Shown one piece after another: positions 1 to 41,633 of a stretch of DNA of 41,633 nucleotides. Position numbers and translations under genes: made by a program. Below the pieces are notes generated by a model, which was not told the DNA's origin, did no database searches, and saw only the letters and a list, made by a program, of their open reading frames with translations. Source of the DNA: a virus; the IMG/VR virus record IMGVR_UViG_3300036766_000655, positions 1-41,633 of that record; one strand, 5' to 3'. Positions within the stretch are counted from its first letter, which is position 1. The number at the start of each line of letters is the position of its first letter.

Positions 1-141
1 TATGATTATTGCTTTCTTCCCTTTATAAATCCCTGCTACTATGTCAACTTCCGTATGGTTATTAAGGCTTGTAAGCCAATTTAAGACTAGTCTAGCCGCT
101 TGCCTTAGCCTTACTCCTCCCCCCCCCTAAAGTCCCTTCAT
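1..141 (-). pseudogene. 5' part of a gene crossing the circular junction, interrupted by an in-frame amber codon
   Basis: On the minus strand an ATG at 141-139 sits about 10 bases after GAAAGGGG, the ribosome site used by most early genes here. It reads only Met-Lys-Gly-Leu before TAG (129-127). The same frame is then open without a break from 126 to 1, through GGG GGG GGA GGA (a G9 tract) and then about 38 residues that look like protein (RQAARLVLNWL..., EVDIVAGIYKGKKAIII). It leaves the window exactly in phase with the frame that enters at 41633. If the molecule is circular the joined product is about 138 residues, ending at 41343. No ATG, GTG or TTG exists in frame after the amber codon. 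The amber could be a real nonsense mutation, an assembly error beside the homopolymer, or a sign that initiation is elsewhere. No family recognised. Confidence 0.5.
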
Positions 142-198
142 GGTCCTAAATCCCCTTTCTTGTGCTTTCAAAATTTTAACTTCCGCTTTGGGATTTTT

Positions 199-390
199 TT
201 ATTGTATTAATTCAATCAATTTAGTATTAAGTTTTTTTAGTTTTTTGTGTCCCATGCAATCGCAAAATTTACATTCGTTGCAAAAATTTAAATTTCCCAT
301 ATCTTCTTTTGGGATACCGCATGATAAATGTTGCATTTCTACACAAAATTTAAAACACTCTTCTTTAATTTTTTTCAATTTATTTTCCAT
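199..390 (-). CDS. Small Cys-rich protein (63 aa), possible zinc-binding
   Basis: Unrecognised. The frame is open further upstream, but that part is a shadow of the neighbouring 15-bp repeat, so I place the start at ATG 390 (MENKLKKIKEE). An AAAGGTG element lies just after the stop of the pentapeptide gene, about 14 bases upstream, which is rather far for a ribosome site, so the start is only fairly sure. The protein is a Lys/Glu-rich helix followed by about eight cysteines arranged roughly as CxxxC, a single C, then CNECKFCDC. This could be a treble-clef or knuckle-like zinc site. It is probably co-transcribed with the upstream pentapeptide gene. Its stop is followed in frame by more open sequence leading to the amber-interrupted gene at 141. 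Confidence 0.6.
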   Translation of the reverse strand: MENKLKKIKEECFKFCVEMQHLSCGIPKEDMGNLNFCNECKFCDCMGHKKLKKLNTKLIELIQ

Positions 391-409
391 CTTTTTTTCT
401 TTTTCACCT

Positions 410-625
410 TTATTTTTTAGCATCCTGCAAATTAGCATCCTGCAAATTAGCATCCTGCAAATTAGCATCCTGCAAATTAGCATCCTTCAAATTAGCATAC
501 CGCAAATTAGCATCCTGCAAATTAGCATACCGCAAATTAGCATCCTGCAAATTAGCATCCTGCAAATTAGTATGCCGCAAATCTACTAAAGAAAATAAGA
601 CGGTTTTGATGTCTTTAACTATCAT
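410..625 (-). CDS. Short pentapeptide-repeat protein (71 aa)
   Basis: After about 18 leading residues the protein is almost wholly A-N-L-x-x pentapeptides (ANLQD, ANLRY, ANLKD), about ten in a row. Pentapeptide repeats fold into a right-handed quadrilateral beta-helix with four repeats per coil. Ten repeats give only about two and a half coils, short for the family. Larger relatives such as Qnr and MfpA mimic DNA and act on gyrase, but nothing here shows that target. The start ATG at 625 follows AGGGGGTG and AAGG. A promoter with TTGCAA and TATAAT lies at 685-658. The stop is just upstream of the Cys-rich gene, suggesting one transcript. The DNA repeat makes repeat-number change by slippage likely. 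Confidence 0.75.
   Translation of the reverse strand: MIVKDIKTVLFSLVDLRHTNLQDANLQDANLRYANLQDANLRYANLKDANLQDANLQDANLQDANLQDAKK
419..578. repeat. 15-bp tandem repeat, about 10 copies
   Basis: The unit read on the plus strand is AGCATCCTGCAAATT with small variants (CCT/CCG, TCC/TAC). It is in phase with the pentapeptide code on the minus strand. Near-identity at DNA level, more than the protein code needs, points to recent expansion by slipped-strand copying. The other frames encode artefactual ISILQ or MLICR strings. Confidence 0.9.
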
Positions 626-657
626 CCTTAATCACCCCCTCTAAGAAACATAAAAAT

Positions 658-685
658 ATTATAGCACGATTTTTTTTTATTGCAA
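658..685 (-). promoter_or_regulatory. Sigma70 promoter for the pentapeptide gene
   Basis: On the minus strand: TTGCAA (685-680), 16-base spacer, TATAAT (663-658), with TGC just before the -10 box. It lies 33 bases upstream of the start codon at 625. The -35 is weaker than in the sister promoters. Confidence 0.7.
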
Positions 686-731
686 GCTTTTTCTTTTTAG
701 ATTTTTAACCTTTAAAGTTAAGGCTTGAAAA

Positions 732-980
732 TTATACGGATTCAATAGTTAAATATTCTTTTCTTTCCCCTGCTTTCCGCTTTGATTCATCCATTGCGTT
801 TTTAGCTTCATCAATTTCGTTTCTCCATTCATCTAAGCCAAGCCTATTAATGCAAACAACTAAAACATTTTCAGAAATAAAGTTACCCATAATTTCAACA
901 AAGTAGAAGTAAGAATCCCCCTTAACAAGTTCCAAACCAAATTTATTTGCTTCTTTGTTTATCTGCTTAAAAGTAATCAT
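732..980 (-). CDS. Hypothetical protein (82 aa)
   Basis: Unrecognised. I start it at ATG 980 (MITFKQINKEANK) because TAAGGAG lies 9 bases upstream. A longer frame exists to 1046 but overlaps the 59-residue gene at 994-1173. It has a mixed alpha/beta look: an N-terminal helix, a central hydrophobic beta-rich stretch (SYFYFVEIMGNFI, VLVVCINRLG), and a charged C-terminal helix ending in TIESV. The ribosome site overlaps the stop of the 59-residue gene, so the two are probably translated together from the promoter at 1232-1204. A small early accessory protein is the most that can be inferred. Confidence 0.75.
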   Translation of the reverse strand: MITFKQINKEANKFGLELVKGDSYFYFVEIMGNFISENVLVVCINRLGLDEWRNEIDEAKNAMDESKRKAGERKEYLTIESV

Positions 981-993
981 CTTGCTTTGCTCC

Positions 994-1173
994 TTACCAG
1001 TTTTCAGGGGAAACATTTTCAAGGTAGCTAATAATATCTTCTTCATAACCTACACAACCTATATTAACTATAACTCCATCTTTTCCCTTGCCCACATACT
1101 CATTATTTTCTATCCAAACTATCCCGCTTTCAAGGTAGGTTTTTAAAATCTTGTTTTCTTTTTTCTGTTTCAT
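994..1173 (-). CDS. Hypothetical protein (59 aa), small early gene
   Basis: This short gene begins MKQKKENKILKTYLESG and ends SPENW. It has an ATG at 1173 directly after the genome's stereotyped ribosome site GAAAGGGGAAAGAAG, and a consensus promoter at 1232-1204. The reading has no gaps and ends at TAA 996-994, 13 bases before the start of the next gene at 980. The protein is acidic overall with a small beta-rich middle (GVIVNIGCVGYEED). No family recognised. The promoter, ribosome site and coupling to the next gene make it convincing despite its size. Confidence 0.75.
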   Translation of the reverse strand: MKQKKENKILKTYLESGIVWIENNEYVGKGKDGVIVNIGCVGYEEDIISYLENVSPENW

Positions 1174-1203
1174 CTTCTTTCCCCTTTCTTCCTATCTGTT
1201 AAG

Positions 1204-1232
1204 ATTGTATCACAAACCGTTTCCCTTGTCAA
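1204..1232 (-). promoter_or_regulatory. Sigma70 extended -10 promoter
   Basis: Minus strand: TTGACA (1232-1227), 17-base spacer, TACAAT (1209-1204), preceded by TGA (extended -10). It drives the genes at 1173-994 and 980-732. Confidence 0.85.
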
Positions 1233-1240
1233 GTCTTTTT

Positions 1241-1507
1241 TTAGTTATTTTTAAAAATTCTTTTCATCCCATAATCTTCCGCAAAGCTATCAACATATCC
1301 CAAACCGGAAGGAAGAAAACCATTTTTACAAAAAACGCTAACTAAAGTTTCTTTTCCTTTTTCGCTAAAGTCAACCGCAATAACATCAAAGCTATTTAGC
1401 TTTCCTTCCATACAATCAAACCGCAACTTTTCCGCTTGTTCCTTGCTATCGCAAGAATAAAACATTCTGTAAATTCCATCTTCCCGCTTTTTGCTTTTTC
1501 CCTTCAT
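1241..1507 (-). CDS. Hypothetical protein (88 aa)
   Basis: Unrecognised small basic protein (MKGKSKKREDGIYRMF...). The ATG at 1507 follows GAAAGGGGAACTAAG, and there is a dedicated promoter at 1592-1564. Visible features are a Lys/Arg-rich N-terminus, a beta-alpha-beta-like core (IYRMFYSCDSKEQAEKLRF, SFDVIAVDFSEKGKETLVSVF) and a Gly-rich segment (GFLPSGLGYVDS). The stop is followed at once by the promoter of the next unit, so this gene is its own transcription unit. The function may be host takeover, as for other small early phage genes, but this rests on position only. Confidence 0.8.
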   Translation of the reverse strand: MKGKSKKREDGIYRMFYSCDSKEQAEKLRFDCMEGKLNSFDVIAVDFSEKGKETLVSVFCKNGFLPSGLGYVDSFAEDYGMKRIFKNN

Positions 1508-1563
1508 CTTAGTTCCCCTTTCTTGTTTGTGGTTTGTTTTTCCGTTTCCCTATCTTGATAAGA

Positions 1564-1592
1564 AGTATAACATAGCCTTTAAAGTTTGTCAA
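1564..1592 (-). promoter_or_regulatory. Sigma70 extended -10 promoter with a CTTTAAAG palindrome in its spacer
   Basis: Minus strand: TTGACA (1592-1587), 17-base spacer, TATACT (1569-1564), preceded by TGT. The spacer holds AACTTTAAAGG, a member of the recurrent palindrome family of this genome, so a regulator could bind between the two promoter boxes. Confidence 0.88.
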
Positions 1593-1632
1593 GTCTTTTT
1601 TTCTATTTTTTTAAAATATTTTTCAATAAAAA

Positions 1633-1656
1633 AAAGGCGGTATTTCTACCGCCTTT
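1633..1656 (-). terminator. Rho-independent terminator
   Basis: A perfect 10-bp stem AAAGGCGGTA/TACCGCCTTT with a 4-base loop. On the minus strand it is followed by a run of eight T. It ends the transcript of the gene at 1879-1673. Confidence 0.92.
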
Positions 1657-1672
1657 CTTTTCCCCCTTTCCC

Positions 1673-1879
1673 TTATTCAAGGTTTATAATCCGATTGTAA
1701 AAGCTAGAATGGTAGTTACTAAAGTTCTTTGTATCATATTCCATTAGTTCATTGTAGATATAAAAACTGGTTTGAGTAAACTCCAATTTATCAAGTTTCA
1801 AAAGTTCATCAATAATAAAGTTCTTGTTTCCGTTAATCCAACTATCTACCATTTCTTCCGCTTGGGATAAGTTAATCAT
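1673..1879 (-). CDS. Hypothetical protein (68 aa)
   Basis: Unrecognised, probably all helical (MINLSQAEEMVDSWINGNKN ..., then LLKLDKLEF and YNELMEYDT). The ATG at 1879 follows GAAAGGGGAAAAAAG. A promoter lies at 1964-1937 and a strong terminator directly downstream, so this is a self-contained one-gene unit. It is the first minus-strand gene of the left arm, closest to the divergent non-coding region, and so is probably transcribed very early. Confidence 0.8.
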   Translation of the reverse strand: MINLSQAEEMVDSWINGNKNFIIDELLKLDKLEFTQTSFYIYNELMEYDTKNFSNYHSSFYNRIINLE

Positions 1880-1936
1880 CTTTTTTCCCCTTTCTTTCTG
1901 CTTTGTTGTTCTTCCGTATCCCTTAGCCTAAGTAGA

Positions 1937-1964
1937 AGTATAGCATTTTAAATTTAAATGTCAA
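1937..1964 (-). promoter_or_regulatory. Sigma70 extended -10 promoter, leftward side of the divergent region
   Basis: Minus strand: TTGACA (1964-1959), 16-base spacer containing TTTAAATTTAAA, TATACT (1942-1937), preceded by TGC. It drives the gene at 1879. Confidence 0.85.
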
Positions 1965-2056
1965 GAAAAAAATGAAGTTTTTTTAAAAAAAGTTTTGTCT
2001 ATTATATGTTAAAATGGACCTACTTTTTTATAACTTTTTCTCTTTATCCCTTTCTT

Positions 2057-2073
2057 TTGGCATGGTTTAAGCA
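2057..2073 (+). promoter_or_regulatory. TTGGCAT-N-GC element L1 (sigma54-like or operator)
   Basis: TTGGCATGGTTTAAGCA. GG (2059-2060) and GC (2071-2072) are ten bases apart, as in sigma54 -24/-12 promoters. The -12 box is AAGC, the poorest of the seven copies. Confidence 0.45.
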
Positions 2074-2113
2074 AGTAAAAAAAGTTAAAATTTCTTTTTT
2101 CACTCTTTTACTT

Positions 2114-2130
2114 TTGGCATGATTGATGCT
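2114..2130 (+). promoter_or_regulatory. TTGGCAT-N-GC element L2
   Basis: TTGGCATGATTGATGCT followed by AA. It has GG-N10-GC spacing and can also be read as an inverted repeat TTGGCA-N7-TGCTAA. Confidence 0.5.
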
Positions 2131-2453
2131 AAGAAAAAGTTGATTTTAAAGAAAGTTACTTTTCAATTCTAAGGCTATTTAAGACTAGATTATTGGGAAA
2201 GGTGAAAAATAAAAAGTAATAAAATCAATAGTTTGAAAGAAAAACAAAAAAGGCTAGGGGAATGTATCAATAACTATCTAAACTTGTCTTAAATAGGCTT
2301 GTAGTGATTCCGTAATAAAATCAATGGTTTTCTCCCTATAGTTATGTATAATTATAGTTAACTGTAAACCATTATCATTTTTCTGAAAACATTACCAAAA
2401 GTAAATTACTTTTTGTAACTATGCAAAAAGTTCATAGGTAAAAAAGTAAGAAG

Positions 2454-2497
2454 TTAGAAAATCTAATCTTTAGAAGTTGAAAGATTAGTTTTTCTAA
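2454..2497. repeat. Long hairpin (18-bp stem, 17 of 18 paired)
   Basis: Left arm TTAGAAAATCTAATCTTT (2454-2471), 8-base loop, right arm AAAGATTAGTTTTTCTAA (2480-2497). One mismatch. It lies inside the divergent region. A shorter copy of the left arm (AATCTAATCTTT) recurs at 2544-2555. It may be an origin structure, an RNA element or a binding site. Confidence 0.8.
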
Positions 2498-2668
2498 TGT
2501 TTAGCAAATTGATTAACTTTTAGTAGAAAGATAGTGATTAAAGAATCTAATCTTTGTTTAAAATGATTATTTTTTTTAATAAAACTTTTTTCAGCTAAAT
2601 TTAAAATTGGAATGAAAAATGCAAGCGGAAAGAAAGAAAAATAAAAGTAAAAAAACATAAAAAAAGAC

Positions 2669-2696
2669 TTGACAAATAAAAATTTTGTGTTATCCT
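2669..2696 (+). promoter_or_regulatory. Sigma70 promoter, rightward side of the divergent region
   Basis: TTGACA (2669-2674), 16-base spacer, TATCCT (2691-2696), preceded by TGT. The stretch CTTGACAAATAAAAATTTTG is identical to that in the promoter of the SprT-like gene at the right end of the window, on the other strand. Confidence 0.8.
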
Positions 2697-2736
2697 TGTT
2701 ATTAGATACGAAAGAAAAACAGAAAGGGGAAAGAAG

Positions 2737-2991
2737 ATGGAGATTAAGAAAGCAGAAAAGAAGCTAGAGAAAAACGGTTTTCAGATTGTTGGAAATATGG
2801 CAACTTTGGAAGGTTCTAATTATCATATTGAATTTCTTAGGTCTACTAATGGTTATGAAACTATTGAAATATGCTGTATCAAGGTTCAGCGCAATGGAGT
2901 TATAGACCATCCTGAATATGATGATTTTAATGGTACTTACTGCAACAATTTAACGCAAGCTATTAGATATTGCAAAAATTGGAATTTTTAG
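2737..2991 (+). CDS. Hypothetical protein (84 aa)
   Basis: The ATG follows GAAAGGGGAAAGAAG and the promoter at 2669-2696. The N-terminus is a Lys/Glu-rich helix (MEIKKAEKKLEKNGF). The rest is beta-rich and ends with a cysteine-containing helix (YCNNLTQAIRYCKNWNF). The middle (IKVQRNGVIDHPEYDDFNGTY) resembles a loose pattern I associate with small uncharacterised phage proteins (V-x-R-x-x-x-D-x-x-x-DxF-x-G-x-x-x-x-NL-x-x-AI). That likeness is from memory and gives no function. It is the first rightward early gene next to the divergent region. Confidence 0.8.
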   Translation: MEIKKAEKKLEKNGFQIVGNMATLEGSNYHIEFLRSTNGYETIEICCIKVQRNGVIDHPEYDDFNGTYCNNLTQAIRYCKNWNF

Positions 2992-3008
2992 AAGAAAGGG
3001 GAAGAAAG

Positions 3009-3040
3009 AAAGCGGGAAGAAATTCACGCTTTTTTTTGCA
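3009..3040 (+). terminator. Weak terminator after the 84-aa gene
   Basis: A 6-bp stem AAAGCG/CGCTTT with a 12-base loop, followed by a T run. Weak stem but good T tract and position. Confidence 0.5.
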
Positions 3041-3058
3041 TTTTTTTAAAAAAAAGAC

Positions 3059-3087
3059 TTGACAAGGTAAAAGGTTTGTGGTATTGT
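3059..3087 (+). promoter_or_regulatory. Sigma70 extended -10 promoter
   Basis: TTGACA (3059-3064), 17-base spacer, TATTGT (3082-3087), preceded by TGG. It drives the 117-aa gene at 3133. Confidence 0.82.
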
Positions 3088-3132
3088 ATTATCAAGATGG
3101 AAGAAACGAAAAACACGAAAGGGGAAAACAAG

Positions 3133-3486
3133 ATGGACCAGAAAGAAAAAAATCAGCAGATAGCCGCAACGATTTTAAAAAAGAAAACGCAAATAGCAAG
3201 TTTCAAGATTGCGGGGGAAGGTGTAGCCGCAACAATCGGAAACAAGGTGAAAGGCTATGAAAGTTTTAAAAGGATTTTTGCGATTATTCAGGAAGTAGAA
3301 GCAGGGGAAGAATGGGAATTAAGAATGGATGGAAGGACCGCAACATTTAAAACCGCTTGCCAAGCTAAAAATTTTGTTATGCAGGAACTAACAGAAATGG
3401 CTAATAACGGAAGTTCTACAATTTGCCTTATTAAGTATCACGCAAAAAGCAAAATTGGGGAAATGGTTATTAAGGCTATTTCATAA
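3133..3486 (+). CDS. Hypothetical protein (117 aa)
   Basis: I start it at ATG 3133 (MDQKEKNQQIAATILKKKTQ) because GAAAGGGGAAAACAAG lies just upstream. The same frame is open back to 3076, but that would begin inside the -10 box of the promoter at 3059-3087, so the longer version is untenable. The protein is basic: an N-terminal helix, a beta-rich middle (SFKIAGEGVAATIGN, WELRMDGRTATFK) and a C-terminal helix and strand ending VIKAIS. It contains repeated short Ala/Ile/Thr motifs but no family I can name. A strong terminator follows, so this is a one-gene unit. Confidence 0.8.
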   Translation: MDQKEKNQQIAATILKKKTQIASFKIAGEGVAATIGNKVKGYESFKRIFAIIQEVEAGEEWELRMDGRTATFKTACQAKNFVMQELTEMANNGSSTICLIKYHAKSKIGEMVIKAIS

Positions 3487-3508
3487 AAAAGAAAGGAAGA
3501 AAGGAAGA

Positions 3509-3540
3509 AACAAGGGGGAAAAATTCCCCTTGTTTTTTTG
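3509..3540 (+). terminator. Rho-independent terminator
   Basis: AACAAGGGG (3509-3517) pairs with CCCCTTGTT (3526-3534), followed by a T-rich run. It ends the rightward early unit. Confidence 0.92.
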
Positions 3541-3594
3541 TTTTTTTCTTGCTTTAAAGTTAAAAAATATTTTCATTTAAAGTAAAAATAATGC

Positions 3595-3623
3595 TTGACA
3601 AAGTTTTTATATTGTGCTATACT
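3595..3623 (+). promoter_or_regulatory. Sigma70 extended -10 promoter
   Basis: TTGACA (3595-3600), 17-base spacer, TATACT (3618-3623), preceded by TGC. It leads into a broken small reading frame at 3658, not an intact gene. Confidence 0.85.
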
Positions 3624-3657
3624 CTTTTTTAAGATGGAAGAAAGAAAGGGGAACAGG

Positions 3658-3731
3658 ATGATTTTGATGGTGAAGGATGGATAGCGGAAGATAACGATAT
3701 AGCAGACTTTCCCGTTAAACTTATATTCTAG
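3658..3731 (+). pseudogene. Frameshifted micro-gene behind a complete promoter and ribosome site
   Basis: The ATG at 3658 follows GAAAGGGGAACAG, the standard early ribosome site, but its own frame stops after eight codons. Shifting one base after the ATG, at a TTTT run (3662-3665), opens a protein-like frame (FDGEGWIAEDNDIADFPVKL...) to TAG 3729-3731. One extra T would give a 24-residue acidic peptide beginning MIFDGEG. It is either a decayed gene or a homopolymer error in the sequence. The intact promoter favours a recent change. Confidence 0.4.
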
Positions 3732-4546
3732 CGGTAACAGACAAAGAAAGGTGATTAAATATCCCCTTTTTATTTTGCTTTTGTGGTCCTTTAAAGTTTA
3801 GACAAGCAAAGAATGGAGAAAGAAGAAAGGGTAAAATGTGATTTTGTGTCCCCCTGTAAAGCAATCTAAGGCGATTGCAGACATTTAAAAAGTTGATTTG
3901 ATGGGCAATCGGGGGAAGTTGATAGGGTATCCCAAAGGGACCAAATTTTTTAAAACGGGAAACGGAAAAACTCAATAAAATCAAGGGCAAAAAAAAAAAA
4001 AAAAACAGATTACCTTACCCTGCTATATGGTCCATTTCATCCCCCGACACGGGGGAAAATTTCCTTTCAGAAGGGTTAACTATAAAACTTTTTTTTTTTT
4101 TTTTTTTTCTTAGTATATCTTATTTTATTTCTAGAAGATTCTTGTAACCGCTTGATTTTCTTATGGATTTACTTCTAGCCGATAGGCTGTTATTGAATTA
4201 TAGTATATTATATGTTATGAATAAAATCAGGATGTTAGCTGATAGCCAAAAAAAAAATGAACCGTTTTTTTTTTTTTTTTTGATATACCCGTTTTGAAAT
4301 TCAAGATTATTTTTTTTATTGATACGGTCCCGGTCCCGGTCCTGATTTTTTTTTTAAAAAAAATATACTGCAAAGTATACAGGGTATACCGCCATGAAAA
4401 ATCTACTTTCCTTGTTTGCTACAATCCCCCTAGCCGCATTACAAAAAAGATTTTAGAACCGCTTTCAATATCCCCCTGCTTTGCTTTATTCAGCCTATAA
4501 CATATACCGCATTATCAAACCGTTTCCATTTTTTTTTATTTTTCGC
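3732..4546. other. Homopolymer-rich non-coding stretch
   Basis: No convincing gene on either strand. It contains A17 (3989-4005), T20 (4089-4108), A10 (4248-4257) and T17 (4265-4281), plus a GC hairpin CCCCCG/CGGGGG (4041-4055) that stands out from the AT-rich background. It also has a three-fold GGTCC(C) repeat near 4327-4341 and a small hairpin TATACT/AGTATA near 4371. The frame at 4294-4500 lacks a ribosome site and has low-complexity content, so I do not call it. Confidence 0.7.
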
Positions 4547-4575
4547 TTGACTTTGCCCTGCCTTTATGGTATAAT
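4547..4575 (+). promoter_or_regulatory. Promoter of the late (structural) operon
   Basis: TTGACT (4547-4552), 17-base spacer, TATAAT (4570-4575), preceded by TGG. It is the best promoter upstream of the 25-kb rightward operon. The leader of about 75 bases lacks a Shine-Dalgarno site before ATG 4656. Confidence 0.88.
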
Positions 4576-4655
4576 CATAGCTGGCGCACTTTTACATAAA
4601 AGAACAATTTAAACTAAGACTAAAAAGAATAAAGACAAAACACAATCATACACAA

Positions 4656-5402
4656 ATGAATAAGGATAATTTAGCATTGTTACCAGATAATGTTTTAACT
4701 TTAAAAGCCAAAGAAGTTAATATAAATGTAGATGGAGAGATTATATCGCTTGGGGATATGGAAAAGATTTTCTTTCTTTCTAAATTAAATCCTGATCCCT
4801 CATTCATTGCTTCTATTTTAAAGTTAGATGTTACAAAAGTTGATAGAATTATACATTCTACAAAGTTTCAGGAAACAATTAATTCTTATCTGTCTGAATA
4901 CGTCAACAAGAATGTTGGCGAGGGAATACATGAATTAACTTTACGCTATGGAGATTTTTTAAAAGAATGTTTTATTTCTTTGCGTACTAGTGTAGGAATG
5001 AGAATAAGAAAGGCTATTGAAGATGATAAGGTTCTTGATGCCAAGTGGTTAAATATTCCTACACTAGAGAAGTTAATGAAATTAGAATTTGCTTTACATG
5101 GTTTGCCAGTAGATTTAAAAGGCGTTGTAGTAGGACATAAAAGAAGTCAAGATAAATCGCAAGACGAATTGGTTAGCAGTTTAAAGGAAGTTCAAAATAC
5201 TTTAGAATCATTCAAGGATGGTAACAAGTTTTCCCCTAGCAAGTTTCTTATAAGCGGTCCTAGCGGTCCTATAGAAGCAGGGGAAGCAGTAGTAGCAGAC
5301 AAGGGACAAGGGGAAGCAGGGGAACAGGAACAGGAAGAAGAAGCAAAAGAAATAGAAAAAGAAATTCAAGAAATAATTTTGAATCAGGATGAAGAAGAAT
5401 AA
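4656..5402 (+). CDS. Terminase small subunit-like DNA-packaging protein (248 aa)
   Basis: Called mainly by position, directly before the large terminase and first in the late operon, and by an N-terminal helical region (about residues 35-85: EKIFFLSKLNPDPSFIASIL..VTKVDRIIHSTKF) that looks like the winged-helix or HTH fold of small terminases. The middle (residues 90-155) is helical and may form the oligomer core. The last 50 residues are low-complexity and very acidic (GEAGEQEQEEEAKEIEKE), as in many packaging adaptors that contact the large subunit. Small terminases recognise phage DNA and load the ATPase. No clear ribosome site precedes the ATG; the leader is A-rich. Family membership is inference. 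Confidence 0.65.
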   Translation: MNKDNLALLPDNVLTLKAKEVNINVDGEIISLGDMEKIFFLSKLNPDPSFIASILKLDVTKVDRIIHSTKFQETINSYLSEYVNKNVGEGIHELTLRYGDFLKECFISLRTSVGMRIRKAIEDDKVLDAKWLNIPTLEKLMKLEFALHGLPVDLKGVVVGHKRSQDKSQDELVSSLKEVQNTLESFKDGNKFSPSKFLISGPSGPIEAGEAVVADKGQGEAGEQEQEEEAKEIEKEIQEIILNQDEEE

Positions 5403-5825
5403 TTTATTTCTGTTTCCATTTATACCTTATGTTAAATAATAAAAGAATAAGAACAAACAAAGAAGAAGAAACAAAAACTTTTTAGAATGAAAGGGAAACA
5501 AATTTAATTCGATACTGTATCCCTTAGAGAAAAGAAAAAGAAAAGAAAAAGAAAATAAAAAATAAATTTAAAATAAAAATAAAAAATAAAATAAAAAGAA
5601 AAACAAAATAAAAATAAAAATAAAAAGTTTGAAACAAAAAAGAATAAAAAAATAAAACTAAAATAAATATAAATATAGTTAGAGATATATCAGAAAAAGA
5701 ATAAAAAAATATTAAAAAGAATTTTTCAAAAATGAGAAAATACTTTTTCGACTCTTTTTGGCCGATTTTGTAACGCTACCCTACTCATATGTATAGGGTA
5801 TATATATAGGGTACAAGAAAAAAAA
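5403..5825 (+). other. A-rich gene-free gap with inverted TACCCTA/TAGGGTA repeats
   Basis: About 420 bases inside the late operon without a gene. 5530-5720 is almost pure A/T/G low-complexity sequence (AAAAT and AAAAG runs on the plus strand). Just before the large terminase gene, TACCCTA (5777-5783) can pair with TAGGGTA (5794-5800), and a second TAGGGTA lies at 5807-5813, 12 bases before ATG 5826. This switch-like pair could control translation of the terminase. No promoter seen. Confidence 0.55.
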
Positions 5826-6623
5826 ATGGATTTAGAAACATCAGAAAAACTAAAACGTGCTAATGAAGATGGGATAGAACTGTTAAAAAGAAAAATCATA
5901 CAAGAAAAAGACGTAAATTTATTTATTGAGTTTACAATAAAGGATGAAAAAACCGGAACCAAAATAAAACAAGATACAATTCATTTAGCTATGCAGGAAC
6001 ATATTGATTATTGTTTTTCGCATAACATACTTTGCGGGATTCTTGCACCTTGGGGACATGGAAAAACAGGACAAATATTAGCGCGTGGTTTACATGAATT
6101 AGGAATGAATCAGAACATGCGGATAAAAATTTTGTGTAATAATGATTCTACAGCAAAGGCGCGGCTTAACGTTATGGGAAAATATATTGATAAAGATAAA
6201 GACTTTCACAAAATCTTCCCTTCTTGTGTCCCTGAAGATAAAGAAAAATGGAATAGTCACGAATTAATTGTTAAAAGAACAACATTCTCTAAAGATGCTT
6301 CTATTCAATGTTATGGCGTATTATCAAGCGGAATAGGTGGACGTACCGATTTACTTATAGCTGATGATGTTATGGATATGCGAAATTGCATATTGCAACC
6401 AAAATTGAAAAATCAGATAATTGAAACATTCTTCAACACTTGGTTATCTCGCGCAGATGGAATAGACTTTAAGGTTATTTACATTGCTACCGTTTGGACT
6501 GAAGATGATTTAAGTATGCAATTAATTAAAAATCCTGCTTTCTCTTTTCTCCATATGGGTATTAATCAAGGAATTACTGGAATTAGTTGCAAGTATTACA
6601 ATAGGGAATTACAAACTAATTAG
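5826..6623 (+). CDS. terL: Terminase large subunit, ATPase half (split gene, 265 aa)
   Basis: This is the packaging motor ATPase domain only. It has the Walker A APWGHGKT (residues 74-81, like the PRGHGKS type), Walker B with catalytic acid DLLIADD (175-181), and coupling motif ATVWTEDDL (221-229). It ends at residue 265, just where the linker to the nuclease should begin, whereas usual large terminases run 430-600 residues as one chain. The missing C-terminal nuclease is encoded separately at 8268-9005, after four unrelated small genes. The two products probably assemble, or the ATPase works with the nuclease in trans. The ATG follows an A-rich leader with no good Shine-Dalgarno site. Confidence 0.9.
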   Translation: MDLETSEKLKRANEDGIELLKRKIIQEKDVNLFIEFTIKDEKTGTKIKQDTIHLAMQEHIDYCFSHNILCGILAPWGHGKTGQILARGLHELGMNQNMRIKILCNNDSTAKARLNVMGKYIDKDKDFHKIFPSCVPEDKEKWNSHELIVKRTTFSKDASIQCYGVLSSGIGGRTDLLIADDVMDMRNCILQPKLKNQIIETFFNTWLSRADGIDFKVIYIATVWTEDDLSMQLIKNPAFSFLHMGINQGITGISCKYYNRELQTN

Positions 6624-6636
6624 GAAAAAAAAGAAT

Positions 6637-7026
6637 ATGTCAAATCCAATTAAGATTGATTCATTAGTAGGTGGTTCTAATAAATTTTATATTGGACCTT
6701 ATTTAGTTTTAGCTGAATTAAAATTACTATTTTTAAATGATATAATTGCAGATGAAGATGATAATTATTATACTATCATGGTAGGATATGGTGATACAGA
6801 TATAGTATTACTAGAGATTAAAAATAATATTATCTTTAAAGAAAAAGATGGAGTTTTAGATTTTACTTCCTTATTACTTGCTATTATAGAAGATAATCCT
6901 AATCCTTATGTTTCTTTTGCGGAAGGTTTTATTAATTTTTCTATCCTTAAAACTGGCTTACCTACTGGTTTAGAAGGTTCATATTTTATTATGAATCAAT
7001 GGGAAAAAGCAGAATTAGCAGGGTAA
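6637..7026 (+). CDS. Unknown protein A between the terminase halves (129 aa)
   Basis: Unrecognised, acidic, beta-rich protein (IDSLVGGSNKFYIGPYLVLAELKL..., DTDIVLLEIKNNIIF). It starts 13 bases after the terminase ATPase stop and is followed 7 bases later by gene B, so it is part of the late transcript. Base and codon use match the surrounding structural genes (TTA, ATT, GAT rich), giving no sign of recent foreign origin. No nuclease, HNH, GIY-YIG or intron-encoded motif can be seen, which argues against a homing endonuclease as the cause of the split. Role unknown. Confidence 0.8.
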   Translation: MSNPIKIDSLVGGSNKFYIGPYLVLAELKLLFLNDIIADEDDNYYTIMVGYGDTDIVLLEIKNNIIFKEKDGVLDFTSLLLAIIEDNPNPYVSFAEGFINFSILKTGLPTGLEGSYFIMNQWEKAELAG

Positions 7027-7033
7027 TAATAAA

Positions 7034-7429
7034 ATGTCATTAAAAAAGATTATTGATAATTCTTTTGGGATACCACTTATTGTTGATCCTTTATCGTATC
7101 AATATTTTGATTCACTTTTATTTAATCAAAGTGCAAGGGTTTTAAATTCTTGTTTAGTCCCTGAAAAAACTGTTACTGTTCCATTTATGATTACTGCTTT
7201 TAATTGTGGATTTAATTTTGAAAAATATGTTTTAATGGCTAGATTTACAAATATTACAGATGATTTTTTTGTTGAACCTTTTCTAGCTTTTAAAAGAAAT
7301 GATATGAATATTTTTTATGATATTGCTGGGAAAGGTGAATGGTTAGAATTTTTTATCGAAAATTATGATGATACGAATAATGCTGATTTTGGTAATCTTG
7401 CCATTTTTACAGAAATTGAATCATTATAA
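7034..7429 (+). CDS. Unknown protein B between the terminase halves (131 aa)
   Basis: Unrecognised. It is rich in Phe and Asn with alternating hydrophobic strands (VPFMITAFNCGFNFEKYVLM, DFFVEPFLAFKRND) and an acidic C-terminus (ENYDDTNNADFGNLAIF). Length and beta-rich, acidic style resemble neighbours A and C, but I see no clear sequence match among them. The start ATG lies 7 bases after the stop of A. It is likely a small globular protein, perhaps virion-associated or a late modulator of packaging. That is a guess from position alone. Confidence 0.8.
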   Translation: MSLKKIIDNSFGIPLIVDPLSYQYFDSLLFNQSARVLNSCLVPEKTVTVPFMITAFNCGFNFEKYVLMARFTNITDDFFVEPFLAFKRNDMNIFYDIAGKGEWLEFFIENYDDTNNADFGNLAIFTEIESL

Positions 7430-7443
7430 AAGGAGAAAAATTA

Positions 7444-7830
7444 ATGAGTATGCTTAGAGCGTTTGATTATGTTTTTCTTTTTGCTGGCGGAGAAATAGAA
7501 GTTCCTATTTATATCTGCTTTGCAAACGCAAATATTGAATCTATCGTTTTAGCCCACGAAAAAGATGTTCCTGATTCTAATGTATTATATACAGAGTTAC
7601 AAATTATTGATAAAGGATTGGATGGAACAGGAAATGATATTTTGTGGTATGTTACAAATAATCCTGATGATGAAGAACATTTTATTTCTTTAGTTTCTTA
7701 TAAAATGCACGAATTATTATTAAATAAACTAGTTAATAAAAATCATGTTTATACTATGAAAAAAATTGATACTGGCGGGAATATTGAATTAGGAACAACT
7801 AATTTAATTATTAACGAAAGGCGGTATTAA
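7444..7830 (+). CDS. Unknown protein C between the terminase halves (128 aa)
   Basis: Unrecognised. This is the only one of the four inserted genes with a classical ribosome site (AAAAGGAGAAAAATT before ATG 7444). The first part is hydrophobic and beta-rich (FDYVFLFAGGEIEVPIYICF). The middle is acidic (NNPDDEEHF) and the end more basic (VNKNHVYTMKKIDTGG). It shares length and the opening Met-Ser with A and B. No catalytic motif was recognised. Expected to be made late together with the packaging proteins. Confidence 0.8.
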   Translation: MSMLRAFDYVFLFAGGEIEVPIYICFANANIESIVLAHEKDVPDSNVLYTELQIIDKGLDGTGNDILWYVTNNPDDEEHFISLVSYKMHELLLNKLVNKNHVYTMKKIDTGGNIELGTTNLIINERRY

Positions 7831-7834
7831 TACT

Positions 7835-8266
7835 ATGGCTGAACCTATTTTAACAAGTGAACAAAAAAATGAATTAGTTTTAATGATGGATGTTCTTATA
7901 AGTGATATTATTAATTTAGCTGAATATAGTCCTTATTTTATGGCTTTTATTATTAAGGAAGGTAATCAGGAAATTGGATGTAAGGTTAAATTTTACGGTT
8001 GTGAAAAATGTATGAAATTTAATAATATCCAAATGTATGATTGTTCTAAATGCTGGTTTTCATGGTGGATTAATGAAAATCAATCTTCTCAATATCCCGC
8101 TGTTTCAAATAATGATATTAGTATTGCTTTTGGTAATGATATGAATGAAAGAAAAAAACGGGATTATTTTTCATGTTATCCTCTTTTATTTAAAGCCGAG
8201 AAGATGAAGGATAAACAAGTTATTATTGATTGTTATAATGAAATGAAAGCATACTTAGAATTATAA
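7835..8266 (+). CDS. Unknown protein D with two CxxC pairs (143 aa)
   Basis: Unrecognised. It contains CEKC and CSKC about 15 residues apart (within residues 55-75), the pattern of a zinc ribbon or knuckle, followed by WFSWW and then a charged, helical C-terminus. Its stop and the start of the terminase nuclease gene are one base apart (TAAAATG), so translation is coupled. The nuclease half itself carries a Cys cluster (TNCKCGFC), so a zinc-mediated contact between D and the nuclease is conceivable, but that is only a hypothesis. No HNH motif seen. Confidence 0.8.
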   Translation: MAEPILTSEQKNELVLMMDVLISDIINLAEYSPYFMAFIIKEGNQEIGCKVKFYGCEKCMKFNNIQMYDCSKCWFSWWINENQSSQYPAVSNNDISIAFGNDMNERKKRDYFSCYPLLFKAEKMKDKQVIIDCYNEMKAYLEL

Positions 8267-8267
8267 A

Positions 8268-9005
8268 ATGAATTTTAATCAAATAGAAATTCCCCTTTGG
8301 GAAGCTAAATGGGGAAAAGAAGCATTAGAAAAACATTTAGAGAGAGTTGGCCCGATTGCTTTTAACAGGGGACTAAGAAATATTGCACTTAGTTCTAAAG
8401 ATTCTACTTTTCCTTCATTTGAAAAATGTATAAAGAAAGAATTAAAGATTCAAGAAGTTCTTACAGATAATTGTTTATTATATTCTGGAGTAGATTTATC
8501 AACTAAGAAAAGGCCGGGAACTTGTATTTTTACTTTAGCAAACGATAGAAAAAGAAAATTATATATTCCTGTTGATATTAGATATGGCAAATGGACCGGA
8601 CCAAAGTTATTAGAACAAATATATTTAGTTCAAGAACAATATTCACCTAAATCGTTTCTTGTAGAAAATAATGCTTTACAGGATATGGTAATTGATTTTT
8701 TAAAGGAAGATGTTAAAAAAGGAAAACATTCCTCATCCCCTTTCATTAAAGGACATTTTACGGGTTCAAACAAGTTAGATTTAGATAATGGAGTTGATTC
8801 ATTGGAAGTAGATTTTTATAATGATAGATGGATAATTGCATTAGGAGATAAAGAGCATAAGACTAACTGTAAATGCGGATTTTGTAAATGGCAAGATGAA
8901 ATGAATGGACATCCATTTTATGAAACTACAGATAGCGTAATGGCTTGCTGGCTTGCTAAAGAAAATGCTAGAAAATCTATGTCAGGAAGAATTAGAATAT
9001 TATGA
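8268..9005 (+). CDS. terL: Terminase large subunit, nuclease half (split gene, 245 aa)
   Basis: RNase H-fold nuclease domain of the large terminase, which cuts concatemeric DNA during packaging. Acidic metal-binding residues are visible: Asp77 in YSGVDLSTKKRPG, Glu133 in FLVENNALQD and Asp222 in TTDSVMACWLAKENAR. The N-terminus (IPLWEAKWGKEALEKHLERV, GPIAFNRGLRNIA) is the usual linker that follows the ATPase domain, so the two halves together make one complete terminase of about 510 residues. An inserted Cys cluster (C201, C203, C206) lies between the second and third acids. The gene ends in TGA overlapping the next ATG. Confidence 0.88.
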   Translation: MNFNQIEIPLWEAKWGKEALEKHLERVGPIAFNRGLRNIALSSKDSTFPSFEKCIKKELKIQEVLTDNCLLYSGVDLSTKKRPGTCIFTLANDRKRKLYIPVDIRYGKWTGPKLLEQIYLVQEQYSPKSFLVENNALQDMVIDFLKEDVKKGKHSSSPFIKGHFTGSNKLDLDNGVDSLEVDFYNDRWIIALGDKEHKTNCKCGFCKWQDEMNGHPFYETTDSVMACWLAKENARKSMSGRIRIL

Positions 9006-9220
9006 AAACAATAATTATTAGTCTAATCCTAATCTACTTTTTTTTATTTTCTTCTTTCTGTTCTTTACTAACTTTAAAGATAGGAAAGGAAGAAATGAAG
9101 CAGACGGAAAAGCAAACTTTTGCTTTTAAATTTATTTATTATTATGGTTATGGATTTATTATTTCTTTTCCAATAATCTCAATAATTTTATTTTCTTTGC
9201 TTTCGCTACTTTTGTTTTAA
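9002..9220 (+). CDS. Small membrane protein (72 aa)
   Basis: Two strongly hydrophobic segments (about residues 3-24, IIISLILIYFFLFSSFCSLL, and 47-72, YYYGYGFIISFPIISIILFS...) flank a short charged loop (KIGKEEMKQTEKQTF). It is a two-span membrane protein, start overlapping the terminase stop by ATGA. No family recognised. A holin-like or superinfection role is possible, but it lies far from the lysis genes and between terminase and portal, where no membrane protein is usually needed. Confidence 0.72.
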   Translation: MKTIIISLILIYFFLFSSFCSLLTLKIGKEEMKQTEKQTFAFKFIYYYGYGFIISFPIISIILFSLLSLLLF

Positions 9221-9251
9221 TCGAATAAAAAAAACAGGGATTTAAAACAAA

Positions 9252-11504
9252 ATGCCTAAAATCCTAGAAGAAATTATTAATAAAAATTTTGGAAAAGAAA
9301 TGATTACAAATTCTTTTCCGATTAGAAAAAATGCTAATATTGCATTAATGCAAAAAGATTCTATTGCGTTTGCTAGTGGTGATTATTTTAAGCAAACTCA
9401 TCCTATTGAAGATAAAACATTACTTGAAGCTATTGAAATAAATGCTTGGGTATATGCTTCTATTTATAAATTAGCTTCTTCTGTTGCGTCTGTTCCTTTT
9501 AGAATTTATTATTTAATGGAAGATGGTTCACTTAGCGAGATAACTTACGAACCAGAATTTAAAGTTTTTCGCAATCCTAATCCTTGGTTTACAAGATTTG
9601 ATTTTTGGGAAGCTACAACTATTTATTTAGAAGCTACTGGAAAATGTTTTTGGGAATTAGTTAAGGACCAATCTGGTTTAGTTTTTGAAATGTATGCTTT
9701 GAATCCGTCTAAAATGGAAGCAATAAAAGATAGGAAGAAGTTCATCATTGGATGGAAATATACTTTAGCTACAGGAAAAACTATAGAATATGAAACTAAC
9801 GATATTGTGTTTTTACGTTATTTTAATCCAAATAATCCTTATGATGGATTGTCCGCTTTAAAAGTAGGTTCTACAGCACTAACAACTGACTTATACTCGC
9901 AACAATATTCTATGTCATTTTTCAAAAACTCCGGTCGTCCTGATGGATTATTAATTTATGATTCTGAATTAGCAGATGAAGATTATGATAGAATTAGGAG
10001 AAATTGGAATAAGACGCATGAAGGAGTATCAAAAGCGCATAGGATAGCAATTATTGAACAAGGTATGGACTATAAACAAATTAGTATTCCGCAAAAAGAT
10101 ATGGAGTTTATTAGTCAAAGAAAATATTCTAGGGATGAAATTTTGGCTTGTTTTGGAGTACCGCCAGCTTGTGTAGGAGTTTTTGAATCTGCTATTAAAG
10201 CAAATGCAGAAACACAAGAAAGAATGTTTTGGACTGAAACTATGACGCCTAAACTAATTAAAATGTCTGAATCAGTTCAATTAGCAATTATGCCAATTCT
10301 GTTAGGTTTTGAAGGTGCAAAAAATAAATATGATTTAAATAAAATTTATACTATGTTTGATGTTTCTAAAATTCATGTTCTTTCTGAAATATGGCGGGCA
10401 AGGGAAGAATATATTATTGAACATGTTAAGAATGGAACTATAAGCAGAAATGAAGCTAGAATGATTTTAAATTATATTTATGGTGAAGTAATTAAATTCC
10501 TTCCGTTTGAAGGTGGAAATGATGTTATACTACCTTCAAATGTTACAACTAAATTAGGTGAAGTAAAGCCTACACAATCGGAACAAGCTAAACTTTATAA
10601 GTCTGTAGATGGAGAAAATCGTTTAGATTGCGAAATAAAAAAATTAAAAAGTTTACCAGATTCACCTAAATATTTAAAGTTAATGAAGCAAGAAAATGAC
10701 GCTAATTTTAATTTAGATAATCCTATAGCGGTTAAAACTTTAAATATTAAACCTATGTTAGTTGCTACTAGTCAATTAAACAATGAATTAATTAGACAAA
10801 TTATTTTAGAAAGTTTAGCCGCTGATATGGGGACCAAAGAAATTCAAGCGGCTATTTGGGATAGGTTTTCAAGTTCTTCTGATTTTTCTTTAAATAGAAC
10901 TACAAAAATTGGAAGAACAGAAATAACGCAAATTGCTAATGCTTCAACCTTAGACGCATATAAGCAATCAAATGTAGTTTCTAAAAAAGTTTGGCTTACT
11001 AGCAGGGATAAAAAGGTTAGGCCAGCTAGTAAATTTGATAAAGGGGACCATAAGATATTAGAAGGACAAGAAAGGGAATTAGATGAAGCATTTTCTAATG
11101 GTTTAATGTATCCGGGGGAACAGGGAATGAAACCGGAAGAAAATATTAATTGTAGGTGTACTATGCTTTCTAAGATAAAAGAAAATGCGAAAGGAAGTAA
11201 AGTTTCTAAGATTCTTTCTGATGATAATGAAATTATGAAAGCTATTTTATGGAAGAAGTTTGTTGGGAAGATTGATAATTATTCATTACCAATTAAAAAT
11301 ACATTCTTACAATTATTTGAACAAGCGGGAAATGAAGTTATTGAAAAATTAAAAAAGTTTACTCCTACTAAAGATAATGTTGATTTATTCTTATTGGACC
11401 AGACTAAACAAGTTGAGGAAATGGAAAAGAATTATTTACCTTTAAAGGAAAGTATTTATAGGGAACTTGGAGAAAATCAATTTAAAGAATTGGTAGGAGA
11501 ATAA
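9252..11504 (+). CDS. Portal protein fused to a MuF-like minor head protein (750 aa)
   Basis: The first about 400 residues fit an HK97-type portal: ITYEPEFKVFRNPNPWFTRF, VFLRYFNPNNPYDGLSALKV, and QQYSMSFFKNSGRPDGLLI, then FGVPPACVG. The portal forms the dodecameric DNA gate at one head vertex. Residues about 540-640 match the phage Mu gpF/SPP1 gp7 head-morphogenesis domain: IGRTEITQIANASTLDAY, KKVWLTSRDKKVRPASKF, DHKILEGQ, and the terminal NCRC signature. A further 110 charged, helical residues follow. Portal-MuF fusion explains the unusual length (portals are normally 400-500). MuF proteins can carry toxin or ejected domains, but the tail here shows no recognisable one. The ATG follows an A-rich region without a strong ribosome site. 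Confidence 0.9.
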   Translation: MPKILEEIINKNFGKEMITNSFPIRKNANIALMQKDSIAFASGDYFKQTHPIEDKTLLEAIEINAWVYASIYKLASSVASVPFRIYYLMEDGSLSEITYEPEFKVFRNPNPWFTRFDFWEATTIYLEATGKCFWELVKDQSGLVFEMYALNPSKMEAIKDRKKFIIGWKYTLATGKTIEYETNDIVFLRYFNPNNPYDGLSALKVGSTALTTDLYSQQYSMSFFKNSGRPDGLLIYDSELADEDYDRIRRNWNKTHEGVSKAHRIAIIEQGMDYKQISIPQKDMEFISQRKYSRDEILACFGVPPACVGVFESAIKANAETQERMFWTETMTPKLIKMSESVQLAIMPILLGFEGAKNKYDLNKIYTMFDVSKIHVLSEIWRAREEYIIEHVKNGTISRNEARMILNYIYGEVIKFLPFEGGNDVILPSNVTTKLGEVKPTQSEQAKLYKSVDGENRLDCEIKKLKSLPDSPKYLKLMKQENDANFNLDNPIAVKTLNIKPMLVATSQLNNELIRQIILESLAADMGTKEIQAAIWDRFSSSSDFSLNRTTKIGRTEITQIANASTLDAYKQSNVVSKKVWLTSRDKKVRPASKFDKGDHKILEGQERELDEAFSNGLMYPGEQGMKPEENINCRCTMLSKIKENAKGSKVSKILSDDNEIMKAILWKKFVGKIDNYSLPIKNTFLQLFEQAGNEVIEKLKKFTPTKDNVDLFLLDQTKQVEEMEKNYLPLKESIYRELGENQFKELVGE

Positions 11505-11509
11505 AAACA

Positions 11510-12442
11510 ATGCCTAAAATTAATGAGCCTAGAAGAACTACCGCCGGAAGTGAAATTCAATCCGTATTATTTGATAATAAAAAATATAATGTTGAAGATG
11601 CTAAAAAATGGCTATCAGAAAATGACTTTTCAGGATTAGCGGTAGATGAAGGTGAATCAGGGGATAATTTTAGATTTAGACAACATAATCCAGAAAGATA
11701 TAAAAGTTTTAGGACCATTGAAAGCGGAAAGGATGGAATTAAATTTATTATTGGTTTTACTAAATCTAAAGGGAATAGAAGCAAATCAAAAAAACAAGAT
11801 GATAATATAGAAGCAGAAAATACTAGTTTAGCTAATATTAATTTTGATGCTATTAAAACATATTGTGATAAAATTGGAATGGAAGATGATGTTAGGGAAA
11901 CTATTTTTTATTTAATTGAAAATTTCTATCCTAATGAATGGCTACAGTTTGCAAATATTTTAGGAAAATTATATTATGATTTAGATTATAAGAAAATGCA
12001 GGAAGTTTGTGAAATTAAATTTACTAAATCTGATATTCAGAAAGTTATGCAGAATAAAGGAGTTAGATTAGTTAAAGAATCTATGGATTCTGAAAAACGA
12101 TTAGTTTACGGTATTGTTATTGAACCAAAATCTATTGATACTGATAATGAATGGGTAGATGAAAAAGATATTGAAAATGCTTGTCATACTTTTATGAAAT
12201 ATTTTCAGGAAGTAGGAATAGATCATACTACAGTAGTTATTAAAGGTTTAAAAATTGTTGAAAATTATATTGCCCCATCTAATTTATCAATCAATGGAGT
12301 TACTATTAAAAAAGGTTCATGGGTAATGGTCCATTATGTAGAAGATGATAAAATTTGGGATAGGGTAAAGGATGGAGATTTAACGGGATATTCTTTTGAA
12401 GGTATCGGAATTTTAGCTAATGAAAAGCCAAAGAATAATTAA
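11510..12442 (+). CDS. Prohead maturation protease, XkdF-like (310 aa)
   Basis: Residues about 14-85 form a module common in phage head proteins (SVLFDNKKYNVEDAKKWL ... FRFRQHNPERYKSFRTI ... GIKFIIGF). Residues about 185-305 fit the XkdF-like S78-type serine protease: VYGIVIEPKSIDTDNEWV, GIDHTTVVIKGLKIVENYIA, KKGSWVMVHYVEDDKIWDRV, and GYSFEGIG. His239 and Ser295 are the likely catalytic pair. The enzyme would cut scaffold and capsid during head maturation. It sits between portal and scaffold/capsid, as expected. The middle linker is charged and variable. Confidence 0.85.
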   Translation: MPKINEPRRTTAGSEIQSVLFDNKKYNVEDAKKWLSENDFSGLAVDEGESGDNFRFRQHNPERYKSFRTIESGKDGIKFIIGFTKSKGNRSKSKKQDDNIEAENTSLANINFDAIKTYCDKIGMEDDVRETIFYLIENFYPNEWLQFANILGKLYYDLDYKKMQEVCEIKFTKSDIQKVMQNKGVRLVKESMDSEKRLVYGIVIEPKSIDTDNEWVDEKDIENACHTFMKYFQEVGIDHTTVVIKGLKIVENYIAPSNLSINGVTIKKGSWVMVHYVEDDKIWDRVKDGDLTGYSFEGIGILANEKPKNN

Positions 12443-12465
12443 GAAAGAAGAAAGGAAAAAAAATC

Positions 12466-13017
12466 ATGGGTACTTCAATACTTCATAATGATATTAAGAA
12501 AATCGAAAAATTATTAGTTAATGCGGTTCATTTAGTTAAATCCCCCGCAAATAGAAAACATTTCTTTATGGTGAAAGGTGAACAAATGACTAAGGAAGAA
12601 TTAGGCAAGAAGTTAAAGGAACAGGGTTTAACGGAAGATGAAATTAAATTTACTTTAGAAAATAAAACTATTGTTGATATTCTTTTAGATAGTAAAAATG
12701 AGAAAAAGGCTTTAGATGTTATTAAGGATGGAATTAAAAATTCTTTTACTGATATTGATAAAGTTTTAAATGATGCTGATTCAATTTCATCTTTATCTGA
12801 AAAGTTAGTAGGTCCATTGGAAAAGTTAACTACTTTCTTATCTACTGGAAAAGATAAGGAAGATAATAAGGATGATAAAGATACTAAAGTAGATGATAAA
12901 GATACTACTAATGATAATTCTGATAAAGATTTTGAAAATTCCGTATCGGAATTGGCAAATGAAATTTCAGGATTAGCACAAGATACGGTAGCATTAGTAG
13001 AAGATACGATTAACTAA
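12466..13017 (+). CDS. Scaffold-like protein (183 aa)
   Basis: It lies between the protease and the major capsid gene. The N-terminal VHLVKSPANRKHFFMVKGE resembles the V-x-x-V-x-x-PAN-x-x-F motif often found at the end of XkdF proteins, so this gene may hold the separated protease tail. The rest is helical and charged, with a long Lys/Asp low-complexity stretch (DKEDNKDDKDTKVDDKD), as typical of head scaffolds, and a hydrophobic-heptad C-terminal helix (VSELANEISGLAQDTVALV). I infer that it templates capsid assembly and is cleaved out. A ribosome site (AAGAAAGGAAAA) precedes the ATG. Confidence 0.7.
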   Translation: MGTSILHNDIKKIEKLLVNAVHLVKSPANRKHFFMVKGEQMTKEELGKKLKEQGLTEDEIKFTLENKTIVDILLDSKNEKKALDVIKDGIKNSFTDIDKVLNDADSISSLSEKLVGPLEKLTTFLSTGKDKEDNKDDKDTKVDDKDTTNDNSDKDFENSVSELANEISGLAQDTVALVEDTIN

Positions 13018-13050
13018 TAACGTCTGCAAACAAAAAAAGGAATAACGAAA

Positions 13051-14454
13051 ATGGGAAACGAAAATAAGGCTATGATGGATAATTTAATTAAGACTTTGAA
13101 AGATGCTAGGGAAGCTATTAGTTTAGCAAAGTCTAAAAAGGGTAGCTATGTTACTGTTGAAAATTTAAAGACTATTCTTGCTGATACTTTGTCTAATTAT
13201 AAAGGTTCAAGTTTAAGGAAGGGGGAGTTTGATGTTAATGATTTAAGTTGTGATGAAACTAACAATTTAGATTCTTACCGCTTTACTATGTTGCAGAAGT
13301 CTAGTAATGCCTCTATGATGGAATTACAGAAATTAAATGATGATTTGTTAATTTTAGGTTCTGTTCTTTCTGTTGTTAATAAATCTTCTATGCGTGATTC
13401 TATTATGGGAAGTAAGTTATACCAGAAGTTTATTAATCATAAGGCTGTTTCTGAATTACGCAAGGCTATTGATGGTACTTCCGGTAAGGGTGCTGAATGG
13501 ATTCCTACTATGTTTTCCGCCGATTTAATGGAAAAGGTGAAGATTGAATTAAAGGTAGCCGCTTTATTTGGACGTATTACAATGCCAAGCAATCCTTATA
13601 CTTTACCAGTTGAAGGAAGTGATGCTGTAGGATATTTAGTTTCTAATACCAATTCTGATGATATTCGTGATTCTAACGCTATGCCTTTAGCATCTACTCC
13701 CGGAACTACTAAAACTACTTTCGATGCTTCTAAATTAGGTGCTAGAACGGTTTTCAATGAAGAAACTAATGAAGATTCTATTATTGGTATTATGGATTAT
13801 TGCAAAATGAAGGTTGTGGAAGCTATTGCGCGTGCTATTGAAAATGCTACTTGTAACGGTTCTAGGACTGGTACTCATCCCGATAATGATATTCAGGTTA
13901 ATGGTAATTCTGCAAAATTATCTGATCGCGCATGGGATGGATTTAGGCAATATATTCAGGATGCTTCTACTTGGGTAGATGGTTCAACTTGGAATTTAGC
14001 CGCTTTCCGTGCTATGCGTAAGAAACTTGGAAAGTATGGCATTTATGCTACTGATTTAGCTTGCGTTTGTTCTGTTAATGTTATGTATAAATTTATGGAT
14101 GCTACTAACTTTCCTGAGATTCAGACTTTAGACAAGTATGGTCCTAATGCTTTAATTTTAAATGGTGAAATTGGAAAGGTTGATGGTGTTCCTATTATCG
14201 TTTCTGAATTTATGCGGGAAGATGTAGCCGCCGCTGGTTTTAATACTGCTGGTGGTCCTAATACTAAATCTGCTGTTGCTATCGTTAATAGAAAGCGGTT
14301 CTTGTATGGTGATAGGCGGGAAATTACTACTGATTCTGAAAAGAGTATTGAAACGGATAAGGTTGTAGTGGTTAGCAAAGTTAGGCAGGATTTTAGACGG
14401 TTACAGCCTAATACGGAAACTGCTATTGCTGGCGCATATAATGTTACTCCTTAA
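13051..14454 (+). CDS. Major capsid protein, HK97 fold (467 aa)
   Basis: Position after portal, protease and scaffold, length, and sequence fit the HK97 major head protein. The N-terminal about 130 residues are helical and charged (scaffold-like delta region). The shell domain begins near KGAEWIPTMFSADLMEKVK, with ITMPSNPYTLPVEGSDAVGY, then a spine-helix region (DSIIGIMDYCKMKVVEAIAR) and a P-domain/A-domain ending VVVSKVRQDFRRLQPNTETA. Codon use differs from its neighbours: Arg is often CGT and Lys often AAG, where most other late genes use AGA and AAA, the expected sign of very high expression. A long hairpin follows the stop. Confidence 0.92.
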   Translation: MGNENKAMMDNLIKTLKDAREAISLAKSKKGSYVTVENLKTILADTLSNYKGSSLRKGEFDVNDLSCDETNNLDSYRFTMLQKSSNASMMELQKLNDDLLILGSVLSVVNKSSMRDSIMGSKLYQKFINHKAVSELRKAIDGTSGKGAEWIPTMFSADLMEKVKIELKVAALFGRITMPSNPYTLPVEGSDAVGYLVSNTNSDDIRDSNAMPLASTPGTTKTTFDASKLGARTVFNEETNEDSIIGIMDYCKMKVVEAIARAIENATCNGSRTGTHPDNDIQVNGNSAKLSDRAWDGFRQYIQDASTWVDGSTWNLAAFRAMRKKLGKYGIYATDLACVCSVNVMYKFMDATNFPEIQTLDKYGPNALILNGEIGKVDGVPIIVSEFMREDVAAAGFNTAGGPNTKSAVAIVNRKRFLYGDRREITTDSEKSIETDKVVVVSKVRQDFRRLQPNTETAIAGAYNVTP

Positions 14455-14456
14455 TT

Positions 14457-14515
14457 AAATTTTATATCAACTTGTGTCAAGTCAATTTTGGCTTGACACA
14501 AGGAATATAAAATTT
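14457..14515 (+). terminator. Long two-part hairpin after the capsid gene
   Basis: Inner stem CTTGTGTCAAG (14471-14481) with CTTGACACAAG (14492-14502), perfect 11 bp. Outer arms AAATTTTATAT (14457-14467) and ATATAAAATTT (14505-14515) also pair perfectly. It probably attenuates transcription or protects the 3' end of the capsid message, allowing excess capsid over connectors. There is no T run of the classical kind. Confidence 0.8.
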
Positions 14516-14556
14516 AGTTTGTTACCAAAAAAAAAGAAAGAAAAGGAAAAAGAAAA

Positions 14557-14799
14557 ATGAAGATTTTCAAATGGCAAGCAAAGTTTGGTTATAGTAGCGC
14601 AAAGTATAATTTAAATGCTAATACAGAATATGAAATTGGTAAAGATATTACGGAAGAAGATGCTAATAGAATTAAAAATGATTTTCCTGATTTAGTTAAG
14701 ATTTACGATAAGGAAGAAAAGAAAGAAGATGCAAAGCAGGATGAATCTAAAAAGCCTATTATTGTAGATAATAAAAAAAAAGTAATTAACGATTGTTGA
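14557..14799 (+). CDS. Hypothetical head-module protein (80 aa)
   Basis: Unrecognised. The N-terminus (MKIFKWQAKFGYSSAKYNL) is followed by an acidic helix with ITEEDANRIKNDFPDLVK, a pattern seen in small proteins between capsid and connector genes. The C-terminus is Lys/Glu/Asp low-complexity. The ribosome region is purine-rich (AAAGGAAAAAG). Expression is probably reduced by the hairpin after the capsid gene. It may be a minor head or connector-associated protein. This rests on position only. Confidence 0.72.
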   Translation: MKIFKWQAKFGYSSAKYNLNANTEYEIGKDITEEDANRIKNDFPDLVKIYDKEEKKEDAKQDESKKPIIVDNKKKVINDC

Positions 14800-14856
14800 T
14801 AAACTTTAAAGAAAAAGTCAGTTAGGCTTTACAATAACGTAATAGGAATAGGAATA

Positions 14857-15123
14857 ATGCAGAATTTCAATGTTGTTAATTTTATCATTAATGGATTATT
14901 CGCTATAGTTATGGTAGGTTTTGGTTTATATGCTAAATCATTAAGTGATAAAATTAAAAGTTTGCAACTTAGGGAATTATGCGATTTAAAGCATTTAGGG
15001 ATAGACTCTATTTTTAAAGATATAAAAGATGATATTAAGGATATGAAAAAATCTATGAATGAAGGTTTTGAAAAAGCATATAATAAGATTGATGATATAA
15101 AAGAGAATAGACAAAAGGGATAA
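14857..15123 (+). CDS. Membrane-anchored coiled-coil protein (88 aa)
   Basis: One N-terminal transmembrane helix (about residues 6-27, VVNFIINGLFAIVMVGFGLY), then a long charged helix with heptad character (IFKDIKDDIKDMKKSMNEGF..). This is the layout of small XhlA-like or spanin-like proteins, but it sits inside the head-connector block rather than the lysis cassette. It could be a virion protein with a membrane-seeking segment, or a misplaced lysis accessory. No family assigned. It ends 6 bases before the connector gene. Confidence 0.7.
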   Translation: MQNFNVVNFIINGLFAIVMVGFGLYAKSLSDKIKSLQLRELCDLKHLGIDSIFKDIKDDIKDMKKSMNEGFEKAYNKIDDIKENRQKG

Positions 15124-15129
15124 AAACAA

Positions 15130-15672
15130 ATGGCATTATTAACACTAGCAGAATATAAAATATTTTCAAATATTATTAATACTAATGCTGATACTAGATT
15201 GCAAGCTATTATAGATAGTGCAAATTCTTTTTTTCTTTTAAAGGTTAAGCGTATTATTGAAGAAGCTACTAAAGAACAATATTATGATGGTGATAATTCT
15301 TCCGAATTATTACTTTCTGATTATCCTGTTACTGAAATAACAGAATTAAAAATTGATGATACTGTAATTCAATCCGCTGATTTTGTTACTTATGCGGCTA
15401 GTGGAATTATTAGATTATTGTATAATGTTTTTACAAATGGTTTTCAGAATGTTTATATTAAATTTAAATGCGGTTATAATCCTGTTCCTAAAGAGATTAA
15501 AATGGCTATAGCTGAATTAGTTTCTAAAAAATATGAACAGTTTGATAAAAAGGGAAATTCTTTTTCTAGTGAAGCATTTATGGGCGGTAGTTTAGTTTTT
15601 AAAGATTCTGATATTACTGAAACAATGAAAGATGTTATTGAAATTTATAAGAAGAAATTTAAGGCAAGTTAA
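15130..15672 (+). CDS. Head-tail connector, gp6-like (180 aa)
   Basis: A typical head-completion adaptor: N-terminal helices (LTLAEYKIFSNIINTNADTR, LQAIIDSANSFFL), a beta middle with DYPVTEITELKIDDTVIQ and FVTYAASGIIRLLY, and the VYIKFKCGYNPVPKEIKMAI stretch that is characteristic of gp6/gp15-type connector proteins. It binds beneath the portal as a ring. Start and end overlap or nearly abut neighbours (the stop shares A with the next ATG), so connector genes are translationally coupled. Good family resemblance, subunit name uncertain. Confidence 0.82.
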   Translation: MALLTLAEYKIFSNIINTNADTRLQAIIDSANSFFLLKVKRIIEEATKEQYYDGDNSSELLLSDYPVTEITELKIDDTVIQSADFVTYAASGIIRLLYNVFTNGFQNVYIKFKCGYNPVPKEIKMAIAELVSKKYEQFDKKGNSFSSEAFMGGSLVFKDSDITETMKDVIEIYKKKFKAS

Positions 15673-16244
15673 TGATAACTGTTAAAATGACATATAAAAA
15701 TGTTCCGCAATTTACTACAGCAGAATTTACTAAATATAAAGAAACTATAAAAGATACTTGTGAATCATGGGCGTTAGGTACTGAAAATAAAGTTAAATTG
15801 GACCTAACGGGAAAACTTTTAAAAGTTAAAACTGGAAGGTTAAGAAATTCTATAAAACATAAAGTAACACAAACGCAAGCTAGAACAAAAATTGAAATAG
15901 GTTCATGGTCTGTTCCATATGCTGAAATACATGATAAAAAAGGTTCTACTATTATTACTCCAAAGAATGTTAATTTTTTAACTGTTCCCGTTTCTCCAAA
16001 TATAACAGGAAGGGCAAGGCAATATCCTAATACTAAAGTATTAAAAGTAATGAATAGATTATTTTTAGTTCAAATTCAGAAAAGGGGATGGATAAAACCT
16101 TTATTTAGTTTACGGAAACAAGTTGTTATTAGGGGAGTAGGATATTTAACAGATAATGTTAATTTTAGAAAACCATTATTAGAATTAGAAATAAAAAATA
16201 ATGTAAGTAATTATTTAAATATAACCATGAATAAAAGGACGTAA
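15672..16244 (+). CDS. Head-closure or neck protein, HK97 gp10-like (190 aa)
   Basis: It contains TGRLRNSIKHKVTQTQ, then TKIEIGSWSVPYAEIHDKKG, and IITPKNVNFLTVPVSP, the conserved core of the HK97-gp10 / phage virion morphogenesis group that joins head and tail (a Gly-Arg-Leu near the start, then PYA and a Gly-rich beta hairpin). It overlaps the connector stop. A Lys/Arg-rich insert (RKQVVIRGVGYLTDN) makes it somewhat longer than usual (gp10 proteins are 110-150). Role: neck or tail-joining protein, inferred from family and order. Confidence 0.8.
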   Translation: MITVKMTYKNVPQFTTAEFTKYKETIKDTCESWALGTENKVKLDLTGKLLKVKTGRLRNSIKHKVTQTQARTKIEIGSWSVPYAEIHDKKGSTIITPKNVNFLTVPVSPNITGRARQYPNTKVLKVMNRLFLVQIQKRGWIKPLFSLRKQVVIRGVGYLTDNVNFRKPLLELEIKNNVSNYLNITMNKRT

Positions 16245-16245
16245 A

Positions 16246-16758
16246 ATGCCTTATACGGAAAGCAAAAGATTAGCAATAATCAATAGAATAAAATTATTAT
16301 TAGGTAGCATTACTGTTGCTAATGGTTTTCCTATTACCGTTAAAACTGTTACGGAAAGAATTTTAGATATTGATAATTTACATTCTGAAGAATCCCCCGC
16401 TATTTCTATTTCTATTGCTTCTAGTGGTTCTAATACTTTAATTACTACAGGAACTAATATTGATTCAGTTTTAAATATTACTTTAAATTCTTTTATATAT
16501 TGTCAGCCTAATGAAAATCCTGTTATTGATTTAGATAAATTATTATGGTCTATTGAACATGCTATTATGAATGGAACAGTAAATTCTCCTTGGAATAATA
16601 AATATAAAACTGCAACATTAAATGAATTACCTTATGTTTATTATGTTTCATTTGATGAATCTTTTAATACTGATGAAGGTATTCTATCAATGTATCAAAA
16701 AGGTTATGCAAGATGGATGTTAACAGTTAAATATTTAAAATCAACCGTTAATCCGTAA
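16246..16758 (+). CDS. Tail terminator/completion protein (170 aa)
   Basis: It occupies the tail-terminator place between the neck gene and the tail tubes. N-terminal helix (YTESKRLAIINRIKLLLGSI), then alternating strands (SPAISISIASSG, SVLNITLNSFIYC) and a helix LDKLLWSIEHAIMNG, a layout shared with gpU/gp17-like tail completion proteins that stop tail-tube growth and face the neck. The C-terminal YARWMLTVKYLK is the typical closing strand. The stop is followed by ATG 16763 at four bases. Family is inferred from order and secondary structure more than motif. Confidence 0.7.
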   Translation: MPYTESKRLAIINRIKLLLGSITVANGFPITVKTVTERILDIDNLHSEESPAISISIASSGSNTLITTGTNIDSVLNITLNSFIYCQPNENPVIDLDKLLWSIEHAIMNGTVNSPWNNKYKTATLNELPYVYYVSFDESFNTDEGILSMYQKGYARWMLTVKYLKSTVNP

Positions 16759-16762
16759 AAAA

Positions 16763-17785
16763 ATGTTTACAAATTATCAAACTACATTAGGTATAGGAAG
16801 GGCAAATAATTGGCAAAGTCCTGTTATTTGCACTAAGTATTTAATGATTTTGTCTGAATCTATAGAAAAGGTAGATAAAGTAGTAGGCGATTTATCTTGT
16901 GGCTTGCCATATTCTTATGAACAAAGATTATCAAATATTGAATGTTTAGGACCACTAGCGACATATTTACATTATTTTAAAAATGGTGAAAATAATAGTT
17001 TAATATATTTAATTTCTATGGCTATGGGAAATTCAGTAGTATCGCAAATAGGAACTACCGGAATATATCAAAGGATAATAACATTAGATACTAATATAGC
17101 ACAAAAAGTTTTAACTTTAGCCATTGATAAAATTACTAGCATACATGAATTAGGAACAGTAAAAATAAATGGTTTTAAAATTACTGGTACTATTGGACAA
17201 TTAATAACAGTTGAATTTAGTATTATATCAAATAATAGAATTATTGATTCTGCTATAAATACTAAAGTTGTTATTGATGGTTTAGCGTTATCGCAAATTT
17301 TAGAATCAGACAATTTAATTCCCTTAACTTTAAATACTGCTACTTGTGAAATTGGAGAATATAATACATTAAGAAGTGAATTTGGTATTTCATCATTTGA
17401 AATAGTTTTTAATCGTGGCTTATCATACGATTTTGTTTCTAATGGTTTTGAATCTTTAGAACCTATAGAAGATGGACAACCATCTTTCCAGTTTAATGTT
17501 ACTATGGATTATTATAATGTAAAAGATTTTATTTCTAAATATAATTCAAGAACAATTTGTGATTCTGTTTTAAAATTTTTAGGAAATTATATTTCAGATG
17601 GATATAGTAATGGATGGATTTTTCAATTTAATAGAATGGTACTAGTAAATGAAACAGATATAATTAATAATGCAGGGCTACAGCCTTTAACTTTAAAGTT
17701 TATTCCAATTGCAGATGAAGATTTTGGAAATATTAATCCGTTAAGAATTTTTATTACTGGTAAGGAACATGAAAATATTAGTTAA
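16763..17785 (+). CDS. Tail tube-like protein, first paralogue (340 aa)
   Basis: A paralogue of the next gene. Shared segments include KVLTLAIDKITSIHELGTVK / GLFATYAVDKILKVHEIPSLK, GFKITG / GFTISG, SSFEIVFNRGL / SSFEIEFNRNL, and EPIEDGQP / EPEQAGQP. These mark the Phage_tube_2-type tail tube family (beta-barrel rings stacked into the tail). This copy is more diverged and has no strong ribosome site, so it may be a minor or specialised ring, for example at the tail end. It is preceded by an A-rich gap of only four bases and translated from the same transcript. Confidence 0.75.
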   Translation: MFTNYQTTLGIGRANNWQSPVICTKYLMILSESIEKVDKVVGDLSCGLPYSYEQRLSNIECLGPLATYLHYFKNGENNSLIYLISMAMGNSVVSQIGTTGIYQRIITLDTNIAQKVLTLAIDKITSIHELGTVKINGFKITGTIGQLITVEFSIISNNRIIDSAINTKVVIDGLALSQILESDNLIPLTLNTATCEIGEYNTLRSEFGISSFEIVFNRGLSYDFVSNGFESLEPIEDGQPSFQFNVTMDYYNVKDFISKYNSRTICDSVLKFLGNYISDGYSNGWIFQFNRMVLVNETDIINNAGLQPLTLKFIPIADEDFGNINPLRIFITGKEHENIS

Positions 17786-17832
17786 TATAATATTTTTAAA
17801 AAAAATAACAACAAAAAAAGGAGAAAGGGAAA

Positions 17833-18867
17833 ATGGTTAGGCAAGCTACAGGAACGGAAATTGTTGCGGGAATGGCTAAGGGTTCAGCTTGGGGGACCGC
17901 TGTTGCACTAGGTCCGGGGGATGGAATTTATATTTTAACGGATAGTTTAGAATCTTCTCCAGAAATTTTATTAGATGAAAGTTTAGGAAATTCTTTTGCG
18001 GAATGTGCTGATTTAGGAAATATTACCGCCGAAGGTGATATTGAAACTATGTTAAAGTATGAAGGGTTATTATTACCATTTGCTTTATGTTTAGGTATTG
18101 CTGGCGCGCCAACTTTACTTACTAATGGGTATAAGCATATTTTAAAATGTTCTGATAATATTCAAGGATTATTTGCTACTTATGCTGTTGATAAAATTTT
18201 AAAGGTTCACGAAATTCCTAGTCTTAAAATTGCTGGCTTTACTATTAGTGGTGAAGCAGGGGATTATGTAAGAATTACTTTTAATATTATTGGAAATATT
18301 TTAAAGGATGATTCTGTTATTAATACTTCTGTTACTATGGCTACAGTTACTTATTTAATGAAATGCGGAAATATTCTTTTTAATTCTGGTAAATTTTTAT
18401 TAAAAGATTATGCTGGTAATGCTCCCGCCATTGGTGATAGGGTATATCCTTCTTCATTTGAAATTGAATTTAATAGAAACTTGGAAGGTGATTATACTGC
18501 AAGCGGAAGCAATGAAATTAGTGAACCGGAACAGGCGGGACAACCGGAATTAAATGTTAGTTTAGAATTTCCTAGATATACTGACGCTAGATTTATTTCT
18601 GATTTATTTTCTAAAACTGAACATGAAATGATTATTAGCTTTGAAGGTTTATTAATTGGAGCAGGACCGGATAAATATTCTTTCTCGATTGAATTAGCTA
18701 GATTAATTATTGCTGATGCTAATGTTCCATTAGACGGATTAGGGAAAATTCCTTTTACTGTAAATTATAAAGGATTAAAAGCTAGTAGTTTGCAAGCGGG
18801 ATTTTCTGATGATGGACCAATTACTTTAACTTTTGTTAATACTTTCGCTACTGATCCATTAGTTTAA
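17833..18867 (+). CDS. Major tail tube protein, second paralogue (344 aa)
   Basis: It begins MVRQATGTEIVAGMAKGSAW with the N-terminal GTEIVAGMAKGSAWGTAV arm common in tail tube proteins. Then come two repeats of a tube-like domain (the GYKHILKCSDNIQG.. half and the PELNVSLEFPRYTDARF half). A classical AAAGGAGAAAGGG ribosome site precedes the ATG, unlike its paralogue, and codon use is somewhat richer in favoured codons, so I take this as the major, abundant tube protein. It assembles around the tape measure. The stop is followed by AAACTTTAAAGTTT, one of the recurrent palindromes. Confidence 0.85.
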   Translation: MVRQATGTEIVAGMAKGSAWGTAVALGPGDGIYILTDSLESSPEILLDESLGNSFAECADLGNITAEGDIETMLKYEGLLLPFALCLGIAGAPTLLTNGYKHILKCSDNIQGLFATYAVDKILKVHEIPSLKIAGFTISGEAGDYVRITFNIIGNILKDDSVINTSVTMATVTYLMKCGNILFNSGKFLLKDYAGNAPAIGDRVYPSSFEIEFNRNLEGDYTASGSNEISEPEQAGQPELNVSLEFPRYTDARFISDLFSKTEHEMIISFEGLLIGAGPDKYSFSIELARLIIADANVPLDGLGKIPFTVNYKGLKASSLQAGFSDDGPITLTFVNTFATDPLV

Positions 18868-18924
18868 ACTTTAAAGTTTGCGATTGAAAAAAAACAAGGT
18901 GAACAAAAAGGAAGGGATTAAGAA

Positions 18925-19323
18925 ATGGGTATTGATTTAAAGAAAGTGAAAGAAAGTTTTTCTGAAAATAAAGGTTATTGGTTTGAGTATCCAGAAGATG
19001 AAGAAATTCAAATTAAAGTTAGACCATTATTTCCAGAAAAAGCAAATGAATTAACTAGAAAATCTACTAAGATTAATACTATGAATGGTTCAAAAGAAAT
19101 TGATAGTGAAAAATTAGCTAAACTTACAAGGGAATATATTATTGAAGATTGGAAAGGTATTACTATTAACGATAATTCTGAATGTAATAATGAAGCAAAA
19201 GAAATGCTTTCTTTGTATTGCGATAAAATTATGAAATTTATTATTATTAAGTCTAGCGAATTAGCTAATATGATTGTTACACAAAATCAGGAATTATTAA
19301 AAAACTCCGAAACTATACTATAG
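18925..19323 (+). CDS. Tail assembly chaperone, short form (gpG-like, 132 aa)
   Basis: Position (tube, then this, then tape measure) and content (GYWFEYPEDEEIQIKVRPLF, EKANELTRKSTKINTMNG, DWKGITINDNSECNNEAKEM) match tail assembly chaperones. The ATG follows AAAAAGGAAGGGATTAAGAA. Near its end an A-AAA-AAC heptamer (19299-19305) sits in the correct phase (TTA AAA AAC) for -1 slippage, so a fraction of ribosomes should make a longer gpGT-like protein of 254 residues by entering the downstream frame. The short and long forms chaperone the tape measure before tube polymerisation. Confidence 0.88.
   Translation: MGIDLKKVKESFSENKGYWFEYPEDEEIQIKVRPLFPEKANELTRKSTKINTMNGSKEIDSEKLAKLTREYIIEDWKGITINDNSECNNEAKEMLSLYCDKIMKFIIIKSSELANMIVTQNQELLKNSETIL
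19299..19305 (+). promoter_or_regulatory. Programmed -1 ribosomal frameshift site A-AAA-AAC
   Basis: The canonical X-XXY-YYZ heptamer in phase with the upstream frame, six codons before its TAG stop. Reading continues in the -1 frame as CTC CGA AAC TAT and joins the downstream chaperone part. Confidence 0.9.
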
Positions 19324-19688
19324 ATGCCTTTCATAATCCATACTTGAATTGTTATAATTGCAAAGAACAATTAGATAATAATGAAATATCTTTAGAAACT
19401 TTAGAATTAAATTGTAAAAATTGTTTGCTAGGAAAATATGATAAGTCTATACCTAATACTTATTATATGTATTGCAACTTATTTAATAAATTAATTCCTT
19501 TTGAAACTTCCCTAGAAATTTTCTTTAATGATTTTTATGAATTAGATATATCGGAAGCTAGATTTTATGCTTCATGCTTTTTAAGTATTTATTCTACAAT
19601 ATTAGAACAACAAAAAATTAAAGAACAAATGAGAAAAAAAGCGCAAGAAAGAAAAAATAAATTAAAGGGAAGAAATAGGAGAAGGTAA
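19305..19688 (+). CDS. Tail assembly chaperone, frameshift extension (T part, about 127 aa)
   Basis: Made only by -1 frameshifting at 19299-19305; there is no ATG at its beginning and no ribosome site at the in-frame TTG near 19344. The extension begins LRNYTIDAFHNPYLNCYNCK and carries a probable zinc ribbon, C-x2-C, 17 residues, C-x2-C (CYNC ... CKNC). A helical part (DISEARFYASCFLSIYSTIL) and a very basic tail (KKAQERKNKLKGRNRRR) follow. The T part of such chaperones binds the tape measure. The stop lies just before the tape measure start. Confidence 0.85.
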   Translation, partial: LRNYTIDAFHNPYLNCYNCKEQLDNNEISLETLELNCKNCLLGKYDKSIPNTYYMYCNLFNKLIPFETSLEIFFNDFYELDISEARFYASCFLSIYSTILEQQKIKEQMRKKAQERKNKLKGRNRRR

Positions 19689-19692
19689 TAAA

Positions 19693-21969
19693 TTGGCTAT
19701 AGTAATTACATTAGAAGTAGATGATAAAGGTTCTGCTGTTATTAGAAATTTTTCTAATAACGCTAACAATAGTTTAAATCAAACTACAAAATCTACTGAT
19801 AATCTTACTTCCAGTTTAAATAAAATGGGGGATGGATTATATACTGCTACTACATATGTTGCTAAATTTGCTGTCGCTTTAGGAGTAGGTGCTTTAACTG
19901 CTTTTGCTACTGGCTTAACTTTGGTTACAAAACAAGCGGGAGAATTTGAACAAGCTATAGATTTTTTAGGTGCTATTATTAATGCTAGTGATTCAGAAAT
20001 GACAAAATTAACAGATACTATTATGCAACTTGGTATGACTACAAATTTTACTGGGAAAGAAGTTGCTGATGCGGCTACACAATTAGGACAAGCGGGATTT
20101 ACTGCTGAACAAATTATGCAAGCATTACCGGGGACTTTAGCACTTGCTACCGCCGGAACATTGGATTTAGTTTCAGCTAGTGATATTGCATCTTCAACTT
20201 TGCGTAGCTTTGGATTTGAAGCTAGTCAAATGTCAAAAGTTGCAGACGTTTTAGCTAAAACTGCAAATGATACTAATACTAATGTTTTAAATATTGGTGA
20301 AGGTATGAAATATGTTTCGCCATTAGCTAGGACCGCTGGTCTATCTTTTCAGGAAGTATCAGCCGCAATAGGTTTATTAGGTAATGTAGGTATTCAAGGA
20401 AGTATGGCGGGAACTACTTTGCGTGCCGCAATAGCCGCTTTATTAAATCCTACAAAAGAAGAAGCTACTTTGCTTGCAGAATTAGGAGTTAATGTAACAA
20501 CTTCCGGGGGAAAAATAGTTTCTTTAACAGAAGTAATTAGACAACTTCAAACCGCCGGCGTTGATACTGGACAAGTTATGCAAATTTTTGGTTTGCGTGG
20601 CGGTCCCGGTATGGCCGCATTAATTAGTATGGGAAGTAATGCGTTAAAAGATTTAACAGTATCTTTAGAAAATGCTGGCGGGACCGCTGATGAAGTTGCA
20701 AAAGCTAAATTAAATAATTTTACTGGACAAATGGGAATAGCTTCTAATATGGTAAAAACTTTTATGGTAGCTTTAGGCAGTCCAATGCTAGAAATTTTTA
20801 AAGAATATATTATGTCTGATTTAATTCCTGCTATTGGAGTAATGTTAGAATGGGTAAAATTAAATAAAGATGAAATTGCAAAATTTGCGGAAGGGATTGT
20901 AAATTTCGTTAGGCTTGCTGGTACTGCTATGTCTGATTTTTTAGCATTTTCGCAATCAACTTTAATGCCAGTTATAGCAACTATTTTTAAATCTATAGGT
21001 GATACTATTGGATTTGTTTCTGCTACGGTTGTTACTTTAATTGATGTTTTAAGTAAAATTGGTTCATATATGTCTAAAATTCCTGACGTTGTAAAATTAG
21101 CTATTCCCGGTTTAGGTGCTTTTGCTTTAGCTACAGAAGCTATTAATAATTCTTCTACTGGTATGCGTGATAGTTTAGAAAATTTAGGAGTAACTTCTAT
21201 TTCTTTAGGAAATAATTTATCTAATTTAACAATGTCTGCAAATGATTCTTTAGCAAGTTTTAATAGTTATATTAATACTACTAGAACTGCTACAGCCGCT
21301 ACACAAGAATTAGATACTAATACTTCTACATTAGCAGAAGATATGAAAGGAAATTTACAACCTAGTTTAATTGATGCTGAATATGAATATCAAAGATTAC
21401 AAAATCAGCAAGCATTAACGGGAGAATCCGAATTAGCATTAGCAGATTTAACTTATAGTGCTAGTGCTGATATGTCAAATAGCATAAATGATATAGCTGG
21501 TTCATGGGATAATGTTGGAAGTAGTATTAATAATGTTGGCTCTGCTACAGAATCACTTCAACAATCTTATTCGGATCAAGCATGGAATGATTTTAACCAA
21601 GCTAATTCTGGAACAACGCAAGCCCAAATTAGTAATAATGATTGGATTGAATATTTACAAAGTATGGGTTGGAGTACCGCCGGTTATAATTGGGATTGGT
21701 CTGGTGGAGCAAATCAACAAAATAATACTCCTCAATTTCAAAGCGGCGGTATTGTTCCCGGTAATCCTAATCAAGCTATTCCTGCTATTGTTCATGGTGG
21801 AGAAACTATTTTACCATATGGAAGTAATATAGTTATTCAATTAACTATGGATGGAAAAATTTTAGCGGAAGAAATTTTAGATTTAAACGATAGAAATATT
21901 ATGGGAATGGGCGAAAAATTTACTCCCACTAAAAAGAATATTAAGAATTTTCAACAAATGGGAGTATAG
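19693..21969 (+). CDS. Tail tape measure protein (758 aa)
   Basis: It starts with TTG at 19693 (GGAGAAGGTAATAAATTGG). The N-terminus (MAIVITLEVDDKGSAVIRN) and the helical, Asn/Ser-rich coil SFNSNANNSLNQ are typical. Residues about 55-350 fit the phage minor tail (tape measure) core: ATTYVAKFAVALGVGALTAF, MQLGMTTNFTGKEVADAATQ, LGQAGFTAEQIMQALPGTLA, and LRAAIAALLNPTKEEATLLA. Hydrophobic segments later (LSKIGSYMSKIPDVV, FALATEAI) may interact with the host membrane during DNA entry. By the rule of about 0.15 nm per residue the tail would be roughly 110 nm long, which fits a siphovirus. Confidence 0.92.
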   Translation: MAIVITLEVDDKGSAVIRNFSNNANNSLNQTTKSTDNLTSSLNKMGDGLYTATTYVAKFAVALGVGALTAFATGLTLVTKQAGEFEQAIDFLGAIINASDSEMTKLTDTIMQLGMTTNFTGKEVADAATQLGQAGFTAEQIMQALPGTLALATAGTLDLVSASDIASSTLRSFGFEASQMSKVADVLAKTANDTNTNVLNIGEGMKYVSPLARTAGLSFQEVSAAIGLLGNVGIQGSMAGTTLRAAIAALLNPTKEEATLLAELGVNVTTSGGKIVSLTEVIRQLQTAGVDTGQVMQIFGLRGGPGMAALISMGSNALKDLTVSLENAGGTADEVAKAKLNNFTGQMGIASNMVKTFMVALGSPMLEIFKEYIMSDLIPAIGVMLEWVKLNKDEIAKFAEGIVNFVRLAGTAMSDFLAFSQSTLMPVIATIFKSIGDTIGFVSATVVTLIDVLSKIGSYMSKIPDVVKLAIPGLGAFALATEAINNSSTGMRDSLENLGVTSISLGNNLSNLTMSANDSLASFNSYINTTRTATAATQELDTNTSTLAEDMKGNLQPSLIDAEYEYQRLQNQQALTGESELALADLTYSASADMSNSINDIAGSWDNVGSSINNVGSATESLQQSYSDQAWNDFNQANSGTTQAQISNNDWIEYLQSMGWSTAGYNWDWSGGANQQNNTPQFQSGGIVPGNPNQAIPAIVHGGETILPYGSNIVIQLTMDGKILAEEILDLNDRNIMGMGEKFTPTKKNIKNFQQMGV

Positions 21970-21979
21970 GTAATAAACT

Positions 21980-24900
21980 ATGAACCATTTTATCTTATCA
22001 GAAAAAGATTTAAATAGGAATCAATTTTTAGATTCTAATGCTAAGTCCGGATTATATCTTTTAGATTCAACTATTGATATTAGCAACTTAGGAAATTCTT
22101 TAGCTTTTGCTGAAAATATTTCTATGCAGTATCAACATGATATTACTATTCAATGTCAAAATCAATATATTTCTTTAAAGCAATTTTTAAGAAGTTATCT
22201 ATTAAATGAAAAATTATCAAGAACTATTAATGGTCCTACAAATTATCCATTGCTTAGATTTAAAGATTCAGACGGATTAAATATATGGGAAAATTTTGAA
22301 TCACAAGCAAAAAATGGCGGTAAGTTTGAAGTAGCGTCAGTATTAAATATAAATAATGGTATTATTATAAAAATTAATGACTTTAAAGTTATTAATGGCG
22401 GTAGCTTATTAAATAATTATATATATTTAAAGTTTAATAGCATAGTAGGTTCAAATATAAGTTTTAATATTAGATTTTCAAAAACAGGATTAGCGGTAAT
22501 AAATAACTATGATAATTCTTTAATTGGAAGTTTAACGCATGATTTAACGGAAGAACATACTTTTATTATTGCAATTAAATATGATAGTAGTGCTATTCAA
22601 ATGGGTTTTCATTTTTACGGAAAAGATGAAACTGTTTATACTACAGCATTTTATAATGCAAGCATAAATCAAGCTACTGGTGGAACTAATATTTTATCTT
22701 TAAATAATGGTTTAACTTTACGCAATCAATCTTGTAGTTTATCTGGAATAGATTTATTTGAAAATACTGGTTTATCTTTTGTTGCTTCTATTCCTGCTTT
22801 AAATGCAATTAATTTAATTTATAATTCATTTAATTTATATGATACAATATTAGACACCAAACTTGTTTCAAACGCTGGACCTAATTCAGATTGTTTTTAT
22901 ACATTTAAATATAATAATGATAAACTTGGAATTTTATATGGCGGTAATACTAATTCATTTTTTATGATGTATAATAAAACTACAGATACTTTTTATAACA
23001 AAAAAACAGTTGGAAGTATATTTAGTGGTAAAAATTCTAAAACAGCAAATGCAAGATTTTTAGTTGATAATAATATTATTTATTTTTTACAGTCTATTGA
23101 TTCTTATCCAAGTGGTATGTATTCAGATAATGAAGGTTTAACTTGGAAGTCATTACAAGATGGTACTTTAACAAATAATCTAACTTTTGCCTTTAAAAAT
23201 ATATGGTATGGTGGCTCTATAATTTATTCGCAATGTTTTTCTATTGGATATGATAATAATGCTATGATTTATTGTCAAGCAATAGCTAATGAAATTCCCC
23301 ATATAGTTCAAATAGATAAAGATTCTAGCAATAATTTATGGATGTTATCTAACAGATATGCTTTCGGCCGAAATTTTGTAGGTTTGATAAAAACAGATTT
23401 AAATGGTACTTTATTAGGATATTGGGAAAGACATGAGTTTAATCAAAAATTTTTCATATCTATAATTGGTTCTTATATTTATTTATTATCTGGTTATGTT
23501 GGAGTATTAGATATTATTAAACTTGATATTACTAATCCAGATAATATTATATCAAGAAATGGAGTTTTGATTGATTTTAGTGATTATATTGTAGAAAATA
23601 CCATATGCAATGATGGAACATATATTTATGCTGGAAGTTATAATGGGAAAATTTATAAAATTAATACTACAGATTTATCTTTTGCTACTCCATATACTGT
23701 TACATTACCTACTAATAAAGAACTTAGAGCTATGGACCATAATTCTACTGATGGATATTTATATTTTGTTACAAAAACTGCTGGAAAAATTTATAAAGTA
23801 TCATCTACATTTACAGGGGAAACGTCATATAATCTTACAGGATTTTTAGCTGATGGATATTATGCAGGATTAGTAGTATATGAAGCAGGGGGATATATTT
23901 TTGTAAATGAACAATCTGCTACAGTATCAAAAGTTTTTAGATTTACTATTGCTGGTACCACTACAATTTCATCCGCATTATCTACAGCTAATCATAATGG
24001 AAGGGGAAGAATTTTTGTAGATGCTTCATATGTAATATGTTTACTTGAAAATTCTTTTGATAGGTTTACTTATCCCGGTTTATCAAATAGGCAAACTTAT
24101 GTATATCCATCTGGAGTAGAATATTTTAGTTATGGTGGTTCTTATTATAATTCTGCTACTACAAGATTGTATATTGGTTTTCCTAATGGTTATGCGAATA
24201 ACAAAACTCCTGTAGGAGCAACTGCTTATACTACAAATAATTTATCAAGATTTAATATATCAGCATTGCCATTAGCGTTAGAACCACAATATAGAATAAA
24301 TGATAGAGCGTTTGCTTTACAATTAACTTCATTTACTAATCTTAGAAATATTAAAAATAATGATACTATATATGCTTATTATATTAATTATAGTCCATAC
24401 CCAAGTAATTATGATGCGTATGGAAAATATGTAGGATTAATAGATTTAAATATATCATATATGGATATTCCAACTATTGATATGTTAGGAGTTTGTATAT
24501 TTAAAATACCTTCATCTAATAACTTTATTTTAATTTATCATAATTATAATATTGGAACTTCACAATATGATTTATACGGGCAACAAATTAATTTTAATGG
24601 AACTAATTTTACTATTTCTGGTAGTCCTGTTATTTTAATTGCGAATGTAGGAAAACCAGATGATAGATATTTATCTATACATAATTTATATGATAGTGCA
24701 AATAATATTTATTATCTATTTTTTGCTAGTACTAATATTACTGTTCAAAAAAATGTAAATTTATATTGTGCTTATAATACTACTGGAAATTTATTTTCAG
24801 GATGGAATTTAATTTCTGGTCAAATAACAAAATCTTTACCAGGAACTACAAACGATTTATTTACAGCATTATTTTCTTTATCTTTTTTCAATGATGATTT

Positions 24901-26233
24901 AATTAGAATATATCCTTTTTCAAATCCAAATGGATATTCTGAAGTAATACCTTATAATTTTGGATTAATTCAATCTAATATAAAGTATAAAAAGCCTAGT
25001 CTTTATTTTTCTTTTGTTCCATCAATGTCATATACTTTTGCTTCTAAAGATTCTGCTTCATATTTTATTGGAGATGCAAGTTTTGCTTTATTTATGTCTT
25101 ATTCTCCTAAAGTTATTTTAGATAGTAATAGTATTAATAAAGAAGCTACTAGCGTTTTTTCTATTATTACTGATGGAATAAATATAAAGTTTGGCGGTTC
25201 TGTAATGTATGATTTTGATAAATTATATTTAAAATCTGATTTTCAAATTAAAGGTGATGAAGTAGCTTCTATTTCTCCTAGTGAAGTTTGGAAGTCCCAA
25301 AGTGATTTATCTATGGCTAGAATTACTTTTGATGCTACTTTAAATGGAAATTCTAATTTAAAGTTTATATTTAATTCGTTTGGATTAGTTAATACAAATT
25401 TCAGGACCGCTAAAATTATTGCTTGTAATGATGGAGATTTTTCTACTCCTGATTTTTCGCAAACTATTTATTCTAATTATATGTTTCAAGATAGAAATGG
25501 AACATATACTTATTCAGATACTATTGTTTCGATAAGCGATAATTATATAAAATTTACTAATCTAAATTCAAATAAATTAAATCTATTTTCATTAGTAGGA
25601 AAATATATTGAAACTGCTGGTACTGTAAAAAAGGTTTATAAAATTATTAATTGTGATAAGTATGGAATTTATACTAGTGGTAATCCTTCTACAGATGGAG
25701 TTTTAGCAGGGGATACAATTTATTTGTTTACTGATAGATTTTTAGACGTTACAACTAATTTTGATTTAGAATCAAGTATTCAAAAATATAGATATATTGG
25801 AATTGAAATTCCTATTCAGCCTACATATGATGGATATTTTCAGATTGGAAAATTTTTAATAGGATTAGGTTTAAAATTAACTTATGCTAGGTCTGTTCCA
25901 TATTCTGATTCTTTATCTTCTGGAGTTCAAATTAATAAATCTATTGGTATGCAATCATATCCAGTTATTAATCATAAGCCATTATTTGAAACTGAAATAG
26001 CTTGGAATAAATTAAGAAAAGAAGGAAAGTATGAAGTAGAAACATTTTTGCAGCATACTGAATTAAATAAATATAATTTTATTTTTTGTAATAATCCAAT
26101 TTCTTTAACAAAAAATGATTTTTCTTTAAATAGTTTCCAGTTAGTAAGATTATCAAATGATTATGAATTATCGCATGAATTAGGTGATGATTCAATTTTT
26201 GTAATCTCATTAAACTTAGTGGAAGAATTATAA
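21980..26233 (+). CDS. Large distal tail protein with beta-propeller and Asp-box, candidate receptor binder (1417 aa)
   Basis: N-terminal about 70 residues look like a virion-attachment domain; residues about 85-230 resemble a jelly-roll or LamG-like module (NNYIYLKFNSIVGSNISFNI..). From about residue 270 to 750 a beta-propeller is suggested by repeated blades: GKIYKINTTDLSFATPYTV, YLYFVTKTAGKIYKVSSTF, and a true Asp-box (SDNEGLTW near residue 386), as in sialidases and BNR-repeat proteins. The C-terminal third is Ser/Tyr/Asn-rich and closes with a helical hub-like segment. Such a protein would sit at the tail tip and bind, or trim, a host surface glycan. Enzymatic activity cannot be told from sequence. 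Confidence 0.72.
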   Translation: MNHFILSEKDLNRNQFLDSNAKSGLYLLDSTIDISNLGNSLAFAENISMQYQHDITIQCQNQYISLKQFLRSYLLNEKLSRTINGPTNYPLLRFKDSDGLNIWENFESQAKNGGKFEVASVLNINNGIIIKINDFKVINGGSLLNNYIYLKFNSIVGSNISFNIRFSKTGLAVINNYDNSLIGSLTHDLTEEHTFIIAIKYDSSAIQMGFHFYGKDETVYTTAFYNASINQATGGTNILSLNNGLTLRNQSCSLSGIDLFENTGLSFVASIPALNAINLIYNSFNLYDTILDTKLVSNAGPNSDCFYTFKYNNDKLGILYGGNTNSFFMMYNKTTDTFYNKKTVGSIFSGKNSKTANARFLVDNNIIYFLQSIDSYPSGMYSDNEGLTWKSLQDGTLTNNLTFAFKNIWYGGSIIYSQCFSIGYDNNAMIYCQAIANEIPHIVQIDKDSSNNLWMLSNRYAFGRNFVGLIKTDLNGTLLGYWERHEFNQKFFISIIGSYIYLLSGYVGVLDIIKLDITNPDNIISRNGVLIDFSDYIVENTICNDGTYIYAGSYNGKIYKINTTDLSFATPYTVTLPTNKELRAMDHNSTDGYLYFVTKTAGKIYKVSSTFTGETSYNLTGFLADGYYAGLVVYEAGGYIFVNEQSATVSKVFRFTIAGTTTISSALSTANHNGRGRIFVDASYVICLLENSFDRFTYPGLSNRQTYVYPSGVEYFSYGGSYYNSATTRLYIGFPNGYANNKTPVGATAYTTNNLSRFNISALPLALEPQYRINDRAFALQLTSFTNLRNIKNNDTIYAYYINYSPYPSNYDAYGKYVGLIDLNISYMDIPTIDMLGVCIFKIPSSNNFILIYHNYNIGTSQYDLYGQQINFNGTNFTISGSPVILIANVGKPDDRYLSIHNLYDSANNIYYLFFASTNITVQKNVNLYCAYNTTGNLFSGWNLISGQITKSLPGTTNDLFTALFSLSFFNDDLIRIYPFSNPNGYSEVIPYNFGLIQSNIKYKKPSLYFSFVPSMSYTFASKDSASYFIGDASFALFMSYSPKVILDSNSINKEATSVFSIITDGINIKFGGSVMYDFDKLYLKSDFQIKGDEVASISPSEVWKSQSDLSMARITFDATLNGNSNLKFIFNSFGLVNTNFRTAKIIACNDGDFSTPDFSQTIYSNYMFQDRNGTYTYSDTIVSISDNYIKFTNLNSNKLNLFSLVGKYIETAGTVKKVYKIINCDKYGIYTSGNPSTDGVLAGDTIYLFTDRFLDVTTNFDLESSIQKYRYIGIEIPIQPTYDGYFQIGKFLIGLGLKLTYARSVPYSDSLSSGVQINKSIGMQSYPVINHKPLFETEIAWNKLRKEGKYEVETFLQHTELNKYNFIFCNNPISLTKNDFSLNSFQLVRLSNDYELSHELGDDSIFVISLNLVEEL

Positions 26234-26234
26234 A

Positions 26235-27806
26235 ATGATTGCATTAACAGACAAACAATTTAAAACATTTACTAATGAATATAGTGAAAAATTCTTTATT
26301 TTATTTATTACTATTGGTAGTTTAGATAAAAATTATTCGCATGATAACGTATCAATATATGATGCTACTAAAAATAGTTGGTTTAATTTTATTGGCTCAT
26401 TTGTTAATGATGTTAGATTAGATTTAAGTTATAAGTCTATTGATAATTCATATAATGTTCCAAATATAAATATATCAATTATAGATTATAGTGTTGATTT
26501 TATTAGGTTATCAAAAGAATTAGCTATTAATTTTTCTGAATTTAAATTATATTTTACTACAAACGAATTATCTATTGATGAAGCATTACCATTATTCCAA
26601 GGAACTATAGGAATTGATACTATAGACATTATTGGTAATCCTATTAATATGACTTTTTTAAATGTAGATAATAAGTATGATAAAATATTTCCTCCTATTG
26701 TTTTATCTACTTCTTCGGTATGGGCAAATTTATTAAATGATGCAGAAAAATATACTGGAGAATCTGTTCCTATAATTTATGGATTTTTAGATTTTCCCGG
26801 TGTTCCAATTCCTTTATGTTTTGATGATATAACTGGTAGTGTTAAATATACTATTGCTAATCATGCTTTAGGATTAAATACTGCTATATATTATACTAAT
26901 CCTAACTGTAGAATTTTTGCAGATGGAATAGAAGTAACTTCTACTTTTTGGACCGCTAGTTATAATTCAACTTATCAAGTTACTTTTTTAACTGTAACAA
27001 GGTTAAATTATAATACATATTTTAAAGGTAAAAAAATTACTTGTGCTTGCGGTGGATTATTATATAATGTTGCTACTCCTACTTATCCTAGTATCGGGCA
27101 AGTTGTTTTACATATGCTACAAAATTATTCCGGTTTAACTGCTTCTTTAATTGATTCACAAAAAATTGCAGATACTATTATATATCTTTCTAGTTATAAA
27201 GTTGCTAGATTTTTTAATTCTTCATCTACTGTTTTTGAAACTATAAAAGAATTATCTTTAGAATTTCCATTTCTTTTTACAAATAGTGGATTTGCTAAAA
27301 CTGTTACATGCACAGATTATTCAAATATACCATTTACATATGAATTAAGTATTAATAAGGTTTATCTTGAAAGAGTTAAAGGTATTAAAATTAGCAAGGT
27401 TAGTGAATTATTTAATAAGTTTAGCGCAAGATATAAATATGATGCTTTAAATAATAGATGGAAAGGATTTGCATATTATGATTCTACAAATAATTCCGAT
27501 TGTGCTAATTTAAAAACTAAAATTGGTGATGTCGATAAAGAAAAACCAGCATTAGAATTATATTCAGTATCAGATTTAGCTACAGCACAAAATATTTTAT
27601 TAGCACAAATAAAGAAATTTTCTATTCCTAAATTTCAAATTGTTTATAAATGCAAACATAATTCAATAGGATTAGAATTAGGGGATGGATTATATTTAAC
27701 AGATGAAGAAATTAATATTATAAGGAAAAAATTTATAGTTACTGGAAAATTAATAGGTAGAGATTTTATTTATTTAACTGTAGAAAATGCAGAAAACCTA
27801 ATTTAA
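26235..27806 (+). CDS. Baseplate hub-like tail protein (523 aa)
   Basis: Starts one base after the stop of the previous gene. The N-terminal part (GSFVNDVRLDLSYKSIDN, FQGTIGIDTIDIIGNPIN) and the segment FDDITGSVKYTIANHALG are typical of tail-tip hub proteins built of barrel domains. The C-terminal third (LGDGLYLTDEEINI, KKFIVTGKLIGRDFIYLTVE) matches the closing domain of gp27/gpL-like hubs. It would cap the tube and hold the tail-tip receptor protein. One pair of cysteines (CACG) lies at about residue 270. Exact family name uncertain, position and architecture good. Confidence 0.65.
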   Translation: MIALTDKQFKTFTNEYSEKFFILFITIGSLDKNYSHDNVSIYDATKNSWFNFIGSFVNDVRLDLSYKSIDNSYNVPNINISIIDYSVDFIRLSKELAINFSEFKLYFTTNELSIDEALPLFQGTIGIDTIDIIGNPINMTFLNVDNKYDKIFPPIVLSTSSVWANLLNDAEKYTGESVPIIYGFLDFPGVPIPLCFDDITGSVKYTIANHALGLNTAIYYTNPNCRIFADGIEVTSTFWTASYNSTYQVTFLTVTRLNYNTYFKGKKITCACGGLLYNVATPTYPSIGQVVLHMLQNYSGLTASLIDSQKIADTIIYLSSYKVARFFNSSSTVFETIKELSLEFPFLFTNSGFAKTVTCTDYSNIPFTYELSINKVYLERVKGIKISKVSELFNKFSARYKYDALNNRWKGFAYYDSTNNSDCANLKTKIGDVDKEKPALELYSVSDLATAQNILLAQIKKFSIPKFQIVYKCKHNSIGLELGDGLYLTDEEINIIRKKFIVTGKLIGRDFIYLTVENAENLI

Positions 27807-27819
27807 AAAGGGGGAAGCA

Positions 27820-28584
27820 ATGGACCAATTAAGTTTATTGAAAGGTATTAATTTTGAAGATTATGTCAACAAACTTCCTTGGAATAAATCAGGGAGAAAA
27901 TGGGGGAAAAGGCAACTAACAAGCATTAATAAAATTGTGGTCCATCAATCTTTATCGGAAGGTTCTTTAACTGCAATTAATAATTATTTAATTTCTCCCT
28001 GTAATCATGTTTCCCCTGCTAACGGTTGTCCCCATATTGCTTATCATATGGCAATAGGAAAAGATGGAACTATTTTTTTATGTAATAATTTTGATGATAT
28101 TACTTGGCATACAAAAGGACAAAATGAAGTTAGTTTAGGAATTTGTGTTTTAGGAAACTTTATAGGAACAGGATATAATCAAGGTAGTGAACCTACAAAA
28201 GAACAATTAGATAGTTTAGACCATCTGATAAAAAGATTGATAACTAATTTTAATTCTAAAGAAAATCCTTTTAATGGAAAAAATATTTATGGACATTATC
28301 ATTTTGGAAAACCAGCATGTCCCGGTAAAACCATTAGCGGTAAAATTGAAAATTTTAGAAATGGTATTATCACTAATATTAACCGTTTAGATTCTATTAA
28401 AGATATTCAATTAGCTTTAATTTCATTGGGATATAATTTGCCTAAATATGGTCCTGATGGTTTTTATGGTACTGAAACAAAATTAGCTTTATGTAAATTA
28501 CAAACTGAAAATAATATTCCTATTTCTGGATATGCTGATGAATTAACAAAAAATAAATTAGCTATTTTACTTTCAACAAAGTAG
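27820..28584 (+). CDS. Endolysin: N-acetylmuramoyl-L-alanine amidase with peptidoglycan-binding domain (254 aa)
   Basis: Zinc amidase of the Amidase_2/T7-lysozyme type, cutting the bond between muramic acid and L-Ala in peptidoglycan. Likely zinc ligands are His42 (KIVVHQS), His159 (NIYGHYHF) and Cys167 (KPACPG), and His97 (TWHTKGQ) is in the active-site region; His159-Cys167 spacing equals that of T7 lysozyme. The C-terminal 65 residues (IKDIQLALISLGYNLPKYGPDG, TKLALCKLQTENNIPISGYA) form a PG_binding_1 domain. GGGGGAAGC precedes the ATG. There is no signal peptide, so release needs the holin encoded next door. Confidence 0.92.
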   Translation: MDQLSLLKGINFEDYVNKLPWNKSGRKWGKRQLTSINKIVVHQSLSEGSLTAINNYLISPCNHVSPANGCPHIAYHMAIGKDGTIFLCNNFDDITWHTKGQNEVSLGICVLGNFIGTGYNQGSEPTKEQLDSLDHLIKRLITNFNSKENPFNGKNIYGHYHFGKPACPGKTISGKIENFRNGIITNINRLDSIKDIQLALISLGYNLPKYGPDGFYGTETKLALCKLQTENNIPISGYADELTKNKLAILLSTK

Positions 28585-28591
28585 GTACAAA

Positions 28592-28996
28592 ATGGACAAT
28601 TCAATTAATGTTCTTCTTAGCTGGCAAGTTATTGTAACTTCTATTTGTATTTACTCAATTATATTATGTTTAAAAAGAGTTTTTTATATAACTAATAAAG
28701 AAATTTCTGAATCAAAATCTTTTAAATCTGTTCTTGTTTTTTTAAATACTTTCATTGGTATTATCTTTGCTTTTATTCCTAACTTTCTTCCCGGTAATAA
28801 TTTTTCTGAAAGGGCAATAGTAGGAATAGTTTGCGGATTTTTATCTAACTATACTTATATATTTATAAAGAAATTATTTCTTGAAACATCAAAGAAAGGA
28901 GTTAACAAAACAAATGAAGAAATAAAAAATGATGGTCCTATCAACAATGAAGGAAACGAAAAAGAATATGATGATGATAAGGAAGGGGAAGGATGA
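28592..28996 (+). CDS. Holin-like membrane protein (134 aa)
   Basis: Three hydrophobic segments (about residues 8-26 LLSWQVIVTSICIYSIILC, 44-66 VLVFLNTFIGIIFAFIPNFL, 75-96 AIVGIVCGFLSNYTYIFIK) and a very acidic tail (NEGNEKEYDDDKEGEG). It follows the endolysin by 8 bases and its stop overlaps the next ATG. Size, spans and neighbour make a holin likely: it would form lesions in the inner membrane and time lysis. Reverse-strand frames here are shadows. Confidence 0.75.
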   Translation: MDNSINVLLSWQVIVTSICIYSIILCLKRVFYITNKEISESKSFKSVLVFLNTFIGIIFAFIPNFLPGNNFSERAIVGIVCGFLSNYTYIFIKKLFLETSKKGVNKTNEEIKNDGPINNEGNEKEYDDDKEGEG

Positions 28997-29463
28997 AGAT
29001 GGAAGAAATTAAGAAGCATGAAGAATCAATTATTGAATCATGGGAAAGCATTAGGACCATTGTTAAAGATGGGAAGATAGATATTACAGAAATTCCTTCT
29101 TTATTAGTTAGTTGTTTAAGTATGTTTAAATTTGTTTCTAAGTTACTTTTTATCTTTAAAGTTGATCCTAAAGTGAATATTGCTATCAATAGCGTTATGA
29201 CTATTTTAGATACTTTGATTAATAATATTGATGCAAATAAGGAACAGTTAGAAGCTATTTGGTTGCAGATTAATAAGATTTTTGAAGATAAGAAAGTTAG
29301 TGAAGATGAATTAAAAAGTTTATTAATTTTAATTGCTGGCATCTTTGGAATTATTACTAAATTATCTTTACCGTTTATTAAAGAAGAAGATGGAAGCAAG
29401 TTTATGAATGTAATTAATAAGATTAAACAGTATATTGCAATAGTAAAAATTCAAGAATCATAA
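28993..29463 (+). CDS. Hydrophobic late protein with duplicated EF-like segments (156 aa)
   Basis: Unrecognised. Two similar halves can be seen: KDGKIDITEIPSLLVSCLSM and EDKKVSEDELKSLLILIAGI, each an EF-hand-like D-x-K-I/V-x-x-x-E loop followed by a hydrophobic helix (YKFVSKLLFIF..., FGIITKLSLPF). It starts with ATGA overlap to the holin-like gene and ends the late operon just before the bidirectional terminator. Helical hydrophobic layout and place suggest a lysis accessory or a second holin component. The EF-like loops may be chance. Confidence 0.72.
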   Translation: MKMEEIKKHEESIIESWESIRTIVKDGKIDITEIPSLLVSCLSMFKFVSKLLFIFKVDPKVNIAINSVMTILDTLINNIDANKEQLEAIWLQINKIFEDKKVSEDELKSLLILIAGIFGIITKLSLPFIKEEDGSKFMNVINKIKQYIAIVKIQES

Positions 29464-29470
29464 AAGGTAT

Positions 29471-29487
29471 AGGCTGAAATATAGCCT
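29471..29487. repeat. Small hairpin next to the convergent terminator
   Basis: AGGCT (29471-29475) with AGCCT (29482-29486) and a flanking AAAGG/CCTTT. It may add to termination at the convergent junction. Confidence 0.5.
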
Positions 29488-29500
29488 TTGTTCACCTTGC

Positions 29501-29540
29501 AGAAAGGCTAGGGTAAAGTTTGCCCTAGCCTTTCTGTTTT
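29501..29540. terminator. Bidirectional terminator at the convergent junction
   Basis: Perfect 13-bp stem AGAAAGGCTAGGG (29501-29513) with CCCTAGCCTTTCT (29523-29535), loop of 9, followed by GTTTT on the plus strand. It ends the rightward late operon; the minus-strand gene's TAG stop (29527-29525) lies inside the right arm. Confidence 0.93.
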
Positions 29541-29893
29541 ACATCTATACTAATATATTTTTCACCTTTAAAATTTTTCATGTAAGACTGATTAAATTTT
29601 TCTTGTTTCCATTCTTTATTTTCTTTTATTTCCTTAAAATAAATTCTACTAGATTTAAAAGGGATAAATCTTAATTGAATAGAGTAAACTTTAGCCACGA
29701 ACATTAAATTATTATAAATGTAAAAATAAATATTGTCCCCTGGATTTAATTTTTGTAAATTTCTAGGGCAATCATAATAAAGTAAACCAATTATTGGTTC
29801 ATAATATCTATGACAATATTTAAATTTTCCGGTTGCTAATGATTTATTAAATAAATAATAATCTTTCTTTTTAACCGCTATCATAATATCCAT
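29525..29893 (-). CDS. Hypothetical protein, possible ASCH/EVE-like fold (122 aa)
   Basis: A basic, beta-rich protein. The segment PGDNIYFYIYNNLMFVAKVY and the preceding FKYCHRYYEPIIGLLYY resemble a PUA-like domain (ASCH, EVE), a fold that binds modified bases or RNA, but the match is by eye and weak. It is the last gene of the minus-strand replication block. The stop is embedded in the terminator hairpin. The start ATG follows AGGAATGAATAA. If the fold is right, a partner role with the neighbouring DUF1599-like protein is conceivable. Confidence 0.7.
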   Translation of the reverse strand: MDIMIAVKKKDYYLFNKSLATGKFKYCHRYYEPIIGLLYYDCPRNLQKLNPGDNIYFYIYNNLMFVAKVYSIQLRFIPFKSSRIYFKEIKENKEWKQEKFNQSYMKNFKGEKYISIDVKQKG

Positions 29894-30379
29894 TTATTCA
29901 TTCCTATCTTTTAATTCTATTAGGCTTAAAATACAATAAACCGCAATATCAATAAAAGTATCTAATTTTGATTCATCATTTTCATAAATGAAACTTTCCT
30001 TGATACCTTTTATTTCCATGTTAAATAGTCTATCAATCTTATCAGAAATTCTAATTATCATTCCGATAATACCATGTTTTTTATAGCTATCTTTATATGC
30101 CATATTCTTTAAAATGAAAGTAATCATCATCTTCTTTTCCCATTGAATAAATGAATGTAATCTAGTCATTTCAATTCCAGAAATTTTAGAAATTTCTGAA
30201 ATAGGTTTAATATATAATTCTGACGAATCTTCTATTTTATCAGGAAATATAATACTTATTTGTTTCTCTATTTCTTCTTTAACATTTCTTTTTTCTTCTT
30301 CCATTTTCCAAATCCTTTCTATTTGTTCAAGTTCTTTTTTTTCAATATTTTCCGTTATAAAAGTAATAGGTTTTTTCAT
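29894..30379 (-). CDS. DUF1599/MazG-like nucleotide-related protein (161 aa)
   Basis: The C-terminal half fits DUF1599 (nucleotide-modification associated): AYKDSYKKHGIIGMIIRISD, KIDRLFNMEI, then DESKLDTFIDIAVYCILSLI. The pattern YxxSYxKxG...RxxDKxxRL...DxxxDxAxY is that family's signature and is related to all-alpha NTP pyrophosphatases. The N-terminal about 70 residues form charged helices. Such proteins may process or sanitise nucleotides, possibly for modified bases, during phage replication. The ATG overlaps the end of the previous gene (ATATGA), giving coupled translation. Confidence 0.8.
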   Translation of the reverse strand: MKKPITFITENIEKKELEQIERIWKMEEEKRNVKEEIEKQISIIFPDKIEDSSELYIKPISEISKISGIEMTRLHSFIQWEKKMMITFILKNMAYKDSYKKHGIIGMIIRISDKIDRLFNMEIKGIKESFIYENDESKLDTFIDIAVYCILSLIELKDRNE

Positions 30380-30609
30380 ATGCTATTTTCTTCTTCATAA
30401 TTTTCATTATTTTTTTTTAAAAATTCTTCTTCAAGTAGTAATAAATCTCTATAAAGTTTTGCTTCATCATTTTCGCATATTAAATTTTTTTTGCATACAT
30501 AACAATAATTAATTTCTTCAATACATCTTTCATATTCTTTACAATGTATATACATTACTGTATCAGATATAGTTTGAAAATCTTTATAAGTTTTATCTAT
30601 TTTTTTCAT
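30376..30609 (-). CDS. Hypothetical Cys-containing protein (77 aa)
   Basis: Small protein with CKEYERC and a CYVCKKNLIC cluster (five cysteines), possibly zinc-binding, then an acidic helix (DEAKLYRDLLLLEEEFLKK) ending in Asn/Glu-rich sequence. It lies in the minus-strand operon between the nuclease-like and DUF1599-like genes and overlaps both by four bases (ATGA type), as expected of a compact operon. It starts at ATG 30609 right after a CTTTAAAG palindrome. No family identified. Confidence 0.75.
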   Translation of the reverse strand: MKKIDKTYKDFQTISDTVMYIHCKEYERCIEEINYCYVCKKNLICENDEAKLYRDLLLLEEEFLKKNNENYEEENSI

Positions 30610-31085
30610 GGCTTTAAAGTTAAAAAAGACATAAGGTGAAGCAGATTTGAAAGCGGTTCAATATATACTTCTTTAAATGTTCCCCTATAGTAAGTTTCTG
30701 GATTTTCTATAATCGGCCTTAATTCAATACGGTTTATAAAATCAAGGTTTTCATATTCAGTAATTGGGCGGCGAGCAAAATCAATTCTAAATAGCATTAC
30801 TTGTTCCTCCCGTTCAAAAAGAATCAAGCCATACGCTTTACATTTTGCTTTTTCAATTTCAAACATAGTAGGGATTTGTTTTCTTGACTTAGGGAATAAA
30901 GATTGAATAGTGCAAGGATTCTTTCTTGCTACTTTTAATTCAATAGTAATTAGTTTTGCATTTTCCCCTATCATTAAATCTGGTACTCCAATAGCATAAC
31001 GCATACAAGTATTTAATAAATAACAATCTGAATAAAGTTTTTTTATAGCTTCCATTACTCTAGTCTGTAATTCACTTTCCATCAT
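30606..31085 (-). CDS. PD-(D/E)XK nuclease, VRR-NUC-like (159 aa)
   Basis: The motif GVPDLMIGENAKLITIELKV (residues 33-52) is the PD-(D/E)XK signature of VRR-NUC nucleases: Asp36, Glu49 and Lys51 coordinate the metal. An upstream helix with Glu5 completes the usual pattern; the downstream IEKAKCKAYGLILFE with Gln-like positions is also typical. These nucleases act on branched or Holliday-junction-like DNA and often accompany SNF2 helicases in phage replication modules, as here (36740-38743). It overlaps its neighbours on both sides. Its function in the phage is inferred from the family. Confidence 0.85.
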   Translation of the reverse strand: MMESELQTRVMEAIKKLYSDCYLLNTCMRYAIGVPDLMIGENAKLITIELKVARKNPCTIQSLFPKSRKQIPTMFEIEKAKCKAYGLILFEREEQVMLFRIDFARRPITEYENLDFINRIELRPIIENPETYYRGTFKEVYIEPLSNLLHLMSFLTLKP

Positions 31086-31743
31086 TTTCTAGTGGTCCTA
31101 TAATTCTTTCTAAATCTTCTATGGTCCCTTCCCTTGCTTGCGGTCCCGGTCCCGCTTGCGGTTCTTCCCCTAGCTTGCCTAGTGTCCATAACGGGTTGAA
31201 AAGTTGCGGTCCTTTAAAACCGTAACCAGCTAATCTACTAATCTTTACCATATATTCACAAAATAAATTATCAGTCTTAAAAGCATAATAACATATATCG
31301 CATTGAATCAGTAAACAATGTCTAGCAGGACTATATTTAAAAATAGGGTATGCAAGGCAATAGGTTTGTAATTTTTGCGCTTTCTCCATAAATTCATAAA
31401 AATAATTTTCTTCTGGTTTTTTTAACTGTAAAAATACCATAAGCGGAAGTTTTAATAATTTAATTTCTCCATTTTCGTCTATTTCTCTTTGATGTTTTTC
31501 TTTTGGAAAATTATGTTCTTTTGTATAAACATGCGGCGGTATTTTATTTTTGCTATCTGCTATTGTTTTTTCTTCCGCTTTGCCTTTAATTTCTTTTTTT
31601 ATATTGCTTAAATCTTCACCATTATCTTCTAAATATCTTTCTATATTTTCCCTTTGTTTTTGTGCTTTCTTTGTTTGCTTCACTTCTAAATCGGAAAGTA
31701 TTAATTTTAGCTGATTCTTTACCTTGTCTGATTCCTCATTCAT
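31072..31743 (-). CDS. Hypothetical replication-module protein (223 aa)
   Basis: The N-terminal about 90 residues are charged and helical (VKQTKKAQKQRENIERYL.., KKEIKGKAEEK). The middle (LLKLPLMVFLQLKKPEENYF, YEFMEKAQKLQTYCLAYPIF) and CLLIQCDICYYAFKTDNLF look globular, with three Cys (C-x5-C-x2-C) perhaps metal-binding. The C-terminus has a Pro/Gly-rich linker with GPGPQAREG, encoded by a GGTCCCGGTCCC repeat like that at 4327. Family unknown. Position between primase-side genes and nuclease suggests a DNA-transaction role. Confidence 0.75.
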   Translation of the reverse strand: MNEESDKVKNQLKLILSDLEVKQTKKAQKQRENIERYLEDNGEDLSNIKKEIKGKAEEKTIADSKNKIPPHVYTKEHNFPKEKHQREIDENGEIKLLKLPLMVFLQLKKPEENYFYEFMEKAQKLQTYCLAYPIFKYSPARHCLLIQCDICYYAFKTDNLFCEYMVKISRLAGYGFKGPQLFNPLWTLGKLGEEPQAGPGPQAREGTIEDLERIIGPLENDGK

Positions 31744-31744
31744 T

Positions 31745-32038
31745 TTACCATACCAATTTTTTATCTAGGAAAGTGAATCTTTTTGTAACCTTATTTTCTC
31801 CAATATAAGGAACTACATTTTCTATAAAATTATGGGCAAGTCTAGCAAATTTATTTCCACTAATATCTGAATAAATAACTATAGGTAATCCATTTTCGCA
31901 TGAAGATTCATCTTCAAATATAATAATATCATCAATTCGATAAACCTTTTTTTTATAATGCTGATAGAATCCACCTATCTTTAATATTGTCCTTGCTTCT
32001 TCCATTGATAATGCAATTCTCCCTTTTTCGTGCGTCAT
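31745..32038 (-). CDS. DUF1653-like protein (97 aa)
   Basis: I start it at ATG 32038 (MTHEKGRIALSMEEARTIL) because AAAGGGGAAAAA lies directly upstream. The C-terminal part follows the DUF1653 pattern: GGFYQHYKKKVYRIDDIIIF, LPIVIYSDISGN, ARLAHNFIENVVPY, then RF. This small beta fold is found in many bacteria and phages with unknown function. The start overlaps the stop of the preceding 40-residue gene (ATGA). A longer start (to 32098) would overlap that gene. Confidence 0.78.
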   Translation of the reverse strand: MTHEKGRIALSMEEARTILKIGGFYQHYKKKVYRIDDIIIFEDESSCENGLPIVIYSDISGNKFARLAHNFIENVVPYIGENKVTKRFTFLDKKLVW

Positions 32039-32157
32039 TTTTTCCCCTTTACTTTTATGTTTCCAATAATAGAAAGTATTTTTAAAAGTGAATAGCAAGC
32101 TAGAATGAATGAGCTATATAATAATATATTATATTCTATTTCTTTTAAAGTTTCCAT
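32035..32157 (-). CDS. Tiny membrane peptide (40 aa) between primase and DUF1653 gene
   Basis: A 40-residue frame, METLKEIEYNILLYSSFILA followed by CYSLLKILSIIGNIKVK, with one transmembrane helix (residues about 10-33). The ATG at 32157 comes one base after the primase stop, and its TGA overlaps the ATG of the next gene by ATGA. It thus fills the gap exactly, which is strong evidence that this is a translated gene although very small. No family. Possible membrane targeting or toxin-like small protein; unknown. Confidence 0.7.
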   Translation of the reverse strand: METLKEIEYNILLYSSFILACYSLLKILSIIGNIKVKGKK

Positions 32158-32158
32158 T

Positions 32159-35047
32159 TTATTTTAATTCATTCTGTAATTTTCTTAACATATTTCTAAA
32201 AGGTTCAGTAACTACCCAATAAGAATGTTCCTTTTTAATACATCTATTGATTAACAAAAATTGTCTAGTTTCCCTTACTACTTCCCTATCTCCCGTTTGC
32301 AAGCTATCCATAATATCATCAAATTTAATTTTGTAAGCTCCTAACATTTTATTAATAAAATATTTAGCATCATACTTGCTATCAAGTGAAGGTTGACTTT
32401 CAAATCCAAATTTAACCTTATCCATTATTTGCTTTTCATTATCTACTGTTGTTTCAATCATCTTATTTTTACTATATGAAGAATAAGCCAAAGCAGGATT
32501 AGAATAAATTTCAATTAAATATTCTACAATAAAATCTATATGATGTTTTTCAACAATAACATCATTCCCGTTAGTAGTAGAAAAAGTAGCAATAGCAATA
32601 GCGGTAGCAAGCCTAGCAAATTTAATGCGCTGTTCATTTGGATGAACTATAGGAATATCAGAACTAAACATTTTTCCAAACGCTGTAGCATAATTTAAAA
32701 TTGATTCTGTAGCTTCTTTAGTAAATTTTATATCTTCATCTTTTCTACTCCATCCCCATAAAAGAAGTTTATTGCAAAGATAAGAAGTAAATTTATGCTC
32801 TATATTAATTTCTATATGTTTATTTATTACGTCTAATGAAACATCATTTTGGGAAATAGCAATAACAAAATCAAATCGTGCTATATCTTCCGGTTTTCCT
32901 ACTAGCGTTTTTACTGCTTCTATTCCTGTTGTATATTCTGATAAGTTTCTAAATCCCCTTGGGTTTGCAATCCAAATAAGGCGAGTTCTTGCTAATGTTT
33001 TTCTAGTTCCCCCTGCTATGGTCCTTTCTGCAATACATGAAGAACGGATACCGGAAAGATTAGATATTGTTTCCGTATCTATTCCATCTGCTTCATCTAA
33101 TACAACTAATCGCCTATCATTTCTAGGAATAACTCCCCATGTTAAAATTTTTCTGCTACCTATATCAAAAGTTCCACCGATTAATCCCGGTATTGTAGCA
33201 CGTTCACAATTAATAATTTCTCCTAGCATATAATGATTAATCATTCTTTTAGCTGTTACTGATTTTCCTGTTCTAGTATCCCCAATTATCAAACATTCCG
33301 CATGGGATTTTTCTATATTTACATTTTGAAATTTAAACTTTAAAGCAGAATGGAATACCAAGTCAATAGCAATAAATAAATCCATACGATTGTAAATCTG
33401 AATTATATTGTTACTTAAATCTTTATACTTTTCTTCATAAAAATCCCGTATCCCTTTAACTGTTTTTTCTTTTGGCTGAAAGAATTTTAATTCATCATAA
33501 ATTTTTTCATCAATTTTAAAACTTTCAATATCTGTTTCAGAACCAGAAACTTTATTAACCATAATTACGCTATGCTGGTCCCTTGGGTCTGGAGTAGTTA
33601 TTCCGATAAATTCATAAGTATTATTTAAATTTAAACCTTGTCCTAGAAAAAATATCTTTCTATATGTATCTTCAAAATTATCTGCTTTAAAATCAATAGC
33701 AGGACACAAATAACATTCCTCAATATTTTGTGCAAGCATAATAGTTACGGAAAAATTAGAACAGTTCACTACACCTATTTTTTTCTTGATAATTCCTAGC
33801 TTTTGGGTTTGGCTAGATGAAACATATTCAAGAATATCAGGATCATTTTCTTTATATTCTATAACATATTTACCTTTCATAGCAAGCAATTTACAGAATG
33901 AGCAAGTTTTATCTTTTCCCATATCACATTCAACAATAATTTTTTTAGGAACTAAATAAGGGTTTAAATCTTTTCCCGCACAAATAGCTTTAAATCTAAC
34001 AGTTTGTGAATAAAATTTATCTAATGAAGATTCATAAAGGCTAACATCATTTATCGTATCGTTAACTTTTATAGTTGAAACTGTTTCAGTATTTACTTTA
34101 AATGATTCAGTTTGTTTTACAAGTTCTATAAATTCTAAAATAGTATGGTTATATTTAATTATGTAATCTGTAAAATCTTCCCCTTTATCTTCTACAGGAA
34201 GTTTAATAACCTTAACAGACTTGGCAATCCCAAATAAGTTAGTTGCTATTAAATTTGAACCATCAAATCCCGCTTTATCATTATCATAAGTTATAATAAC
34301 ATTTTTATCTTTAAAATAATTATTCCATTTATTATGCCAAAGATTTTCTCCACCTGTTTTTGTTATTGCTCCATCTATACCCAATGAATGAGCAAGCATA
34401 CAATCAAATTCCCCTGCAAAAATAAAAACAATATTTTCTTTTAATGCTTGAAAAGGCCAAAGCCTTACTTGATTATGTCCCTTTACTCCTAAAACTTTTA
34501 ATCCATTATCCCTATCCCGTTTATGTCTGCTATGTTGTCTAACATTTAGTAAGTTTCCATTTTCATCATATATGGGGAAAGTAGTTCTTTTAGTTTTTAC
34601 TGAATACCCAATTTTAAATTTATCAATGATTGTTTCTGATACACCCCTAGTATGTCTTACATACGTTAATGAATCATCAATATTATCTTTTAAATCTTTG
34701 TTGCATCTTAAAACATCATCAATCTGGTTAGTTAAATAAGGATTTTCTTCTGTTCCATATGAACCAATATCAATATTAAATTCTTTAGCAATATCTACTA
34801 TAGCTTGCCTAAAATCACAACCTTTTAATTGCATATAATAATCGAATATACTTCCACCTTTATTGCAAGTATGACAAAACCATAATCCTTTAGCTAAATT
34901 AATAGAAAGGCTTGGCTTGTTATCTTCATGGAAAACGCAAGCTATATTATATTCATCTAATCCGTTATGATGAATAAAATTTGGATTATACCTAGAAAAA
35001 AATATAGCAGGATTTATTTCTTTTAAGATTTTTTCTTTAATGTCCAT
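32159..35047 (-). CDS. DnaG-type primase fused to MCM-like AAA+ helicase (962 aa)
   Basis: N-terminal CHC2 zinc finger with Cys37, His40, Cys58 and Cys61 (CVFHEDNKPSLS, WFCHTCNKGGSIFDYY). TOPRIM-type catalytic region follows (FAGEFDCMLA with Glu213; TYDNDKAG with Asp255 and Asp257). A middle region has more Cys pairs (374, 382/385, 445/448) that may bind a second zinc. The C-terminal AAA+ domain has Walker A GDTRTGKS (589-596), Walker B LVVLDEADG (647-655) and sensor IANPRG (about 694), typical of MCM-like helicases. One chain thus unwinds and primes. Phage-type bifunctional primase-helicases usually use a RecA-fold (DnaB-like) helicase, so this is unusual. It is the central replication protein of the genome. 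Confidence 0.85.
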   Translation of the reverse strand: MDIKEKILKEINPAIFFSRYNPNFIHHNGLDEYNIACVFHEDNKPSLSINLAKGLWFCHTCNKGGSIFDYYMQLKGCDFRQAIVDIAKEFNIDIGSYGTEENPYLTNQIDDVLRCNKDLKDNIDDSLTYVRHTRGVSETIIDKFKIGYSVKTKRTTFPIYDENGNLLNVRQHSRHKRDRDNGLKVLGVKGHNQVRLWPFQALKENIVFIFAGEFDCMLAHSLGIDGAITKTGGENLWHNKWNNYFKDKNVIITYDNDKAGFDGSNLIATNLFGIAKSVKVIKLPVEDKGEDFTDYIIKYNHTILEFIELVKQTESFKVNTETVSTIKVNDTINDVSLYESSLDKFYSQTVRFKAICAGKDLNPYLVPKKIIVECDMGKDKTCSFCKLLAMKGKYVIEYKENDPDILEYVSSSQTQKLGIIKKKIGVVNCSNFSVTIMLAQNIEECYLCPAIDFKADNFEDTYRKIFFLGQGLNLNNTYEFIGITTPDPRDQHSVIMVNKVSGSETDIESFKIDEKIYDELKFFQPKEKTVKGIRDFYEEKYKDLSNNIIQIYNRMDLFIAIDLVFHSALKFKFQNVNIEKSHAECLIIGDTRTGKSVTAKRMINHYMLGEIINCERATIPGLIGGTFDIGSRKILTWGVIPRNDRRLVVLDEADGIDTETISNLSGIRSSCIAERTIAGGTRKTLARTRLIWIANPRGFRNLSEYTTGIEAVKTLVGKPEDIARFDFVIAISQNDVSLDVINKHIEINIEHKFTSYLCNKLLLWGWSRKDEDIKFTKEATESILNYATAFGKMFSSDIPIVHPNEQRIKFARLATAIAIATFSTTNGNDVIVEKHHIDFIVEYLIEIYSNPALAYSSYSKNKMIETTVDNEKQIMDKVKFGFESQPSLDSKYDAKYFINKMLGAYKIKFDDIMDSLQTGDREVVRETRQFLLINRCIKKEHSYWVVTEPFRNMLRKLQNELK

Positions 35048-35119
35048 TGAAACAAAACTTTCCCTTTAAAAATAAAGATGATTCAATTCTAAACGGAATA
35101 GGGACAAGAAAGAAAAATA

Positions 35120-35914
35120 TTAAAAAGGAATATCCCCAGTAGCACCATCATTATCAGGAGTAATATTTTTTTCACCTTCATTAGATGAACTATCAATAAT
35201 TAACTTTTGTGCTTTAACCATAGCTTTGATAAACGCAAGCCAATACTTAGAACGCTCAAGGTCTGAATCATCAATATTTTCACCTTCATTAACTTGCAAA
35301 GTATAAAATCTTCCCTTATCATTTCTTGTTTCAATAGTTTCAATTTCCCTTGTAATTGTATAAAGTTCCTGACGTTTGCGGAAAACTAAATTAATTAGAT
35401 TCTTTGCGGTTTGAGCATTGGTCCTTTGAAAAGGAACAATAAAAGGAAAGTCTTTTTCATCCCCTACTTCTAGCTTGGGCGGGATGCAAGCGAAATTAAA
35501 AGTTCTATTGCATTTTCCATATTTACTTTTTCCCTTTTCAATCTTATCCGCTGGCTTAATATTTTCAGGACAAGAAACACAATTAGGATTGATAGGTGAA
35601 GAATGGCTAGGAATTTTTCCATCTTGCGAATAACATTTTAATTGGTCTCCTACTTCATCGCCATATAAAATTCTAGTAGTAAAAGAATAAATAAAGATAA
35701 CAGGAATTTTTACAAATTCTTCAAACGTGATAGAATCATATAAACTTCCCGGTTTAATTTCCTTATCCCTTGCCTTATTGCTTTGGTCCTGACAAATAAA
35801 AATAGTTGAAAGCCTTAAATCCTCAATTCCAAAATCTGAAATAGATTCTGGTAATTTAAAACTGCGCTTAGTTTGAATTGCGTTTGGTTCTTTCTTTTCA
35901 ATTTCGTTAGTCAT
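35120..35914 (-). CDS. Single-stranded DNA-binding-like protein (264 aa)
   Basis: I start it at ATG 35914 (MTNEIEKKEPNAIQTK) because AAAGGAGTAAGAAAA lies upstream. Four cysteines in the middle (PNCVSCPENIK, YGKCNRTFNFACIPP) suggest a zinc site. The C-terminus is acidic and ends GATGDIPF, matching the SSB tail DDDIPF that binds partner enzymes. The rest is beta-rich and includes basic patches. I infer an ssDNA-binding protein coordinating the primase-helicase and SNF2 helicase. It precedes the primase gene by 73 bases. Not an ordinary OB-fold SSB by sequence, so the family stays open. Confidence 0.72.
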   Translation of the reverse strand: MTNEIEKKEPNAIQTKRSFKLPESISDFGIEDLRLSTIFICQDQSNKARDKEIKPGSLYDSITFEEFVKIPVIFIYSFTTRILYGDEVGDQLKCYSQDGKIPSHSSPINPNCVSCPENIKPADKIEKGKSKYGKCNRTFNFACIPPKLEVGDEKDFPFIVPFQRTNAQTAKNLINLVFRKRQELYTITREIETIETRNDKGRFYTLQVNEGENIDDSDLERSKYWLAFIKAMVKAQKLIIDSSSNEGEKNITPDNDGATGDIPF

Positions 35915-36314
35915 TTTTCTTACTCCTTTTTTTGTCTGCATCTTTAAACTTTAAAGTTTCTTTTGGAAAAAGTTTTATAAAGTCTGGAAATTCTTTACCA
36001 CTATCAATCAACTTATTAATATATCCCCTTAGCTTTGATGGTGATTCTGTAAAGACTTCTTTTATATCCTCGCCTAGAAAGTCTTTAAGTTTTTCATGGT
36101 CCCTAACTAAAACATTTGGGAAAATATCAACCTTTAAAGTTAATTTATTTCCATCAAAATCTAAAGAATCAATCCCATTTAATTGCATATAATAAATTAA
36201 TCTTTCCTCAAGAATTTCTTTTTCTTTTATTGCAATATCTAAAACTTTTTCCGCTAAATTTTCAGCCTGAACAGAATCCTTATATGATTCTAGTAGGTCC
36301 ATAATATCAAACAT
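35907..36314 (-). CDS. Hypothetical helical replication protein (135 aa)
   Basis: N-terminal helix rich in Glu/Leu (LLESYKDSVQAENLAEKVLD, KEKEILEERLIYYMQ) followed by a small beta part (NGIDSLDFDGNKLTLKVDIF, NVLVRDHEKLKDFLGED) and a helix with KLRGYINKLIDSG. This helix-strand layout with Gly-x-x-S/D-hydrophobic-Asp-Gly is familiar from small proteins near phage exonuclease or Gam-like genes, but I cannot name it. Its end overlaps the SSB-like start. AAGGT about 10 bases upstream is a weak ribosome site. Confidence 0.75.
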   Translation of the reverse strand: MFDIMDLLESYKDSVQAENLAEKVLDIAIKEKEILEERLIYYMQLNGIDSLDFDGNKLTLKVDIFPNVLVRDHEKLKDFLGEDIKEVFTESPSKLRGYINKLIDSGKEFPDFIKLFPKETLKFKDADKKRSKKND

Positions 36315-36317
36315 GGT

Positions 36318-36431
36318 CTAATTACCTTCATGTAAAATATTACAAACTGGCTTTTTTCTTGTGCAAATTTTTTTCTTAGTGTTAGCAAAAGAACATTGTC
36401 TATCACATTTAATTCTATTTCCATTTTTCAT
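36318..36431 (-). CDS. Small Cys-rich protein (37 aa)
   Basis: MKNGNRIKCDRQCSFANTKK then KICTRKKPVCNILHEGN: four cysteines spaced C-x3-C-x9-C-x6-C in a basic chain, as in a zinc knuckle. The ATG at 36431 follows GGGGGATAAA, and the stop TAG at 36320-36318 is just before the next ATG (36314). Its position, ribosome site and cysteine pattern support a real gene. Possibly a DNA- or RNA-binding cofactor. Confidence 0.65.
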   Translation of the reverse strand: MKNGNRIKCDRQCSFANTKKKICTRKKPVCNILHEGN

Positions 36432-36440
36432 TTTATCCCC

Positions 36441-36722
36441 CTAGACTTCATCATTAATTTCTTTAGTATCAAGTAAAGACTGAATCAATTTAATTTCAGC
36501 ATCTAAGAAATTAATATAACTTTTCATTTTCTTTTTTTCATCTTTATTTTCTTCAATACTCTTTTTAGTAATTAAAATATCCCGTCTAATAGTAAGTTTC
36601 TTTGCTAGTTTACTTTTAAAGTTAGGAAAAGAAAGCAGACGGGAATAATCAGGAAGATAATAATTGCTTCCCCTGTTTCCCTTATCATCATTAAAACTAT
36701 CATTCCCATTTTCATTATTCAT
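36441..36722 (-). CDS. Hypothetical protein (93 aa)
   Basis: A disordered N-terminus (MNNENGNDSFNDDKGNRGSN) precedes a basic helical region (LAKKLTIRRDILITKKSIEE) and a coiled coil (KKKMKSYINFLDAEIKLIQSL). AAAGGGGAAAATCT upstream gives a good ribosome site at ATG 36722. Transcribed with the SNF2 helicase gene, whose stop is 17 bases upstream. Could be an accessory factor; no family. Confidence 0.78.
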   Translation of the reverse strand: MNNENGNDSFNDDKGNRGSNYYLPDYSRLLSFPNFKSKLAKKLTIRRDILITKKSIEENKDEKKKMKSYINFLDAEIKLIQSLLDTKEINDEV

Positions 36723-36739
36723 AGATTTTCCCCTTTACC

Positions 36740-38743
36740 TTATTTCTTATAAGGATTTGATGAAATGTTATAGCCATTAATTGAAAGCAATTTACGCAAA
36801 GAATCTTTAGTTATTATGTCTGCTACATTTTTTTTCTCCTTTAAAACTACTCCTAGAATATGATAATCTATAGTTGCTTCCCCATTTGGACCAATAGCAA
36901 TGTAATCAATATACGTTACTTTATTATGTATCTCACTTCCTTTTCTATGCGTTCTATCTTCCGATTGTAAACGATTTAATAGAGTATAATCATTAGAGAA
37001 ATATATAACGCTATTAGCGGTATATAAATCAATTCCTAATCCCCCGCTACCTTGCTGGCCTACAAAAACTTTTATCTTCTTTTCAAGAAAATCTTTAACT
37101 GCTTTAGTCCTATTAGCATCATTAACTTCCCCATAACACAAACCGTAACTTATCTTTTTTAGTTTTAGTAGTTCTTCTATAGATTTAATATCCTGAATAA
37201 ATCTTGCCCATATAACAAGTTGATTACCGTTATATAGAATTGCATCTAAATCATCATCTAATTCTTTTAGCTTTGGATTTTCTCCAAACTTTACAACTTG
37301 CCCTAATTCATCTTTAGAAAAACCGGAAGTTATTTGTGATAATCTTAACAACTTAGTTACTATAACTTGTGCGTCTATTCTTTTCTTTACCTTTTCTTCA
37401 TTTTCAATCCAAGCAATAAGCATATCCCGCATAGAACAATAGGCGGACCATTGTTTATCTGTTAATTCTATTTCCCTTTGTTCATAAAGTTTAGGCGGTA
37501 AGTCTAAACATTCTTTCTTTAAAAACCTTGTCCCTATCGAATATATCTTATCTGAAATTTCTTGCATAGCTTCATTATTTTTTATTTCCCATTTCCATGA
37601 ATAGGGGGATTTAGAAAAATATGTTTGCAAAAAACTTTCAAAACTTCCACCGAAAGTATTACCATTATCTAAAAATAAAAACTGACTAAATATATCGCTT
37701 GCACCTTGCGTTATAGGAGTACCATTTAAAATTATTTTATATTTAACCGCTCTACCTAATTGATGAATTGCTTTGGACCGCTTTGCACTTGGATTTTTTA
37801 TCTTGCTTGATTCATCTAAAATTATCATAGTCTCATAATCGCAAATTGGTAATATATCTTCTTTCATACAATTAAATAATTCATATCCAATAATAAAAAC
37901 ATCTGCTTTTTGATGAAGTGATAAAATTCTTTCCCTTTCATTTCCTTCAATAGTTACAACTTTTAAATCAGAATAAATTTCAATTTGTCTTTTCCAAACT
38001 GAATTAGAAATAGACTTAGGACATATAACAAATGCTTTTGTTATTTCTCCCTTCTTAATTCTTTCCTTTATTGCTACAATCGTTGGATAGGTTTTTCCGG
38101 TCCCCATTTCTGATAGATTGCCAAAATAAGGCAACTTAGTTGAGTATTCAAGCATAATCTTTTGATGATTGAAAGGCAAGAAAGAACTATGCCAAGCCTT
38201 ACCCTTTGTAGGTATTAGGCTTGCATCTTTGGAGAAAACATTTATTAACTTCTTTGCTTCTGCAACTTCTGATTTTTCTTCTAGCTTGCGTTTAAATGCT
38301 TCTAAAAAAGAAGTTGTAAAATTGCAATTCTGGTAAATCGAGTAAACAAGTTTAAAGTTGTCTAGCGTATCCTTTATGGTAGGATAAAAAATCTTCCTAC
38401 CATCTAACATACATCTAAATTCATACCGCTTTGATCTAATCTGGCCTACTCTATCATCTGAATAATAATCAAACCGCTTTGGGATTAGTTCAAAGCCATT
38501 GTTTTTTAAACCTTGATACTGTTCCCTTAGCTGTTTCAATAATTCAGGATTGCGCTTTTCGATAAAATCAATATCTTTTTCGCTATAGAATTTAGACACT
38601 ATTAAGGGAGTAGAAACAGTAATAGGATTGTTTAAACTTGGCTTATAATCAATGGTAATATCCTGCTCAAAAGGTTTAATTTCGTTTGTTTCAGAATCAT
38701 AAATGATTCTAAATTTTTCGCTTGTAAATGATTCTAGTATCAT
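36740..38743 (-). CDS. SNF2-family DNA helicase/translocase (667 aa)
   Basis: Superfamily 2 helicase of the SNF2/RapA kind: motif I MGTGKT (residues 213-218), motif II DESS (310-313), motif III around LNGTPI, motif V GGLGIDLYTANSVIYF and motif VI NRLQSEDRTHRKGS. An N-terminal about 180-residue extension with SFLEAFKRKLEEKSEVAEAK is phage-specific. It probably remodels replication or recombination intermediates together with the VRR-NUC-like nuclease. Its promoter (38781-38753) lies so close that only two or three untranslated bases remain, and no Shine-Dalgarno site is possible, so the first gene of this operon seems leaderless. Confidence 0.9.
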   Translation of the reverse strand: MILESFTSEKFRIIYDSETNEIKPFEQDITIDYKPSLNNPITVSTPLIVSKFYSEKDIDFIEKRNPELLKQLREQYQGLKNNGFELIPKRFDYYSDDRVGQIRSKRYEFRCMLDGRKIFYPTIKDTLDNFKLVYSIYQNCNFTTSFLEAFKRKLEEKSEVAEAKKLINVFSKDASLIPTKGKAWHSSFLPFNHQKIMLEYSTKLPYFGNLSEMGTGKTYPTIVAIKERIKKGEITKAFVICPKSISNSVWKRQIEIYSDLKVVTIEGNERERILSLHQKADVFIIGYELFNCMKEDILPICDYETMIILDESSKIKNPSAKRSKAIHQLGRAVKYKIILNGTPITQGASDIFSQFLFLDNGNTFGGSFESFLQTYFSKSPYSWKWEIKNNEAMQEISDKIYSIGTRFLKKECLDLPPKLYEQREIELTDKQWSAYCSMRDMLIAWIENEEKVKKRIDAQVIVTKLLRLSQITSGFSKDELGQVVKFGENPKLKELDDDLDAILYNGNQLVIWARFIQDIKSIEELLKLKKISYGLCYGEVNDANRTKAVKDFLEKKIKVFVGQQGSGGLGIDLYTANSVIYFSNDYTLLNRLQSEDRTHRKGSEIHNKVTYIDYIAIGPNGEATIDYHILGVVLKEKKNVADIITKDSLRKLLSINGYNISSNPYKK

Positions 38744-38752
38744 AATGCAGAC

Positions 38753-38781
38753 ATTATATCACGAAATAATGATTGTGTCAA
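38753..38781 (-). promoter_or_regulatory. Promoter of the replication operon, leaderless start
   Basis: Minus strand: TTGACA (38781-38776), 17-base spacer, TATAAT (38758-38753), preceded by TGA. The A of ATG 38743 is only 10 bases from the end of the -10 box, so initiation would begin at or next to the start codon. Confidence 0.88.
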
Positions 38782-38930
38782 GTTTTATTTGCAGTTTAAA
38801 CTTTAAAGACAAAGTAAAAAAAACAAACTTTAAAGTTTAAGCAAATTTGATTTTTAAAGTTCAAGAAATTTAAGGACAAAAAAATAGGGGGAATTAAATT
38901 CCCCCTATTTTATTTAATCTTTTCTAAAGA
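38782..38930. other. Gap with AACTTTAAAGTT palindromes and terminator
   Basis: Contains CTTTAAAG sites at 38801-38808 and 38828-38835 (the second within AAACTTTAAAGTTT) and a related TTTTTAAAGTTC. On the minus strand the AAAATAGGGGGAATT / AATTCCCCCTATTTT hairpin (38881-38911) is the terminator of the gene at 39215-38931. Confidence 0.75.
38881..38911 (-). terminator. Rho-independent terminator
   Basis: Long perfect stem AAAATAGGGGGAATT with AATTCCCCCTATTTT and a T run on the minus strand (ATTTTTTGTCC). It closes the two-gene unit 39778-38931. Confidence 0.9.
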
Positions 38931-39215
38931 TTAATCTTCATCCTTATCCTTTCCGATATTAGTCATATCCCTAAAGCAAAGATTCAACTTCCGGCCATCT
39001 TCCAACTTGATAGTCTTAGAAATTCTCTCTCCCCCGTGCAAAGCAATAGCAGTAAACGTCTGCTCAATATCAAGGGAAGCAAAAAGCGGCTCAAAAAGAG
39101 TGTTAGTAAGTTCCTTCCCCTGCTCCTTAGCCGCTTTAACTTTCTGCTGTAGCTTCTTATAAAGCTCCAATTCCTCCGCCGAAATACCGCCATTAGTCTT
39201 AGTTTCATCTACCAT
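38931..39215 (-). CDS. Hypothetical protein (94 aa)
   Basis: Start at ATG 39215 (MVDETKTNGGISAEELELYK) chosen because AAAGGTGGACAAAAAA lies upstream. Coiled-coil-like middle (LYKKLQQKVKAAKEQGKEL), then a small beta part (QTFTAIALHGGERISKTIKL) ending with RKLNLCFRDM and an acidic tail (GKDKDED). Second gene of the 39837-promoter unit, which ends in a strong terminator. No family recognised; may be a small regulator. Confidence 0.78.
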   Translation of the reverse strand: MVDETKTNGGISAEELELYKKLQQKVKAAKEQGKELTNTLFEPLFASLDIEQTFTAIALHGGERISKTIKLEDGRKLNLCFRDMTNIGKDKDED

Positions 39216-39247
39216 TTTTTTGTCCACCTTTTTTGTCTGCAATCGTT

Positions 39248-39778
39248 TTAGTTTTCCGTATCCCAATTTTCCGCTTTTTCAGTAAGGCTTTTAGTTAACT
39301 CTATTTCTTCTTCTAACTCCTTTCGCATTAGTTCTAGTTCTTCTTTTTCCTGTTCTTTGGTTTGCTCTAATTCCCTTGCTTCATTAGGAACATGATTAAT
39401 CAAGTTGTCAAAATTGCAGTTTAAAAATATTTCAGCATCTTTATTATTGCGTAACAGATATATTTCCCTTTCTTGTTCATTCATTCCCTGCAACTTTTTC
39501 ATTATCTGATATATATTCCGCTTTACAATAACTGATGCCTTAGCCTTTCTTCCTAGAAAAGTTTCTAATTCCGTTTGTTCCTTCCGTAACTTGTCTATTT
39601 CCTGATTAACGGAATTAAAATCTTTTTGTACCGCTAATAACTTTCTTTCAATCAGCTTTGCAATAGAAAATTTTTTGGTAATAGTAAAGCAAAGTCCTTT
39701 GTGTCTAGCTAAAATTTCTTTTAGCTTTTCTACTTCTTCTTCCTTTATGTCAAATTCAATCCCGTCTAACTTTATCAT
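39248..39778 (-). CDS. Coiled-coil protein (176 aa)
   Basis: Long helical protein with heptads (EEEVEKLKEILARHKG, VNQEIDKLRKEQTELETF) and a highly charged C-terminal coiled coil (ELEQTKEQEKEELELMRKEL). The ATG follows AAGGAAGGTACTAGTA. Its promoter carries an 8-bp inverted repeat that flanks the -10 box, suggesting that the unit is repressed or regulated. No known family; could be an oligomeric regulator or a structural scaffold in replication. Confidence 0.78.
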   Translation of the reverse strand: MIKLDGIEFDIKEEEVEKLKEILARHKGLCFTITKKFSIAKLIERKLLAVQKDFNSVNQEIDKLRKEQTELETFLGRKAKASVIVKRNIYQIMKKLQGMNEQEREIYLLRNNKDAEIFLNCNFDNLINHVPNEARELEQTKEQEKEELELMRKELEEEIELTKSLTEKAENWDTEN

Positions 39779-39796
39779 TACTAGTACCTTCCTTAT

Positions 39797-39837
39797 TATC
39801 TAGCAAGCATTATAGCATACTGGCTAGATAATGTCAA
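39797..39837 (-). promoter_or_regulatory. Promoter with overlapping palindromic operator
   Basis: Minus strand: TTGACA (39837-39832), 17-base spacer, TATAAT (39814-39809), preceded by TGC. TATCTAGC (39797-39804) and GCTAGATA (39823-39830) form a perfect 8-bp inverted repeat around the -10 box, typical of a repressor site. It serves the genes at 39778 and 39215. Confidence 0.85.
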
Positions 39838-39873
39838 GAAAAAAATGAAGGGCAAGAAAAAAAATTTCATGGT

Positions 39874-40131
39874 TCAATCTTCTAGCCTATCAAATTCTAC
39901 TTCCCCTGATTCAATGTTAAGCCTTACAAAGCCTTTTAAAATGGTCCATCCTTCCCCAAGTTCCTTGTTTCCGCTTGCTTCTATGCGGTCCTGCTTTGTC
40001 TGCAATCCCTTTCTTGAACTACTCCTAACTGTTACGGCCCCGTTTTTTGCAATATAAACCGGAATATCAAAGCATGTTTCATTTTCGCTAATCCTTACTA
40101 ATCCTAGCTTATCCGCTTTCCCCTTTTTCAT
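39874..40131 (-). CDS. Hypothetical protein (85 aa)
   Basis: Start at ATG 40131 (MKKGKADKLGLVRISENETC) since GAAAGGGGAAACAG lies upstream; the frame to 40158 (TTG) is not needed. Beta-rich with an interesting regularity (CFDIPVYIAKNGAVTVRSSS; GWTILKGFVRLNIESGEVEF), possibly a small beta-barrel. The gene sits after the SprT-like gene's terminator and lacks an obvious own promoter, so readthrough is needed unless a weak promoter is hidden in the CTTTAAAG-rich gap. Function unknown. Confidence 0.75.
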   Translation of the reverse strand: MKKGKADKLGLVRISENETCFDIPVYIAKNGAVTVRSSSRKGLQTKQDRIEASGNKELGEGWTILKGFVRLNIESGEVEFDRLED

Positions 40132-40178
40132 CCTGTTTCCCCTTTCTGCTTTTTTCAAACTTTAAAGTTAATAAAAAA

Positions 40179-40206
40179 TAGACTAGCGGATTAATCCGCT
40201 AGTCTA
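40179..40206 (-). terminator. Perfect 28-base palindrome, terminator overlapping the SprT-like stop codon
   Basis: TAGACTAGCGGATT and its exact complement. On the minus strand it is followed by ATTTTTTATT, so it should end transcripts of the SprT-like gene. The stop TAA lies in the loop. Confidence 0.92.
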
Positions 40207-40811
40207 AATTTCGTATGACAAATATCACAAGTTGCGGAAAATTCATTTACTTTCGCTACCCTAACAATCATCCCGCAATCGCAAACAAATTTCCGCAAGT
40301 AGGTATATTGCTTAGGTCCATCCATTCTATGAAGTTGAAAAAGTTCCATATTAGCACTAAGCAACTTTTCAATTTCTTTTCCAGTATCATTAAGGCTAGT
40401 AAAACAGAATCCATAAGTTTTATCCTGTTGAACTTTCAAACCGTGATTTTCTGCAACTTCTTTAAATTTGCGGTTGTGATATTGATTACTGCAACAATCC
40501 TTCACGCCTTGCTGATTATTGAAATTATGAACCATTTCATGTAACATAATTTCTACCGGATTATGTCTATTTAAATCTTCCGCGCAAATGGTTAATTCTG
40601 AAACAAAGCAATTATTTATATCATCTTTCCATCTTTTCGGAGCAAAAAAACCAATAGCCTTTTTAATTCTTCCTTTGGTTTGAATCATAATTCTAACATT
40701 CTGGTCTAACTGGTTATCATACATTTTTTCATTAATGATATGATACCATCTTTCAAGTTCTTGCGTTATCTCTACTATCGAATTTTTAAAAATGGCTTTC
40801 TGCTTATTCAT
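40191..40811 (-). CDS. SprT-like zinc metallopeptidase (206 aa)
   Basis: Catalytic HEMVH at residues 91-95, with the third zinc ligand expected in the downstream NQYHNRKFKEVAENHG segment. A C-terminal zinc ribbon has CDCG (about 174-177) and CDIC (194-197). The family (SprT/Spartan) includes DNA-dependent proteases that clear DNA-protein crosslinks, which would suit a phage replication block; regulated host proteolysis is another possibility. ATG 40811 follows AAAGGGGAAACAG. Promoter at 40897-40870, terminator at 40179-40206, so this is an autonomous unit. The first part (residues 1-45) is a helix with basic patches. Confidence 0.88.
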   Translation of the reverse strand: MNKQKAIFKNSIVEITQELERWYHIINEKMYDNQLDQNVRIMIQTKGRIKKAIGFFAPKRWKDDINNCFVSELTICAEDLNRHNPVEIMLHEMVHNFNNQQGVKDCCSNQYHNRKFKEVAENHGLKVQQDKTYGFCFTSLNDTGKEIEKLLSANMELFQLHRMDGPKQYTYLRKFVCDCGMIVRVAKVNEFSATCDICHTKFRLAD

Positions 40812-40869
40812 CCTGTTTCCCCTTTAGTTTTTGCGGTCCTGCTTTTTCGTATCCCTTAACTTTAAATAT

Positions 40870-40897
40870 AGTCTAGCACAAAATTTTTATTTGTCAA
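40870..40897 (-). promoter_or_regulatory. Sigma70 promoter of the SprT-like gene
   Basis: Minus strand: TTGACA (40897-40892), 16-base spacer, TAGACT (40875-40870), preceded by TGC. Identical for about 20 bases to the promoter at 2669, pointing to recent duplication or gene conversion. Confidence 0.82.
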
Positions 40898-40931
40898 GTT
40901 TTTTCTTTACTTTTTTTAAACTTTTTTTGTA

Positions 40932-40965
40932 AGCAATAAACATGCCATAGCAAGAATCATGCCAA
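40932..40965 (-). promoter_or_regulatory. TTGGCAT-N-GC elements R1 and R2, tandem
   Basis: Minus strand: TTGGCATGATTCTTGCT (R2) directly followed by ATGGCATGTTTATTGCT (R1). Both have GG-N10-GC and a TTGC -12 box, matching the sigma54 consensus TGGCAc-N5-TTGC except C to T. They point toward the SprT-like gene. Confidence 0.55.
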
Positions 40966-41046
40966 AAATTTAAATTTAAAAAGAAAGTTTTAACTTTTTT
41001 TTAAAGTTATATATAATGATAGATAGTTAAACTTAATTATGCAAGT

Positions 41047-41150
41047 TAACTTATTGATTTTGTTGCGGATTCATTCTAAGCCTTTTACAGACATTTTTAT
41101 TTATATGTCCATATGGTTCTAGCCTTATTTTGTAACTTATTGATTTTGTT
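41047..41150. repeat. Direct repeat TAACTTATTGATTTTGTT, two copies
   Basis: Identical 18-mers at 41047-41064 and 41133-41150, 86 bases apart. Inverted relatives (AATAAAATCAAT) lie at 2219 and 2314 in the other control region. Confidence 0.85.
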
Positions 41151-41208
41151 AAACTTTAAAAGGTAGATTTTTCTTTTTCATAGGCTTTAAATCGCCTTAC
41201 ATTTTGTT

Positions 41209-41225
41209 TGCATAAGTTATGCCAA
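41209..41225 (-). promoter_or_regulatory. TTGGCAT-N-GC element R3
   Basis: Minus strand CTTGGCATAACTTATGCA. GG-N10-GC; the -12 box is ATGC. Overlaps the palindrome GCATAAGTTATGC. Confidence 0.45.
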
Positions 41226-41268
41226 GTGAAAAGAAAAATAGAAAATAAATTTTTTTTCTTTTTCGTTT

Positions 41269-41285
41269 TTGGCATGGTCCTTGCT
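41269..41285 (+). promoter_or_regulatory. TTGGCAT-N-GC element R4
   Basis: Plus strand TTGGCATGGTCCTTGCT, GG-N10-GC with a TTGC -12 box. It is the only element in this gap on the plus strand and points at the 3' end of the junction-crossing gene. Confidence 0.5.
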
Positions 41286-41334
41286 TTATAAAACTTAGTC
41301 TTTAAAGTTAATAAATTTAGTAGAAAAAAAATAA

Positions 41335-41351
41335 GGCAAGTTCTATGCCAA
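41335..41351 (-). promoter_or_regulatory. TTGGCAT-N-GC element R5
   Basis: Minus strand TTTGGCATAGAACTTGCC. GG-N10-GC with TTGC. It overlaps the stop codon (TTG GCA TAG) of the junction-crossing gene. Confidence 0.5.
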
Positions 41352-41633
41352 AATTTCAGAAATTAATTTATGTCTATTCAGAATATAAGGTTCATGATTT
41401 TGGTTTTTTCTACTAGCCATATAATCAGCAAGGTAAAGAATCAATTCATTTAGTGAATAGTTATAAATAGATTTTTTAAATTCGCTAGGTGTAAAAATTC
41501 CAGAATGAAATTTTATTAGATTAACTAATTCTGTCTGGTCCTGCTTTTCAATTTCATTTAGTAGAATGATATTTTCATCAATGTAAGATTGAACTATTAA
41601 AGAAGCTATGAAAGGATGATTTTTATAATCATC
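41343..41633 (-). CDS. 3' part of the junction-crossing hypothetical protein (96 aa here)
   Basis: Open from the window edge to TAG 41345-41343. The visible protein starts DDYKNHPFIASLIVQSYIDE and continues helical (NEIEKQDQTELVNLIKFHSG, FTPSEFKKSIYNYSLNELIL), ending HKLISEILA. It has no start codon inside the window, and its phase joins exactly to the open frame at the left edge (126-1), so the whole gene is probably about 138 residues on a circular genome. Family not recognised; helical and acidic, possibly a small regulator. It would be read from the left end of the early block. Confidence 0.72.
   Translation of the reverse strand, partial: DDYKNHPFIASLIVQSYIDENIILLNEIEKQDQTELVNLIKFHSGIFTPSEFKKSIYNYSLNELILYLADYMASRKNQNHEPYILNRHKLISEILA

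Follow-up and report, generated by a model that had tools for sequence, protein, structure and literature searches.

Seven short elements in the control region of a putative tailed phage are best explained as -24/-12 (sigma54, RpoN) sites that would be bound by the sigma54-RNA polymerase of the host, a reading given a probability of roughly 0.55. Single-locus arrays of similar sites of the sigma54 type are found again and again in phages, some of them in lineages for which no protein kinship was detected, and this recurrence is the part of the result worth following. The evidence consists of sequence identity with sigma54 sites, exact internal spacing, placement in gaps, and recurrence with stereotyped geometry in unrelated phages. 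From the DNA alone, the sigma54-type identity of the seven sites is well supported, while active-promoter function is unproven.

The window, meaning the whole stretch of DNA that was analysed, is an IMG/VR virus contig of 41,633 bases with a GC content of about 25-34%. By PHROGs assignment, its rightward arm encodes terminase pieces, a portal with a head-morphogenesis region, a maturation protease, the major head protein, a head-tail adaptor, a tape measure and an amidase, and its leftward arm starts with an SprT-like gene and includes a primase-helicase and an SNF2-type helicase. The stretch 732-1879 holds four small ORFs, all leftward. ARAGORN found no tRNA genes in the window, no integrase was recognised among the window proteins scanned, and the contig is read as a tailed phage. 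The middle of the window has no DNA kin among named phages, and tblastn against these gave weak matches for primase and portal only. When the contig ends are joined, the right-end ORF continues for about 40 open codons into positions 1-120, weakly suggesting that the genome is circular or permuted, in which case all seven sites would fall within about 2.8 kb. No close homologues of the SprT-like gene or of the right-end ORF were found in viral contigs. The coordinates of the sites, the two genes and the neighbouring sigma70-type promoters are collected in the table.

Table. Sigma54-type sites and adjoining features of the window (scores and ranks refer to the Salmonella matrix described in the text)
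Feature	Position	Strand	Basis or score
Site 1, TTGGCATGGTTTAAGC	2057..2072	+	Score 13.9, rank 8
Site 2, TTGGCATGATTGATGC	2114..2129	+	Score 18.3, rank 4
Site 3, TGGCATGTTTATTGC	40933..40947	-	Score 19.1, rank 3
Site 4, TTGGCATGATTCTTGC	40950..40965	-	Score 21.5, rank 2
Site 5, TTGGCATAACTTATGC	41210..41225	-	Score 17.1, rank 6
Site 6, TTGGCATGGTCCTTGC	41269..41284	+	Score 22.2, rank 1
Site 7, TTGGCATAGAACTTGC, overlaps stop of ORF 41343-41633(-)	41336..41351	-	Score 17.9, rank 5
Sigma70-type promoter TTGACA ... TATACT of leftward gene 1673-1879; -35 begins 92 bases from site 1	1937..1964	-	11/12 matches
Sigma70-type promoter TTGACA ... TAGACT before SprT-like gene; -35 begins 34 bases past sites 3-4	40870..40898	-	10/12 matches
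SprT-like gene, first of leftward arm	40191..40811	-	Pfam SprT-like, E 4.9e-05, below curated cut-off; phrog_6361
ORF without assigned function, open at contig end, stop overlaps site 7	41343..41633	-	ORF call

Several other features of the window were recorded alongside the sites. Matches to the terminase large subunit (within 5826-9005) fall in two separate ORFs, 5826-6623 and 8268-9005, and the four small ORFs between these pieces are not alike by BLAST; at least the start of this arrangement is also found in the relative G001 (L014 7303-8953). At 417-597, a 15-base unit is repeated, and its minus strand presumably encodes a pentapeptide-repeat protein with ANLQD units. The palindrome AACTTTAAAGTT occurs exactly at 17689, 18867, 35947, 38826 and 40158 and in six near copies, so that 11 copies with at most one mismatch stand against 1.2 expected; it is present in G001 too and is probably the operator of another regulator.

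The fixed GG-N10-GC spacing reported in the preliminary description was borne out, as all seven sites share the pattern TGGCAT-N7-GC with a spacing of ten. When TGGCAT followed by GC was counted at GG-GC spacings from 5 to 15, spacing 10 gave seven occurrences, spacing 7 two, spacing 12 one, spacing 14 three, and the rest none. Among 200 first-order Markov copies of the window, spacing-10 counts were zero in 125, one in 54, two in 18, three in 2 and four in 1 (mean 0.5), and seven was never reached. With one mismatch allowed, the short word TTGGCATNGC alone occurs 7 times against 5.7 expected and is not enriched; what carries the signal is the GG-N10-GC pair. Though this lack of enrichment would suit chance or a sequence artefact, that explanation is scarcely credible against the Markov copies and against the recurrence of the sites in other phages, where a control spacing failed. 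A weak eighth site lies at 2608(+).

Gaps make up 12.7% of the window under the ORF set used here, and six of the seven sites lie in them, with the remaining one overlapping a stop codon, as had been described, so that the sites as a whole fall into two control gaps; the earlier count of four sites with TTGC also holds. The statement that six of seven are aimed at the genes they face stands as geometry, but closer promoters of the TTGACA/TATAAT type serve the nearest genes. In addition, the gene that site 41269(+) faces runs the opposite way, so that the site aims at its 3' end. Sites 1 and 2 sit at least 92 bases behind a leftward sigma70-type promoter.

The proposed resemblance to sigma54 promoters was examined with the position-matrix search that the preliminary description had suggested, using a matrix from 29 intergenic Salmonella sigma54 ChIP-chip sites (PMC3844500). 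With both strands of the window scanned, the seven sites all fell within the top eight, at ranks 1-6 and 8 with scores of 22.2-13.9. The 29 training sites score 15.9-24.4; six of the seven sites fall within this bound-site range, and site 2057 (13.9) falls below it. Rank 7 belongs to a site in coding sequence (38194), and the next score after the top eight is 10.8. In 30 shuffles, the best single site had a mean of 14.6 and a maximum of 20.6, and the seventh best had a mean of 9.4 and a maximum of 10.7. At a score of at least 16, the window contains six sites, whereas 23 further viral loci (L184-L205, L005), together 202,772 bp, contain one. Two window sites match 12 of 13 positions of the sigma54 consensus YTGGCACGNNNNTTGCW, where 0.01 would be expected. 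Variants with TGGCAT are also found among Salmonella sites such as hydH, hycA and hypA (PMC3844500).

An alternative offered earlier, a dyad operator TTGGCA-N7-TGCnAA within each single site, found no support: the left half is invariant and the right half diverges, with the C after GC needed for symmetry in only one of seven sites, so that the halves are asymmetric. With respect to iterons, which stay a possible reading, the sites of the window are irregularly spaced and lie in both orientations, and no initiator was recognised in the subset of ORFs scanned. Separately, the repeat AAAATCAATA occurs twice on the plus strand, at about 2220 and 2313, and twice on the minus strand, at about 41047 and 41133 (within 2170-2345 and 41047-41150), and the first gap (2170-2345) contains the inverted repeat AAGGCTATTTAAGACTAG; these are possible origin features.

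A pair pattern modelled on sites 1 and 2 was found in three viral contigs, G006, G007 and G008, of which the first two are identical over 18,659 bases and the third is 65-78% alike to both in DNA pieces. Their gaps contain TTTTGGCATNNTATTTGCT as well as TTTGGCACGATATTTGCT, which agrees with the consensus at every position, and tblastn of most of G006 and G007 and all of G008 against the window proteins gave no matches at 0.01. Many CTGCCATTTTGGCAG palindromes were also seen in the gaps of G006 (L025 3700-5200), beside sigma54-type sites. A wider search for pairs of TTGGCAY-N5-TTGC returned at least 120 stretches in viral contigs, compared with 22 when the spacing was made one base longer. The two sets differ in placement. 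In 20 of the 22 control stretches, every site lies inside ORFs of at least 100 aa, as do 49 of 53 control sites overall, whereas only 91 of 318 array sites (from 80 of the at least 120 loci) do so, in DNA of which 69% is taken up by ORFs of that length. Every site lies inside such ORFs in 18 of the 80 array loci, and some of these ORFs are spurious. The view that sigma54 arrays would be unusual in phages therefore needs revising, given how widespread these stretches with site pairs are in viral contigs.

The positions left free by the search follow sigma54. Among 444 unique sites in the 116 loci listed, the base after CAY is G in 74% and C in 0%, the next is a purine in 81%, and TTGC is followed by A or T in 93%. 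Four loci judged by eye to be coding repeats (L071, L106, L134, L108) were left out of this analysis and of those of geometry, promoters, protein families, lineages and the matrix. The array loci listed form 40 lineages if two shared ORFs are required to join loci, and 17 if one is enough, the largest group then holding 100 loci. One locus scanned from a large array group names terminase, portal, primase/helicase and thymidylate synthase, identifying the carriers as phages. Against named phages, the array loci have no DNA kin, their terminases give weak matches, and two other array-phage proteins give none. Each of ten large contigs (47-178 kb) has its strict sites confined to a single locus of at most about 10 kb, and the reversed pattern is absent. 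One stretch, L110 1-6511, holds 40 sigma54-type sites (at least 11/13) in 6.5 kb; it belongs to a viral contig of 147 kb, and none of the ORFs in its non-overlapping set exceeds 165 aa.

For a positive control, the search turned to cellular genomes. In the cell-genome collection, 32 loci carry the pair pattern of sites 1 and 2, most of which are tandem DNA repeats or coding repeats as judged by eye. Three were judged genuine (L035, L045, L052), with HSP20, HSP20, and FlgI and FlgM as the Pfam genes. Two Poribacteria have tandem sites before hsp20, and Mucispirillum has two tandem sites directly before flgI and one before flgM nearby. Flagellar genes are classic sigma54 targets. Thus, tandem TTTTGGCAT-N5-TTGC resembles such promoters in some bacteria.

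Among close relatives of the window, the pattern is different. G001 (42,299 bases), the nearest relative among the contigs compared, has 75-81% protein identity to the window in the helicase, the portal and a terminase piece, and contains no strict-pattern sites over its whole record and no matrix sites in the parts compared. It has a counterpart of 2.0-4.6 kb without sites there, and the contig breaks off within the homologue of 39874-40158, leaving 40.2-41.6 kb of the window without a counterpart. Likewise, no sites with a matrix score of at least 16 were found in nine loci from phages close to the window. The preliminary description had named lack of conservation in relatives as a test; the sites are absent from G001 in the parts compared, and the region of sites 3-7 falls beyond the end of that contig. 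On these comparisons, the sites appear not to be conserved in the close lineage. Together with the good sigma70-type promoters owned by the genes at the gaps, the absence from the compared parts of G001 speaks against the preferred sigma54 reading.

In other phages, neighbouring sites comprise 216 same-direction, 99 convergent and 93 divergent pairs, each locus in this count having been chosen for a same-direction pair. Convergent pairs are 30-34 bp apart in 81 of 99 cases, divergent pairs lie at 8-13 or 23-24 bp in 67 of 93, and same-direction pairs lie at 25-29 bp in 79 and at 35-39 bp in 41 of 216, with peaks at 26-28 and 36-38 bp. When the largest group is set aside, 20 convergent pairs are left, of which 12 are at 31-33 bp, with 8 groups represented. 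The distances fit a helical period of 10.3 bp with same-direction neighbours on roughly opposite faces (P values are nominal, as the loci are related). The same-direction distances in the window, 57 and 17, both occur in this series. The window has no close convergent pair, and no convergent pair spaced like 41269/41336 was found in viral contigs. The mixed orientation in other phages disfavours simple tandem promoters, and steering of adjacent sigma70-type promoters and titration are therefore kept as readings.

This geometry bears on a rather unlikely alternative, in which the sites form an operator or nucleoprotein array for a DNA-binding protein of phage or host other than sigma54, with an accidental likeness to -24/-12 elements, and regulate adjacent sigma70-type promoters or serve a replication origin. 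Such a protein would suit the stereotyped, helically phased distances. It would also suit the sigma70-type promoters (at least 10/12 matches) at 294 array edges, edges of the window, G006 and G008 included, where 40 face outward and 11 inward, and the G006 lineage, where the -35 is mostly 30-31 bases away from the edge of the array. Most sites in that lineage aim away from adjacent genes, as plain tandem promoters would not. An accidental likeness, on the other hand, sits poorly with the match of the search-free positions to sigma54 and with the flagellar and heat-shock promoters found as the non-repeat bacterial matches. In addition, no regulator family common to the array lineages was seen in the loci listed, where only the terminase family links lineages near arrays (10 lineages, the next families reaching 3).

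No phage-encoded reader of the sigma54 type was detected, as none of the 52 records from array phages and their relatives has the sigma54 DNA-binding domain (PF04552). The activator domain (PF00158) exceeds the curated cut-off in 1 of the 52 (G019, 223 kb, at 143430-143810), and in the window it gives a weak match of 12.2 bits inside the primase-helicase ORF. The T7-type phage RNA polymerase (PF00940) was found in 0 of 21 records, but also in 0 of 14 control genomes, so little is proven by its absence. The simplest reader is a host factor that many bacteria share, and the site matches that of sigma54. With neither sigma54 nor, in nearly all records, an activator by Pfam, activation would depend wholly on the host, and its timing would follow host nitrogen, stress or motility signals.

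The scarcity of phage activators would also fit a sink, in which arrays trap host sigma54 polymerase in closed complexes and leave the sigma54 promoters of the host, such as those for phage shock, nitrogen and motility, short of it. The confinement of arrays to one locus in all ten large contigs, the crowded L110 stretch and the mixed site orientation point the same way. A sink is nevertheless improbable for the window, which has just seven sites, and it would not require the fixed distances to sigma70-type promoters seen in one lineage.

In the preferred reading, that of host sigma54 polymerase binding at -24/-12 sites, the sites adjoin ordinary promoters of the sigma70 type, both where the replication arm begins and in the space separating the divergent arms. 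Polymerase bound there would, when a host activator is on, start transcripts from four sites towards the replication arm and from two towards the structural arm; when the activator is off, the parked polymerase may affect the adjacent sigma70-type promoters. A broader proposal, which is possible but held as doubtful, is that many phage lineages carry single-locus, helically phased arrays for host sigma54 polymerase with bidirectional convergent pairs, seizing or redirecting host sigma54 transcription early in infection, and that the window is a small version.

Phage transcription is usually ascribed to the sigma70 of the host or to sigma factors or polymerases of the phage, and similar clusters in unrelated phages suggest an overlooked way to use or capture host transcription. 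No report of phage sigma54-site arrays was found in the literature searched, the nearest published case being a phage protein weakly similar to sigma54 (PMC7693777). If the reading is true, a widespread class of phage loci dense in sigma54 sites would link infection to host circuits for nitrogen, envelope stress and motility and would offer a sequence signature for predicting rpoN-bearing hosts. Additionally, they would be natural dense sigma54 arrays with spacing rules open to tests with purified parts.

Among known systems, phage stoperators and iterons, as in mycobacteriophage L5 and plasmid origins, are repeated asymmetric sites in intergenic DNA. The window and array sites share these three properties, but differ in their sigma54 consensus, in their mixed orientation and, in the ten large contigs, in their confinement to one locus. 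Bidirectional sigma70 promoters offer a second comparison. Convergent sigma54-type pairs 31-34 bp apart would, by arithmetic with a start 12 bases past GC, place opposite-strand starts 16-19 bp apart, and known bidirectional promoters favour 18 bp between starts (PMC10268837). Unlike those promoters, the arrays have -24/-12 elements rather than a symmetrical -10, the starts here are predicted only, and the window has no such pair. A third comparison is with bacterial sigma54 (RpoN) promoters, with which the sites share TGGCAY-G-N4-TTGCW and the ten bases from GG to GC. In contrast to these promoters, the window sites cluster in a phage control region beside sigma70-type promoters and without a phage activator, and those of other phages form dense arrays of mixed orientation.

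What the first reader, a model, noticed from the sequence alone, without database searches (positions are those of the whole stretch)
5826..9005. Large terminase split into ATPase and nuclease genes around four unknown genes
The Walker A, Walker B and coupling motifs end at 6623; the linker and nuclease triad (Asp77, Glu133, Asp222) resume at 8268. The 1.64 kb between contains four small genes (A-D) that fill the space almost exactly. This is not an intron: no endonuclease, no obvious core, and both halves have their own starts and stops. A split terminase with an inserted gene block suggests either trans-assembly of the motor or A-D acting with it, for example D with its CxxC pairs near the Cys cluster of the nuclease half.
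Basis: partly seen in the sequence, partly recalled or inferred. Interest (0 to 1): 0.8.

Follow-up and report, generated by a model that had tools for sequence, protein, structure and literature searches.

The report
Naturally split phage DNA-packaging motor protein
In this family of uncultured phages the DNA-packaging motor protein (large terminase) is made as two separate proteins, an ATPase and a nuclease, with four fast-evolving genes in between; related phages have split the same protein several times over, although cutting it at the same place in phage T4 was reported to stop the motor.

Summary
Confirmed: window 5826-6623 encodes a complete terminase ATPase and 8268-9005 a complete terminase nuclease. 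They match adjacent stretches of one TerL family, with four genes (A-D) filling 97.6% of the 1644 nt between them. It is not an assembly artefact: the same split occurs in three other related viruses (four contigs). It is not an intron or split intein: the longest non-coding stretch is 14 nt, no Rfam intron was found, and there are no intein sequences. Catalytic residues are intact and both halves are under purifying selection. The nearest relative outside the group (L044) has the halves as overlapping genes with nothing between, so the split probably came first and A-D later. Across about 80 relatives most TerL are one chain. Splits recur (at least 5-6 changes on the tree), including halves 5-16 kb apart. 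I conclude the motor assembles in trans. A-D are clade-specific, fast-evolving passenger genes; C is predicted to be a beta-sandwich. I found no report of such split TerL in the open papers held. T4 TerL cut at the linker reportedly loses translocation, so these are natural test cases.

The parts
4656..5402 (+). putative small terminase (TerS) gene, 248 aa, upstream of the ATPase half
   Evidence: position; only a weak PHROG TerS match (phrog_2538, E 0.21); conserved in L003 and L009
5826..6623 (+). stand-alone terminase ATPase (TerL N-terminal half), 265 aa
   Evidence: phrog_38 positions 291-470, E 8e-19; dN/dS about 0.10
6045..6068 (+). Walker A, APWGHGKT (residues 74-81)
   Evidence: G79 and K80 identical in 22/22 split and 62/62 single relatives
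6351..6368 (+). Walker B, LLIADD (residues 176-181)
   Evidence: D180 and D181 invariant
6483..6509 (+). coupling motif III, IATVWTEDD (residues 220-228)
   Evidence: T222, W224 and D228 identical in all 22 split members
6637..7026 (+). gene A, 129 aa, predicted all-beta (low-confidence model)
   Evidence: orthologues in L006, L003, L009 at 37/31/18% identity; AF2 pLDDT 55
7034..7429 (+). gene B, 131 aa, probable paralogue of C
   Evidence: 47/45/31% identity; profile match to C, E 9e-5, probability 59%
7444..7830 (+). gene C, 128 aa, predicted eight-strand beta-sandwich
   Evidence: 67/61/44% identity; AF2 pLDDT 83; nearest folds are 127-128 aa viral-library proteins without names, TM 0.68-0.69
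7835..8266 (+). gene D, 143 aa, Cys-rich; absent from L009
   Evidence: 62/38% identity in L006/L003; no D in L009
8268..9005 (+). stand-alone terminase nuclease (TerL C-terminal half), 245 aa
   Evidence: phrog_38 positions 485-647, E 6e-12; 97/80/71% identity in relatives
8493..8495 (+). nuclease catalytic Asp76
   Evidence: identical in 20/20 split and 63/63 single
8664..8666 (+). nuclease catalytic Glu133
   Evidence: identical in 20/20 split and 63/63 single
8931..8933 (+). nuclease catalytic Asp222
   Evidence: identical in every member with a residue there
8856..8885 (+). His/Cys cluster HKTNCKCGFC, a family feature older than the split
   Evidence: present in split members and in single-chain L045, L048, L050-L052, L054
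9002..9220 (+). small hydrophobic protein, 72 aa, overlapping the nuclease stop
   Evidence: conserved downstream in L003, L006, L009
9252..11504 (+). portal protein with MuF-like C-terminal part, anchors the packaging module
   Evidence: PF04860 E 2e-71 and PF04233 E 1e-7

Best explanation
The phage makes its large terminase as two separate proteins from one tightly packed operon. Shown: the genes, their integrity, their conservation and the recurrence of the split. Inferred: the ATPase and the nuclease/translocation protein dock non-covalently at the portal as the two rings of the packaging motor, replacing the covalent hinge by protein contacts. The likely history is that the TerL gene first broke at the inter-domain linker into two overlapping cistrons, as still seen in L044. 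The junction then became a neutral landing site, and a block of small, fast-evolving passenger genes (A-C beta-sandwich-like, probably minor virion or surface proteins; D unknown) was inserted in the ancestor of the window group.
For: Consecutive, complete PHROG 38 matches. Same split in four distinct viruses from separate assemblies. Intact catalytic residues in all split members and dN/dS of 0.10-0.26 for both halves. No intron, no in-frame linkage and no intein sequence on either half. L044, a sister with 99/96 support, has the halves overlapping with no insert: ATPase stop 4621-4623, nuclease ATG 4612. In another supported clade every member is split: G001/G002 about 15 kb, G019 about 16 kb, G015 about 13 kb, L058 about 5 kb, L069/L114 overlapping, so joining by RNA processing is implausible there. 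At least 6 single/split changes on the tree (5 without the abutting cases); one origin rejected, AU p = 3e-6. A-D evolve at dN/dS 0.32-0.98 beside conserved halves.
Against: No expression, protein or structural data. Phage T4 TerL cut at the linker was reported to keep ATPase and nuclease activity but lose DNA translocation (review PMC3012670), so trans-assembly needs adaptation not shown here. The L044 branch is long (about 1.1). Some abutting splits elsewhere could be frameshifts or sequencing errors. The role of A-D rests on one good model (C) and indirect evidence. The complex itself could not be modelled.
Confidence: 0.8

Rival explanations
1. A-D are working parts of the split motor: one or more of them bridges or regulates the two halves.
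For: The block sits between the halves in all four viruses and A, B and C are always kept.
Against: Most split lineages lack any such genes; D is dispensable; A-D are the fastest-evolving genes of the region while the halves are nearly frozen (window against L006: A 37%, B 47%, nuclease 97% identity), unlike co-evolving interface partners; no homologues elsewhere.
Confidence: 0.1
2. A mobile intron or intervening element carries A-D, and TerL is rejoined by RNA splicing or trans-splicing inteins.
For: TerL is a known intron and intein target (PMC11878797, PMC12363816, PMC7886860), and relatives here carry TerL inteins.
Against: 97.6% of the gap is coding, longest non-coding stretch 14 nt, against about 350 nt of non-coding sequence in phage group I introns (PMC11878797); no Rfam intron; no endonuclease among A-D; no intein sequence on the halves; halves far apart in relatives.
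Confidence: 0.05
3. Splitting was selected to escape host immunity that senses TerL (Avs-type sensors), since separate halves may be recognised less well.
For: The ATPase is related to a TerL with a solved structure, 8dgc, which I recall from memory as an Avs3-terminase complex.
Against: No direct evidence; my literature search found nothing on this point; neutral splitting explains the data as well.
Confidence: 0.06
4. The halves are decaying fragments and another packaging ATPase does the work.
For: Isolated halves of T4 TerL do not translocate DNA (PMC3012670).
Against: Strong purifying selection and invariant catalytic residues in both halves; long-lived split clade. The window contig may be incomplete, so absence of a second TerL is not proven.
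Confidence: 0.04

Closest known systems
Single-chain TerL of the PHROG 38 / T7 gp19 type (DNA maturase B, PDB 4bij)
   Same: ATPase with Walker A/B and coupling motif, RNase H-fold nuclease triad, domain order, place beside the portal gene
   Different: here the two domains are separate genes with four unrelated genes between
Intron- or HEG-interrupted TerL (Bastillevirinae SIOphi, Jug phages, Enterococcus phage iF6)
   Same: TerL reading frame interrupted by inserted DNA
   Different: those carry ribozymes, VSR or homing nucleases; where tested the introns are spliced. Here the break is at the domain linker with ordinary genes
Intein-bearing TerL (crAss-like phages; L015, L016, L103, L107-L109 here)
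   Same: extra coding sequence in TerL
   Different: inteins are in frame and spliced out; none on the window halves
phi29 gp16 packaging ATPase
   Same: motor whose nuclease function is uncoupled from the ATPase
   Different: gp16 keeps a covalent vestigial nuclease domain (PMC7672431); here an active nuclease is a separate protein
ctLwi270 (MW202554.1)
   Same: GenBank annotates two 'terminase large subunit' CDS separated by a 62-aa ORF
   Different: its first CDS also has an intein-like insert near the linker (by eye; no Pfam hit); a more distant TerL
Split DNA polymerase III alpha and RNA polymerase subunits of jumbo phages (PMC7824862)
   Same: core enzyme encoded as separate domain proteins by separate genes
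   Different: different enzyme

Membership tests
Large terminase (TerL), PHROG 38 type | ATPase domain with Walker A, Walker B and coupling motif | tested here: met
Large terminase (TerL), PHROG 38 type | RNase H-fold nuclease with D/E/D triad | tested here: met
   (by sequence profile)
Large terminase (TerL), PHROG 38 type | both domains on one polypeptide | tested here: not met
   separate ORFs in four viruses
Large terminase (TerL), PHROG 38 type | ATP-driven packaging activity | not testable with these tools
   -
Group I/II intron in TerL | ribozyme core in the intervening DNA | tested here: not met
   no Rfam match; at most 14 nt of non-coding sequence in one stretch
Group I/II intron in TerL | spliced transcript | not testable with these tools
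   -
Split intein (protein trans-splicing) | intein N/C parts fused to the two halves | tested here: not met
   halves end and start at the domain boundary
Capsid decoration / small virion proteins (for A-C) | beta-sandwich fold | tested here: inconclusive
   C met in a predicted model; A low confidence; B only by profile similarity to C
Capsid decoration / small virion proteins (for A-C) | presence in virions | not testable with these tools
   -

The most novel reading that the evidence does not exclude
Several phage lineages independently run their DNA-packaging motor with the ATPase and the nuclease/translocation domain as unlinked proteins, in some cases encoded many kilobases apart. The covalent hinge thought essential for coupling in T4 would then be dispensable, replaced by a non-covalent interface.
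Probability: 0.7. Interest if true: 0.75.

Novelty: new variant of a known kind. Interest (0 to 1): 0.62.

Why it matters
TerL is the hallmark enzyme of tailed phages and is usually described as one two-domain chain, with the hinge as a key coupling element. Natural two-protein versions offer a direct test of whether the hinge is needed, ready-made systems for mixing mutant ATPase and nuclease subunits in one motor, and a warning for viral taxonomy and annotation that use full-length TerL as a marker. The linker also emerges as a tolerant insertion point for genes.

Tried and rejected
RNA intron (Rfam at gathering and permissive thresholds; coding density). Split intein. Assembly artefact (same arrangement in independent assemblies of three related viruses). 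Programmed bypass or readthrough (1.6 kb with four genes in other frames). Insertion with target duplications: no direct repeats at the borders. D-nuclease zinc partnership. Pfam and PHROG searches of A-D: nothing significant. Searches for B, C and D relatives elsewhere: only the same viruses. Host: no match of the nuclease in genome contigs; two single-chain ATPase relatives in a Planctomycetota and a Thermoplasmata MAG, too distant to name the host. Fold search of C in the PDB: only generic beta-sandwich matches. The L106 nuclease-before-ATPase order was not used as main evidence because that nuclease frame is broken. About eight abutting splits were not counted as firm.

Full report
What is there. 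The window is an IMG/VR virus record. Its structural module runs TerS-like gene, ATPase, A, B, C, D, nuclease, small hydrophobic gene, portal-MuF, capsid genes, all on the + strand. The ATPase ORF matches PHROG 38 positions 291-470 and the nuclease ORF positions 485-647. In single-chain relatives the linker reads, for example...ISEDFQSIECESAFKGKFRIPVWSKWNKKEL (L046); in the window the ATPase ends ...INQGITGISCKYYNRELQTN* and the nuclease begins MNFNQIEIPLWEAKWGKEAL. So the break lies in the linker and no conserved sequence is lost. All catalytic residues are intact. No + strand terminator-like site lies within the region scanned, and promoter-like matches are no more than chance; the genes are separated by 1-14 nt, consistent with one operon.

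Relatives with the same arrangement. L006 (ATPase C-terminus, A-D, nuclease 97% identical), L002/L003 (ATPase 81%, nuclease 80%) and L004/L009 (73% and 71%) have the same split. L009 lacks D and has an extra gene between A and B. In L003 D is only 38% identical and has lost a Cys of its first CxxC pair. L006 carries an extra gene between the nuclease and the small hydrophobic gene. With the window these are four distinct viruses in five contigs.

Evolution of the block. Between the window and L006, dN/dS is 0.10-0.14 for the ATPase end, nuclease, small gene and portal, but 0.43-0.75 for A-D; against L003 and L009 A-D are 0.32-0.98 while the halves stay at 0.10-0.26. Synonymous divergence of A-D against L003 and L009 is not clearly higher than in the flanks (against L006 it is), so the low protein identity mainly reflects fast amino-acid change. 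dN/dS below 1 and conserved gene order show that A-D are real genes. B and C match at profile level (E 9e-5; 0.011 by hmmsearch), although plain BLAST between the two window proteins finds nothing; A is only suggestively similar. C is predicted as an eight-strand beta-sandwich (pLDDT 83), like 127-128 aa proteins in the viral structure library that carry no names (TM 0.68-0.69). This points to small virion-type proteins, but that function is inferred.

Splitting is recurrent. An ATPase-profile scan returned 76 relatives. Most are single chains of about 490-570 aa. Split cases: window group (1.6-1.8 kb between halves); L015/L016 (about 1.05 kb, plus a Walker A intein confirmed by Pfam in L015); L057 (2.1 kb); L115 (0.5 kb, two small ORFs); L058 (5.3 kb, genes between); G001/G002, G015 and G019 (about 13-16 kb); L069, L114, L013, L044, L053, L055 and L062 (abutting or overlapping) and L056 (74 nt). 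On a careful tree of 37 members at least 6 single/split changes are needed (5 if abutting ones are left out), and one origin is rejected (AU p = 3e-6). One clade (L058, L064, L069, L104, L106, L113, L114; also L096 and L102 in the ATPase tree) contains only split members with differing spacing, so the state is stable. The window group's sister is L044 (99/96), where the nuclease ATG at 4612 overlaps the ATPase stop at 4621-4623. The simplest history is split first, insertion of A-D second. Direction cannot be proved by parsimony alone. HNH genes lie next to the ATPase in L113 and upstream of the nuclease in L028, so homing endonucleases may have helped break or move the halves there; none is seen in the window block.

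Mechanism. In T4 the ATPase faces the portal, the nuclease domain forms the outer ring and holds the translocation groove, and a flexible hinge couples them; the domains also share a >1000 square-angstrom interface of charged pairs and hydrophobic patches. Cutting T4 gp17 at the linker kept both activities but abolished translocation (review PMC3012670). A natural split motor therefore probably relies on a stronger non-covalent interface or on being held by the portal.

What it is not. No intron, no intein, no artefact (see rivals). The D/Cys-cluster idea fails because D is dispensable and the cluster is a family trait also in unsplit TerL.

Novelty. Searches of open full texts found TerL introns, inteins and endonuclease insertions, but no description of stand-alone ATPase and nuclease genes. 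Subscription papers and annotation guides were not searchable, and one GenBank phage (MW202554.1) is already annotated with two TerL genes. I rate it a new variant of a known kind.

Noticed in passing
L015 536-2380; L016 44-1873; L103, L107-L109: TerL inteins: in L015/L016 inserted at the Walker A GK^T site (Intein_splicing in L015, Hom_end_hint/Hom_end in L103); L015/L016 TerL is split as well.
   Followed up: partly
L113 6672-7280; L028 505-1293: HNH (HNH-AP2 in L028) endonuclease genes lie directly after the ATPase half and upstream of the nuclease half in phages whose TerL halves are about 15 kb apart.
   Followed up: partly
L106 4196-4979 and 5494-6732: Nuclease gene lies upstream of the ATPase gene (reversed order); its reading frame is broken near the N-terminus in this contig.
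   Followed up: partly
L124 5773-7659: A single-chain TerL in a Planctomycetota MAG carries about 80 extra residues in the ATPase-nuclease linker that look like a translated bacterial palindromic repeat (SERSEES...).
   Followed up: no
L006 2626-3396: Extra gene between nuclease and small hydrophobic gene, with FGGKxRL and DPPY motifs (Dam-like methyltransferase by eye; no Pfam hit at E 0.01).
   Followed up: no
window 9252-11504: Portal protein fused to a MuF-like domain in one 750-aa chain (PF04860 + PF04233).
   Followed up: no
window 5403-5825: Long A-rich non-coding stretch (runs of AAAATA/AAAAGA repeats) between the TerS-like gene and the ATPase; possibly the pac/cos or promoter region.
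   Followed up: no
window 410-625 (- strand): Small pentapeptide-repeat-like protein (ANLQD/ANLRY repeats).
   Followed up: no
L015 2381-3437; L057 721-2788: Gaps between TerL halves with no convincing + strand genes and no Rfam intron match; content unexplained.
   Followed up: partly
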